Below, in pieces: positions 1 to 42,862 of a stretch of DNA of 42,862 nucleotides. The position numbers and the translations under genes are program-made. The notes below the pieces were generated by a model that saw nothing but the letters and a program-made list of their open reading frames with translations, was not told the DNA's origin and searched no databases. Source of the stretch: a virus. The DNA lies in the IMG/VR virus record IMGVR_UViG_3300031857_000416, positions 1 through 42,862 of that record; one strand, written 5' to 3'. The stretch's first letter is position 1. Each line of letters starts with the position of its first letter.

Positions 1-673
1 TAGCTTGTAGTTCAAGTATTCTTATATTTCTTTGAAGTGAGGAAAAAGAATCTTCTAATTTTGCAGTATGTACCCATACAAGATTTCTTCCTTCTTCTTT
101 GTTTTGAGAATAAGGAGATATTTTAGGATTTTGTTTTGTAGGGATTAAGACTTCGTGAAGATGTGATTTCCAAACAAAAGTATTAGGTCTGATAAACCTT
201 TCTCTTTCATGCATGATAACGGTTTTAGCTACGTTTCCTTTTTCATCAAACAAGTTTGAGTACCAGTAAGTGCAATAGATTGCATCTAGGTCTTTTTCTT
301 TTGCTTGTTGTAGTAGTCCTTTGATTTCTTCTCCACCAATTAGGATGTCATCATAGTCAGCCCAAGAGATGTAGTCATACTTTTCAGCAGGTACCATATC
401 AAAAGATACTTTTCTTGCTTCGTGAAATCTAGCAAATTCCCACTTTCCTTCTTCCCATTGGTGATATATTTCAGGATGAGTTTCAGGAGAAGTTGAGATT
501 GAATGTCCTCCGTATTTTTTAACAAGCTTATGTATTTCGTTATGTTTGCCAGAAGGTCCTGTAACAGCAACATAAACTTTATCAAAATAAGGTGTAAAGG
601 ATTTAAGGGATTTTTCAAATGTTTCTTTTTGGGAATCGTCTTTGATGATGTAGGTGAGAGCTACTTTAATCAT
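1..673 (-). CDS. Glycosyltransferase N-terminal part (partial, variant copy of the 42851-41055 gene)
   Basis: This is the first 224 codons of the same gene that is complete at 41055-42851; the window edge cuts it. The start ATG (671-673) follows the upstream stop codon after 3 nt, indicating coupling to the 677-1138 gene. The visible part is a GT-A type glycosyltransferase domain with an acidic WADYDD motif around residues 104-109, the usual metal/nucleotide-sugar site. Relative to the complete copy it has His for Asn at residue 84 and Ile for Leu at residue 185. All other differences are synonymous, so both copies come from functional genes. Confidence 0.9.
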   Translation of the reverse strand, partial: MIKVALTYIIKDDSQKETFEKSLKSFTPYFDKVYVAVTGPSGKHNEIHKLVKKYGGHSISTSPETHPEIYHQWEEGKWEFARFHEARKVSFDMVPAEKYDYISWADYDDILIGGEEIKGLLQQAKEKDLDAIYCTYWYSNLFDEKGNVAKTVIMHERERFIRPNTFVWKSHLHEVLIPTKQNPKISPYSQNKEEGRNLVWVHTAKLEDSFSSLQRNIRILELQA

Positions 674-684
674 TAGCTATATTT
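1..684. repeat. Left copy of terminal direct repeat
   Basis: Bases 1-684 align without gaps to 42179-42862 (constant offset 42178). I count 18 substitutions, about 97.4% identity. They lie at 121, 148, 173, 191, 215, 266, 343, 350, 424, 437, 446, 461, 467, 470, 473, 548, 554 and 557. The repeat lies inside one glycosyltransferase gene, and all but two differences are silent. The simplest reading is a circular or terminally redundant genome whose ends were assembled from two co-existing variants. A real tandem gene duplication cut by both window edges is the alternative. Confidence 0.95.
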
Positions 685-1138
685 TATCAGCAACTTTAAG
701 AATTGGTATCCTTAGTGCTAATCCTCTTACAAATTTTCTATCCCATTTTTGGTCAGGGTATATTGCTTTAATCATAGAATAAAAAGTTACTGGAATTTCA
801 AGTTGCCTTTGCCACAAGTCGGAACCATCTTCTTTAAACATTCCGTTAGGGTTCTTTAATTCTTTTCTAAGTTCAGCAACAGACCTTTGAAAGGCGTCAT
901 ATTGGTCAGGGTATTCTGTGTACCATAGTACAAATAACTCCCAGATAACTTCCCAATCTTTATCTCCATCAACATATGTAGGTCTGCCTTTAGCAAGTTC
1001 TACAATTCTATCAACGGTATCTAATTTTCTTTTAGGAACTTGAATGTAATGTGGTTCAAAAATATCTTCCATAGCAGTTAATGTGTGGGGTAGTACGGAA
1101 ACCTGAGTCGGACCAAAAGACCATACTCCCCACAACAT
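677..1138 (-). CDS. Conserved hypothetical phage protein, first gene of the glycosylation operon
   Basis: Up to 153 aa, rich in Trp and Tyr, soluble; I do not recognise the family. It follows the capsid terminator (1184-1214) and is coupled (3-nt gap) to the glycosyltransferase gene that begins at 673. The start is uncertain. The first ATG (1138) overlaps a good -10 box (TATAAT, 1137-1142), so a transcript from that promoter could not use it. The next in-frame ATG is at 1072 and would give 131 aa starting MEDIFEP, but no clear Shine-Dalgarno precedes it. The middle of the protein looks like an alpha-helical domain. A head, tail or glycosylation accessory role is possible from position only. 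Confidence 0.75.
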   Translation of the reverse strand: MLWGVWSFGPTQVSVLPHTLTAMEDIFEPHYIQVPKRKLDTVDRIVELAKGRPTYVDGDKDWEVIWELFVLWYTEYPDQYDAFQRSVAELRKELKNPNGMFKEDGSDLWQRQLEIPVTFYSMIKAIYPDQKWDRKFVRGLALRIPILKVADKI

Positions 1139-1164
1139 TATACATACCCCATAAGAAAACTCAA
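1137..1164 (-). promoter_or_regulatory. Sigma70-like promoter for the glycosylation operon
   Basis: On the minus strand, TTGAGT (1159-1164), a 16-bp spacer and TATAAT (1137-1142). It lies directly downstream of the capsid operon terminator, so it can restart transcription into the 677-1138 gene and the glycosyltransferase genes that continue from the right end of the map. Confidence 0.6.
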
Positions 1165-1183
1165 AATGGTGTGGCCACAGGGT

Positions 1184-1214
1184 AACAAAAAAGCAGGGGT
1201 TTTACGCCCTGCTT
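1184..1214 (-). terminator. Intrinsic terminator of the capsid operon
   Basis: On the minus strand, an 8-bp perfect stem AAGCAGGG/CCCTGCTT (1207-1214 with 1191-1198) with an 8-nt loop, followed by a U-rich tract (complement of 1184-1190). It lies 28-58 nt past the capsid stop codon. Confidence 0.9.
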
Positions 1215-1241
1215 CTTTGGTTCTCTGTTTAAAGATTTAGA

Positions 1242-2132
1242 CTATAGAAGTCCAGATACTTTAACAGATGCAGGTTCAGCTAACGACTCTAATGTCATTT
1301 CTGTTAGGTACATACCTTTATCTGCATCACCAGTTTTAGCTAGTTCAACAAATTGAGGTTCTCTACCTTCTAAGAAAGCCATCTTGAATGTATCAAGTCT
1401 TAGAGCGTACATCTTTCCAGCAGCAACATCCTTGTGAGGAACAACGTTAACAATTCCAGCTGAAGACTCAAATGTGCTTACATTTTGGTATAAGGTATTT
1501 GTGTTATTAGCGAAATTGGTTACATAAGTTCCAAAAGTGGTGAATCTTCTCTTAAGAGCCATTGTTGTAACAATAGTGTCAGCAACATATTCAGCACCGA
1601 CTTTATCCCATGATGCTTGTACAGCATCTTCAACCATAGCCATTGATAAAGAAATGTTTGATAGAACTGATACGTTTGTAGAAATACATCCGTCAATTCC
1701 AACCATTCCTCTTGCAACTCCAGAAGCACCAGAAGCTTTAGTACCGTTTAATAGAGCGAACTCCATCTTGGCATTTAATCTCATTAATGCTTTTTCTTTT
1801 TGGAATGCGTAAGGGTCTTGATTGACTGCTACAGTTGTTGCTCTTTCAGAACCAGTAACTTGGATAACTTCAGTAATGATAGCTGTGAAGTTGTTGCTTC
1901 TAACAGGAGCTGTTAGGTCAACAATAGTAGCATCAGCACCTTCGATTGCGAAAGTTACAGAAGTAGGTCTTGCTTGATAGAAAGTTACCCACTCGTGTAG
2001 TGTGTTTCTAGCAACGGAAGTTCCAAGATTACCAGTTAGATAGTTTCCACCTAATGGAGATACATCTTTTAAGATAGACAATAAGTCTTCTCTTCTTGAT
2101 GCATCTTGATAAGTTTGTAATCCTATTGGCAT
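1242..2132 (-). CDS. Major capsid protein, DUF5309 / SU10-like
   Basis: This 296-aa protein forms the icosahedral shell. The N-terminus (LQTYQDASRREDLLSILKDV, residues 5-24) and a central RLNAKMEFALLNG segment resemble the SU10-type capsid family (DUF5309), which uses an HK97-like fold. The order scaffold then capsid then terminator, downstream of the late-type promoter at 3024-3049, fits a high-expression virion gene. The start ATG is preceded by AGGCAGG about 14 nt away, a rather long spacing. No N-terminal prohead-cleavage domain is seen, which agrees with a separate scaffold gene upstream. Family assignment is from remembered sequence pattern; order and length support it. Confidence 0.85.
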   Translation of the reverse strand: MPIGLQTYQDASRREDLLSILKDVSPLGGNYLTGNLGTSVARNTLHEWVTFYQARPTSVTFAIEGADATIVDLTAPVRSNNFTAIITEVIQVTGSERATTVAVNQDPYAFQKEKALMRLNAKMEFALLNGTKASGASGVARGMVGIDGCISTNVSVLSNISLSMAMVEDAVQASWDKVGAEYVADTIVTTMALKRRFTTFGTYVTNFANNTNTLYQNVSTFESSAGIVNVVPHKDVAAGKMYALRLDTFKMAFLEGREPQFVELAKTGDADKGMYLTEMTLESLAEPASVKVSGLL

Positions 2133-2169
2133 TTTGTTTTTGTTTTACCTGCCTTTCTTCAGGTTTAAT

Positions 2170-2964
2170 TTATATCCCAAGAGCTTTTAGTCTTTCTCTA
2201 AGAGCTGAAGAATCACCTTTCTGTGTTCTTGCTCTCAAATCATCTAAAGTTTGCCCTTCTTGTCTTCTACCAGTACTAGAAGAAATCGGAGCATTTGATT
2301 TAACTTGTTGTTGAGCTTTTTTGAACTCTTCTACAGCTTTTTCAGCTTCCTTTTTCGACATACCACTTGGTTTATAAAAACTTATTACTTGGTCAGCAAT
2401 ACTGGTCAAAGGTAAATTCTTACCTTCGTAGTACCTCTGCCTGATTACCCTGTCTTTGACTAACTCGAAAAAGTTAGGGTCAAATGCAGGGTTTTGAGGG
2501 TCAAGATAAGGATGTTTAGCGTGAGCTTCCCTAACTTCTATCTCCTCTCTTGCTTGTTCTGCAAGACGTCTTGCCTCAAGGGCTGATACCTTTAATGCCT
2601 TCAGGTCAGCATTAAGCTTTTCAATATCTACTTCACCGTCAGCTGTTATGTAGTCTGTGTCCTGAACATCTGCTACAGGTTGAACAACTGGGTTGCCCTT
2701 GAAAGTTTCGTAAACTGAACCATAAGCAATAGGTGGTTCAGAGTTCTTAGTACTTTCTATTTGAGCTAATTTTTCTTTTAGCTCTTTATTACTTTGGAGT
2801 AATTTATTAAATTGCTCCTTGGTTCTGTCATTAGAGTTTTCTGGCAGAGAAAAATCCTCAGAACCTTGTTCTTCTTGATTTTCAGATGGCAAGTCTTGAG
2901 GGTCGTTTGAAACATCACCCTGAGCTAATTGCTCTTGTGTGCCTTGTGGATTTAATTCATCCAT
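2170..2964 (-). CDS. Capsid scaffolding protein
   Basis: This 264-aa, highly charged, Gln/Glu-rich protein has no hydrophobic core, as expected for an internal scaffold that directs procapsid assembly and leaves before DNA packaging. Residues 1-60 are acidic and disordered. Residues 45-75 and 115-150 look like coiled coil, and the C-terminal third is helical with basic patches (RRQEGQTLDDLRARTQ), typical of capsid-binding scaffold tails. AGAAAGG lies about 8 nt before the ATG. It is the first gene of the capsid operon, which starts at the promoter at 3024-3049. Assignment is by position and composition. Confidence 0.75.
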   Translation of the reverse strand: MDELNPQGTQEQLAQGDVSNDPQDLPSENQEEQGSEDFSLPENSNDRTKEQFNKLLQSNKELKEKLAQIESTKNSEPPIAYGSVYETFKGNPVVQPVADVQDTDYITADGEVDIEKLNADLKALKVSALEARRLAEQAREEIEVREAHAKHPYLDPQNPAFDPNFFELVKDRVIRQRYYEGKNLPLTSIADQVISFYKPSGMSKKEAEKAVEEFKKAQQQVKSNAPISSSTGRRQEGQTLDDLRARTQKGDSSALRERLKALGI

Positions 2965-3023
2965 AGTTTACCTTTCTATGCTCTGGTTAATGGGGGAGCA
3001 TCACCCTATAAACTAATTAAGAA

Positions 3024-3049
3024 ATAATAAATGAAATTTGTAATGTCAA
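3024..3049 (-). promoter_or_regulatory. Late-type promoter for scaffold and capsid genes
   Basis: Minus strand: TTGACA (3044-3049), 14 nt, TATTAT (3024-3029), then TTCTTAATTAG. Same spacing and sequence as the elements in front of seven other late genes, but here about 60 nt from the ATG. That separation shows the element is transcriptional rather than a translation signal. Confidence 0.7.
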
Positions 3050-3087
3050 TAAAATGAATAAGGGAAGAAGCGTTACCACCTCTTCCC
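3050..3087 (-). terminator. Intrinsic terminator after the HNH gene
   Basis: Minus strand: GGGAAGA (3081-3087) pairs with TCTTCCC (3062-3068) across a 12-nt loop, followed by a T-rich tail (complement of 3050-3061). The stem overlaps the last codons of the HNH gene (stop at 3073-3075) and isolates it from the capsid promoter just downstream. Confidence 0.65.
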
Positions 3088-3345
3088 CTGATTGTCCTTT
3101 AATTCCGTAAAGGTACGGGGTCTTCCCTTCCATTTTCCATAATGCAATTTGTCGTGGCACTCCACACAAATTGTCATTAAATTAGAAGGTTGGTCCTGTC
3201 CACCATGTCTTCGCCAGATGATGTGATGGACTTCCAGTAGATAATCACTGAAGCGACCGCCCCTGCCACAAAAACGGCAAGTAAAATCATCTCGCTCCAA
3301 AATCTCACGCCTGAGTTGTTTCCACTCTGGGTTGTATGTTCCCAC
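3073..3345 (-). CDS. HNH endonuclease
   Basis: About 90 aa with a complete HNH (beta-beta-alpha metal) motif: two structural Cys pairs (CRFCG and CVECH) flank EVHHIIWRRHGGQDQPSNL, which holds the catalytic His pair and the Asn. Many phages place such an enzyme among head and packaging genes, where it assists terminase or nicks DNA; it could also be a selfish nuclease. I place the start at GTG 3345 because AGGAGAGG lies at ideal spacing and directly follows the stop of the 53-aa gene (3356-3358). The longer ATG start at 3390 has no ribosome-binding site. Confidence 0.88.
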   Translation of the reverse strand: MGTYNPEWKQLRREILERDDFTCRFCGRGGRFSDYLLEVHHIIWRRHGGQDQPSNLMTICVECHDKLHYGKWKGRPRTFTELKDNQGKRW

Positions 3346-3355
3346 ATAACCTCTC

Positions 3356-3517
3356 CTACTCAATGTGTGCGTATACCAAATGCCAACCATTTAGCAAGTA
3401 ATCTTTGGCAACAATACTTGCCTGGGTCATGTAGTTGAGAACTGGATTTCTTGGCACTTTAAGTGTCATAGTCAAGTTCCCAAAATCATGGTAACGAACA
3501 AGGCGAATAACTAGCAT
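3356..3517 (-). CDS. Small hypothetical protein (53 aa)
   Basis: The ATG overlaps the region of the preceding gene's TAA (TAATATG), with GGGGGGA 5-10 nt upstream, so it looks translationally coupled to 3519-3737. Its stop is followed at once by the Shine-Dalgarno of the HNH gene. The C-terminal half contains MTQASIVAKDYLLNGW, which resembles the AKSYIEQGW segment of its upstream neighbour; the two may be paralogues. Function unknown. Confidence 0.7.
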   Translation of the reverse strand: MLVIRLVRYHDFGNLTMTLKVPRNPVLNYMTQASIVAKDYLLNGWHLVYAHIE

Positions 3518-3518
3518 A

Positions 3519-3737
3519 TTAGTCCCCCCAAGTCATTGTGATGTCTGGAAGCCATACAAAGTTACGGCATTCCAACTGCTCAACTCTCCACCCTTGTTCA
3601 ATGTAGGATTTAGCCATTGAATACGCAACCTCGTGGATTATGGACATATAGATATCCATAACCTGCTTAGTCATGTGTATTGGCTGTTCCCCAAACTTTA
3701 CTAAAGTTAGGTGGAGTTCAAAATGAAAGTGTGGCAT
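3519..3737 (-). CDS. Small hypothetical protein (72 aa)
   Basis: A soluble 72-aa protein, first gene of the 3737 to 3073 operon. It has a very strong ribosome-binding site (AAGGAGGG, 5 nt from ATG). The N-terminus (MPHFHFELHLTLVKFG) looks like beta-strand and the middle is helical. No recognised family. The segment AKSYIEQGW recurs as AKDYLLNGW in the next gene. It is divergently transcribed from the XRE regulator at 3796, so the 58-bp gap between them must hold both promoters. Confidence 0.75.
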   Translation of the reverse strand: MPHFHFELHLTLVKFGEQPIHMTKQVMDIYMSIIHEVAYSMAKSYIEQGWRVEQLECRNFVWLPDITMTWGD

Positions 3738-3779
3738 ATATCCCTCCTTAATATTGCCTTAAATTATTAATACTACTTT

Positions 3780-3788
3780 TGGTACAAT
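3780..3788 (+). promoter_or_regulatory. Extended -10 promoter giving a leaderless XRE transcript
   Basis: TGGTACAAT: an extended -10 (TG, one base, TACAAT at 3783-3788). The ATG starts 7 nt after the -10, where transcription would begin, so the mRNA would be leaderless, as in lambda cI expression from PRM. No -35 or Shine-Dalgarno is visible. Confidence 0.55.
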
Positions 3789-3795
3789 TTACTAG

Positions 3796-4047
3796 ATGCC
3801 TAAATCATTTGTCCCCACCAATATCGGCTTTATAATCAATGAACTAAGAGAAAAACATAAACTTAGAGCTGTAGATTTAGCTGATGCTGTTAAATTAAAA
3901 AGAAGCAATATTCACGCTATTGAAAACATTAGAACTAATCCTTCCCTTCACACTCTAGTAAGAATCCTTAACTACTTTGGGTACGAACTTCGTGTTGTTA
4001 GAAAGAAAGATGAGAAGATACTTGGTTCAGTTAAGTTTATAGAATAA
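3796..4047 (+). CDS. XRE-family HTH transcriptional regulator 1
   Basis: An 83-aa single-domain lambda-repressor-like DNA-binding protein. The HTH core spans about residues 10-68: NELREKHKLRAVDLADAVKL (first helices), then KRSNIHAIENIRTNPSL (recognition helix and turn) and LVRILNYFGYELRVV. This resembles stand-alone HipB/HigA-like or Cro-like regulators. It is on the plus strand inside an otherwise minus-strand head block and is followed by a second XRE gene after 37 nt, so the pair is a self-contained regulatory cassette. No Shine-Dalgarno is present; the -10 placement suggests leaderless translation. Targets unknown. Confidence 0.9.
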   Translation: MPKSFVPTNIGFIINELREKHKLRAVDLADAVKLKRSNIHAIENIRTNPSLHTLVRILNYFGYELRVVRKKDEKILGSVKFIE

Positions 4048-4072
4048 GTCTACCAATACTTTACTTTTAGTG

Positions 4073-4078
4073 TATAAT
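4073..4078 (+). promoter_or_regulatory. Perfect -10 box 6 nt before the second XRE gene
   Basis: TATAAT ends 6 nt before the ATG at 4085, with no Shine-Dalgarno and no good -35. This is the geometry of a leaderless transcript and is the same arrangement as for the first XRE gene. Confidence 0.5.
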
Positions 4079-4084
4079 GCTTTT

Positions 4085-4324
4085 ATGGATATTTACTATT
4101 TCAACCACTTTATGTTAAAAGAAAGACAAAGAAGAAGAATGAGTCAGGAAGCATTTGCTGAAAAACTAGGTATTACTAAACAAGCAATCTCCAACATAGA
4201 GTTATATAAAAATAAAGTTGCTATTGAAACTGTTTCAAAATTTTGTGAAGAGTTTGGATTTAGATTATATTTCCAAACATTTAAAAAACCAGGTAAACCA
4301 GATACTAACAATTCCACTTCCTAA
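4085..4324 (+). CDS. XRE-family HTH transcriptional regulator 2
   Basis: A 79-aa XRE protein. ERQRRRMSQEAFAEKLGITK (about residues 13-32) followed by QAISNIELYKNKVAIETVSKFCEEFGF is a textbook HTH_3 domain; the C-terminus LYFQTFKKPGK is basic. The start is taken as ATG 4085, just after a TATAAT; an in-frame GTG at 4070 lies within the -10 region and is unlikely. It is convergent with the basic-protein gene at 4580, overlapping its 3' end by 20 nt. Two different tandem XRE proteins suggest a small regulatory switch, or an antitoxin-like pair without a visible toxin. Confidence 0.88.
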   Translation: MDIYYFNHFMLKERQRRRMSQEAFAEKLGITKQAISNIELYKNKVAIETVSKFCEEFGFRLYFQTFKKPGKPDTNNSTS

Positions 4325-4580
4325 GTGCGAGTGCTTTCCTTGTAGGTCTACCCTTTTCATCTTTCATAGGACCTTTAACTCCACCCATTCTTGCACAGAA
4401 CGACTTTCGTCTTTTAGCAGCTTTAGAACCAGCTTTTAACTTTGATGGTGGAGTGGTAACGGCTAGGGATAATTTGCTGCCTGGGTTTTCTCTTCTATAA
4501 GAAGCAATACCTTTACGGTTTAACCCACCTTTAGGGTCTTTTCCTTCTTTCCTTGTCCAAGCAGCAGTCTTGTAAGCCAT
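4305..4580 (-). CDS. DUF6321-like small basic phage protein
   Basis: This 91-aa protein is rich in Lys and Arg. The core AAWTRKEGKDPKGGLNRKGI and the ending RRKSFCARMGGVK...ALALRKWNC match a widespread phage family annotated as DUF6321, often found near structural genes. Function is not established; basic charge suggests DNA or RNA binding, perhaps packaged with DNA. The ATG overlaps the TAA of the preceding gene (TAATG) with AAGAAG upstream. It is the last of four consecutive small basic genes. Confidence 0.85.
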   Translation of the reverse strand: MAYKTAAWTRKEGKDPKGGLNRKGIASYRRENPGSKLSLAVTTPPSKLKAGSKAAKRRKSFCARMGGVKGPMKDEKGRPTRKALALRKWNC

Positions 4581-4741
4581 TACTTCTTCTTTCTGTAAGT
4601 TTTTAACTTAGCAAATTGTTTAGGGTCTATTGTGGATTTAGACTTAGATTTAGAAGTTCCCATTCTTTTAGCTAAAGCAATATTCTTAACTAAAGAGTTT
4701 TTCATTGATTTAAGTGCTTTAAGACTTTTTCTTTTTTCCAT
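4580..4741 (-). CDS. Small Lys/Ser-rich basic protein (53 aa)
   Basis: Begins MEKRKSLKALKSMKNSLVKN and ends in KKK; very basic, with a KSKSKS stretch and no hydrophobic core. I start it at 4741, where GGAAAG lies at good spacing, rather than at an in-frame TTG at 4771. It overlaps the upstream gene by 23 nt and shares a TAATG junction with the downstream DUF6321-like gene. Probably part of the same nucleic-acid-binding or internal-protein set. Confidence 0.75.
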   Translation of the reverse strand: MEKRKSLKALKSMKNSLVKNIALAKRMGTSKSKSKSTIDPKQFAKLKTYRKKK

Positions 4742-4889
4742 ATTTCGACTTTCCAGCAGCTGATAGAGCAATGGCTATGATTTGTTTTTGGCTTCTTGGT
4801 TTTCCACCAGCACCTCTTTCTTTGCCTTTCTTTTTGTTATCAGCTTTTAATTCTCTAATGTTTTTAGAAACGTTTTTTCCTAGTGGCAT
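4719..4889 (-). CDS. DUF6496-like small basic protein (56 aa)
   Basis: A 56-aa ORF reading MPLGKNVSKNIRELKADNKK, then GKPRSQKQIIAIALSAAGKS and a Lys-rich end. The R/K-Q-I-IAIALS-A signature is the hallmark of a common small phage/bacterial family (DUF6496-like, recalled). The start overlaps the preceding stop (GTAATG). Function unknown; the high charge suggests nucleic-acid contact. Confidence 0.75.
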   Translation of the reverse strand: MPLGKNVSKNIRELKADNKKKGKERGAGGKPRSQKQIIAIALSAAGKSKYGKKKKS

Positions 4890-5050
4890 TACTTTTTCTT
4901 CTTGCCTTTCATTTTATATTCAGATGCTTCGTGCTTCATGTAAGCTTTCTTTCCCATCTTCATTTCTTTACCTTCTTTTTCTGCGTATGATTTAGCAGCT
5001 TTCATACCTTTTTTATCGTAACCAAATTTTTTCTTTCCAACCATTGGCAT
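4889..5050 (-). CDS. Small Lys/Met-rich basic protein (53 aa)
   Basis: MPMVGKKKFGYDKKGMKAAK then EGKEMKMGKKAYMKHEASEY and a terminal KGKKKK. AAAGGA stands 8 nt before the ATG, a good ribosome-binding site. It is the first of the four small basic genes and follows the 1623-aa gene after a 38-nt gap. It contains repeated KKG/GKK and lacks an obvious fold. Function unknown. Confidence 0.75.
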   Translation of the reverse strand: MPMVGKKKFGYDKKGMKAAKSYAEKEGKEMKMGKKAYMKHEASEYKMKGKKKK

Positions 5051-5088
5051 AGTTAGTTCCTTTCAAAATAATACTTAATTAATAAATA

Positions 5089-8000
5089 CTAAAATCTAGA
5101 TACTTTTTTAAGTGGTTTTACCTTAGCAAGTTTAGGTTGTTTAACCCTTTGTGCTTTCTTAACTCTTAATTTCTTAGGTGCTGGTGGTTTAGGCATACGA
5201 ATACCTTTTGCTTTTTTAGGTCTATATTTCTTTGGTTTTGTTACTTTAACTTTAATAGCACCTTTAGATTGTCCAGGTACTGCTTTAAATTTAAATCCAG
5301 ATACAGACATATTCTTTTGTTTTGATAATGTTTCTTTTGCTTGTTTAACAACCTCTACATCACCAGCTCTGTCAGGATAATCCTGTGCTAGTTTATCTAG
5401 TTCTTCTGTAGTAAATCCAAAGATAAACTTCTGGTCAGGAGTTAAAGTTTCCTCCATTGCTTCTCTTTGTACTGCATTTTCTAATTGTCTAAACTGTGAT
5501 TGAGTTAGTTCTGGTGCTAATGCTTTTAATTCTTCTAAAGAAGCTTCAGGAGTTTCGCCTTCTATTGATTGTTTAATAAGTTCTTTAACGGTTGTGTTTT
5601 TCTTAGCTTTTTCATAGTCTGCTTGTTGTTGTTCTTTAAATATTTTCTTTTGTTCTTCACCACCACCTTTTCTCGCACCAGTTAAAGTATTCTTAACATC
5701 TTCAAAAATGTTTTTAGGCTCAAACTCTCTTGGAACTCCGACCATATTTCTTAGTTGGTCTAAACCAAATCTTGTATAAGTAATAGCACCAGGGAAGTTT
5801 TGGTTTAAAAAGAAATCTATCTCTTTAGGGGAAATGTTTTTAACACCTGCATCAAATAATGCTTTGGATAAATCTCTTGCAAGTAGGGATGAAGATTCAG
5901 AATATCTTTCCCAAGATTCTTTGTTTTGGTCGCTTAAAGATTCAATGTCTTGTCCTGTAAATAAGTTGTATCCAGTAAACAATTCAGCAGGAGTTCTTAA
6001 TAAAGGAGTTAAAGCTGCTGCATTTTCTTGTCTAATATTTTCAAAGAATTTTTCAGGGTCCCTACCAATTCCAACTGCTTGTCCTGTAGTTGCCATAACA
6101 ATATCGTGAGTTGTATCTAATAAATCACCAAAGAAGGTTTGAACTTTATTAGGGTCTTCAGCCATAGCTAACTCAGTTGCTCTCCTAAAACCTTGTGCTA
6201 ATCCAGCAACAGTTTCTTCTTGGACTATAGTGTTAAAGTTCCATTTACCATTTTCATCCTTTTGTGGGTTAGGTGGTATTATTACAAGCCCTCTTTCTTT
6301 TTCCCATTGTGGAATGTCTAGGTAAGCTTTTCTCCTTCTTTCGTCAGAAAGATTCCAGTAAGTTACAGCAGAAACAGGAAGAGCTACTGTTGTAATTATG
6401 CTAAATGTTGCTTCAGCTGGTTTTTCAGCAATATATCTTCTTAATGCTCTACCTGATTTAATTTTTGCGTTGTTAAATGGGGATGCTAATTCTAATAGTC
6501 TTGAGTATTTACCTTTTTCAAAATAGTTAGGTAATAAGTTATTTGAGTCATAGAGAGCTTTCAACTCAGCATCTGTTATTGAATAACCTTTTCTTAGGTA
6601 ATGTGCTTTTTGAATTCTGTACAACTCAAACCTATTAGCTTCTTCTAATTTAGCAACATGTCTTTCAATAGTTTGTGGGTTTAAAACACTAGGTTTTTGT
6701 CCTTTTTCTACAAAGTTAGCAACATTTTCTCTTTTAAAGAAATCAAAAGAAGATTGTCCTCCACCCATTTTTTTAAACTTGGCGTATTCTTTTCTAGCAA
6801 TAGCCATGGACCTTTCCATTTTTGGTCCAATAACTGGGGCTTGTCTTAAAAAGTTTTGTAAATTGGTAGAAGAACCTGTAACTCCATAAGCTGCTTCTAA
6901 CCAGTTAAGAGGATTTAATACAGATAATTTGGCTCTAGGAGATGTAAAAAATAACATAGAACCTTGGTCTTTGATAAACTGTCTTAACTGAGAGTCTGGG
7001 TTTAAACCAACAGTTGTAGTTTTCCAAGCTTGGGCTAAAGTTTCAGCCATTTGCATAGCCTTACCAGCAGTACCGTTCTCTAAGGAAACAGTAAATGCTT
7101 TTGCAAGTTCTGGGGATACTTCAGCTATTTCTCTGACTCCATTATTAAACCAGGATATAGTTGCCTTACCTTGTTTTGGTTTTTCCATTAAGTTTCTAAT
7201 CTCTTCTTCTCTTTGTTTAATGTATCCTGTTACTTCATCTAATTTCTTTTGACCATTTGTTATAGTTTCAACAATAGCCTTAATGTTTTTTTCTTTTTTT
7301 GTTAATTGTTTGTTAATAATTTCTAACTCTTCAGGGCTTTTTCTAACAAGAGAGTTGAATAAATCGTTGTAGTAAATATTTGCTTTCGCTTTATCTATTT
7401 CAGATAAAACATTTTTTAATTGGTCTGAAACTCCAACATACTTTTTAATTAGTTGTTCTTCGTTTTTGTATAAAGCTGTAACTATTCTGTTGTTAAATGC
7501 TTCGTTTTTAGCGTCATCAATTTCTTTTAACACCTGTGCTTCTTTTGATTTAGAAGCATTTAATTTTTTAATAAATGAATCGTACTGTCTTGGTGTTAAA
7601 TCAAAAGCTAAATCTACAAATGCTTCTAACTCATCATCAGTTATATTTCTAAAAAATGTTAGTAGTTGTTTATCACTCAATTTATTTAAACCATAAGTTT
7701 TGTTTAAGTACTTAATAGCTTTTTCTTTAACTAACATGTCTGTTTTGAATAAAGTTTTAAGTAAAAATTGTTCTTTGCTTACAACTCTTTTGTCTAAAAC
7801 AGCTTGAGTTTTTGGTCTTGGTAAGCCACTTTCAAAGCCAAAGTAAGCTTTATCATTTTGTAGTTCTATATCCTTTAATTCAAGTTTTCCTAGCTCTTTA
7901 GATAATTTTTCTCTATCTTTAGTTAAAACTTTAATTCTTTGGTTAAGCCTGTCTAATACAACAGGGTCTATAGTTTCGGTTGAAGTTTTTGATAAAGATA

Positions 8001-9960
8001 AATTAATACCTCTTCTTGCTAATTGGTTTAACTCTTTTTCAAGAACTCCTACTTGGATTTTCTTTTTCTTAACTACATTTCTAACAGCATCTCTAACTTT
8101 TTTTAATTGCTCAACATCTTCTATAAGTGCTTTTCTTCTTAAAACATCTTCAGCAACTCTAAGCATTTGAGCATCTTCTATTTTTCCTTGTTTAATTAAA
8201 TCTCCAAACTGCCTACCAAATTTATTTTGGTTGATAGCATCTATAGCTCTGTAGGTGTAATACAAAGTAGATTGGATAGGATTTTCGTGAATAGTATTAA
8301 AAATATCTTTTCTTTGTTGTACAACTTTAGGGTCTATGGTTTGTCCAAGTGTAGTCTGACTTATTTCAGGTCTTAGTCCTTGTTCTGCTTCGTTAAACAC
8401 TCTTTGAAATGGTGCGTAATCTTTCAAATCTTTTAATCTTGTATATTCTTCTTTTGTAATTATCCCGTTATCAAATATATGTCTTAAAAGACCTTTCATA
8501 AAGTTGTCATATCTAACAAGAACATCTTTGTATTTAGGGGTTAAAACAGAAACAAGTCTTTGCATAGTAGCTTCATCAGGCAGTTTAGTACCTTCTTCAC
8601 TAGCAATTCTTAAAAGCCTTCTGTCGTTAAGTAGTTGGCCAAATTCATCACCACTTCCAATACTGTTAATTTCATCAACTAAGTTATAAAAACCGTTATT
8701 CTTTAAATAATCTTCAGTTAATTGGGAAGATTTAAACAAAGCACCTAATTTATAAATTGGATTTTCAGATGGTTTTAAATCTCCATAATTTTTTTCAACT
8801 TGCTTCAATACTCTGTATATTTCTTCTTGTTGTGTTTCAAATGCCCTTTTATATTTTTCCCAATAATCAGCAATTTTTTCTTTGAAACCCATTGGTTGTT
8901 TTCTAGTAATCTCTCTTATTTTCTTTTGTTCTAAAATACGAGCTGCGACTTCATCAGTTTTAGCTAATTTAATTAAATCTCTTTCTTTTTGTGAAACCCC
9001 TTTAATACCACCAACTTGGTCAGCTAAATAATTTTTAACATCTTCAACTGTCTTAAAAGTGTTTTTAATAAACTCTTCAGCTTGTTTTGATAATGGTTCG
9101 CCAATAGATTTAATTCTTTGTATACCTTGTTCTATAGCTTGAGGGTCAATATTTCTAACCTGCTCTACTGCTTCAACACCTTTTGGTATAGCTACCTCAA
9201 GACCAGGAGTTAGTAACTCAGGTAAAAAATCTAAAAATCTGTTTATTTGATATTGGTTTGCTTGTCTATTGTAATCAAGCATTTCTTGAGGGGTCATGTT
9301 ATCTCTGTAGGTAGGTTTAGTTACTCCAAAAACTTCATTTAAAGTTACTTCTTGTCTTCCATCAACTGGTTTTCCTGTAAAAGCAGCAGTTATTAACGGC
9401 CCAGTTCCACCTTTTAAATCAATAGTTGGTAACCCCAAGGATTTTCTAGTATCAATAAGTTTTAATTTAAAAGTATCAAAAACAGGTTGGGTTATAGCTT
9501 GGTTAAATACATCAAAAGGTGCAAATACTTCAGCAGCTGTAGGAGTAGGTATTTCAGCAATAAGTTCTTGTACACTCGGAAGTCTTCCTAATTCTTTTTG
9601 TTTTCTAGTAAATGTTTCTGCTGCTTTAGGAACCAGTAGAGCAGGGGTAGTCAAAGGTGCTACTTTTTTGTAGAGTTCTACTGTTTGGGCTATTGGTTCA
9701 AAAGCTCTCTTTGTGTAATCAACAGATGCTCTTTGTTTTTCAGTTAATGGTAATTTAAATACTCCAGGAAGTTTATCTTGAGGAACATTAAATGCTTCAG
9801 ATATTCCTCTTACTCTGGTTACAACAGGTTGGATTCTTTGATAAGTTTCATAAGCTGTCTGAATACCTGATTTAGGTGTTGGGGTAACTGTTTTTTTAAT
9901 TGAATCTATTGCAGAAAGTCCTCTTTGTTTGGCTTGTTCTAGTATGTTTTGAATATCCAT
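5089..9960 (-). CDS. Giant internal virion / DNA-ejection-type protein (1623 aa)
   Basis: At 4.9 kb this is the largest gene. The N-terminal ~300 residues are Pro/Thr-rich with amphipathic stretches. Long coiled coils occupy roughly residues 630-710 and 790-960. Around residues 975-1010 the segment TTVGLNPDSQLRQFIKDQGS resembles large polyvalent protein-associated domains (LPD38-like, recalled) of phage ejected proteins. A hydrophobic segment follows near residue 1190. The last ~60 residues are extremely basic (KPKKYRPKKAKGIRMPKP and similar). Size, position between portal-side proteins and small basic proteins, and composition suggest an internal core protein ejected with DNA, like T7 gp15/gp16, but no transglycosylase motif was identified. 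A late-type promoter lies directly upstream. Confidence 0.8.
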   Translation of the reverse strand: MDIQNILEQAKQRGLSAIDSIKKTVTPTPKSGIQTAYETYQRIQPVVTRVRGISEAFNVPQDKLPGVFKLPLTEKQRASVDYTKRAFEPIAQTVELYKKVAPLTTPALLVPKAAETFTRKQKELGRLPSVQELIAEIPTPTAAEVFAPFDVFNQAITQPVFDTFKLKLIDTRKSLGLPTIDLKGGTGPLITAAFTGKPVDGRQEVTLNEVFGVTKPTYRDNMTPQEMLDYNRQANQYQINRFLDFLPELLTPGLEVAIPKGVEAVEQVRNIDPQAIEQGIQRIKSIGEPLSKQAEEFIKNTFKTVEDVKNYLADQVGGIKGVSQKERDLIKLAKTDEVAARILEQKKIREITRKQPMGFKEKIADYWEKYKRAFETQQEEIYRVLKQVEKNYGDLKPSENPIYKLGALFKSSQLTEDYLKNNGFYNLVDEINSIGSGDEFGQLLNDRRLLRIASEEGTKLPDEATMQRLVSVLTPKYKDVLVRYDNFMKGLLRHIFDNGIITKEEYTRLKDLKDYAPFQRVFNEAEQGLRPEISQTTLGQTIDPKVVQQRKDIFNTIHENPIQSTLYYTYRAIDAINQNKFGRQFGDLIKQGKIEDAQMLRVAEDVLRRKALIEDVEQLKKVRDAVRNVVKKKKIQVGVLEKELNQLARRGINLSLSKTSTETIDPVVLDRLNQRIKVLTKDREKLSKELGKLELKDIELQNDKAYFGFESGLPRPKTQAVLDKRVVSKEQFLLKTLFKTDMLVKEKAIKYLNKTYGLNKLSDKQLLTFFRNITDDELEAFVDLAFDLTPRQYDSFIKKLNASKSKEAQVLKEIDDAKNEAFNNRIVTALYKNEEQLIKKYVGVSDQLKNVLSEIDKAKANIYYNDLFNSLVRKSPEELEIINKQLTKKEKNIKAIVETITNGQKKLDEVTGYIKQREEEIRNLMEKPKQGKATISWFNNGVREIAEVSPELAKAFTVSLENGTAGKAMQMAETLAQAWKTTTVGLNPDSQLRQFIKDQGSMLFFTSPRAKLSVLNPLNWLEAAYGVTGSSTNLQNFLRQAPVIGPKMERSMAIARKEYAKFKKMGGGQSSFDFFKRENVANFVEKGQKPSVLNPQTIERHVAKLEEANRFELYRIQKAHYLRKGYSITDAELKALYDSNNLLPNYFEKGKYSRLLELASPFNNAKIKSGRALRRYIAEKPAEATFSIITTVALPVSAVTYWNLSDERRRKAYLDIPQWEKERGLVIIPPNPQKDENGKWNFNTIVQEETVAGLAQGFRRATELAMAEDPNKVQTFFGDLLDTTHDIVMATTGQAVGIGRDPEKFFENIRQENAAALTPLLRTPAELFTGYNLFTGQDIESLSDQNKESWERYSESSSLLARDLSKALFDAGVKNISPKEIDFFLNQNFPGAITYTRFGLDQLRNMVGVPREFEPKNIFEDVKNTLTGARKGGGEEQKKIFKEQQQADYEKAKKNTTVKELIKQSIEGETPEASLEELKALAPELTQSQFRQLENAVQREAMEETLTPDQKFIFGFTTEELDKLAQDYPDRAGDVEVVKQAKETLSKQKNMSVSGFKFKAVPGQSKGAIKVKVTKPKKYRPKKAKGIRMPKPPAPKKLRVKKAQRVKQPKLAKVKPLKKVSRF

Positions 9961-9969
9961 ACATTAGTA

Positions 9970-9995
9970 ATAATAAATGAGGGTGTTTAAATCAA
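9970..9995 (-). promoter_or_regulatory. Late-type promoter for the 1623-aa gene
   Basis: Minus strand: TTGATT (9990-9995), 14 nt, TATTAT (9970-9975), TACTAATGT, then ATG. One of eight copies of the late element. Confidence 0.65.
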
Positions 9996-10005
9996 TTAGT
10001 GGAAG

Positions 10006-10977
10006 CTATTTTTTAATAAAACCAGATAAAGGGTTTTCTTCAGTTATTTTTTGTGCAAAAGTAAATGGTTGGTATTCGTTACCAGCTAAGTCTACAGTTC
10101 TACCTGTTCTTTGGTTTCCCCATAATTCTAAATTACCAACATCATATTGCCTCCAACCAGCGTTTGTTAATCCTTTAAGACCTTCATCTGTCTGAGAATA
10201 TAAATCAATGTTAGATGCAATAACATTTGAAGGTAATGGAACTGTTGAAAGGTTTGTTAAATCTGGAACTTTTGCAGTCGCAGGAGTGTATTGTGCTTGA
10301 AGTCTTAACTGTTGAGCATAAGTTTCAAGGTTCATTCTTTGTTCTGTAACCATATCATCTAAAGCTCTTCTTCTATTATTGTAGTCTTGAAGTGCTGCAA
10401 GTTGAGCATTAGCTTTATTCATTGATAAAGTACCTTTTGCTTGGTTAATTTGGTTTAACTCTTGTCTAAAAGAATCTCTTAATTTCATTAAGTCTTGTTG
10501 TTTTCTTACCTCTAGCTGTTGTAGTGCATTAGTTAAGTTAGTCTGAACATCTCTTTCAGCTTGTCCTAGTTGCATTAAGTTTTGCCCAGCTTGAGTTGTT
10601 GCTTGTCCGAACTGCCTCATTTGTTCAGCACCAGTAATGTCTGAAGCAGCCATACCAGCAGAAGAACCTGCAACTCCACCAAATAACTGTTGAGTCTTTT
10701 GTAGTCCTTGTTCGTATTGTCTTCTTGCTGTAGATAATGCTGACTCTCTTTGTTGCTTGGTTTGTTCTTTTTGCAAACCAATGTCAGCGATTGATTTCTG
10801 AGCAGTTTGCTCAAGCATTGGTCTTTGTGATTCGTAACCTTGGATAATAGATTGTTCGTATTGAGGTTGTAATTGTTGTAGTTCTCTTGCTTGAGTATCA
10901 TACAACTTTTGAGCAGACTTATATTGTTTGCTAATACCTTTTTGTGTTTCTTTTAAAGCCTTTAATTCTTTATCCAT
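10006..10977 (-). CDS. Gln-rich coiled-coil internal virion protein (323 aa)
   Basis: Residues 1-240 are almost continuous coiled coil, rich in Gln and Ala (KEQTKQQRESALSTARRQYE), with a Gly/Ala/Ser-rich break near residue 100-115 (FGGVAGSSAGMAASD). The C-terminal ~80 residues look like a small beta domain with a WRQYDVGNLELWGNQ segment. Position beside the giant protein suggests a partner internal core protein, comparable to T7 gp14/gp15 by location only. I use ATG 10977, which has the late element at its fixed 9-nt distance; the in-frame TTG at 10983 is less likely. Confidence 0.75.
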   Translation of the reverse strand: MDKELKALKETQKGISKQYKSAQKLYDTQARELQQLQPQYEQSIIQGYESQRPMLEQTAQKSIADIGLQKEQTKQQRESALSTARRQYEQGLQKTQQLFGGVAGSSAGMAASDITGAEQMRQFGQATTQAGQNLMQLGQAERDVQTNLTNALQQLEVRKQQDLMKLRDSFRQELNQINQAKGTLSMNKANAQLAALQDYNNRRRALDDMVTEQRMNLETYAQQLRLQAQYTPATAKVPDLTNLSTVPLPSNVIASNIDLYSQTDEGLKGLTNAGWRQYDVGNLELWGNQRTGRTVDLAGNEYQPFTFAQKITEENPLSGFIKK

Positions 10978-10986
10978 AGTCAATTA

Positions 10987-11012
10987 ATAATAAACCTATT
11001 CGTCTTTTTCAA
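10987..11012 (-). promoter_or_regulatory. Late-type promoter for the coiled-coil protein gene
   Basis: Minus strand: TTGAAA (11007-11012), 14 nt, TATTAT (10987-10992), TAATTGACT, then ATG. It overlaps the 3' end of the upstream gene. Confidence 0.65.
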
Positions 11013-11262
11013 CATGTTTGTATTTCTCTTCAAATTCCTGCTTTAGTCTTTCAAATTCTTTCTTTTGTTTTCTAGCTTCGTTATTCATTTCAGTTACAGG
11101 GAATGGGTTAAGTGGGTTATCAAAGAAACCAAGTCCACATCTTTTACATACAATACGGGTGATGGATAGTCTTTTAAATCGGTGGTCGCAATAATTAGGG
11201 TCAATTTTAGTTGTATGTTCGTAGAACTCTATTGGTTCTTTAGTATTCTGATTCTTGGTCAT
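10996..11262 (-). CDS. Small zinc-binding protein (88 aa)
   Basis: Residues C25, H27, C39 and C42 (YCDHRF...IVCKRCGLGFF) form a likely zinc site of the treble-clef or ribbon type. The C-terminal 30 residues are a charged helix (RKQKKEFERLKQEFEEKY). The start overlaps the end of the 111-aa gene by 23 nt, so the two are coupled. Located between portal and internal proteins. Function unknown; similar small Cys proteins occur beside portals in podoviruses. Confidence 0.8.
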   Translation of the reverse strand: MTKNQNTKEPIEFYEHTTKIDPNYCDHRFKRLSITRIVCKRCGLGFFDNPLNPFPVTEMNNEARKQKKEFERLKQEFEEKYKHVEKDE

Positions 11263-11575
11263 TTAACATTTTGGTTTGGTCTTTAACGATTTGCTCTTGC
11301 TGAAGCATAAATTGGTTTATCTTTCCAATCGCCTCGTTAGCACCATACGCCTTGGAGTAGGCAATCATTAAATCCTCAAACTTGTGGTAATCCTTGGGAT
11401 TGGGATACATTTGGTTGCCCAGCTGTATTAAATAACGCTGAAATATCGCCCATCCCTTGGACGCTTGAAGGTCCAGTAGGCATTTGGCCTCCTCTAGCGT
11501 TTGCGAGTCCTGCAGGTACGCCTTGTCCTGCTTGTTCTGGGGTAATTCCAGGTAATCCAGTAGCCCCTTGTCCAT
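11240..11575 (-). CDS. Hypothetical 111-aa protein overprinted on the portal C-terminus
   Basis: A soluble, mostly helical protein (GWAIFQRYLIQLGNQMYPNP, then KFEDLMIAYSKAYGANEAIG). AGGA stands 7 nt before the ATG. The first 200 nt overlap the portal gene in another frame, while the last 136 nt are non-overlapping and coding, so the ORF is supported outside the overlap. Local G+C rises in the overlap, consistent with constraint from two frames. It may be a portal-associated or head-completion factor; family not recognised. Confidence 0.75.
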   Translation of the reverse strand: MDKGLLDYLELPQNKQDKAYLQDSQTLEEAKCLLDLQASKGWAIFQRYLIQLGNQMYPNPKDYHKFEDLMIAYSKAYGANEAIGKINQFMLQQEQIVKDQTKMLNDQESEY

Positions 11576-13460
11576 TTACTTGTCCTGACTGAAATAATTT
11601 ACTTGCATTCTTAACTCCATTGTCTTCTAAGACACTAATAAGAAGGTCTTTAACATTAATTGTAGCACCTTCGTTCATGAGCTGTTGTTGAACTCCAGGT
11701 GAAAGTAGGATGTATAAAGCTTGATTTCTGCCATTTATAGCCTCTTCTGATACTCCAATAGCCATTGATTTAACATCAGGAACATAGTCAAAAGAACCAT
11801 GTAGGTCTTCTTTTTCAATAAATAACCTAGCTAGTGAGCCATCTTCTGACATGTCTAGTTTAGGTACAACGTTACCTTCTTCATCAGTTACAGGATTTAA
11901 AGGTACTTTAGATACGTTTGAGATTACTTCAATCTCTTCTGGAGCCAAACCACCAGGTGTCTGGTCAATGAGGTCAGCTGTTTGAGTGATGACTTCATCA
12001 GGGATTTGAGTTTGTGCAAGTTCCATGTTTTTAAGTTCATTTAATATTTCCTTTCCAACTACCCTAATAATGTACTGCTCTTTAGTAGGGTCAGTAAATA
12101 AAAACTGTTGGTTCATCTTAATCCAAAATTCCATTATGTCTTTTAAGAACTCTTCTAAATATAATTGGTTGTAGTTATCACGAGCTAACTGTTGTCTTGT
12201 AGTAGCTCTAATTTCTGTTGCAGTCTTATCCCCTTTACCAAGTGGGTTCATGGAAGATATTCCCATTGAGTTATCACCCATAGCAACTTGGAAAGCTGAC
12301 TTTAAGGCTGTATATGAAGTGTTAAATCCAGTAATTGCAGCTGTACCTGATTGGTGTTCTACCACATTATTTGGGTTATCACCTGTTAACCAGACAGCAT
12401 TAGGCCCATAGATTAGAGTATCTAGTCTGACACCAGCTGCATTATTAGCCACTTTAATTGGTGGCCTCATAGCTAGGTTCATTTGGTCTAAAAAGGCACA
12501 CAGAGTGGCATTTATAGCCCTATAAAGAGGCAGTACTGACTCAACTTCTGATTCTCCATATACATCATCACCGATTGGATAGTATCTAAGCATAGATACA
12601 GGTATTTCTTGTGAATCTAATGGGTTTGGACCATCAAACAAGATAACTCCATGTCTTGGAGAGAAAATAATCTTTCTATCTCTTCTAAATTCGGTAACAA
12701 TCTCTTGGATTGGGAAGTATAAGTCTTGTCCTACTCTATCTTCAAGACTTCTGATTTGTTTTGTAATTGAGGTGTACCTGTTATCTCTTCTTTCAGGTTT
12801 AGGTAGAGTGTCATCTGACCTCATTCTTTGGTTTAACACGTCTAAATTTTTATAAAATGGTGTGCCATCAGGGTTTTTCTTGTTTTCTAGGTCTTGGAAA
12901 GTAATCCATTCTCTAATTTGCACCCAGTTAGCATTTTTTATGTGATTCGCTTGGAAGTCAACAAAGACATCTCTGTTATCTAATACCTTAATATCAGGTC
13001 CTTCATAGATTTTTCCATCTCTTTCTTGTACGTTCCAGTAGTTTAAAACAAAAGAAGCACCAAATATTCTAGTTTGGATGTCAGAAAGGATAATTTTCTC
13101 AAGCATAGTACCTGCAACTTTGGCGTTATCCCATTGAAAATCAAGTAAAGCGTTCATGATTTTAGCTTTAATTGCGTCATTCCCTTCTCTTGGGGTAACT
13201 GTACCTCTTAGTTTTCCAGCAAACATACGGGAAGTCTTTTCTAAGATGGTAGTTCTAATAACAGGGTCAGTAACTTTTGATAAGTATGCCCAGTTTGCAG
13301 GTAAGTAACCAAAATAGGCTTTAATAATGTCATCCCAACCATTCTTTCTAAGCTTCCTTTTCTCCATATCGTCTTGAGAGAAGGTGTAGTGATACATTAC
13401 CTCTTCAAAAAGTTCTGGGTCTTGGAAGGTATATTTTGGATTTTTAGGTTTTGCAGCCAT
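11376..13460 (-). CDS. Portal protein
   Basis: This 694-aa protein fits podovirus portal length and lies directly downstream of the terminase. It would form the dodecameric DNA entry vertex. The central region (KVTDPVIRTTILEKTSRMFA; GDDVYGESEVESVLPLYRAI; GKGDKTATEIRATTRQQLAR) has the pattern of large portals, in which a long helix precedes residues implicated in DNA passage. The C-terminal ~120 residues are low-complexity, Gly/Gln/Pro-rich (TGLPGITPEQAGQGVPAGLA) and overlap another gene in a second frame. A late-type promoter precedes it. Assignment by order, length and motif pattern. Confidence 0.85.
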   Translation of the reverse strand: MAAKPKNPKYTFQDPELFEEVMYHYTFSQDDMEKRKLRKNGWDDIIKAYFGYLPANWAYLSKVTDPVIRTTILEKTSRMFAGKLRGTVTPREGNDAIKAKIMNALLDFQWDNAKVAGTMLEKIILSDIQTRIFGASFVLNYWNVQERDGKIYEGPDIKVLDNRDVFVDFQANHIKNANWVQIREWITFQDLENKKNPDGTPFYKNLDVLNQRMRSDDTLPKPERRDNRYTSITKQIRSLEDRVGQDLYFPIQEIVTEFRRDRKIIFSPRHGVILFDGPNPLDSQEIPVSMLRYYPIGDDVYGESEVESVLPLYRAINATLCAFLDQMNLAMRPPIKVANNAAGVRLDTLIYGPNAVWLTGDNPNNVVEHQSGTAAITGFNTSYTALKSAFQVAMGDNSMGISSMNPLGKGDKTATEIRATTRQQLARDNYNQLYLEEFLKDIMEFWIKMNQQFLFTDPTKEQYIIRVVGKEILNELKNMELAQTQIPDEVITQTADLIDQTPGGLAPEEIEVISNVSKVPLNPVTDEEGNVVPKLDMSEDGSLARLFIEKEDLHGSFDYVPDVKSMAIGVSEEAINGRNQALYILLSPGVQQQLMNEGATINVKDLLISVLEDNGVKNASKLFQSGQVNGQGATGLPGITPEQAGQGVPAGLANARGGQMPTGPSSVQGMGDISALFNTAGQPNVSQSQGLPQV

Positions 13461-13469
13461 GAATTATTA

Positions 13470-13495
13470 ATAATAAACAAATAAGATTAATGCAA
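13470..13495 (-). promoter_or_regulatory. Late-type promoter for the portal gene
   Basis: Minus strand: TTGCAT (13490-13495), 14 nt, TATTAT (13470-13475), TAATAATTC, then ATG. It ends 2 nt before the terminase stop codon. Confidence 0.65.
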
Positions 13496-13496
13496 C

Positions 13497-14798
13497 TTAG
13501 ATTTCCCAGTCCTTGAAATTGTTTTGGGTAATAGTTTTATTGTAGTTTAATCCTTCAGCATCAAGTCCATCAATGTTTAAGAAGTAGTACTCCATAGCCC
13601 TGGCACCATGAGAATACTCGTCATGGATTGGGTTTTCATTCTGTTGATTAAGTCCAGTTTTCTCAGGGTATCTATAGTTAAGTAAGATATCTCTAAACCT
13701 TTCAAGCTTATTTGAAACATATAAAGATGGCATATATTTATGAGTAATTCTAATTTGGTCTTCAATAGATTTGACACTTCTGGTACGGATATAGATTTTA
13801 TGTTTAGCATATTCTTCAATAGGTGAGGTATTGGTACCAATAGAACGGCTTCGCCCTGCAATATCACCAGTATAAAGACTAGGTTGTCTGTATGGCTTTG
13901 ACCTTATGATATGGACAAAATGGTCTATAGAGGCGTCTTTTTGCTCGTAATAGTCAATAATACGAAACTCACCTCCTTGTCTTTGAAACCAGATTAAAGC
14001 AGTTGGGTCATTAACACCAAAGTCAAAGGACAAGTGTACTTCAAGATTTGGGTCATACTCTAGTTCTTTAAACTGTCGGTCCATACTCCACTCTTTATAA
14101 ACTTGACCTGATACTGATACAAACTCAGCTAAATACTCTTGTCTGAAAGAATCTTCACCAACTTCTAACTTTGCCTTATCAATTTCATTTGGTTGAAGGA
14201 ATGGGTTGTCGTAAGAGGTAAAGGTAAAAGACTTGTAGTCGTCATCTGATAACTGTTTATTGTACAAGTCAAAGAAGTGTCCATAACCTTTAGGGGTTGA
14301 GATAAAAAGACCCCCTCCTAGGGTATCTGTTAACGCTGGTCTTAATACCTCGTTCCAGATGTAGTTCCAGTTTCTAATACTTGAGATTTCATCAACAACA
14401 AGGAAGTGGATTTTGTTACCTCTAGCCGATTCAATATTCTCAGCACCCCTAAGCCATATCTGAGAGGGTTCTCCTGTTGAGGACTTTAAATATATCTCAA
14501 GCCTAGATTCATTAGGGTCTCTCGCCCACAAAGACTTAGTTTGATTCTTAAGTTCAGTCCAAGCAATATCTCTGGCTTGAGAGATAGTAGGTGCAAAATA
14601 GATAGACTTAGAACCTGGAATCATTGATGCTGTACGAATCATTTCAGCAATAGCTAAAACTGTTTTACCAAACCTACGTCCAGCATTAACAACTCGAAAC
14701 CTCTTAGGACACCAAAATACCTCTGACTGTTTAGGGTGTAGTTTTATTTCTTGTAGGTTGTTATTGAGATTCATCTGGTTTCTGGCCCCACCACTCAT
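13497..14798 (-). CDS. Terminase large subunit
   Basis: The 433-aa packaging motor. Walker A is NAGRRFGKT (about residues 38-46). Walker B with catalytic Glu is HFLVVDEIS (131-139), and a coupling motif FISTPKG lies near 165-171. The C-terminal RNase H-like nuclease shows LSFDFGVND (Asp259), YTGDIAG (Asp312) and HDEYSHGARAMEYY (Asp393). It cuts and translocates DNA through the portal. ATG 14798 overlaps the small subunit by 38 nt; an alternative ATG 8 codons later (14774) overlaps by 14 nt, and neither has a strong ribosome-binding site. The mode of end formation (pac or direct repeat) cannot be read from the protein alone. Confidence 0.96.
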   Translation of the reverse strand: MSGGARNQMNLNNNLQEIKLHPKQSEVFWCPKRFRVVNAGRRFGKTVLAIAEMIRTASMIPGSKSIYFAPTISQARDIAWTELKNQTKSLWARDPNESRLEIYLKSSTGEPSQIWLRGAENIESARGNKIHFLVVDEISSIRNWNYIWNEVLRPALTDTLGGGLFISTPKGYGHFFDLYNKQLSDDDYKSFTFTSYDNPFLQPNEIDKAKLEVGEDSFRQEYLAEFVSVSGQVYKEWSMDRQFKELEYDPNLEVHLSFDFGVNDPTALIWFQRQGGEFRIIDYYEQKDASIDHFVHIIRSKPYRQPSLYTGDIAGRSRSIGTNTSPIEEYAKHKIYIRTRSVKSIEDQIRITHKYMPSLYVSNKLERFRDILLNYRYPEKTGLNQQNENPIHDEYSHGARAMEYYFLNIDGLDAEGLNYNKTITQNNFKDWEI

Positions 14799-15198
14799 AC
14801 TTCTTGGAGGTATCTTCAGGTAGTACGATATTTACTTGCGTGTTTTGTTGTTTAGTTTCTCCTTCGTTACCATAGCCTCTATCCTTTAACAGAGTTTTAG
14901 CAAGATACAGGAGTAACTGGGAATCACCTTCTTTAGCTTTCTTGATAAGGGCTGATTCAACATCATCTTTAAGAGATTCTTTAGCAAGTGCTAGTTGGTA
15001 GGTTAGTTCTGGATATTCTCTTTGCCATCTGTAAAAGGTTTCTACTGATATTTTCAGTTTGTTACAGGTAGCAGTAACTTTGAAATTGTTACGTATATAG
15101 GCATCTACAATCTTTTTATTATTAAGTTTTCTCTTCTTGTAGGCTACTCTGTATGCTGGTTTTTTGTTAGTTTGGAATAACAAGTCTTTTGGTTCCAT
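14761..15198 (-). CDS. Terminase small subunit
   Basis: A 145-aa protein with an N-terminal HTH: KIVDAYIRNNFKVTATCNKL then KISVETFYRWQREYPELTYQ (residues 29-68), as in phage TerS proteins that recognise the packaging site. A helical oligomerisation region follows (DDVESALIKKAKEGDSQLLL), and the C-terminal tail is disordered (GETKQQNTQVNIVLPEDTSK). It directly precedes and overlaps TerL. The start has both AGGAG (4-8 nt upstream) and an extended -10 TGCTATACT 7 nt upstream, so the mRNA from that -10 would start at or near the ATG. Confidence 0.88.
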   Translation of the reverse strand: MEPKDLLFQTNKKPAYRVAYKKRKLNNKKIVDAYIRNNFKVTATCNKLKISVETFYRWQREYPELTYQLALAKESLKDDVESALIKKAKEGDSQLLLYLAKTLLKDRGYGNEGETKQQNTQVNIVLPEDTSKKYEWWGQKPDESQ

Positions 15199-15205
15199 AA
15201 CTCCT

Positions 15206-15214
15206 AGTATAGCA
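15206..15214 (-). promoter_or_regulatory. Extended -10 promoter for the terminase operon
   Basis: Minus strand TGCTATACT (TG-C-TATACT), ending 7 nt before the terminase small-subunit ATG, with no clear -35. The AGGAG ribosome-binding site occupies that 7-nt gap, so a transcript starting at the usual distance would begin at about the ATG. Confidence 0.45.
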
Positions 15215-15252
15215 AAGGGAGGTATTTTAACATATCCCCCGTAGCTAATAGG

Positions 15253-15314
15253 GAGGGGTAGGTATACTCAGCCCATCAGGTATTATAGAGTTAATACCAC
15301 CCCTCTTTATTTTT
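15253..15314 (+). terminator. Long hairpin with T-rich tail
   Basis: GAGGGGT (15253-15259) pairs with ACCCCTC (15299-15305), and GGTAT (15261-15265) with ATACC (15294-15298), with one bulged A. That is 12 bp around a 28-nt loop, followed by TTTATTTTT. It has terminator form on the plus strand, although no plus-strand gene lies upstream. It could instead be a packaging-site structure. Confidence 0.45.
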
Positions 15315-15454
15315 ATATCATTCCTTATTAGGTTTGTAAGCTACTTAGTTTAAAAAAAGGAAGTAAATATCTATGAAATTATCACTACGCTCCTCTCCAC
15401 CGACCCCCATGTTTTATGGCGAGGGGTGGGGGTATAACGTTATATTTTTAAAAA

Positions 15455-15463
15455 TGTGGATAA
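15455..15463 (-). promoter_or_regulatory. Consensus DnaA box
   Basis: TGTGGATAA on the plus strand, i.e. TTATCCACA on the minus strand, is a perfect 9-mer DnaA box. It lies next to an AT-rich stretch with 13 consecutive T. A single box can occur by chance in 42 kb, so this is a candidate only. Confidence 0.45.
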
Positions 15464-15569
15464 CTTGTCAACTAGTATTTTTTTTTTTTTATGCTACCTA
15501 TTCGTGATATCAATGTTAAATTGCCTGAGTACATTTTGTTTTGCAATTTAGTTGTTTTCTGAAAACTCA

Positions 15570-15578
15570 TGTTATAAT
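15570..15578 (+). promoter_or_regulatory. Early promoter with extended -10
   Basis: TGTTATAAT (TG-T-TATAAT at 15573-15578) with a weak upstream TTGTTT. First rightward promoter in the divergent region, about 230 nt ahead of the first early gene. Confidence 0.5.
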
Positions 15579-15744
15579 CTATAACTAGTAACTTAGCAGT
15601 CATTTTCTCATAGCATTTGAAAAATAAAACATAGACATGTAATTTGTAAGAAAATGTTATATTTTTTGTTTCTCAGAAAAAATGTCTAATGTTTCAATGT
15701 TTTAACGGTTTATAAGTTTCAATTAATTGAGAGTAAATAAGTGC

Positions 15745-15773
15745 TTGACATGGTTAAATATCTATGTAATAAT
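15745..15773 (+). promoter_or_regulatory. Early promoter TTGACA-N17-AATAAT
   Basis: TTGACA (15745-15750), 17 bp, AATAAT (15768-15773), within the shared context TGCTTGACA. It lies 33 nt ahead of the ATG at 15806 and feeds the recurring leader sequence. Confidence 0.75.
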
Positions 15774-15805
15774 AACTATAGTAAAAAGTTGTAAAGGATA
15801 AAAAA

Positions 15806-16129
15806 ATGAATAACAAAAATATTCAAAAAATAATGTTCGGTAAGAGTATAAAATTAATAATTGATAACCTTGACAAAAATCAAGATAATCAATTTACACT
15901 AAAGTTTTTAGATGCTTTATTAAGTTGCGACTTTAGAGATGTTCATGGCATTTTAACCGATATCGATAACAGAGCTGTATTTGATAGAACATTTTTAGAA
16001 CTAGATATAGAATTAGGCGTTATTGATATTCTAGTAAATATTGTTAATGTTTTAAATTCTAATGATAGAGATGAGGCAATTAGAATTATTAATAATGTTA
16101 TGTGCGATTTTGGTATTGATTTAGAGTAA
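15806..16129 (+). CDS. Hypothetical early protein (107 aa)
   Basis: Acidic, Ile/Asn/Asp-rich, probably all-helical (FLDALLSCDFRDVHGILTDI; LVNIVNVLNSNDRDEAIRII). AAAGGA stands 7 nt before the ATG. First gene after the early promoter, the typical place for small host-takeover proteins. No family recognised. Confidence 0.8.
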   Translation: MNNKNIQKIMFGKSIKLIIDNLDKNQDNQFTLKFLDALLSCDFRDVHGILTDIDNRAVFDRTFLELDIELGVIDILVNIVNVLNSNDRDEAIRIINNVMCDFGIDLE

Positions 16130-16159
16130 ATAGTAAAAAGTTAGTAAAGGATAAAAATA

Positions 16160-16309
16160 ATGGATAATTTTCAATTATATATTTATTTTCTTATGGTGCT
16201 CAATGTATCTAGTTTAGCGTTGATAGTTTTTGATGATAACAAAAATATTTATAAGTGGGTGTTTTTCTTATCATTTGGTGTTTTGTGGTACTTATTCACC
16301 AGTATCTAG
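16160..16309 (+). CDS. Small membrane protein (49 aa)
   Basis: A 49-aa ORF with two hydrophobic segments: LYIYFLMVLNVSSLALIVF (residues 6-24) and WVFFLSFGVLWYLF (33-46), separated by DDNKNIYK. AAAGGA lies 8 nt before the ATG within the recurring leader. Likely an inner-membrane hairpin protein of unknown role; early small membrane proteins often affect host envelope or superinfection. Confidence 0.65.
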   Translation: MDNFQLYIYFLMVLNVSSLALIVFDDNKNIYKWVFFLSFGVLWYLFTSI

Positions 16310-16361
16310 TTACAACGGTTCAATGGTTCAATTAGTAAAAAGTTAAAGAAAAGAAATAAAA

Positions 16362-16727
16362 ATGACATTAGAAAAAAAATTAAATAGTTATTTAAGCAAC
16401 GATGTTTTAATCACAGAATTAAAAAAAGCAGTTATTTTGGATATTCTAGATACAGAAAAAGAATATCAAGAAAATTATATTCGCGATGTATTGCAACATG
16501 GTTGCCAGTCGGGTATTGTTACGGGATTAATCTATTATTCAGATACAGAAAAATTCGCTCTGAAACATTTTGATGACATTGTGGAATTATACCAATGTTA
16601 TGCTGATGATTTTGGTACTGATGGTTTACCTAATCCAATGCTAGAACATAATCCGTTAAATTGGTTGGCGTGGTTCGGTTATGAAGAAACAATGCGTGAA
16701 TTAGCACGTGAATTGGATATTGAATAG
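16362..16727 (+). CDS. Hypothetical early protein (121 aa)
   Basis: A soluble acidic helical protein; the C-terminus NPLNWLAWFGYEETMRELAR is distinctive and similar segments occur in other uncharacterised phage proteins (recalled, DUF7222-like, unsure). A leader with GTAAAAAGTT and AAAGAAAAG precedes the ATG. Function unknown. Confidence 0.8.
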   Translation: MTLEKKLNSYLSNDVLITELKKAVILDILDTEKEYQENYIRDVLQHGCQSGIVTGLIYYSDTEKFALKHFDDIVELYQCYADDFGTDGLPNPMLEHNPLNWLAWFGYEETMRELARELDIE

Positions 16728-16765
16728 TATTTAATAGTAAATAAAGTTATAGGAAGAAAAACAAA

Positions 16766-17371
16766 ATGAAAAAAATAATTAAAGAGTATGAAGTATATAG
16801 TTTTGATGAGTTAACACCAGAAATTCAAGAAAAAGTTATTGAAAATAATTATGATATCAATATTTTTGGCGACTGGTACGAATTTGTTTTTGATGATTAT
16901 GCAGAAAAAATTAAAGAAAATTACGGTATTGAGATAAACAACATTAATTTTTCTGGATTTAATTCGCAAGGTGATGGGGCGTCATTTGAGTGCAACATAC
17001 ATGTAAAAAATTTCTTAGAAAATAATCCTGATATCGTGTCTTCTGGCATGTTAGAAAAAATAAATACGCTAAGAGAGTATTTGAAAAGAGATGAAGATTT
17101 ATATATTGCAATTAAGCGTTCATCTCATCATTATTGCCACTCTAGAACTATGTGCGTGAATTATGATGATGTTCTACCAGATGTTAGCGTTGCAGAGTAT
17201 GAGGCAATAAAGGAACTAGGCGCGTACTTGCTCAATAAAATGCGTGATAATGCAGATGATTTGTATGATGAATTAGAAAAAACCTATGATATCTATACTT
17301 CAGAAAAAGAAATTGCAGAAACATTAAGAAATAATGTATACGAATTTCTTGCAGACGGTTCTAGGTTCTAA
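16766..17371 (+). CDS. Conserved phage protein with YSFDEL / FSGFNSQGDGASF motifs
   Basis: A 201-aa acidic protein. YSFDELTPEIQEKVIENN (residues 10-27) and a following INFSGFNSQGDGASFECN block (about 60-77) define a family common in phages and mobile elements. Some databases label it an antitoxin of a toxin-antitoxin stability system, which is not proven. A later YIAIKRSSHHYCHSRTMCVN stretch is His/Cys rich and could bind metal. Last gene of the first early unit, followed by a strong terminator. Confidence 0.8.
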   Translation: MKKIIKEYEVYSFDELTPEIQEKVIENNYDINIFGDWYEFVFDDYAEKIKENYGIEINNINFSGFNSQGDGASFECNIHVKNFLENNPDIVSSGMLEKINTLREYLKRDEDLYIAIKRSSHHYCHSRTMCVNYDDVLPDVSVAEYEAIKELGAYLLNKMRDNADDLYDELEKTYDIYTSEKEIAETLRNNVYEFLADGSRF

Positions 17372-17390
17372 ACTAGATAATTAAATAAAT

Positions 17391-17420
17391 TATGCCACTT
17401 GCAATATAGTGGCATTTTTT
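17391..17420 (+). terminator. Strong intrinsic terminator of the first early operon
   Basis: ATGCCACT (17392-17399) pairs with AGTGGCAT (17408-17415), 8 bp perfect, 8-nt loop, followed by TTTTTT (17415-17420). It starts 20 nt after the stop of the 201-aa gene. Confidence 0.92.
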
Positions 17421-17855
17421 ATACCTATTTGTTGGTAAAATGAGAAAAAAAGACGCTTTAAAATCAATTTATAGACTAGAAAAAAAGAAAAATGACTCCT
17501 TACCCGTTTAAATTAATATCAAAACTATTAGATTACATTGTGTTATCAATTAAATACCATTTTTATATCTATATATCACTTTTTATACGCCATTTTAAGC
17601 GTTGCAATTATTCAAATGGGATATTATCCCGTTTTTCTCATAAAGTCTTTTTAAAATCCATTTTAATGCGTATTAGATATATATCTATTCTAGGTACTGC
17701 AGTCAATTTTTTAATCTTTAGATAAACCTTCAGCAAGTTAAATTTTTAATAACTTTTTCTTTTTTCTTTTCTCAAATTGCAACTTAAAAATCTGATATTT
17801 TTCTAATTTCAAAAGTGGTGTGCCAAGTGGTGAAAAATGATATTGCAATTTGAAA

Positions 17856-17875
17856 ACCAAGTGAAGTGGGAAGTG
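17856..17875 (+). repeat. 20-nt direct repeat, copy 1
   Basis: ACCAAGTGAAGTGGGAAGTG, identical to 17903-17922 (47-bp period). Built from AAGTG units shared with the surrounding iteron cluster. Confidence 0.9.
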
Positions 17876-17902
17876 AAGTGGCAAGTGGTTTGCCTTGTAT
17901 CT

Positions 17903-17922
17903 ACCAAGTGAAGTGGGAAGTG
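17903..17922 (+). repeat. 20-nt direct repeat, copy 2
   Basis: Second exact copy of the unit at 17856-17875; followed by GTATG rather than AAGTGG. Confidence 0.9.
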
Positions 17923-17943
17923 GTATGTTAAATAAATGAGTGC

Positions 17944-17972
17944 TTGACAAATGGTGTGCTATGTGGTTCAAT
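17944..17972 (+). promoter_or_regulatory. Early promoter-like element next to iterons
   Basis: TGCTTGACA context with TTGACA at 17944-17949, 17 bp, then a weak -10 TTCAAT (17967-17972). The following leader matches the other early units. Iterons abut it, so an initiator bound there could repress transcription. Confidence 0.5.
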
Positions 17973-18013
17973 AGTTGTAGTAGAAAAGTTAAAGAAAGGA
18001 TAAATACGACTTT

Positions 18014-18184
18014 ATGCCAAAGTTATTAAAGTTAATAACAAACTCTAAGTTTTCTAAAAATAGAAAATGTAGAAAATGTAACAAAGACAGAAATCATAAC
18101 GGTGTAAGTTCAAATGTTTGGTTTTGTAATGATTGTAGACCAAACAAAGTAAAAAAGTTAAAGAAAGGTAATCTATGGAACTAG
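18014..18184 (+). CDS. Small zinc-ribbon protein (56 aa)
   Basis: Two CxxC pairs (C19-R-K-C22 and C38-N-D-C41) with basic flanks (SKFSKNRKCRKC; RPNKVKKLKK) make a zinc-ribbon nucleic-acid-binding protein. AAGAAAGGA lies about 13 nt upstream, a long spacing, so expression may be modest. The 3' end contains the leader and ribosome-binding site of the next gene and overlaps it by 10 nt. Function unknown. Confidence 0.65.
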   Translation: MPKLLKLITNSKFSKNRKCRKCNKDRNHNGVSSNVWFCNDCRPNKVKKLKKGNLWN

Positions 18185-18453
18185 AAGTATTTGATAGTTG
18201 GACTATTGATAGGCGACTAAAACAATTAAGAAAAATTGACGAAAACGACAAAATCCTATTTGTTGATTTTGATAGCGAGTTAGGTGATTTGATATTTCAA
18301 AAAAAGATTTTAATTGATGAAATCAATGACGCTTGGACTAGTGGTGAATTTGATGGTGAGCGTGGTAAGTGGTTTATCTTTGAGCAAGAGAAAAAAGAAG
18401 AAATTTACCAACTGAATAAAGTAATTAAAAAGTTAGAAAGGGAACTCAAATGA
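18175..18453 (+). CDS. Hypothetical protein with coiled-coil C-terminus (92 aa)
   Basis: Charged protein; the N-terminal part is VFDSWTIDRRLKQLRKIDEN, and the C-terminus EQEKKEEIYQLNKVIKKLER is coiled coil. AAAGAAAGG stands at good spacing before the ATG. Its last codons overlap the next ATG (ATGA), so translation is coupled. Family not recognised. Confidence 0.8.
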   Translation: MELEVFDSWTIDRRLKQLRKIDENDKILFVDFDSELGDLIFQKKILIDEINDAWTSGEFDGERGKWFIFEQEKKEEIYQLNKVIKKLERELK

Positions 18454-18773
18454 AAGTTTTAATTGATAGGATAAGCAAAAAACACCAAGATAGTTTTTGG
18501 TATGACGGACTTATTGCCGAGTGTAATGGGTACAGTCTATACGCCACAGGTGAGATTAAAGGCGTGTTTGATGGCAGTACCTTATACGGAACGCAACTGG
18601 TTTATCTGTTGGAAGGTTTAGGGTACACCGACAAAGACCTTGAAAAGGTTGATTTCTACGACAATAACTGGTTTGAGATATTTTATCCAGACGGCGAGAG
18701 TTATGTGCCAGATAATCAAGGTTATGACGAAGTATTAAGTGAGTTTATTGAAATTGCAAAGGAACAAAAATGA
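18450..18773 (+). CDS. Hypothetical protein (107 aa)
   Basis: A compact acidic alpha/beta protein (DSFWYDGLIAECNGYSLYAT; NWFEIFYPDGESYVPDNQGY). It overlaps its neighbours on both sides by 4 nt (ATGA), so three genes from 18175 to 18991 form a coupled unit. Function unknown. Confidence 0.82.
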   Translation: MKVLIDRISKKHQDSFWYDGLIAECNGYSLYATGEIKGVFDGSTLYGTQLVYLLEGLGYTDKDLEKVDFYDNNWFEIFYPDGESYVPDNQGYDEVLSEFIEIAKEQK

Positions 18774-18991
18774 AAGTTAAAGAATTAATTGCGATACTTA
18801 GCGACCTAAATCCAGACGCTAAGGTGGTTATAGGTAAAGATTACGAACTCAACCGACTGTATCCCGAAGTGTTTGTTGAAGTTTTAGAATTTCATAAGGG
18901 CGAACCTACAGGTGAAGTTGAGTTAAATGTTGATAATGTCGCAAATATCAAGACCATAGTCATAAGTGGGCAAGGGGAATATTTTGCCTAA
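18770..18991 (+). CDS. Conserved small phage protein (73 aa)
   Basis: MKVKELIAILSDLNPDAKVV is the signature start of a very widespread small phage/plasmid protein family of unknown function, in which ELI-IL--L-PDA-V is conserved. ATGA overlap with the preceding gene. Last gene of this coupled unit; a 401-nt gap follows. Confidence 0.82.
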   Translation: MKVKELIAILSDLNPDAKVVIGKDYELNRLYPEVFVEVLEFHKGEPTGEVELNVDNVANIKTIVISGQGEYFA

Positions 18992-19242
18992 AAACGGTGA
19001 TTTGAGAGTGTAAAGTAATTGCTTTACCAAGTGGTTTGTTTGAAGTATGAATAAAATACAGGATTTTAGGTACAGTAATAACTGACTAAAATCACAGACG
19101 CTATAGGTTGTGTAAAAATGTGTACCAAAGGATATTGTTGTATTTACAATGTCGGGTATCAAAAATATTCATATTTCAAGGTGCATTTTGGAGTTGAAAA
19201 GTGGTGTGGCAAGTGCTATATTAGTTTTAACAATTTAATAAC

Positions 19243-19266
19243 CCGAGATTGCGAACTCGGTTTTTT
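19243..19266 (+). terminator. Intrinsic terminator
   Basis: CCGAG (19243-19247) pairs with CTCGG (19256-19260), 8-nt loop, followed by TTTTTT (19261-19266). The stem can be extended by AAC/GTT through a one-base bulge. Confidence 0.75.
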
Positions 19267-19287
19267 GGTAAAGGTAGGCTTTTATTT

Positions 19288-19380
19288 AAGTCTGTTTTTT
19301 GTAGTGGTCGTTTGGTAAATCGCAAAAATCTACCTTACCGCCAAGCGCTCACTACAAAGGGCAGACTTTTTTTGTCTCCC
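19288..19380 (+). ncRNA. Long stem-loop attenuator or structured RNA upstream of the zinc-ribbon gene
   Basis: Arms 19288-19306 and 19350-19368 pair over 19 bp: 16 Watson-Crick and three consecutive G-U pairs. After a 2x2 internal loop a second stem, CGTTTGG/CCAAGCG (19309-19315 with 19341-19347), pairs over 7 bp with one G-U, leaving a 25-nt apical loop. A U7 tract (19367-19373) ends it, as in an intrinsic terminator. A competing hairpin, GGG-C-AGAC/GTCTCCC (19359-19366 with 19374-19380), uses the 3' arm and could act as an antiterminator. The downstream AGAAAGG ribosome-binding site starts at 19381. Confidence 0.65.
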
Positions 19381-19392
19381 AGAAAGGTTTTT

Positions 19393-19731
19393 ATGAACAC
19401 TTGCAAAGAGTGTGGTTCAAAAAAATATGTATTAAGTTTTCTCTCTTACAACCAAGAAGAATTGATTAAGGATAACTTTTGTATAGAGTGTATTTTAAGA
19501 AAAATGAATATGCTTTTTGGTGATAATACCCAGCAAATAATCAAAGATTTTTTTGAAATCAATGAACTTCAAGAAAACATAGACCTAAAAAAAGGTAATT
19601 TAGCGTGGAAAATTAGGCATATCTTATGCCAAGAGCATATGAGCATAGACGAAGCAAAAGAATTTATTTACGGAGTAAGTTATAAAGCACCATCTAGCGA
19701 TAGTGGTGAAGAAAAAAGTGAAGATAAATAG
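19393..19731 (+). CDS. Zinc-ribbon protein (112 aa)
   Basis: C4-K-E-C7 and C30-I-E-C33 form a zinc ribbon. The rest is helical and ends in a disordered acidic tail (SSDSGEEKSEDK). I start at ATG 19393, where AGAAAGG lies at good spacing. An open frame extends upstream to 19249 but crosses the terminator and stem-loop. It sits between two terminators and immediately before the replication initiator, so a transcription-related role, such as acting on those terminators, is conceivable but unproven. Confidence 0.78.
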   Translation: MNTCKECGSKKYVLSFLSYNQEELIKDNFCIECILRKMNMLFGDNTQQIIKDFFEINELQENIDLKKGNLAWKIRHILCQEHMSIDEAKEFIYGVSYKAPSSDSGEEKSEDK

Positions 19732-19738
19732 TATTTAC

Positions 19739-19767
19739 AAGTGGGGTCGCAAGTCCCCACTTTTTTT
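19739..19767 (+). terminator. Strong intrinsic terminator directly before the replication initiator
   Basis: AAGTGGGG (19739-19746) pairs with CCCCACTT (19755-19762), 8-nt loop, then a T7 run (19761-19767). The ribosome-binding site AAGAAAGG of the initiator gene begins at 19768, so no promoter fits between. Expression of the initiator requires read-through or antitermination. Confidence 0.92.
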
Positions 19768-19782
19768 AAGAAAGGATAACAA

Positions 19783-20601
19783 ATGAACGAATTAGGAAAT
19801 TTACTCAAATCTCTTAATGGCAAAAAAATTGCCTATGATGTTGTTTATACCAAGATAACAGGCAGATTAACAGCAGGGGTAATGCTATCCCAAATAATGT
19901 ATTGGTATTCAGTAATGGGGGGTCGGGAATTTTACAAGAGTAATGAAGAGTTGTGCGAAGAAACAGGTTTATCAATAGATGAACTAAAGAGTGCCAAAAA
20001 ATTATTAGAGAACAAAGGGTTTATCAAAGTGGAACTAAAGAGTTTGCCAAGAAAAACTTATTACACCATTAACGAAGAAGTTTTAATAAACGCACTAACA
20101 AGTGGGTGGAAATCACACCAGCCAGTTGGTGGAAATTCCACCGACTGTATGGTGGAAATTCCCCCTACTACCTCAGAGAATACTACAGAGAATAAAACAG
20201 ATATATATATAGAGAAGAAATCTAAAAAACAAAAACAGAACATTTTAGAAAGCACAGAACATTTAGAAATTCTTAACTACTACAATATGCTGTTTTCTTC
20301 TAACAGACCAAGTAAGGATAAAAGTTGGTATGAAAATGCAGATTATTGGTTGCAGACATATACTCTTGATGAGATTAAACTTGCTATAAAGAACTGGCAT
20401 ACTTACCCCCATTGGTCTAAAAAAGATGGGAAGATAAATGGACTAACCTTTTTATTCAGAAGATTTAATACTGCAAGAGAAAAGGTAAATTACATTGACG
20501 AAATGCTTAAACTTGATATGAAACCAACCGTTGAAGATAAACTAACTCAAAAGCAATTAATTGATAGCAAATGGGAGGAGATGTACAGAAATGCTTACTA
20601 G
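19783..20601 (+). CDS. Replication initiation protein (DnaD/O-like)
   Basis: 272 aa. Residues 20-95 form a winged-helix domain (LTAGVMLSQIMYWYSVMGGR; SNEELCEETGLSIDELKSAK; LENKGFIKVELK), the type seen at the N-terminus of phage and plasmid replication initiators. A Ser/Thr-rich linker (residues 110-150) is followed by a C-terminal domain with WYENADYWLQTYTLDEIKLA and WSKKDGKINGLTFLFRRFN, typical of phage DnaD-like/conserved C-terminal domains that load helicase. It overlaps the primase-helicase gene by 11 nt. It may bind the AAGTGG iterons at 17813-17925 and 19028-19215. Confidence 0.85.
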   Translation: MNELGNLLKSLNGKKIAYDVVYTKITGRLTAGVMLSQIMYWYSVMGGREFYKSNEELCEETGLSIDELKSAKKLLENKGFIKVELKSLPRKTYYTINEEVLINALTSGWKSHQPVGGNSTDCMVEIPPTTSENTTENKTDIYIEKKSKKQKQNILESTEHLEILNYYNMLFSSNRPSKDKSWYENADYWLQTYTLDEIKLAIKNWHTYPHWSKKDGKINGLTFLFRRFNTAREKVNYIDEMLKLDMKPTVEDKLTQKQLIDSKWEEMYRNAY

Positions 20602-22321
20602 CCCAAGCAAAGAAACATTAAATGAGTTACTAACTAAATATGTGGAATTAGGGTGGGTAATTGTTCCTTGCGACATAAAAAAGATACCACTCAAGCAATG
20701 GAGAGAGTTTAATAGCATTGGAGAAATAATAAAACCAACTGTAGAGCAGTTATTAAGTGATATCAACACAACACTTAGGGGAAGAGTTGCTGGTTTAGGT
20801 GTAGTTACTGGAGAACACTCAGACTTATCTGTTATTGACCTTGATACCTACAAAGACAGCACTAACTTTGATGCGATTAAGAAAATTTTATTGGAACTAG
20901 ATACACCAATAGCACAGACTGGTGGTGGTGGGTATCACATTTACTTTAAATACAATGAAAGTATTAAGACAAAAGCAAATTTAACAAAAGGTTTAGATAC
21001 TAGGGGGCAAGGTGGTTTTGTTGTATTACCACCATCACAGCACCACACAGGAAACTTTTACCATTGGATAAAATCACCTTTTGATTTCCCACCAATAGAC
21101 CTGCCAGATACTTTGTTTGCTAACCTGCCAAAGGAGAAAGAAACCAATTTTCAACCAATTAACCAGAAATTCCAATTATTTGATTACAACAAAACTTATA
21201 CTCCAGGGGATAGAGATAGTGCAATGTTTTCTATGGCAAGGTCGTTAATTCAAATGTTACCAAAACACAGACTTGCTGACGCTGGGTACTCGCTGTTTGC
21301 ATCATGGTGTAAGAGCCATATTCAAGATGAAACAGGTGAAATGACCAATGAAAAGTTTTTAAGAGAGAAGTTTGCCCACGCTCTAACTTATGATGACCTA
21401 AACAAGTCTTTACCATCAAATATAACTGACTTGCTTAATGACCCTAAAGTTTTTGAGAACCTGTTTAAGCAAGATAGGTTTGGAATACCGATTGGTTATG
21501 ACAAGATAGACAAGAAAACTGGGGGTATTTTAGGAAGTTCCCTAACAATTTTGGCGGCTCAAACTGGAATTGGTAAGACAATAGTGTTTTTAAACTTTCT
21601 TGAAAACATATCTAAGTTAAAAAAAGTTGCGTATCTTGACCTTGAAAACGGAGTTAATGAAACTTTAGAAAGATTAATTAGGATTAAATACAAGATGACC
21701 AAAGAGTATTTTACCAACCCTAAAAACCAAGAAGAAATAGTTAAACTAAGTTCAACAGGGTTTGAAAACTTTTCTTATGTATCTTCACACGAAAAAATTA
21801 GAGATAGAAAAAAGTTAGATTACAAACTAAATGAATTAGTTGATAAAGGTGTTGAAGTATTTGTTATTGACCCACTTCAAATTATTGATGGTGGGCAAGA
21901 TTTGGTAGTGTCTGGTGAAATAGTCAAAGATTTATCTGATTTCTCAAAAAGATTTAATGTTGCAGTAATGCTGTGCCACCACTTTAAAAAACCACAGGGT
22001 GCTGGGGGTAAGTTTATTAAATCTGTAGATGATGTTGCAGAGCATCAGTTTTTAGACCCAACTATGGAGGATATTAAAGGTGGTGCAATAATTACCGACA
22101 CAGCTGAAAATGTCTGGGCAATAACTAGAAATGTTTTATCTGATGACCCATTAGTTAAATCAAGAATAATTCTAAAAATAATGAAGTGTAGGAACAATGC
22201 CGAAGCACAGGGACTGTATGGACTATTCTTTGACCATCAGACGCTACGAGTATATGAAACCCAAGAGCAGTTAAGTTTTTATTTTAAAGGGTCTATGTAT
22301 GACTCTTACATGAAAGGATAA
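20591..22321 (+). CDS. Bifunctional primase-helicase (Prim-Pol + RecA-like)
   Basis: 576 aa. The N-terminal ~180 residues are a bifunctional primase/polymerase domain: GVVTGEHSDLSVIDLD (residues 70-85) carries the paired catalytic Asp, GGGGYHIYF (111-119) the His, and RGQGGFVVLPPS (138-149) the basic/nucleotide site. Residues 300-560 are a RecA-like helicase ATPase with Walker A AAQTGIGKT (322-330), Walker B VFVIDPLQ (423-430) and a later LCHHFKKP motif (461-468). It would synthesise primers and unwind DNA for host polymerase. I start at ATG 20591, 9 nt after GGAGGAG, rather than at the TTG at 20561. Confidence 0.92.
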   Translation: MLTSPSKETLNELLTKYVELGWVIVPCDIKKIPLKQWREFNSIGEIIKPTVEQLLSDINTTLRGRVAGLGVVTGEHSDLSVIDLDTYKDSTNFDAIKKILLELDTPIAQTGGGGYHIYFKYNESIKTKANLTKGLDTRGQGGFVVLPPSQHHTGNFYHWIKSPFDFPPIDLPDTLFANLPKEKETNFQPINQKFQLFDYNKTYTPGDRDSAMFSMARSLIQMLPKHRLADAGYSLFASWCKSHIQDETGEMTNEKFLREKFAHALTYDDLNKSLPSNITDLLNDPKVFENLFKQDRFGIPIGYDKIDKKTGGILGSSLTILAAQTGIGKTIVFLNFLENISKLKKVAYLDLENGVNETLERLIRIKYKMTKEYFTNPKNQEEIVKLSSTGFENFSYVSSHEKIRDRKKLDYKLNELVDKGVEVFVIDPLQIIDGGQDLVVSGEIVKDLSDFSKRFNVAVMLCHHFKKPQGAGGKFIKSVDDVAEHQFLDPTMEDIKGGAIITDTAENVWAITRNVLSDDPLVKSRIILKIMKCRNNAEAQGLYGLFFDHQTLRVYETQEQLSFYFKGSMYDSYMKG

Positions 22322-22323
22322 AT

Positions 22324-22605
22324 ATGTTATTTGAAGAAACTAGGTATAAACCAAAAGAGATATGGGAGAAGATAGACGAAGATAGAGAGAGTATGAGAGG
22401 TAAGCACGAGATACTTAGGTTTCTATTTGCTGATTTAGATGAACCGTACTATGCAGTTGCTAGTGATGGTAAAAATGTTGTTATTAGAACAGTCCAATAC
22501 CCTAACGGACACCTAAAGGTAGTCTTTATGATTTACTCAAGACTGTCATATTACAACTCAGAGAAGAATTATGTTAAAGGAATGCTTGACAGGGTAAATA
22601 ATTAG
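22324..22605 (+). CDS. Hypothetical protein downstream of primase-helicase (93 aa)
   Basis: An alpha/beta protein (EIWEKIDEDRESMRGKHEIL; YYAVASDGKNVVIRTVQYPN). It begins 2 nt after the helicase stop, preceded by GAAAGGATAAAT, so it is coupled. Function unknown; may be a replication accessory factor by position. An early promoter is embedded near its 3' end. Confidence 0.8.
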   Translation: MLFEETRYKPKEIWEKIDEDRESMRGKHEILRFLFADLDEPYYAVASDGKNVVIRTVQYPNGHLKVVFMIYSRLSYYNSEKNYVKGMLDRVNN

Positions 22606-22614
22606 TGCTACATT
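22586..22614 (+). promoter_or_regulatory. Early promoter TTGACA-N17-TACATT
   Basis: TTGACA (22586-22591), 17 bp, TACATT (22609-22614), in the same TGCTTGACA context as 15745 and 17944. It overlaps the end of the 93-aa gene and drives 22651 onward. Confidence 0.7.
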
Positions 22615-22650
22615 AATAATATAGTAATAAAGTTAAGAAAGGTTTTAACT

Positions 22651-22887
22651 ATGCAAAAAGTTAATATGCAAACTTGCTGGGAAATCATCAACGAGTGTAC
22701 CACCAAGCAATACGATACCAAAGTTGAATTTGGTACATTGTACTTCTTTTTATCCGAGGAGGATTTCAAACATGTCTTCGAACATCAAGACATAATCAGA
22801 ACTCTTATCTCCCCTAAGTATCAAATTATGTTTTATGACTTCGGTATGAAATCTGTAGTTATAACACTAACAAGGAACTTACTATGA
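22651..22887 (+). CDS. Hypothetical protein (78 aa)
   Basis: A small alpha/beta protein (TCWEIINECTTKQYDTKVEF; FFLSEEDFKHVFEHQDIIRT). AAGAAAGG lies 9 nt before the ATG, after an early promoter. Overlaps the next gene by 4 nt (ATGA). No family recognised. Confidence 0.78.
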   Translation: MQKVNMQTCWEIINECTTKQYDTKVEFGTLYFFLSEEDFKHVFEHQDIIRTLISPKYQIMFYDFGMKSVVITLTRNLL

Positions 22888-23126
22888 AACAGGTAATCCT
22901 AAACTTCTATGTAGAAGTAGATAACTATAACCAAGAAGAAAACTATTTCGGTGAGATTGTAGACCAACTAGGTAATGTCATTTATGACCACTATAACGCT
23001 CTTAAATCATTTGCTTTCAGAGAAGATATGGTTTTTGACTTGTATAAGAAGTGTGCTGAGTACGGTTTTGACATTAAACAAATCAATGACGAAACCTTTG
23101 TATCTAGTTATTCGGAGGAAATCTAA
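22884..23126 (+). CDS. Hypothetical protein (80 aa)
   Basis: An acidic protein with one predicted strand (MKQVILNFYVEVDNYNQEEN) and helices. It overlaps the preceding gene by 4 nt and the following gene by 1 nt (TAATG). A GGAGGA near its 3' end serves the next gene. Function unknown. Confidence 0.78.
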   Translation: MKQVILNFYVEVDNYNQEENYFGEIVDQLGNVIYDHYNALKSFAFREDMVFDLYKKCAEYGFDIKQINDETFVSSYSEEI

Positions 23127-23290
23127 TGCGAGAGTTAATTCTTGCTATGTCATCTGGTATCTTGCACCACGCAATATACGACTATCTGTGTAGTAGGTAC
23201 ATTTACAGGAACAAACTAACATTTGCTTTGTTTCTGGTAATTACTTTTGTGAACACCGTAATACTTATTTATTTATTGAAAGGACTATAA
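23126..23290 (+). CDS. Small membrane protein (54 aa)
   Basis: CGGAGGAAATCTAATG gives a strong ribosome-binding site and a TAATG junction with the previous gene. The protein has a short N-terminal amphipathic part, a basic region (RYIYRNK) and a C-terminal transmembrane segment LTFALFLVITFVNTVILIYLL (within residues 31-51). The following gene starts at the base after its stop codon. Role unknown; its neighbour also has a membrane anchor. Confidence 0.7.
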   Translation: MRELILAMSSGILHHAIYDYLCSRYIYRNKLTFALFLVITFVNTVILIYLLKGL

Positions 23291-23659
23291 ATGTCAAAAC
23301 AAAAATTAGGTTTGAACATATCATCAGACCCTGTATTTATTTCTGTTCCCGAAGCATCAAAAAGATTTGGGTACACAAGAGGTGCTATCTATAACATGAC
23401 CAAGGCAAAAAAGATTACCTTTAAAAATGTTAAAGACGGTGTTTATGTATCTGCTTCCGACTTAGAAAAAAGATTTGAAGCAAATAAAAACAGGATTAAG
23501 AGTAATAGAAAAGCAAAAAGGGTAAACAAAGTAGTATCAAAACCTCAGGAAGTTCATGTTATCAACACTAACTACGAGGGAATTGAAATAACAGTAATTG
23601 TATTTGCAGGAGTAGTAGGAGCAGTATTGGGATACCTAATTGCAACTTTAACTAAGTAA
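23291..23659 (+). CDS. Membrane-anchored HTH DNA-binding protein (122 aa)
   Basis: Residues 14-60 are an excisionase/MerR-like HTH: VFISVPEASKRFGYTRGAIY then KAKKITFKNVKDGVYVSASD. Residues 60-90 are a strongly basic linker (NKNRIKSNRKAKRVNKV). Residues 96-119 form a transmembrane helix with GxxxG-like spacing (ITVIVFAGVVGAVLGYLIAT), leaving TK outside. This layout would tether DNA to the inner membrane. It precedes a nuclease (TAATG junction) in the replication operon. Excisionase is unlikely because no integrase is present. Confidence 0.78.
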   Translation: MSKQKLGLNISSDPVFISVPEASKRFGYTRGAIYNMTKAKKITFKNVKDGVYVSASDLEKRFEANKNRIKSNRKAKRVNKVVSKPQEVHVINTNYEGIEITVIVFAGVVGAVLGYLIATLTK

Positions 23660-24486
23660 TGAGTAACTGGAACCTTTCATATCTACTAACAGACCTTATA
23701 GGCACCAGAGCAAATAGTGTTGGTGAGGTTAGAAACGAAATCTGGGCATCAGACCTAGGTGGCATTATGCTTGATAGGTATTTAGATATGAAAGGTACTC
23801 CGTACTCAGACTTACCAGATGGCAGGGGTCTTGCTAACTTCTTTTTAGGAGAACAGATTGAGTCGGGTCTTAAAACAATGCTTGAAAATTTAGGCATTGC
23901 TTACACAGACAACGAAAGAAAGTTATACCAAGAGAAAGACTATCTTCCTGTTGTTGCTAAACCCGACTTGATAGTTGAAATCACAGACTGGGAACAGGTT
24001 AGACAAAACTTACTAAAAGAAAAAGAAAAGATTAACGAGTTAGAAGAAAAATACCGAGCAAGAGAAACACAGAAACTTGAAAAGAAGTTTGAAGTGTTAA
24101 ACAACTTTAGAAAAAGATTTCCAGATGGTTTAACTAAAACAATCTTTGAAATCAAATCTGCCTCTACAACGAGTTTTAAGGCACGAAAAGTTGAGGGTGC
24201 ATCCTTGAACCACAAACTACAACTTCTGACCTACCTAAAGGCGTATAACGTGTCTGAAGGGCATATTATCTATATTGCTAAAGAGTATGGAAACATGCTG
24301 GAGTTTGTAGTTAAAAAAGATGACCCAGAACTAAACAAGATTTGGGAAGAAGATGTATCTAAAATCAGTTACTATGTCAAAAATGACATCAGACCACCAC
24401 TTGTATTTGATAAGACAGACTGGAGATACAAATACTCCAAGTACTTCACAATGTTGTATAAAAATTTATATGAAGGGAAAAAATAA
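23659..24486 (+). CDS. PD-(D/E)XK nuclease, RecB/Cas4-like exonuclease
   Basis: 275 aa with the RecB-family core: Asp103 in AKPDLIVEI, Glu164-x-Lys166 in FEIKSAS and the QxxxY-type motif Q188-LLT-Y192 (NHKLQLLTYLKAYN). An upstream FFLGEQIESGL supplies the first helix Glu (E65). A coiled-coil insertion (residues 115-145) separates the motifs. The enzyme probably degrades or processes DNA ends in phage recombination and replication. Overlaps its neighbours by 1 nt on both sides. Confidence 0.87.
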   Translation: MSNWNLSYLLTDLIGTRANSVGEVRNEIWASDLGGIMLDRYLDMKGTPYSDLPDGRGLANFFLGEQIESGLKTMLENLGIAYTDNERKLYQEKDYLPVVAKPDLIVEITDWEQVRQNLLKEKEKINELEEKYRARETQKLEKKFEVLNNFRKRFPDGLTKTIFEIKSASTTSFKARKVEGASLNHKLQLLTYLKAYNVSEGHIIYIAKEYGNMLEFVVKKDDPELNKIWEEDVSKISYYVKNDIRPPLVFDKTDWRYKYSKYFTMLYKNLYEGKK

Positions 24487-24800
24487 TGGAATATATTTTA
24501 CCTGTAGCAATATTCTTTTTGGTATGGAGAGTTTTATCTTTATCAAAGGAACTGCAAGAATTGAAAATTAAAATAGAAGTAAAAGATAGGTTTGTTGATG
24601 CCAACATAGATACTTTGTATAAAAAAACAAGAAGAATTGAAGAAAACAAAATACAGGAGAAACCAATAAAGTATCCTTTTTTCATGAGTTTGCCATCAAT
24701 AGGTCTTTATAGTGATAAGGAACTAGAAAAAATGAAAATTGAGTATGACAAAAAATGGGAAGGATATGATTATGTGGAATATAAGGAGGAAAACAAATGA
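24486..24800 (+). CDS. Membrane-anchored coiled-coil protein (104 aa)
   Basis: Residues 2-19 are a transmembrane anchor (EYILPVAIFFLVWRVLSL), followed by a coiled coil (SKELQELKIKIEVKDRFVDA) and a charged tail. ATGGA overlaps the nuclease stop. Together with the HTH-membrane protein two genes upstream, it suggests membrane association of the replication unit. Function unknown. Confidence 0.75.
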   Translation: MEYILPVAIFFLVWRVLSLSKELQELKIKIEVKDRFVDANIDTLYKKTRRIEENKIQEKPIKYPFFMSLPSIGLYSDKELEKMKIEYDKKWEGYDYVEYKEENK

Positions 24801-25201
24801 GAGAAATTAAGTTTAGGGCTTGGTATAAAAATAATTATAAAAAAACTTCTAAACTGAAATATGATTTTGCAGTTTGGTGTGGTCAGTATTTAGAGATTAT
24901 TGCCAATGAAAATTTTGTAGGTCCAAATGAAGATTATATCCTAATGCAATACACAGGACTAAAAGATGCCAATGGTAAAGAGATTTATGAAGGTGATATT
25001 GTTAAATACTTTGAATGGAGTAAAGAACCAACTTACACAGAAGTTAAGTGGCAAGATGATTTAACAGGGTTCTACCCTTTCGCTGACTCTCCAAAAAACT
25101 CTATACGAGATAATTGGTCTATTAATAGTTTAGGTGTTGAAGTTGTTGGAAATATCTATGAGAACCCAGAACTTTTAGAAAGTAATGGACAAGTAAAGTG
25201 A
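24797..25201 (+). CDS. YopX-family protein (134 aa)
   Basis: Starts MREIKFRAWYKNNYKKTSKL and contains LMQYTGLKDANGKEIYEGD, the hallmark of the YopX family found in many phages of low-GC bacteria. The function is unknown; the fold is a beta-barrel-like domain that may bind nucleic acid. GGAGG stands at good spacing, and the start overlaps the previous stop (ATGA). Confidence 0.9.
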   Translation: MREIKFRAWYKNNYKKTSKLKYDFAVWCGQYLEIIANENFVGPNEDYILMQYTGLKDANGKEIYEGDIVKYFEWSKEPTYTEVKWQDDLTGFYPFADSPKNSIRDNWSINSLGVEVVGNIYENPELLESNGQVK

Positions 25202-25214
25202 TATTTGATACAAT
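25186..25214 (+). promoter_or_regulatory. Early promoter TGGACA-N17-TACAAT
   Basis: TGGACA (25186-25191), 17 bp, TACAAT (25209-25214), the latter also an extended -10 (TGATACAAT). It drives the SSB-like gene through the recurring leader (25221-25242). Confidence 0.7.
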
Positions 25215-25252
25215 GATTGAAGTAAAAAGTTACAGAGAAAGGAAAAATTTAC

Positions 25253-25606
25253 ATGAGTAATTGGATAAAAGTTGATACAACTTCTAATGAAAATTCTACA
25301 CACGACTTCAAGGTAAATCCTGAAATAACAGGTATCTATGCTGGTCAAAAGACTAACCTAGGTGCTAATGGTTCTACTCTATACGAAGTCAAAACACCGA
25401 CAGGTATCGTATCTTTCTGGGGTTCAACTGTGATAGATAATAAGATGAAGCATGTTCCACTTGGAAACGAAATTCTAGTTAAGTTCTTAGGTGAAGTTAA
25501 AAACGACAAAACCAAAAGAACCTACAAAGATTTTGATGTGTTCCACAAACCAGCATCTAAACCAATGGATGCAGTTTCTTTTGAAAACGATTGGTCTAAC
25601 CAGTAG
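25253..25606 (+). CDS. Probable single-stranded DNA-binding (OB-fold-like) protein (117 aa)
   Basis: A small, beta-rich protein: VNPEITGIYAGQKTNLGANG, LYEVKTPTGIVSFWGSTVID, LGNEILVKFLGEVKNDKTKR and KDFDVFHKP are arranged like strands of an OB barrel. It has its own promoter and strong leader, as expected for an abundant ssDNA-binding protein in a replication module lacking another SSB. It lacks the acidic C-terminal tip of bacterial SSB. Family assignment is by inference, not by a diagnostic motif. Confidence 0.6.
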   Translation: MSNWIKVDTTSNENSTHDFKVNPEITGIYAGQKTNLGANGSTLYEVKTPTGIVSFWGSTVIDNKMKHVPLGNEILVKFLGEVKNDKTKRTYKDFDVFHKPASKPMDAVSFENDWSNQ

Positions 25607-25613
25607 TTTTCTG

Positions 25614-25767
25614 ACCTGGTATTATGATGCCAGGTTACTGTGCAAGTTGCTTATGACTATATATTGAAGGTCATAGGGAGGTAAAAATTTAAACTTTAGA
25701 TTGTCTTTAAACACAACCTTTACTTTAACGCCTCTACTACAACTTGCCCAGTAATTTGGTATCATAA
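25614..25767 (+). ncRNA. Candidate structured RNA / large inverted-repeat element
   Basis: Arms 25622-25649 and 25740-25767 pair over 28 positions: 24 Watson-Crick, three G-U, one U/C mismatch. The 90-nt interior holds TATGAC/GTCATA (25652-25657 with 25670-25675), GAGGTAAA paired with TTTA and CCTC through an ACG bulge (25678-25685 with 25724-25734), and TTTAAA/TTTAAA (25688-25693 with 25706-25711), giving a three-way junction. A competing hairpin, ACCTGGTA/TGCCAGGT (25614-25621 with 25628-25635), is mutually exclusive with the outer stem. No U-tract follows. It may be a regulatory RNA, operator or single-strand replication signal. Confidence 0.6.
25757..25765 (+). promoter_or_regulatory. Extended -10 before the 92-aa gene
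   Basis: TGGTATCAT (TG-G-TATCAT, 25757-25765) ends 6 nt before ATG 25772; no Shine-Dalgarno is visible. Same leaderless geometry as the XRE genes. It lies inside the right arm of the inverted repeat. Confidence 0.45.
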
Positions 25768-25771
25768 CAAC

Positions 25772-26050
25772 ATGGACAAAGTAAAAGAGTTCCAACATTT
25801 TTTAGAAGTTCAACTAGACGAATTAACCCGAAGCATTGTTTTTAATAGAAACCCTATTTCCATTGAATTTCATAAGGGAGATTTTTATTCCAAGATGGTC
25901 AATGAATTTGTTAGACTTAACGATTTACCACAGGAAATAATTAACCCAGACATCCCTAAAGAAGAATTAGTTGAAGTTGCAAAGCAGATTAGAAGATATA
26001 ACCGAAGCAGACACAAGGTTTCAAGGAAACCAAAGTTAAAGCAAATGTGA
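25772..26050 (+). CDS. Hypothetical last early gene (92 aa)
   Basis: A charged, helical protein with a basic C-terminus (RRYNRSRHKVSRKPKLKQM) that could bind nucleic acid, and an acidic middle (LPQEIINPDIPKEELVEVAK). No Shine-Dalgarno precedes the ATG; the upstream extended -10 and the large inverted repeat suggest leaderless, separately regulated expression. It is the last rightward gene, followed by terminators at 26085 and 26236. Confidence 0.72.
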   Translation: MDKVKEFQHFLEVQLDELTRSIVFNRNPISIEFHKGDFYSKMVNEFVRLNDLPQEIINPDIPKEELVEVAKQIRRYNRSRHKVSRKPKLKQM

Positions 26051-26084
26051 TAAAATATAGTAAATCGTGAAGGATTTAAAGAAC

Positions 26085-26125
26085 GTGGGTAGTATTTCGG
26101 GCAGGAACTACCCGCTTTCTTTTTG
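26085..26125 (+). terminator. Intrinsic terminator of the rightward operon
   Basis: GTGGGTAGT (26085-26093) pairs with ACTACCCGC (26107-26115), 9 bp including one G-U, 13-nt loop, then TTTCTTTTT. It lies 35 nt after the last early stop codon. Confidence 0.88.
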
Positions 26126-26144
26126 TACAATAGTACGCCTCCCT

Positions 26145-26174
26145 AATATATAATATAAATAATTCTTTTGTCAA
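26145..26174 (-). promoter_or_regulatory. Leftward promoter-like element antisense to the early operon
   Basis: Minus strand TTGACA (26169-26174), then AT-rich sequence with TATATT at 18 bp (26145-26150) and TATTAT at 13 bp (26150-26155). GGGAGG follows just downstream. It points into the 3' end of the rightward genes, where no leftward gene is convincing. Confidence 0.45.
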
Positions 26175-26235
26175 AACTTCCACCTAAAAATAATAAATTC
26201 TAAATTATTACTTTAAAACCATAGGTGGAGTTGTT

Positions 26236-26302
26236 AAAATAGATATGCCATCTTAGTATCTATTTTTTTCTTCTCTCTAAGACAAACCGTATTAAGATGG
26301 CA
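26236..26302. terminator. Bidirectional terminator with alternative pairing between convergent operons
   Basis: AAAATAGATA (26236-26245) pairs perfectly with TATCTATTTT (26257-26266) across an 11-nt loop, followed by TTT; it also reads as a terminator on the minus strand. A second perfect 10-bp pairing, TGCCATCTTA (26246-26255) with TAAGATGGCA (26293-26302), uses the loop of the first. It separates the rightward early and leftward lysis operons. Confidence 0.75.
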
Positions 26303-26307
26303 CTAAA

Positions 26308-27018
26308 TTACTTCTTCTTAATGGCATCCCTTAAGGTATAACCAATAAGAGCTGTAGTAATCATGTTGATTGTTTCAACTAACTTATCATCGATGTATCC
26401 TTGACTTGCTAATATAGCTACAACAATAGAAAAACCTGTAATAATTTTAGTTTTGTTTCCATCAAGTGCAGACATATCAATTAAAGGTCTTGGTGTTTCT
26501 TTAACTGGTTCTGTATGAGTGTGTGCTGGTATTGGTTCTGGTGCTACAACAGGTGTTGGTGCAACTACAGGTTCTGGGGTGTATACAGGTGCAGGTGTAG
26601 CTTCAGGAACGTTTCTTTTTGGTCTAAACCATCCTGTTACATGGTCGTAAGGGTGGTTTACAATTCTACACTTTTGTATCCCAGCCCAGTTCTGCTCAAA
26701 TGCTTTAAAGTTCATAACATCCCCCTCAACAAATATCCCTACATGACCATGAGGACCTACACCTTGGTTCCAAATGATTACATCACCAGGCATTGGTACA
26801 GCTGTAGGGTCATTAGGAATTGTTATGAAGTTTGGGTTGTTTTTAGCATAACCAAAGTTTTGATAAGCTGATGCCACAGGAAACTGCTGAATAGGATTTG
26901 GGATATTCCATACTTCAACACAGTATTGATTGAAGGCATCCTGGCATTGACCTCCGTATCTTTTATCAAAGTCTATAGTTTTACCATCATATTTTTTAAT
27001 AAATTCGCTTAGGGTCAT
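26308..27018 (-). CDS. CHAP-domain endolysin with C-terminal membrane segment
   Basis: 236 aa. Residues 8-132 are a CHAP amidase/peptidase: catalytic Cys25 in GGQCQDAFNQYC, His92 in GPHGHVGIF and a following FEQNW (107-111) with the polar third residue. It would cleave peptidoglycan at lysis. Residues 138-178 are a Pro/Thr/Val-rich linker (PAPVYTPEPVVAPTPVVAPE). Residues 190-232 contain two short hydrophobic helices (TGFSIVVAILASQGYI and INMITTALIGYTL) instead of a typical wall-binding domain, suggesting membrane association or fusion to a holin-like element. AAGGAAG precedes the ATG; it overlaps the upstream holin-like gene by 4 nt. Confidence 0.9.
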   Translation of the reverse strand: MTLSEFIKKYDGKTIDFDKRYGGQCQDAFNQYCVEVWNIPNPIQQFPVASAYQNFGYAKNNPNFITIPNDPTAVPMPGDVIIWNQGVGPHGHVGIFVEGDVMNFKAFEQNWAGIQKCRIVNHPYDHVTGWFRPKRNVPEATPAPVYTPEPVVAPTPVVAPEPIPAHTHTEPVKETPRPLIDMSALDGNKTKIITGFSIVVAILASQGYIDDKLVETINMITTALIGYTLRDAIKKK

Positions 27019-27260
27019 TTCTTTTCTTCTTCCTTTTTATCGTCTTTTTTAGTAAGTAGCATTCCTGATAGTGTTCCTGTTAGGAAGGTTGCGATAGGAC
27101 TAATTAAACTAAATAATCTCTCATCATTAGGGCTTGATTGGTTCATTGGTTGCTGAACAAATACTAATGAATAAAGCACTGTAAATACTGTTCCTGTAAG
27201 CATTAGAACTAAACAAACTCCTATAATGAACCTTAATGTTTCTTCTCTTTCATTTTTCAT
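27015..27260 (-). CDS. Holin-like membrane protein (81 aa)
   Basis: Two transmembrane segments, FIIGVCLVLMLTGTVFTVLY (residues 11-30) and FSLISPIATFLTGTLSGMLL (50-69), with charged ends (KKDDKKEEEKK). This is holin topology, and it lies directly before the endolysin (ATGA overlap). Start taken as ATG 27260 with AGAAAGAAA upstream; the longer TTG start at 27290 is less likely. It would form the pore or lesion releasing the endolysin. Confidence 0.72.
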   Translation of the reverse strand: MKNEREETLRFIIGVCLVLMLTGTVFTVLYSLVFVQQPMNQSSPNDERLFSLISPIATFLTGTLSGMLLTKKDDKKEEEKK

Positions 27261-27477
27261 TTGTAATTTCTTTCTGTGGGATAGTTTCAACTTCTCCGAT
27301 TAAATACTCAACACAATACCCATTGACCTCACACAAAGGTTTCTGACACATAGGTAAGTGATATTTAGCAGGGTCTTGGCATTCATATCTGTATTGTTTT
27401 TTGCCATACATAATCATTGCAACAAATAGAGATGCAAAAATAATTATTGATGTGCAGGTAAGAATTTTTATCTTCAT
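27250..27477 (-). CDS. Small Cys-rich protein with N-terminal membrane anchor (75 aa)
   Basis: Residues 3-23 are hydrophobic (IKILTCTSIIIFASLFVAMIM), followed by a basic KKQYRY and a domain with four Cys (ECQDPAKYHLPMCQKPLCEV, then NGYCVEY), presumably disulfide-bonded outside the cytoplasm. No clear lipobox is seen. Position in the lysis cassette suggests an accessory lysis or exclusion protein. A late-type promoter lies at fixed distance upstream. Confidence 0.75.
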   Translation of the reverse strand: MKIKILTCTSIIIFASLFVAMIMYGKKQYRYECQDPAKYHLPMCQKPLCEVNGYCVEYLIGEVETIPQKEITNEK

Positions 27478-27486
27478 ACCTTAGGA

Positions 27487-27512
27487 ATAATAAATTTTAA
27501 GATTTTTTTAAA
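27487..27512 (-). promoter_or_regulatory. Late-type promoter for the lysis genes
   Basis: Minus strand: TTTAAA (27507-27512, weakest -35 of the set), 14 nt, TATTAT (27487-27492), TCCTAAGGT, then ATG. Confidence 0.55.
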
Positions 27513-27751
27513 GATTTATATTTTAAAACTTCGTTTTTAGCAAAGTAGGTTAGGTATACAAACAGATTAACTTTTCTGTTTTCTTCCTCGTACTTTTTAA
27601 GTCCACGAGCAATACCTACCTCAATAGGTTCTTTTAAAGAGTCAGCATCAAAATCATCATCTTCAAAAACTAATGCTAGATAGTCAATGTAATTTTGGTG
27701 ATTAAAATTTGTGTTAAAAACGTCTGGTTTCATAATTGAAATAGGGGACAT
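27497..27751 (-). CDS. Hypothetical protein (84 aa)
   Basis: A soluble acidic protein (YIDYLALVFEDDDFDADSLK) with a basic C-terminus (KNEVLKYKSLKKS). Two starts are possible: ATG 27751 (MSPISIMK, GGACGGA upstream) or ATG 27733. The first lies within the hairpin GGGGAC/GTCCCC at 27744-27766, so translation may depend on it. Function unknown. Confidence 0.7.
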   Translation of the reverse strand: MSPISIMKPDVFNTNFNHQNYIDYLALVFEDDDFDADSLKEPIEVGIARGLKKYEEENRKVNLFVYLTYFAKNEVLKYKSLKKS

Positions 27752-27766
27752 TTAAAGTCCGTCCCC
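27744..27766 (-). terminator. Hairpin after the GC-rich cassette, overlapping the next start codon
   Basis: Minus strand GGGGAC (27761-27766) pairs with GTCCCC (27744-27749) over an 11-nt loop. The sequence after it (TATTTCAATT) is only partly U-rich. It could be a weak terminator or a structure masking ATG 27751. Confidence 0.4.
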
Positions 27767-27779
27767 AAGACTGTTGTGG

Positions 27780-28001
27780 TTAGAACCACCAGGCGAGGCC
27801 CTTCTTCTGCTTGCGTTCGATACGTTCGTCGAGTTCGCCCTCGTTACAAGCATCCACATGACCCTGATGCTTGACTTCTGCCCAATCGTCCCGTGAAATA
27901 CCACAGAACTTAGCGGCCTTTTTGTCGTTAAGGCCTTCGCCATCACCCTCTTCGGGTTCGGCAATTTCCTCAGCCAGAACCAACCAGTTGAACCAACCCA
28001 T
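27780..28001 (-). CDS. GC-rich moron-like gene (73 aa)
   Basis: An acidic-then-basic 73-aa protein (LAEEIAEPEEGDGEGLNDKK; GISRDDWAEVKHQGHVDACN; ERIERKQKKGLAWWF). By my count the ORF is about 53% G+C, far above the AT-rich genes around it. It has its own consensus promoter (28051-28079), a GNRA-type hairpin in the leader and a perfect AGGAGG ribosome-binding site 7 nt before the ATG. These are the marks of a moron, a transferred gene transcribed independently. A longer ORF in another frame over the same DNA has no ribosome-binding site. Function unknown. Confidence 0.75.
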   Translation of the reverse strand: MGWFNWLVLAEEIAEPEEGDGEGLNDKKAAKFCGISRDDWAEVKHQGHVDACNEGELDERIERKQKKGLAWWF

Positions 28002-28035
28002 GATAAACCTCCTAATATGGATTTGGGTTTGTATA

Positions 28036-28049
28036 TACCCTTTCGGGTA
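28036..28049 (-). promoter_or_regulatory. GNRA-tetraloop hairpin in the moron leader
   Basis: Minus-strand TACCC-GAAA-GGGTA: a 5-bp stem closed by a GAAA tetraloop, at the expected 5' end of the transcript from the 28051-28079 promoter. A stabilising 5' hairpin is a likely role. Confidence 0.55.
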
Positions 28050-28050
28050 A

Positions 28051-28079
28051 CTATATTATCAATTATCACTTGATATTTG
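28051..28079 (-). promoter_or_regulatory. Consensus sigma70 promoter of the moron cassette
   Basis: Minus strand TTGACA (28074-28079), exactly 17 bp, GATAAT (28051-28056). Closest match to the sigma70 consensus in the window. Confidence 0.78.
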
Positions 28080-28087
28080 TCAAGAGA

Positions 28088-28279
28088 TTATTTACCTAAG
28101 AAATGAGTAAAAGCAAATTGGATTGCCATTGCAATTCCTATTGCTATAAAAATATATTTTTGGATGCCTTCTATTTTTCTTTCAATAGCAGGTAGTCTGT
28201 GTTTGACTACATCATCCAAGTTTTCCTTGATGTTTTCAACTTTCTCTTCAAGCTTTGCCATTCTTTCATCCAATTTCAT
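28088..28279 (-). CDS. XhlA-like coiled-coil membrane protein (63 aa)
   Basis: Residues 1-38 are coiled coil (ERMAKLEEKVENIKENLDDV), and residues 41-60 are a C-terminal transmembrane helix (KYIFIAIGIAMAIQFAFTHF). This is the topology of haemolysin XhlA-type holin-associated proteins and of small phage membrane proteins from Gram-positive systems. It overlaps the preceding structural gene by 4 nt and opens the lysis cassette, which the moron then interrupts. Probably a holin or holin partner. Confidence 0.75.
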   Translation of the reverse strand: MKLDERMAKLEEKVENIKENLDDVVKHRLPAIERKIEGIQKYIFIAIGIAMAIQFAFTHFLGK

Positions 28280-28932
28280 ATTATGTTGTACAAGAAAGAA
28301 CCTCCCTGTTTAATTGCTGGGTTAAAAGCAGCTTCTACATATGTTGTTGTAAATGAAGTTGAGTTGTTCCAGCTTGAGGTATAACTTCCAGCATCATTAG
28401 TAAATATTCTATATCCTTGAGCGCAACTTCCTCCTGTACTTACAAACCTATCAATCACAGTTTGTCCTGCTTGTGGCTCTAATTGTCCAGGAAATAGATT
28501 TTGTTCAGTAGAAATTGAGTCTATAAATAAACCAAAATCAGGAACTGTAATAGCCCCTGTGTAACCTCCAGATGTAACTCCAACACTTCTTGTTGTAGAT
28601 AAGGTATCAAGATTTTTTACATTATAAAAAGAAATAGCAGTTGCAATGTGGGGGATTGCGTTACTAAATACTCCATAAATTGCATGAGTACCTACTGGAG
28701 GGTTGATTTGATAGCCAATAATATGGGTGTGATTATTTGTATATCTTTCAACAGCTGTTGTAAAAGGTTGTCCTGCAAAAGTTAGATTTGAAACAGTAAT
28801 TGATTGGTTGTTAGCAGTCAGAATAAAGAAAACTACCCTATTGTTATATGGCCCGATTGTTAAATTACCGTCTACTGTAAAGTTTGCGTCCTGTTGAACA
28901 TACTTATTATCGTATTGAACCGTATCAAACAT
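28276..28932 (-). CDS. Putative virion appendage / carbohydrate-binding protein (218 aa)
   Basis: A beta-rich, Thr/Asn/Ser-rich protein lacking charged clusters: ITVSNLTFAGQPFTTAVERY, GYQINPPVGTHAIYGVFSNA and FTNDAGSYTSSWNNSTSFTT. This resembles jelly-roll domains of phage fibre or head-decoration proteins. TAATG junction with the upstream structural gene and position at the end of the tail block support a virion role. No diagnostic motif seen. Confidence 0.65.
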   Translation of the reverse strand: MFDTVQYDNKYVQQDANFTVDGNLTIGPYNNRVVFFILTANNQSITVSNLTFAGQPFTTAVERYTNNHTHIIGYQINPPVGTHAIYGVFSNAIPHIATAISFYNVKNLDTLSTTRSVGVTSGGYTGAITVPDFGLFIDSISTEQNLFPGQLEPQAGQTVIDRFVSTGGSCAQGYRIFTNDAGSYTSSWNNSTSFTTTYVEAAFNPAIKQGGSFLYNII

Positions 28933-29771
28933 TATAGATTTGAACCAACAATAACCCCATCATAGTATCCAGATGCTGTGCAAAGGAAACCAAACAAATC
29001 AGTTTTTGATGCTGTTGAGGCTAAGGTTGGAGTTGTACCTCCTGCCCATAAAATAGTTGAAGGGAATACTACTCTTCTTCCACCTGTTGAGTCTTGTGTA
29101 AGTCTTGTGATGATTGCTTGTCCTGACACAGGATTTGCAAAAGAAAGAGTTGTTGTTGCATTAGATAAAGTTAATGAGTGTATGTTTGAATAAGCCCAAT
29201 CAAAAGTTGATGTAGCAGTTGAGATAAACTTTTGTTCTACAGGGATATAGGCTCTGTTTACCATAGTTGCTGATACCAAAGATGGAGCGTATGAAGTTGA
29301 GTTAGTTAAAGTAGTTGAAGCTAGTGAAGCCCCAACAAGTACTCCTGTTGCGTAATTTAAAGTAACTGAAGCAAGTGAGATATTAGCTAATGTTTTATGA
29401 GTACCATCAGCATTGTGTTGTTCTGTAATGACATCATTTAAAGCATCCCCCCAAACAACATCAGGAACAAACTCAACGATTGCTCCGATTGAATGGTCTT
29501 GTGCTGTAGTACCCCCAAGTCCTCTAGTTAAACCTGTAACAGTTGAACCAGATACACCTGTAAAAGAAATGTATTCAGTAAGAGCAGGGGTTAGATTTCC
29601 ATTAACATCAACCCTATCTACAACTAAAATACCAGGTATTGTAGAAGATGCTTGTAGGTCAGAAGTAACTGAGGTAGTGAAAGTTATTGTTGAAGTTTCA
29701 CCAGTAGTTAGGATATTTTGCAATACCTTCTGAACTGCGTTTTTTAATGGAACGTTATATAGATTAGCCAT
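28932..29771 (-). CDS. Phage structural protein, tail appendage type (279 aa)
   Basis: The N-terminal half contains EYISFTGVSGSTVTGLTRGL and GGTTAQDHSIGAIVEFVPDV, a recurrent pattern in tail fibre or appendage proteins of many phages (recalled). The C-terminal half is Ser/Thr/Ala-rich beta structure (NIHSLTLSNATTTLSFANPV; LTQDSTGGRRVVFPSTILW). It probably forms a trimeric attachment element. A late-type promoter lies upstream. Confidence 0.78.
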   Translation of the reverse strand: MANLYNVPLKNAVQKVLQNILTTGETSTITFTTSVTSDLQASSTIPGILVVDRVDVNGNLTPALTEYISFTGVSGSTVTGLTRGLGGTTAQDHSIGAIVEFVPDVVWGDALNDVITEQHNADGTHKTLANISLASVTLNYATGVLVGASLASTTLTNSTSYAPSLVSATMVNRAYIPVEQKFISTATSTFDWAYSNIHSLTLSNATTTLSFANPVSGQAIITRLTQDSTGGRRVVFPSTILWAGGTTPTLASTASKTDLFGFLCTASGYYDGVIVGSNL

Positions 29772-29780
29772 AGTTTAGTA

Positions 29781-29806
29781 ATAATAAAGAAAAATTAACA
29801 AGTCAA
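29781..29806 (-). promoter_or_regulatory. Late-type promoter for appendage and lysis genes
   Basis: Minus strand: TTGACT (29801-29806), 14 nt, TATTAT (29781-29786), TACTAAACT, then ATG. Confidence 0.68.
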
Positions 29807-31762
29807 TTAAATTCTAAGTTGTGAGGATAATGAACCTTCTGGCTGTAGTGTTGCAGAGATTTTGATATCTACAACTTCAAAGTTAGTTTCAGCATCAACT
29901 TGAGTTATTTGAAACTGTACATTCCTACCAGTTTTGTATAAGGAAGACCATCTAATAATATCTTGTGGCTGTGGAGTTACGACATTAGTATTTGATGTAC
30001 CCCAGTTATGGCTACCCCAAAGGTCTGTACCCCATCCTGTTCCACCACTTGAACCTGTGAGTGAGAAAGATTTAACTGCTTGTCTAAGTACTCCATCACG
30101 ACCTTCATAAATGATTGAAACATTGATTGTACCTGATACATTTCTAAACAAGATATTTAACAGTTCTAATGTTTTTAAAACTGACCAGTTATCAAAGTCA
30201 TCTTTTTTAGTCTTTAATGTTTTAACTATTGCCTGACCACTATCTGATTGATAAGAGGCACTAAAGTCCCTAACAATACCATCATCACATCCAGCAAGGT
30301 AATAGTTTTTACCAGTATCGTCTACATATTCAATCCATTGCGTGATACCAAATGGTGTCTTCCAAGGACCCATGAAACACGCCCTCTCGTAATCGTAAAC
30401 CATAGTGTCTTTAGTTGAAGGGAAAGACATTAAATATTTGTAGTCCATGTATCCTGATGCAACATTAGGCAGGTCTGTTGATGGAACACCTTGAACATAA
30501 GGTCTAATTCTTGCTGACACTTCAGCAGTTCTAATTTGTGATAGGTAACTTCTTTCAGCACCAACAGTTTGTAGTCCCTGTCTTCCAAAGTAGAAGGTGT
30601 TGTTTTGAATATTAACAATGCTTCTAAATGAGGTAGCACCAACAGGAGATACAATCTGTACCTGTGGGTTTAAGATGCTGTAGTTACCAATATCTACATA
30701 AGATAGTGTTACAAAGTACACAGCATTCTCCATAAAGACTAAGATGCCGTTAGTTGAAAGACCCCCAAGACCTGATTGTCCTAAGACTTCAATACCTGTA
30801 ATTTTATCTCCACTATCAGGAGCAATACGAATATACCCACCACCATTTTGCCAGTTAAATCTGTCCTGGTATGGGTATTTACCAGAAATCATAACCATTG
30901 TTGGGTCTGTAGGTATTCCTGCAATGACAAGTCTGTCATCAAATCTTTTAATAAATTTAGCTTTAACTCCAGCAGTTGTATCAGCAGTTGGGGTAAATGT
31001 TGAAGACTGTGGGTTACCTTCATCTCTAAATGTTGTAACTGTTGGACCTACTGTTGCAATGAGTGTTTCATCACCAGGTAATCCTGCATAAATTCCAAAT
31101 CCTTTTAGGTTTATAGATGCAGTAGATGGCTGTGTCCAGGTTAAGTTTGCTATAAACTGTTCTCTGTCAAAAGACATGTTAGCTAAAGTAACAGAAGTAG
31201 ATGGTAAGGTTTCACCAGTTTGAGAGAAAGCAGTAATTCTATAACTCCATACAGCAGTACCTGTGGCACCTGATACGAAAGTTACAGCAGTTAAAGATGG
31301 TCTTGAAATGCCTGTATAAACAGAAATATTTGTTCCATCATACCTGCATAGGTTTGTGTTCTCTGACACAATGTACTGATAGTTTGCAATTTGAGTTGAG
31401 TTAGTAATTGAACCCGAAGCAAATGAAGCACCTGTAATAACTGTAGTTGAAGTACCTGACTTCTTTCTTAAAAATCCAGTATCAGTTACAACAAGTAGTT
31501 CATTAGAGCCATTTTGTATATTTTCATACTTCTCAATCATTCTGATTGTTGTAGAACCTGTTGAGAAGTAAGTTCTTGAACCCCATCTACCTGTAACAAC
31601 ACCCTCTCCAATTAGCATTAAGTTATCAGCTTGTGCTAATTCTGTTTTCTTAATTTCTGTTGGAGTGTAGTACAGATTTAATCCACCTGCAAAACCATCA
31701 TAGGTTGATTGGTACCTTGGCTGTGGTTGATAGCTTGGTTGTCTAGTATTTAATATAGGCAT
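29807..31762 (-). CDS. Tail tubular protein B-like (tail nozzle) protein (651 aa)
   Basis: The N-terminus (YDGFAGGLNLYYTPTEIKKT, then ADNLMLIGEGVVTGRWGSRT) is the pattern of podoviral nozzle or stabilisation proteins, where NL--R-G-V-KR-G-- is conserved. The body is beta-rich with WSYRITAFSQTGETLPSTSV, like an inserted Ig/fibronectin-like domain, and many repeated strands as in the T7 gp12 propeller. It shares a 1-nt junction with the tail-tubular-A-like gene directly upstream, the gp11-gp12 order of T7-like tails. Confidence 0.8.
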   Translation of the reverse strand: MPILNTRQPSYQPQPRYQSTYDGFAGGLNLYYTPTEIKKTELAQADNLMLIGEGVVTGRWGSRTYFSTGSTTIRMIEKYENIQNGSNELLVVTDTGFLRKKSGTSTTVITGASFASGSITNSTQIANYQYIVSENTNLCRYDGTNISVYTGISRPSLTAVTFVSGATGTAVWSYRITAFSQTGETLPSTSVTLANMSFDREQFIANLTWTQPSTASINLKGFGIYAGLPGDETLIATVGPTVTTFRDEGNPQSSTFTPTADTTAGVKAKFIKRFDDRLVIAGIPTDPTMVMISGKYPYQDRFNWQNGGGYIRIAPDSGDKITGIEVLGQSGLGGLSTNGILVFMENAVYFVTLSYVDIGNYSILNPQVQIVSPVGATSFRSIVNIQNNTFYFGRQGLQTVGAERSYLSQIRTAEVSARIRPYVQGVPSTDLPNVASGYMDYKYLMSFPSTKDTMVYDYERACFMGPWKTPFGITQWIEYVDDTGKNYYLAGCDDGIVRDFSASYQSDSGQAIVKTLKTKKDDFDNWSVLKTLELLNILFRNVSGTINVSIIYEGRDGVLRQAVKSFSLTGSSGGTGWGTDLWGSHNWGTSNTNVVTPQPQDIIRWSSLYKTGRNVQFQITQVDAETNFEVVDIKISATLQPEGSLSSQLRI

Positions 31763-32424
31763 TATCCATCAACTCCTATTGTGAAACTGTTTGTATCTAT
31801 TGGTATTCTATTAACCTTACCAAATGGCACATTCTGTTCCTCAATAGCGTTGGATAACATCCTTTGAGCATCTGCTTGTAGTAATGGATACCTAGAATCA
31901 CCTCTAGCTTGAAATACCATAGCTGACACTCTTTTAACTAGGTATTGAGATGCAGAAATCGGAACGTAATCAGTTGTTGTAGCAACAGAGGATGGGAATG
32001 ACATGTAATCAATAACTGCTGATGCCCCACTTGCTAATGGAGGATTTACAATCAACTGTTTATTTCTAAAAGTATTCATAAGGTAGCAGTATTTATCAGT
32101 AGCATCTTTAGAAAATCTATCTCTTGCATCTATAAGTGGGTACTCGGTAGGTAAATTTCCTGTATCTGAGAAGCTGTATAGAGTAGATAAAGGCTCTCTA
32201 AAGTTTGTAGGTAGGTCTATAACACCTGTTGAAGCTAGAGATGGCCCTAAAGGTAAAGAAACTCTTAGGTCTTTCCAAGTGTAACTGTCAGCCCACTCGC
32301 CTAAAGCGTCATTAGTAAATTGGATTCTAACTGCAAGGTCAGTACCTGTTGGAAGTACAGCTTCTTGTTCAGTTAAAGCACCAACTGATTTAAGTATTGT
32401 GGCTACGTCATAGAATACGGTCAT
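31762..32424 (-). CDS. Tail tubular protein A-like head-tail adaptor (220 aa)
   Basis: Residues 1-80 (VATILKSVGALTEQEAVLPT; ALGEWADSYTWKDLRVSLPL) are a helical adaptor core of the gp11/gp4-like type that binds below the portal. The C-terminal helix region (RVSAMVFQARGDSRYPLLQA) ends in RMLSNAIEEQN. Length and position before the gp12-like gene match T7 gp11. A late-type promoter is at fixed spacing. Confidence 0.8.
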   Translation of the reverse strand: MTVFYDVATILKSVGALTEQEAVLPTGTDLAVRIQFTNDALGEWADSYTWKDLRVSLPLGPSLASTGVIDLPTNFREPLSTLYSFSDTGNLPTEYPLIDARDRFSKDATDKYCYLMNTFRNKQLIVNPPLASGASAVIDYMSFPSSVATTTDYVPISASQYLVKRVSAMVFQARGDSRYPLLQADAQRMLSNAIEEQNVPFGKVNRIPIDTNSFTIGVDG

Positions 32425-32433
32425 ACATTAGGA

Positions 32434-32459
32434 ATAATAAATTGTTGGAGTGATTTCAA
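32434..32459 (-). promoter_or_regulatory. Late-type promoter for tail tubular genes
   Basis: Minus strand: TTGAAA (32454-32459), 14 nt, TATTAT (32434-32439), TCCTAATGT, then ATG; it abuts the upstream gene's stop codon. Confidence 0.65.
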
Positions 32460-32642
32460 CTAAGAGTTTGAAACTTCTTCAATAGAGTCAGCTTTAATTT
32501 CAACCTTAGCTTCATTTGCTGATTGTATAACTATTTTAAAAGCATTTTGAATTGCTTGGTGGTCTTGGAGGGTGCCTCTATACTGTGCAAGTACATTTGA
32601 GATTAGCTGTATTGCTTCTTGTAAGTTAGCATTCTGTTGCAT
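32460..32642 (-). CDS. Small helical protein (60 aa)
   Basis: A Gln/Ala-rich single-helix-type protein (LQEAIQLISNVLAQYRGTLQ; FKIVIQSANEAKVEIKADSI), probably oligomeric. It overlaps the upstream gene by 17 nt. In tail modules such short genes can encode chaperones or small structural subunits; no family recognised. Confidence 0.68.
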   Translation of the reverse strand: MQQNANLQEAIQLISNVLAQYRGTLQDHQAIQNAFKIVIQSANEAKVEIKADSIEEVSNS

Positions 32643-32907
32643 CTTTAAATAACCCTTTCTCTATAAGTTTAGCATAAAGTTGTGGTTCAATGTCTTTGGT
32701 TTCATCAAAAGTAAAATCTTCATCATTAAAAACTTCTCTGTTTCTATCAACAAATTCGTTGCCATTTTCAAAAGACTCTTTAGATACATACGAAGCAACT
32801 TTTAAATTGCAAATTTTTCTTTCGTAATCAAGTCTAAGTATTTCGTCAATAATGTGAAAACTTCCTGTAGTTCCATTTGGTAATAATATTTCTTTACAAA
32901 GTGCCAT
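32626..32907 (-). CDS. Hypothetical tail-module protein (93 aa)
   Basis: Acidic; starts with a beta segment (EILLPNGTTGSFHIIDEILR, KICNLKVASYVSKESFENGN) and ends in a helix. It resembles small proteins near tail fibres in other phages that repeat an LPNG-T--YH motif (recalled, unnamed). AAAGGA stands at good spacing before the ATG. Confidence 0.75.
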   Translation of the reverse strand: MALCKEILLPNGTTGSFHIIDEILRLDYERKICNLKVASYVSKESFENGNEFVDRNREVFNDEDFTFDETKDIEPQLYAKLIEKGLFKDATEC

Positions 32908-32918
32908 ATATTCCTTTC

Positions 32919-34841
32919 TTAAGCATTATATAAATACAACCATTTAAAAGTGCCGTTAACTGCAACCCTTACTTTGTGTGAAAAAGTAGTAGCAGTAGAT
33001 GAAGCTATAATTGGGTTACCTGTACCGATAGTTGATACAAAGTTAATAAATTCTTCTGATAAATCAGCCTGGTCTAATTGAAGTACAGGGATTGTAGCTG
33101 TTGTAGATTCTTGGTCTATATCAAGTTTTGCTGTTGGGTCTACAATTCCAATTCCAGTTTCTCCTGATGGTTCGAATTTCATTCTAAAAACTGCTCCAGC
33201 AGTATCATAAATACCAAACTCACCACTTTGAGTTCCGATAACCCATTTTTCAGAAGTACCTTCGTTAAATCCCAAGTAAGCGAGAGTATTATTATCAACA
33301 TCAGCTAAGGTCATTGACCTAGAAGAGCCTGAACCAGGGGCAGCAACCCCCACTCCAACATGACCAGTAACAATCAAATTATTTGTAGAAACGGTACTTG
33401 AGAACGAACCTGTAATACTTTTTATAGCCCCGTTTACATCTAAATTAGCTCCTGGTGTTGTTGTTCCGATACCTACATTTCCTGCGTGATACATTGTTCC
33501 ACCCTCTGAATAAATTGAAAAATTATTAGTTGCTTGGTTTATATTAGGTAAATTGATTCCCATTAAAGTTCCAATAGTACCTCCTGTATTGACAGTTGGG
33601 CCAAACAATTTAACTAAAGTTGCATTATTAACAGTTGAATTATTAGTTACTTCTAAATTAGAAGTTAAAATTTCAGCGTACTCTACAGTTCCCCCACCAT
33701 TTACTACTAATTGATTTGAGGTTGATTGCATTCCCGAAAGGGTAGTTGCACCAGCAAATCTAATTTTTGCTCTATGAGCATATATTGTTTTAACGCCACC
33801 CCCAGTATCTACTAAATCATAGTTTGCACCGATACTATCTCCAGATGTTCCTGTAATTATTTGACTTAAATTATATCCATTAGCATTTGAGGAAGTAGTA
33901 ACTGTTTGGTCTACAGTACCGTTATGTTTCATTACAAATGCAGCAGAGTTACCCCCATTACCTACGCTGAATCTGATAGCGTTATTAGTAGCTGTATTTG
34001 AAGCTGCTGTATTAGCCACTAAATTTAATACATTGTTTGTATTAGTTCCACCAATTAAAGTTTGTCCTCCTGCCCTACCTGTTAAAAACGCATATTGGGT
34101 ATGCACATCTCCTGTTGTTAATTGCCCTAATTGATTGTGATTTATAGTACTTGGGGTAGAAAGAGAGCCAAAAGACAATGTGCCTACAGAAACAGAAGAA
34201 GCAGCAAAAACATTAGAAATAATGATATCAAAAGATGCAGTTGAAGGTAAATATTCTTGTGTTATAGAGTTTAATGGGGCTAAAGAACCTAACGAAGGTT
34301 TATTTGTTAGTTGAGCAGAAGTGTAATCTATTGTTGCTTGAAAAGCCAAACTACTTAAACTTGGTTGGTTAGTTAAAGATGTAAAGCTTAACTGATTCAT
34401 TACTGCTAATGAACCAAGAGCAGGTTTGTTAGTTAATTGTGCAGTTGTATAGTCTATAGTTGCTTGGAAGGCTAAAGAAGATAGACTTGGTTGATTTAAT
34501 AAAGAAGTAAATGATAGTTGGTTCATTACAGCTAGAGAACCTAAAGAAGCAAAAGATACTAATTCATTTACTAAACTTGCTAAAGATTGATTTAAAAATA
34601 TACCAGAAGCATTCGCTACAGGTACTTGTCCTGATACTAATGATGTAAATGTAACATCAAGTAAAGAGGCCATAGAGTTTGGTGTGTAGTAATAGGCAAG
34701 AGAGTTCCAAGCAGTAGTACCATCTCCAATTTTTAATTTATTAGTATTGGTTTCAAATCCTAGCTCACCTTGTGCAAGGGTAGGATTAACTGATGCCCAG
34801 TTTGTTGAATTGTCTCTTCTAATTTGTATCTGCTGTGCCAT
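32919..34841 (-). CDS. Tail fibre protein with tropism-determinant-type N-terminus (640 aa)
   Basis: Residues 1-50 (IQIRRDNSTNWASVNPTLAQ then GELGFETNTNKLKIGDGTTA) match the N-terminal domain of major-tropism-determinant/hyaluronidase-type fibres. Residues 101-184 are two 42-residue repeats (GSLAVMNQLSFTSL-NQPSLS...). A long Ala/Ser/Thr/Asn-rich beta shaft follows, with GNVGIGTTTPGANLDVNGAI (typical of trimeric fibres) near residue 455-475. The end shows no peptidase S74 chaperone. Overlaps the preceding fibre-like gene by 1 nt (TAATG). Main host-recognition candidate. Confidence 0.88.
   Translation of the reverse strand: MAQQIQIRRDNSTNWASVNPTLAQGELGFETNTNKLKIGDGTTAWNSLAYYYTPNSMASLLDVTFTSLVSGQVPVANASGIFLNQSLASLVNELVSFASLGSLAVMNQLSFTSLLNQPSLSSLAFQATIDYTTAQLTNKPALGSLAVMNQLSFTSLTNQPSLSSLAFQATIDYTSAQLTNKPSLGSLAPLNSITQEYLPSTASFDIIISNVFAASSVSVGTLSFGSLSTPSTINHNQLGQLTTGDVHTQYAFLTGRAGGQTLIGGTNTNNVLNLVANTAASNTATNNAIRFSVGNGGNSAAFVMKHNGTVDQTVTTSSNANGYNLSQIITGTSGDSIGANYDLVDTGGGVKTIYAHRAKIRFAGATTLSGMQSTSNQLVVNGGGTVEYAEILTSNLEVTNNSTVNNATLVKLFGPTVNTGGTIGTLMGINLPNINQATNNFSIYSEGGTMYHAGNVGIGTTTPGANLDVNGAIKSITGSFSSTVSTNNLIVTGHVGVGVAAPGSGSSRSMTLADVDNNTLAYLGFNEGTSEKWVIGTQSGEFGIYDTAGAVFRMKFEPSGETGIGIVDPTAKLDIDQESTTATIPVLQLDQADLSEEFINFVSTIGTGNPIIASSTATTFSHKVRVAVNGTFKWLYLYNA
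34290..34541 (-). repeat. Two tandem 126-bp repeat units in the tail fibre gene
   Basis: 34416-34541 and 34290-34415 each encode 42 residues that differ at only a few positions, although the DNA differs at many silent sites. A third partial unit (SLGSLAPLN) follows. Confidence 0.8.
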
Positions 34842-35893
34842 TATGCATTTCCTCCATTTATGTTTTGGGTAATAAGGTAAACAGTACCTGCACTCCCACC
34901 TTCTATATTAGTAAATACCTCTTGATTAGTCCATATAGTGCCGTTGTACCCTAAAAATTGTCCTGTAGCTAAAGAAGTAAAAGAAACATCAGTAAGTGAT
35001 GCTAGAGCTGATACTGACGGAGGAAGTACAGAAGTCAAAGACCTATTGTAAAAAAGATTTGAAGCACCTGACATAATAATTTGTCCTGATGCTAAAGAAG
35101 TAATAGCAACATTATGTAACTCATTTAACTCATAACCATTGATAACATTAACTACTAATGCTCCATCAGTAGTTGCTTTAACAACAGTTCCAACTCTGAC
35201 ATAGTGATTAGGTGCAAGTTGTACCTGATTAGTAAATGCACCTGCTGTTGCTGATGATAAATATAAAGTATCCCCACCTGTGTAAGTTGATAAATCTAAC
35301 CCTGTTAGTTCCCCAAATGTAGTTACCCAACCTGTTGCACCATTGCCAATGGATTCAGCAGTCATGCCAAGAGTAAATGCAGATGACATATCTGATGTTG
35401 CTATGGCTCTTTCAACTGTTGGTGTGTTTCCAGATACTCCATTGATATAAACAACTGTTCCTTTAGCCATTGTTGAGCCTGTTGAGTTTCTTACTCTTCT
35501 TGGGAATAATTGCTCCATACCAAGAGCTAAATCAACATTACCCCCAGCCATACCAATAACTACAGTTTGCTGGTTAGCATCCCAGTTCATTTGTCCTTCA
35601 ACAGTTAGGCTTGAACCTGAATTAAGATTCCACTCAACATTTGAAATATGAGCTGTACCAACTGTTGCAGAAGAGGCAATAAGGTTGTTAGTACGGATAA
35701 AATTAGTTGAAATAGTTGAAGAATTAACGATATTAGTTGTTCTAAGAAGTCCAGAAATTGTTGCATTTGAGTTTACTATTAAGTTATTAACTACGAGTGG
35801 GTCAGTAACTATAAGTGTAGCAGTAGATATAAGTGCTACATCAGAGTTTCTAAGTTTACCAAGGATTGGGTCAAAGTAAGGAATTATGGTCAT
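34841..35893 (-). CDS. Tail fibre / adhesin-like structural protein (350 aa)
   Basis: The N-terminal ~90 residues are a repetitive Ser/Thr/Asn/Ile beta shaft (VNNLIVNSNATISGLLRTTN; SSTISTNFIRTNNLIASSAT). Residues 130-260 form a DUF2190-like or capsid-fibre-like domain (GSTMAKGTVVYINGVSGNTP; LGMTAESIGNGATGWVTTFG; HYVRVGTVVKATTDGALVVN). The C-terminus repeats SLTDVSFTSLATGQFLGYNG, similar to LLDVTFTSLVSGQVPVANAS in the next fibre gene, so the two share a module. Overlaps the upstream gene by 4 nt. Likely part of the same fibre assembly. Confidence 0.8.
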   Translation of the reverse strand: MTIIPYFDPILGKLRNSDVALISTATLIVTDPLVVNNLIVNSNATISGLLRTTNIVNSSTISTNFIRTNNLIASSATVGTAHISNVEWNLNSGSSLTVEGQMNWDANQQTVVIGMAGGNVDLALGMEQLFPRRVRNSTGSTMAKGTVVYINGVSGNTPTVERAIATSDMSSAFTLGMTAESIGNGATGWVTTFGELTGLDLSTYTGGDTLYLSSATAGAFTNQVQLAPNHYVRVGTVVKATTDGALVVNVINGYELNELHNVAITSLASGQIIMSGASNLFYNRSLTSVLPPSVSALASLTDVSFTSLATGQFLGYNGTIWTNQEVFTNIEGGSAGTVYLITQNINGGNA

Positions 35894-36216
35894 GCGTAAG
35901 TGTAGCTAGACCGATTATCCCAAGTTTTATTGTATAGGGTTGAAGAGTCTGCCCAGAAAATAGATATTGGATTTGTTGTATTAACTCGCTTAATTTTCCA
36001 TTTAGCTTGAGAAGTTAAAGTTCCAGGAAGAGCGTACCCTATGTAAATATCAGCACCTACCGAATCTACAAGGATTGACTCATCAGCTTCTCTAACTCTA
36101 TTGAAAGCTTGACCAGAAGCATCATTACCAATTCTTCCGAACATCTCCCACATCATTAATGCTTCAGGAGAGTTTATTCCATTTCCCATTTTAGATACGC
36201 TATCTATTTGGTACAT
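35890..36216 (-). CDS. Hypothetical structural protein (108 aa)
   Basis: A small beta-type protein. MYQIDSVSKMGNGINSPEAL starts it, and the second half (LVDSVGADIYIGYALPGTLT then AKWKIKRVNTTNPISIFWAD) resembles a phage/virus structural beta domain found next to fibre genes. Overlaps both neighbours (17 and 4 nt). Function inferred from position only. Confidence 0.75.
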   Translation of the reverse strand: MYQIDSVSKMGNGINSPEALMMWEMFGRIGNDASGQAFNRVREADESILVDSVGADIYIGYALPGTLTSQAKWKIKRVNTTNPISIFWADSSTLYNKTWDNRSSYTYA

Positions 36217-36574
36217 TGGTCATCCTTTCTATATCTCTTTCAATTTGTTGTTTCTGATTTGATAAAAATAAGTATCTGGAGATAGTTTTAATTTGTTTCT
36301 CAAGTCCTACAGTACCTAGTCTTGAACCTAAAGATTTGATGTAATAAACAATATCATCCATATTTTGTGGGTTAAAGGTGTTTACATATTCTAAAATTCT
36401 ATTGATATCGTGTTCATATTTACCAACGTCATAGGAGTTAATTCCAAACATTTCAGCAACTTTCATCTTAGCCATTTCACCAGGAATAACCACATCTTGT
36501 GGTTTGGCTTCTATGGTAGTTGTTGAAACTGTTGGTTCAACGGGTAAATTTTTTAAGTCTTCGGCTCCTAGCAT
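36200..36574 (-). CDS. Hypothetical protein at head of fibre operon (124 aa)
   Basis: Residues 1-35 are disordered and Thr/Val/Pro-rich; the rest is helical (MAKMKVAEMFGINSYDVGKY; MDDIVYYIKSLGSRLGTVGL; SRYLFLSNQKQQIERDIERM). It is the first gene after a late-type promoter and may be a virion or assembly protein. Similar helical small proteins beside fibres are common; no family recognised. Confidence 0.72.
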   Translation of the reverse strand: MLGAEDLKNLPVEPTVSTTTIEAKPQDVVIPGEMAKMKVAEMFGINSYDVGKYEHDINRILEYVNTFNPQNMDDIVYYIKSLGSRLGTVGLEKQIKTISRYLFLSNQKQQIERDIERMTNVPNR

Positions 36575-36583
36575 AGATTACTA

Positions 36584-36609
36584 ATACTAATTTATTGCTA
36601 AATAATCAA
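36584..36609 (-). promoter_or_regulatory. Late-type promoter for the fibre operon
   Basis: Minus strand: TTGATT (36604-36609), 14 nt, variant TAGTAT (36584-36589), TAGTAATCT, then ATG. It overlaps the end of the glycosyltransferase gene upstream. Confidence 0.6.
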
Positions 36610-37436
36610 TTTTTTAGGTAGTCTAACCTTGGAGATAGCTCACCTCTTTGCATCTTATACATCTGCTCAAAGTGGTAGTGGATTGGAGAAATCCTGTGTA
36701 CCTTTAAGGGGTTAGGCCACCAACCATCATGGTCAAAGCCATAGCACTCGTTAGAACCATCAAGCAGTATCTTGTATCCAAGCATTCTAGCTCTTTCAGC
36801 AATATTGGTATTATCATAAGCAAACCCTATCTTATCGTACTCTTCATCCATTCCACCCAAATCATAGATTGCTTCTTTAGAAATAGCAGCCCAGTTTAAT
36901 TCCCACTCAACAGGTTCTGCATCTCTAACTTCTGTTGAACCATTATGTCTTGGGTCATCCCAAAACTTATTCTCAGGTTTTTTATTGTAGTTAAATTCAA
37001 ACACAGTTATTAAACCTTTAGGGTCAAAGATATCTTCAGCAGTTGGGGATTTGTATTGATGTCCAACACCTGTAATTAAAGCCTTACCATTATGTTCTTT
37101 ATGGATGTTGTAGTACTTTTCAAGACCATAAGGTTCAATATAGATGTAGTCTTGAAGACATACAATTAATTCCCCATCACAGTTTTTAAATGCTAAGTTA
37201 TCAGCTCTTGCAAGTCTTGATAGGTATCCATCTATTGGTAATTGGTTTTGGTCTATGTGTTTAACTCTGTATCCGTCAAAGTGTTTTTTAACTTCTTCTT
37301 TTCTTTCGCTATAAAGTCCGTCAACAAAGACTAATTCAAAATCTCTAATGGATTGTCTTGCCATATTAGCTTTTAAGACATCTAAAGAACCGTATCTGTT
37401 TGAAATATATACTAAAGAAATTAATGGGTTATTCAT
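36606..37436 (-). CDS. Family 2-like glycosyltransferase (276 aa)
   Basis: A GT-A fold enzyme: ISLVYISNRYGSLDVLKANM (N-terminal strand and helix), DFELVFVDG near residue 32-40, LARADNLAFKNCDGELIVCL followed by QDY (about 75-98; the metal-site position reads QDY rather than a canonical DxD), and a C-terminal AAISKEAIYDLGGMDEEYDK that matches the ED-type acceptor motif region. It transfers a sugar from a nucleotide donor to an unknown acceptor. It overlaps the methyltransferase gene by 4 nt, part of a six-gene glycosylation island. Confidence 0.85.
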   Translation of the reverse strand: MNNPLISLVYISNRYGSLDVLKANMARQSIRDFELVFVDGLYSERKEEVKKHFDGYRVKHIDQNQLPIDGYLSRLARADNLAFKNCDGELIVCLQDYIYIEPYGLEKYYNIHKEHNGKALITGVGHQYKSPTAEDIFDPKGLITVFEFNYNKKPENKFWDDPRHNGSTEVRDAEPVEWELNWAAISKEAIYDLGGMDEEYDKIGFAYDNTNIAERARMLGYKILLDGSNECYGFDHDGWWPNPLKVHRISPIHYHFEQMYKMQRGELSPRLDYLKN

Positions 37437-37963
37437 ATTTTTTTAGCTTTCACGTGAACACAAGTATCTACTTTAAAATCAACAATTTCAAAACCAGCTT
37501 CTGTTATCCATTTGACTGCAAGTCTTGGAGTCCAGCCTGTATAGTGATGGTCAAACTCATCAAGTCCTCCACCATAGGCATAGAGAACTGCTAACTCATC
37601 TTGCCCAGCTCTAAGTAACTCAGAGTGGTACTCAAAGTTAGGAACGATAATGTTTAAGATTCCATCTTTTTGCAGACATCTTTTAAGCATTGGTAAGATA
37701 TGGCTAATTAACTCTGTTGAATGAAAATGTTCCAACACGTGGGATGCTCTAATCTCAGAACATACATCAGACATAGGACCATCAGGAGTATCTCTAAACT
37801 TCCAAGCTAATTCTTTGTCTAAATCTCTAATATCACAGACTATATCAATGCCAGTATGTGCAGATATGTCCTGCAAGACATAATCGTTACCAGCTTGGTT
37901 TTCACCTTCAGCAGGATTACCAGCACCAATATCAAGTTTCATACCTTTTTTAATTAAATTCAT
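37433..37963 (-). CDS. SAM-dependent methyltransferase (176 aa)
   Basis: A class I Rossmann methyltransferase. The SAM motif I is KLDIGAGNPAE (residues 9-19), the acidic strand-2 end is IVCDIRDLD, and the motif around SHVLEHFHSTELISHILPML is the methyltransferase_11-type HxLEH signature, followed by KDGILNIIVPNFEYH. It probably methylates a sugar or lipid produced by neighbouring glycosyltransferases rather than DNA. Overlaps both neighbours by 4 nt. Confidence 0.88.
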   Translation of the reverse strand: MNLIKKGMKLDIGAGNPAEGENQAGNDYVLQDISAHTGIDIVCDIRDLDKELAWKFRDTPDGPMSDVCSEIRASHVLEHFHSTELISHILPMLKRCLQKDGILNIIVPNFEYHSELLRAGQDELAVLYAYGGGLDEFDHHYTGWTPRLAVKWITEAGFEIVDFKVDTCVHVKAKKI

Positions 37964-38694
37964 AAATTAAAGTAATCTCCATTCTTTCTAAATAAATCTT
38001 TTATCTCTTCAGGTGCTACAAGCCATTTGTTTTCAGGAGTGTGTCTTGCAACTAAATCTCTAGCAAACACACCATACCTGCTTGGTACTAGAAAGTGTAT
38101 CCACTCAGGAGTTACCCACTCTTTAAAACTTCTAAAGTGGTGCATTGTAACTTTCTCATCAATAATTTTAATAGGAAATGGGTAGTAAAGTAATGGACCA
38201 AATTTATATTTAGGATTAATAATTAATGGGTCCCTTTCAACTTCATTTGATACCCCATGGTCAAAATCATAGTGATAGTTAATGGATTGGTAACTCCAAT
38301 CAAGACCATAATTTTCGTAGTTGGTATTTTGTATCTCGTTCATTATCTTGGTTAAATCTTCTTGAGTAAAAAATTGGTCTACATCAAACTTAGTAACTAG
38401 GTCATAGTCTTCAAGTTTGCTCATACCAAAGTTCCAAGCATTAGAAAACATCATTGCAGGATTACTGTCTTCAGGTTCATATGTAAATACTTCAATCTCA
38501 GGATATTTTTCTCTAACAATCTGTTCGCTGTTATCTGGCGTAGTTAGGTAGTTATGTTCAATTCTATATGGTTCAAATGGCCTAGTACATTGGATAAAAA
38601 TAATCTTTTCTGTATGTGGCTTTAGCATCTCAATGTGAGGTACTAAAAATCTTTCCATGTTCCAGTTAAGTATGATTGATGCAATCCTTCTCAT
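37960..38694 (-). CDS. Glycosyltransferase, GT-A type (244 aa)
   Basis: IASIILNWNMERFLVPHIEM opens the fold; LVTKFDVDQFFTQEDLTKIM (about 99-118) contains the DxD metal site (FDVDQF). The C-terminal half is variable with TMHHFRSFKEWVTPEWIHFL. ATGA-type overlap with the upstream nuclease gene and the downstream methyltransferase shows one operon. Donor and acceptor unknown. Confidence 0.8.
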   Translation of the reverse strand: MRRIASIILNWNMERFLVPHIEMLKPHTEKIIFIQCTRPFEPYRIEHNYLTTPDNSEQIVREKYPEIEVFTYEPEDSNPAMMFSNAWNFGMSKLEDYDLVTKFDVDQFFTQEDLTKIMNEIQNTNYENYGLDWSYQSINYHYDFDHGVSNEVERDPLIINPKYKFGPLLYYPFPIKIIDEKVTMHHFRSFKEWVTPEWIHFLVPSRYGVFARDLVARHTPENKWLVAPEEIKDLFRKNGDYFNL

Positions 38695-39020
38695 TTTTTA
38701 TTCCTTAAATAACTAATTAAAAAAAACTCAAAATCTTTCCAGTACATAGAAACAACAATGTCTTCTCTATCTTTTTTTGTAATGGCAATAGGGATATGTT
38801 TTTCTCTTGCTGCTTCTTTAAGTGCCTTTTCAATCTTAAATGATTTCCCAACCTTGCATTGAATTGATAACTCCCCAGTATTTGCAATGTCATATCCAAG
38901 ACCTTCTTGATATTCAAGTTGTCTTTTAGCGTCAGGGAAATATGGTTTAAGTAGGTTAGCAACATCTCTTTCAAAGTTATGTCCTTTTCGTCTTGCAGTT
39001 TTACCTGATTTTTTAATCAT
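38691..39020 (-). CDS. PD-(D/E)XK endonuclease, Holliday-junction-resolvase-like (109 aa)
   Basis: RRKGHNFERDVANLLKPYFP (Glu17), GYDIANTGELSIQCKVGKS (Asp44, Gln54, Lys56) and a basic helix after it match archaeal Hjc and phage VRR/Hjc-type nucleases with E, D and (E/Q)xK catalytic residues. It would resolve branched DNA before packaging. Unexpectedly it lies inside the glycosyltransferase island, coupled by short overlaps (4 and 8 nt) to genes on both sides. Confidence 0.82.
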   Translation of the reverse strand: MIKKSGKTARRKGHNFERDVANLLKPYFPDAKRQLEYQEGLGYDIANTGELSIQCKVGKSFKIEKALKEAAREKHIPIAITKKDREDIVVSMYWKDFEFFLISYLRNKK

Positions 39021-39900
39021 AAATCATGTCCATTATAACTTTTGAATAAGCTTTTGGGGTGTAATTAGGCATTATGTAATCATCTCTAAAGTTGTGTTTG
39101 TTTTCTAAGTTTAAAGCCTCCAGCATAGCCACAGTAAAGTCAGGAGTAGTAGCAACGGATTTGACTACAGCTGGGATTTTAGATGCCTTAGAATCAGTTG
39201 TAGCAAGTACAGGTACGTTACATGCTAGTGCTGATAAAGCTAATTCGTAGGAGTCATCTGTATCTTCAATGAGCGACATTGCTTTTGATTGGTTAATAAC
39301 TGTAGCTAGTGTTTCTGTTGATTCTAGTGGAAGTTTAACTGTTGAGTTTAAGGTCTGAGATATAGAACCATACACCCTTACCTTAGAGAAAAACTCTAAC
39401 TTGCTTGGTGTTAAGTCTTGTGGAAAACAGAATGTAAAATATTTATCTGTAAGTTGTGGGTAGTACGCTTTAGTATTTACAACAGAATGAGCAACAGCTC
39501 TTTTATAGTTTTCTTTTTCTTCTATAGTTTCAACAATAACCCCATCAAAGTAATCATATAGTTCTTCTTTATGTTTAGTACCTTTATGGATTAAATATTT
39601 AGGAGTTTTTTTAGGTATGTTTAATTTTTCAAAATCAAAATCTACATTACCAACAAAGAAGGCGTGAGTTGGTTCAAAGTATTGATTAACTGCAAATGCA
39701 ACTGACTTGTCTGTGTTTCTAAGATTAATATCAAAGTTGCCTCTTCTTATGACATTTAATTGGTCTGAATAGGCAAATACCATCACCTCAAAGTTTTTAG
39801 CTAAGGTTGAAAACGATTCAAATAAACCACTTTGAAGTTGGTAGTAATAAGTTCCTGGTTTATTTTCAGTAAAAATAAATGCAAGTTTCTTGCCTCTCAT
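39013..39900 (-). CDS. Glycosyltransferase-like protein, GT-B type (295 aa)
   Basis: The N-terminal domain begins KLAFIFTENKPGTYYYQLQS and has DYFDGVIVETIEEKENYKRA. The C-terminal domain has AMSLIEDTDDSYELALSALA then CNVPVLATTDSKASKIPAVV, the E-x(7)-E-like donor-binding region of GT4 enzymes (SYELALSALACNVPVLAT). It is shorter than usual GT-B proteins (350-400 aa), so it may be degenerate or specialised. The start directly adjoins the 184-aa GT4 half gene. Confidence 0.75.
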   Translation of the reverse strand: MRGKKLAFIFTENKPGTYYYQLQSGLFESFSTLAKNFEVMVFAYSDQLNVIRRGNFDINLRNTDKSVAFAVNQYFEPTHAFFVGNVDFDFEKLNIPKKTPKYLIHKGTKHKEELYDYFDGVIVETIEEKENYKRAVAHSVVNTKAYYPQLTDKYFTFCFPQDLTPSKLEFFSKVRVYGSISQTLNSTVKLPLESTETLATVINQSKAMSLIEDTDDSYELALSALACNVPVLATTDSKASKIPAVVKSVATTPDFTVAMLEALNLENKHNFRDDYIMPNYTPKAYSKVIMDMIYD

Positions 39901-40455
39901 TTAGAAATGTTTAGCCCACTCAGAAGCAATGTTACTCCAAGCGAACCTTTTTGCTCCTTCTATACCTTTTTTCTTTTCTTCTTGGTATCTTTTTTTATCT
40001 CTCCACAAATCAATTAATTCTTTAATAAATCTCTTTTTAGTTTCTTCAATAAAGATAAAACCATCAAGTTTAACTCCTGAATAAACTGTATCGTTAAGTC
40101 CAGCATAAGCCATAGTTACAGGTACACAACCTAACTTTTGGCTGTCTAAAGCTGTTATACAGTTTGTTTCACCAAAGTGAGTAGGGTAAGCCCAGATATC
40201 TGCATTAGCTGTTGCCTTATCTAATTCTTCTTTAGATACTCTTCCATGTTCTTTGATGCCATCTTGTTTCATAAGGTCAATCATTTTTTGTTTCCAAGCC
40301 ATTTGTTCAGGATTATTAGCGTATCCCTTATCAAACAGATTCCATCCGTAATAGCAATCTAGTGTTGCTTCAGGTATTTCTTTTTTAATCTCAGGCCACA
40401 TATTAAGTAAATGCTCTAAACCCCTATCATAGGAAGATTTATATATTAGTTTCAT
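39901..40455 (-). CDS. C-terminal half of a split GT4 glycosyltransferase (184 aa)
   Basis: Begins MKLIYKSSYDRGLEHLLNMW, which in complete GT4 proteins is the middle of the chain, at the first strand of the C-terminal Rossmann domain. It continues with the donor-site region HGRVSKEELDKATANADIWA and YPTHFGETNCITALDSQKLG (the E-x(7)-E type motif, GETNCITALDSQ). The missing N-terminal domain matches the last ~150 residues of the 598-aa protein (ending VVISNGITL), 600 bp upstream. Two short genes lie between. The start overlaps the upstream gene by 17 nt, so it is co-translated and could assemble in trans. Confidence 0.82.
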   Translation of the reverse strand: MKLIYKSSYDRGLEHLLNMWPEIKKEIPEATLDCYYGWNLFDKGYANNPEQMAWKQKMIDLMKQDGIKEHGRVSKEELDKATANADIWAYPTHFGETNCITALDSQKLGCVPVTMAYAGLNDTVYSGVKLDGFIFIEETKKRFIKELIDLWRDKKRYQEEKKKGIEGAKRFAWSNIASEWAKHF

Positions 40456-40780
40456 TATTTTCTCCGTTTATAATCTTGAACTTTAACTTTTCGTTTTCTT
40501 CAACTTTATATACTAACTTAATGTTATTTTTAAATGGACTTTCATTACATATTAACAAATCATAGATATATTCAAAATCTTTTTCACATTGTTTTGTATA
40601 ATTTTTAGGTAAATAATCTTCCCAAAATCCAGTATAAAAGTTAGCAAGATTTAAAATATCTTCTACTTTTTTCATATCTAATCGGTTATATCCAATTACT
40701 GCTTCTTCTAATATTCTCTGTGTCTTCTCTTCACCAAAATATTTAATTAAGGTTCTTTTAGCTTTATCGGTTAATCTCAT
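40439..40780 (-). CDS. Small paralogous protein A between the GT halves (113 aa)
   Basis: The N-terminal AKRTLIKYFGEEKTQRILEE resembles AELVFINYLGKEKTKDIFER in the next upstream gene; the two are diverged paralogues sharing an I-Y-G-EKT--I-E pattern. The rest is acidic and helical. Overlaps the GT4 half gene by 17 nt and its paralogue by 4 nt. Function unknown. Confidence 0.78.
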   Translation of the reverse strand: MRLTDKAKRTLIKYFGEEKTQRILEEAVIGYNRLDMKKVEDILNLANFYTGFWEDYLPKNYTKQCEKDFEYIYDLLICNESPFKNNIKLVYKVEENEKLKFKIINGENNETNI

Positions 40781-41058
40781 GTAAAAGTTACACTCCCGTC
40801 ATAACCTATTACTGTTGTGTTAAAACCAACAACTTTAGGGTTTCTTACTACTTCCTGTAAAAACATAAAATTATCAAAATCTCCATTTGAGATTTTATTT
40901 AAAGTTGTAAGAATGTCTGTTTCATCCAACTCTTTCATTACTTTAAAACCATCTAAATAAAAATTTCCATTAAACTCAAACTGACATCTTTCAAAAATAT
41001 CTTTAGTTTTTTCTTTTCCTAAATAATTTATAAATACTAATTCTGCTTTTTCTTTCAT
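40777..41058 (-). CDS. Small paralogous protein B between the GT halves (93 aa)
   Basis: MKEKAELVFINYLGKEKTKD is similar to the N-terminus of protein A. The C-terminus (VVGFNTTVIGYDGSVTFT) differs and looks like a beta hairpin. It overlaps the 598-aa glycosyltransferase gene by 4 nt, so it sits exactly at the point where the GT-B chain breaks. Function unknown. Confidence 0.78.
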   Translation of the reverse strand: MKEKAELVFINYLGKEKTKDIFERCQFEFNGNFYLDGFKVMKELDETDILTTLNKISNGDFDNFMFLQEVVRNPKVVGFNTTVIGYDGSVTFT

Positions 41059-42851
41059 AAGGTAATTCCATTAGAAATAACTACTCTTTTATCTAATTCT
41101 AGTTGAGGTATTTGAGTTGCATGCCATTTAGATTTGAAAAACACTTTATCTACTTTTTCGCATCTAGTCATGTACCACTCACCAGGATTTGCAATATCGT
41201 GTAAATCTACAAAATGCTTTCGTGCCTTAATATTAAAGTCTAAGAAAGCAGGAGTTCTCCAAGAGATAAAGATATTAAACTCATCACTAAAGTTAATCTT
41301 CCAGTACTTTTTGTATTTAACACCATTAATAACTTTGTCTTCAGGAGTATCGCAGTAAACTGTCACGTCATAACCCATTCTGACCCATTCTTCTGACAAA
41401 TAAATTACTGCTGATTCTGAACCACCAATACCTACTTTCAAGTTATCTCCGTTCCATTTCTCAAAATGTGGTCCGTAGAAAGATGCAAAATACACAATGG
41501 ATTTGTCATTATGAACTACGCCAGGTAATTGGTTTGCTATCTTTTTAACAAATTGTTCTGATTCAAATGCAGTTGGGGTTAGTTCAAGCATAGTTCTAAC
41601 TTCATCCCATTTATTGTTTTTAATATAGAAAGTACATAAGTTTAAAAACCCTTGGGCTAATGTTTCTGACTCTTTAAGATAAATAGTATCTTCTAAAAGC
41701 CTGTCTTTAACTAACTCATGTCTTTTCTCAGCCCATTTCAAACAGTCATCTAGTTTCCCCAATTTGTGTGCTTCTTGCCATTTAACAGTTGTATAAAGTA
41801 TTTCAATCTCAAGAGGGGATGCGATAGTTGCTTTAGATACAACAGGACCTAATGTTTCAAATATTTTTATATAGTGTTGGGCTAATGCTAAGTTATTATC
41901 TAATATTAATAATTCAGCAAGTTTTAAATAAGTTGAATGGTTTTGTGGGTAGTAAATAATTGAGTTTTTGTAGTCTTTGATAGCTTCTTTTGTTTTACCT
42001 ATTCTTGATAAAATCATTCCTCTATACTCAAAAGCATTTCCAATCTCTTCTTCCCAACCAGATGCTGGGATATATTTATTTATATAGTCTAATGCTTTTT
42101 CAAAATAATCAGGACCCATATCGTAATAGGTTTTAGCTAAGTAGAATAATGTTCTTGGGTCTTTATAGTTTTCTTCTTTAGCTTGTAGTTCAAGTATTCT
42201 TATATTTCTTTGAAGTGAGGAAAAAGAATCTTCTAATTTTGCAGTATGTACCCATACAAGATTTCTTCCTTCTTCTTTGTTTTGAGAATAAGGAGATAGT
42301 TTAGGATTTTGTTTTGTAGGGATTAGGACTTCGTGAAGATGTGATTTCCATACAAAAGTATTAGGTCTAATAAACCTTTCTCTTTCATGCATAATAACGG
42401 TTTTAGCTACGTTTCCTTTTTCATCAAACAAGTTTGAGTACCAATAAGTGCAATAGATTGCATCTAGGTCTTTTTCTTTTGCTTGTTGTAGTAGTCCTTT
42501 GATTTCTTCTCCACCAATTAAGATGTCGTCATAGTCAGCCCAAGAGATGTAGTCATACTTTTCAGCAGGTACCATATCAAAAGATACTTTTCTTGCTTCG
42601 TTAAATCTAGCAAACTCCCACTTACCTTCTTCCCATTGATGATAAATCTCGGGATGAGTTTCAGGAGAAGTTGAGATTGAATGTCCTCCGTATTTTTTAA
42701 CAAGCTTATGTATTTCGTTATGTTTACCAGATGGACCTGTAACAGCAACATAAACTTTATCAAAATAAGGTGTAAAGGATTTAAGGGATTTTTCAAATGT
42801 TTCTTTTTGGGAATCGTCTTTGATGATGTAGGTGAGAGCTACTTTAATCAT
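41055..42851 (-). CDS. Large multidomain glycosyltransferase: GT-A + TPR + N-terminal half of GT-B (598 aa)
   Basis: Residues 1-205 are a GT2-like catalytic domain: VALTYIIKDDSQKETFEKSL, then EKYDYISWADYDDILIGGEE with the acidic WADYDD metal site (104-109), and HERERFIRPNTFVWKSHLHE. Residues ~218-420 are helical TPR-like repeats (RTLFYLAKTYYDMGPDYFEK; NAFEYRGMILSRIGKTKEAI; QNHSTYLKLAELLILDNNLA). Residues 445-598 are a GT4-type N-terminal Rossmann domain with LKVGIGGSESAVIYLSEEWV and SKWHATQIPQLELDKRVVIS, ending at NGITL where an intact GT4 would continue. Its continuation appears in 39901-40455. The 5' part recurs at the left end of the window. Confidence 0.88.
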   Translation of the reverse strand: MIKVALTYIIKDDSQKETFEKSLKSFTPYFDKVYVAVTGPSGKHNEIHKLVKKYGGHSISTSPETHPEIYHQWEEGKWEFARFNEARKVSFDMVPAEKYDYISWADYDDILIGGEEIKGLLQQAKEKDLDAIYCTYWYSNLFDEKGNVAKTVIMHERERFIRPNTFVWKSHLHEVLIPTKQNPKLSPYSQNKEEGRNLVWVHTAKLEDSFSSLQRNIRILELQAKEENYKDPRTLFYLAKTYYDMGPDYFEKALDYINKYIPASGWEEEIGNAFEYRGMILSRIGKTKEAIKDYKNSIIYYPQNHSTYLKLAELLILDNNLALAQHYIKIFETLGPVVSKATIASPLEIEILYTTVKWQEAHKLGKLDDCLKWAEKRHELVKDRLLEDTIYLKESETLAQGFLNLCTFYIKNNKWDEVRTMLELTPTAFESEQFVKKIANQLPGVVHNDKSIVYFASFYGPHFEKWNGDNLKVGIGGSESAVIYLSEEWVRMGYDVTVYCDTPEDKVINGVKYKKYWKINFSDEFNIFISWRTPAFLDFNIKARKHFVDLHDIANPGEWYMTRCEKVDKVFFKSKWHATQIPQLELDKRVVISNGITL

Positions 42852-42862
42852 TAGCTATATTT
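42179..42862. repeat. Right copy of terminal direct repeat
   Basis: Same 684 bp as 1-684 with 18 substitutions and no indels; it includes the first 673 bases of the glycosyltransferase gene plus 11 upstream bases. The shared start context shows the map continues from 42862 into position 685. Confidence 0.95.

Follow-up and report, generated by a model that had tools for sequence, protein, structure and literature searches.

Translation of lambda cIII is set by two alternative mRNA structures (Altuvia et al. 1989, as cited in PMC9697208) and is stimulated by RNase III (Altuvia et al. 1987, as cited in PMC5371410). RNase III target sites are known in T7, T3, and lambda mRNA, and in adhE and lambda cIII its cleavage frees ribosome sites that were blocked (PMC5371410). 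In the leader of the MS2 maturation gene, a transient hairpin competes with a stable cloverleaf, and translation takes place before the closed fold (PMC6733600). For hok, coupled covariation has been used to argue that the folding pathway is conserved (Gultyaev et al. 1997, as cited in PMC6733600).

The element described here is an intergenic structure of an uncultured tailed phage in which one strand (b) can pair with either an upstream strand (a) or a downstream strand (c). It shares with lambda cIII a DNA phage early gene, a start region held in one of two exclusive folds, and a possible role for RNase III (PMC9697208, PMC5371410). No relation between the two was found in searches of Rfam and of phage records. 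To our knowledge, lambda cIII is without a 28-bp closing helix and three-way junction, and without an upstream near-copy strand. The likeness to MS2, an RNA phage whose maturation-gene leader has a Shine-Dalgarno sequence (SD), lies in the competition between a transient fold and a very stable, multi-branched leader. A folding delay of minutes is reported for MS2, whereas the barrier computed for the present element is only 3-9 kcal/mol. The hok and aapA1/aapA3 toxin mRNAs likewise combine metastable hairpins with a stable closed fold; their 5'-3' long-distance closure was not seen in the element, and an antisense antitoxin is a further feature of that group. The downstream 92-aa product differs from the hok/aapA type in being a predicted three-helix protein with a basic tail rather than a short membrane peptide, and in showing no toxin-like feature. 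By analogy, MS2 and hok offer precedents for metastable hairpins (PMC6733600). With the RNase III sites of T7, T3, and lambda the element has in common a long intergenic duplex in an early transcript; it differs from them in its conserved three-way-junction interior and its competing hairpin.

Setting, architecture, and homologues

The window, i.e., the whole stretch of DNA analyzed, is a 42,862-base record of the phage. The early genes occupy ~15.8 to 26.05 kb of the + strand and are flanked on either side by late genes of the - strand; toward the end of the early operon, the element separates a 117-aa gene from a 92-aa gene. A search of 50,697 phage records turned up no DNA or protein relatives of the element region, and the new RNA family comes from a phage lineage without a detected cultured relative. 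Features are given below, with L001, L002, and L043 denoting homologous contigs.

25253-25606, + strand, upstream 117-aa gene, SSB-like OB-fold candidate; kept as neighbor in L001, L002, and L043; stop codon 7 nt before strand a
25614-25622, + strand, strand a; 5' half of the competing hairpin and near copy of c; pairs with b (25627-25635)
25622-25635, + strand, strand b; partner is a (hairpin 25614-25635) or c (outer half of P1)
25622-25649, + strand, P1 5' arm, 28 nt; double changes at 12 of 28 pairs in three sequences
25650-25677, + strand, hairpin P2, 9 bp (25650-25658/25669-25677), from minimum-energy folds; three double changes in L043
25678-25734, + strand, P3 (25678-25682/25730-25734) and a weak inner hairpin; one double change
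25735-25739, + strand, junction strand UACUA from P3 to P1; identical in all homologues (alignment and covariance-model matches)
25740-25767, + strand, P1 3' arm; its last 14 nt (25754-25767) form strand c, just before the start codon
25772-26050, + strand, downstream 92-aa gene; product predicted all-helical with a basic C-terminal tail; no SD

The two 28-nt arms of P1 pair at 27 of 28 positions, as had been stated in the preliminary description (24 Watson-Crick pairs, three G-U pairs, one T-C mismatch). P1 is the best long hairpin of the whole window; 200 dinucleotide shuffles of the window all stayed below its score of 54.5, one of them narrowly (shuffled maxima: mean 35.7, sd 3.0, largest 54.0). 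The fold of 25600-25790 has an energy of -57 kcal/mol (z -4.8), which none of 200 shuffles equaled. The three-way junction of P1, P2, and P3, also proposed before, is present in the minimum-energy fold, and the hairpin at 25614-25635 was recovered as a real competitor for the outer 13-14 pairs of P1. No Rfam 15 family exceeded its gathering threshold in the window, and the elements of the window and L043 gave only chance-level miRNA, snoRNA, and rliE matches (E at least 0.15). The element does not read as an intrinsic terminator, P1 being followed by CAACATGG without a T run and no terminator being predicted inside it, nor as a type III toxin-antitoxin RNA, being single-copy (one per record) with no tandem repeat array visible.

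Protein and exonuclease searches led to three further IMG/VR contigs with the element, representing two further distinct sequences (L001 and L002, whose elements do not differ; L043); the comparative evidence comprises three distinct sequences only, the window included. Protein identity between L043 and the window is 71% for the exonuclease, 44% for the SSB-like protein, and 42% for the 92-aa homologue. A fourth contig (L003) is 99.9% identical across the upstream region and stops before the element. The order of SSB-like gene, element, and 92-aa homologue is common to all homologues, and the same three-way junction is found in the folds of L001 (-58.6 kcal/mol, z -7.1) and L043 (-58.5 kcal/mol, z -6.1). 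Further searches with the 92-aa, SSB-like, exonuclease, and tail proteins and among cultured phages added only L043; a motif scan for CCTGGT..ATGATGCCAGG in viral contigs gave 36 stretches, with the second arm present only at already known loci; and the element is absent from the records, which are partial, of the tail-gene relatives L046-L050 (~40% identity).

Covariation and the two exclusive pairings

In ungapped alignment of the arms of the three distinct sequences, 12 of the 28 P1 pairs are altered on both sides with pairing kept. Overall, 97.6% of cells are paired; none of 500 shuffles matched this percentage or the double-change counts, and pairing drops to 32-47% in slid-register controls. 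Hand-placed alignments of the predicted inner helices showed three double changes in P2 and one in P3 (U-G / U-A / G-C). Arm substitutions are thus compensated rather than pair-breaking, and a covariance model, the check proposed in the preliminary description, retrieved the distant homologue when this was left out: built from the window, L001, and L002 only, it recovered L043 on the + strand at 82 bits (E 6e-19, a rough value owing to shortened calibration), compared with 22 bits on the - strand. The three P1 helices, read on the + strand, hold 10 G-U and no A-C pairs, several G-U positions being common to homologues, so that independent events number fewer than 10; two more positions are T-C or C-T mismatches. 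The G-U pairs had earlier been read as a sign of selected RNA structure, and this count bears the reading out. Because the G-U bias, the strand asymmetry of the covariance model, and the + strand orientation of the flanking genes agree, sequence comparison identifies the selected molecule as + strand RNA, not DNA. The core claim, that of a new RNA structure under selection that takes two exclusive folds, is supported by the homologues, the compensation, the covariance model, and the lack of an Rfam match; as to structure, the element is almost certainly a previously uncatalogued RNA kept by evolution.

Relative to the window and L001, L043 has CC to UU in b, accompanied by GG to AA in both a and c; at a neighboring position, a and c have both changed from U to C, facing an unchanged G. 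Both alternatives are therefore conserved by coupled change, b being tracked by a and c at two positions, in what amounts to one lineage split. As a change in b that is matched in two separate strands is otherwise hard to explain, the a:b and b:c pairings are probably both under selection. This is unusually clear sequence evidence for selection on two competing folds.

By energy computation, the closed state is favored over the a/b state by 10.1-10.8 kcal/mol in all three sequences, and in simulated growing transcripts a/b forms first in all three. The computed branch-migration barrier for displacement of a by c is 9.1 (window), 6.6 (L001), and 3.0 (L043) kcal/mol, so that a slow folding clock could operate in the window at best; a purely kinetic timer was also considered, and the non-conserved barrier argues against it.

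Start codon, proposed role, and rival explanations

The distance from the end of P1 to the start codon of the 92-aa gene is 4 nt in the window, 6 nt in L001/L002, and 0 nt in L043. An SD scan confirmed that this gene is without a convincing SD: the duplex of -5.3 kcal/mol in the window and L002 arises from a bulged match at UUUGGUAUC, and the value for L043 is -1.5. Most early genes have SDs of the AAAGGA/GGAGG type, and most early genes without an SD overlap or abut an upstream stop codon. The modeled 117-aa product (OB-like beta, pLDDT 66), with weak SSB/OB-fold matches (best E 0.018), is tentatively SSB-like; the modeled 92-aa product (three helices, basic tail, pLDDT 74) matched no known family in family scans, and its model gave no informative fold match. 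Either product could be a putative RNA-binding partner of the element.

With its helices, its two exclusive pairings, its + strand sense, its conserved position, and a downstream gene that lacks an SD, the element likely has a cis-regulatory role; of the functions listed in the preliminary description, regulation of the 92-aa gene fits best. We give roughly an even chance to a cis-acting two-state leader on the + strand that governs translation of this gene, off when closed and on in the a/b state. In the closed state, b and c would form the complete 28-bp P1 over the three-way junction, 0-6 nt from the SD-less start, and ribosome loading would be blocked. In the open state, b would pair with a, P1 would be cut to its inner half, and c and the start codon would be single-stranded, leaving ~20 nt of single strand ahead of the start codon. 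Since a/b would form first during transcription and c would later displace a, the nascent RNA would be briefly open and the finished RNA closed unless something intervenes. We infer that closed means off and open means on, and that the likeliest triggers are an RNase III cut in P1 or a bound protein; after such a cut, c would be freed and a/b may shield the upstream mRNA at its 3' end. Against such a leader stand the position of the start codon outside P1 in the window and L001/L002 and the conserved interior (UACUA, P2, P3), which simple occlusion does not explain; the closed state is also stable enough that a switch without help would run in one direction only. This makes a compact, testable model of a switch at an SD-less start, in which mutations of a, b, and c predict opposite effects.

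The length of P1 (27-28 bp, against a duplex of ~20 bp or more for RNase III) bears on an unlikely alternative, in which the element is an RNase III processing site only: the helix would mark the cut that separates the SSB-like and 92-aa mRNAs, as in T7 early mRNA, and a/b would cap the upstream 3' end. The helix keeps its length (28, 28, 27) although nearly all of the inner sequence has been exchanged, as if only length and pairing matter, and RNase III both targets T7, T3, and lambda RNAs and frees blocked ribosome sites in adhE and lambda cIII (PMC5371410); neither the conserved UACUA, P2, and P3 nor a 150-nt interior is needed for such a site, however. Distinctly unlikely is a coupling by loop-out, with P1 as the ON state, in which P1 places the SSB-like stop 1-20 nt from the 92-aa start and terminating ribosomes re-initiate. 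The summed stop-to-stem and stem-to-start distances (19, 18, and about 1 nt) agree with it, as does the overlap with, or abutment to, an upstream stop in most other SD-less genes of these phages, but to re-initiate there, a ribosome would need to get past the base of a 28-bp helix, and the conserved competing hairpin would be unnecessary. We know of no bacterial precedent for a ribosome crossing the base of a helix this long. It is quite improbable that the folded element itself replaces the SD and delivers ribosomes to the second cistron, by a 160-nt loop-out in which stop meets start or by direct ribosome binding, as a bacterial counterpart of an intergenic IRES gated by a.

The compact three-way-junction fold with paired ends and conserved junction would also suit a free-standing trans-acting RNA, host-directed or of packaging type, cut from the early transcript; its constant position directly before the same gene in all homologues, and the lack of a promoter conserved among them, of tandem repeats, and of an Rfam match make this improbable. 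A signal at the DNA level (inverted repeat or cruciform, single-strand origin, mobile-element ends, or a promoter in the arm) is very improbable indeed. The inverted repeat does exist in the DNA, and TGGTATCAT in the right arm resembles an extended -10, as had been pointed out for the window, and is present in L001/L002 too; the -10 is missing in L043, so that it is no conserved part of the element and a promoter in the right arm was rejected. The repeat occurs nowhere else in the searched records. The strand bias of the G-U pairs and the strand asymmetry of the covariance-model scores for L043 were the grounds for rejecting a DNA inverted repeat or replication origin, and the single-strand replication signal suggested earlier is disfavored, since only on the + strand are the tolerated non-Watson-Crick pairs G-U. 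The preferred reading remains a two-state leader that regulates the 92-aa gene.

Further features of the record

A short ORF with an SD, MLNANFLNPILQGA, lies inside the element of L043 (7547-7591). A leader peptide in the loop was considered from this SD-ATG ORF (7547) and a TTG ORF of the window (25701), and was rejected as probably not conserved, the frame being interrupted by a stop in L001/L002. Downstream of the 92-aa gene, a terminator-like hairpin (GGGTAGT...ACTACCC followed by a T run) is located at 26087-26126 on the + strand, with an equivalent hairpin of other sequence in L001. Between the convergent operons, a near-consensus sigma-70 promoter (TTGACA-18-TATATT; 26174-26145, - strand) points antisense toward the 92-aa gene; L001 also shows a similar TTGACA-spaced site. 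Two near-identical spurious ORFs, one per record end (340-618 and 42518-42796, - strand), reflect two similar glycosyltransferase-type gene regions or end redundancy.

A second long stem of 29 positions is present in the early operon, at 19288-19368 (+ strand) in the window and 1878-1955 in L043. It pairs at 28 of 29 positions in the window and 27 of 29 in L043, with nine double compensatory changes between them, and has no Rfam match. Its loop, CTACCTTACC, is able to pair with upstream GGTAAAGGTAGG; a terminator-like hairpin (~19242-19266) lies directly upstream, and a T run, then an SD and ATG, follow on its 3' side.

The motif TTTATTATTNNTAANNNATG occurs at constant spacing at late-gene start codons on the - strand of the window, with nine matches at no more than two mismatches compared with 1.0 expected.

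9977, 13477, 27494, 29788, and 32441, - strand, exact sites of the motif
10994 and 36591, - strand, near matches

The motif looks like a late promoter of leaderless or near-leaderless mRNAs, or a start signal without an SD; it is found at late starts of L045 and L043 too.
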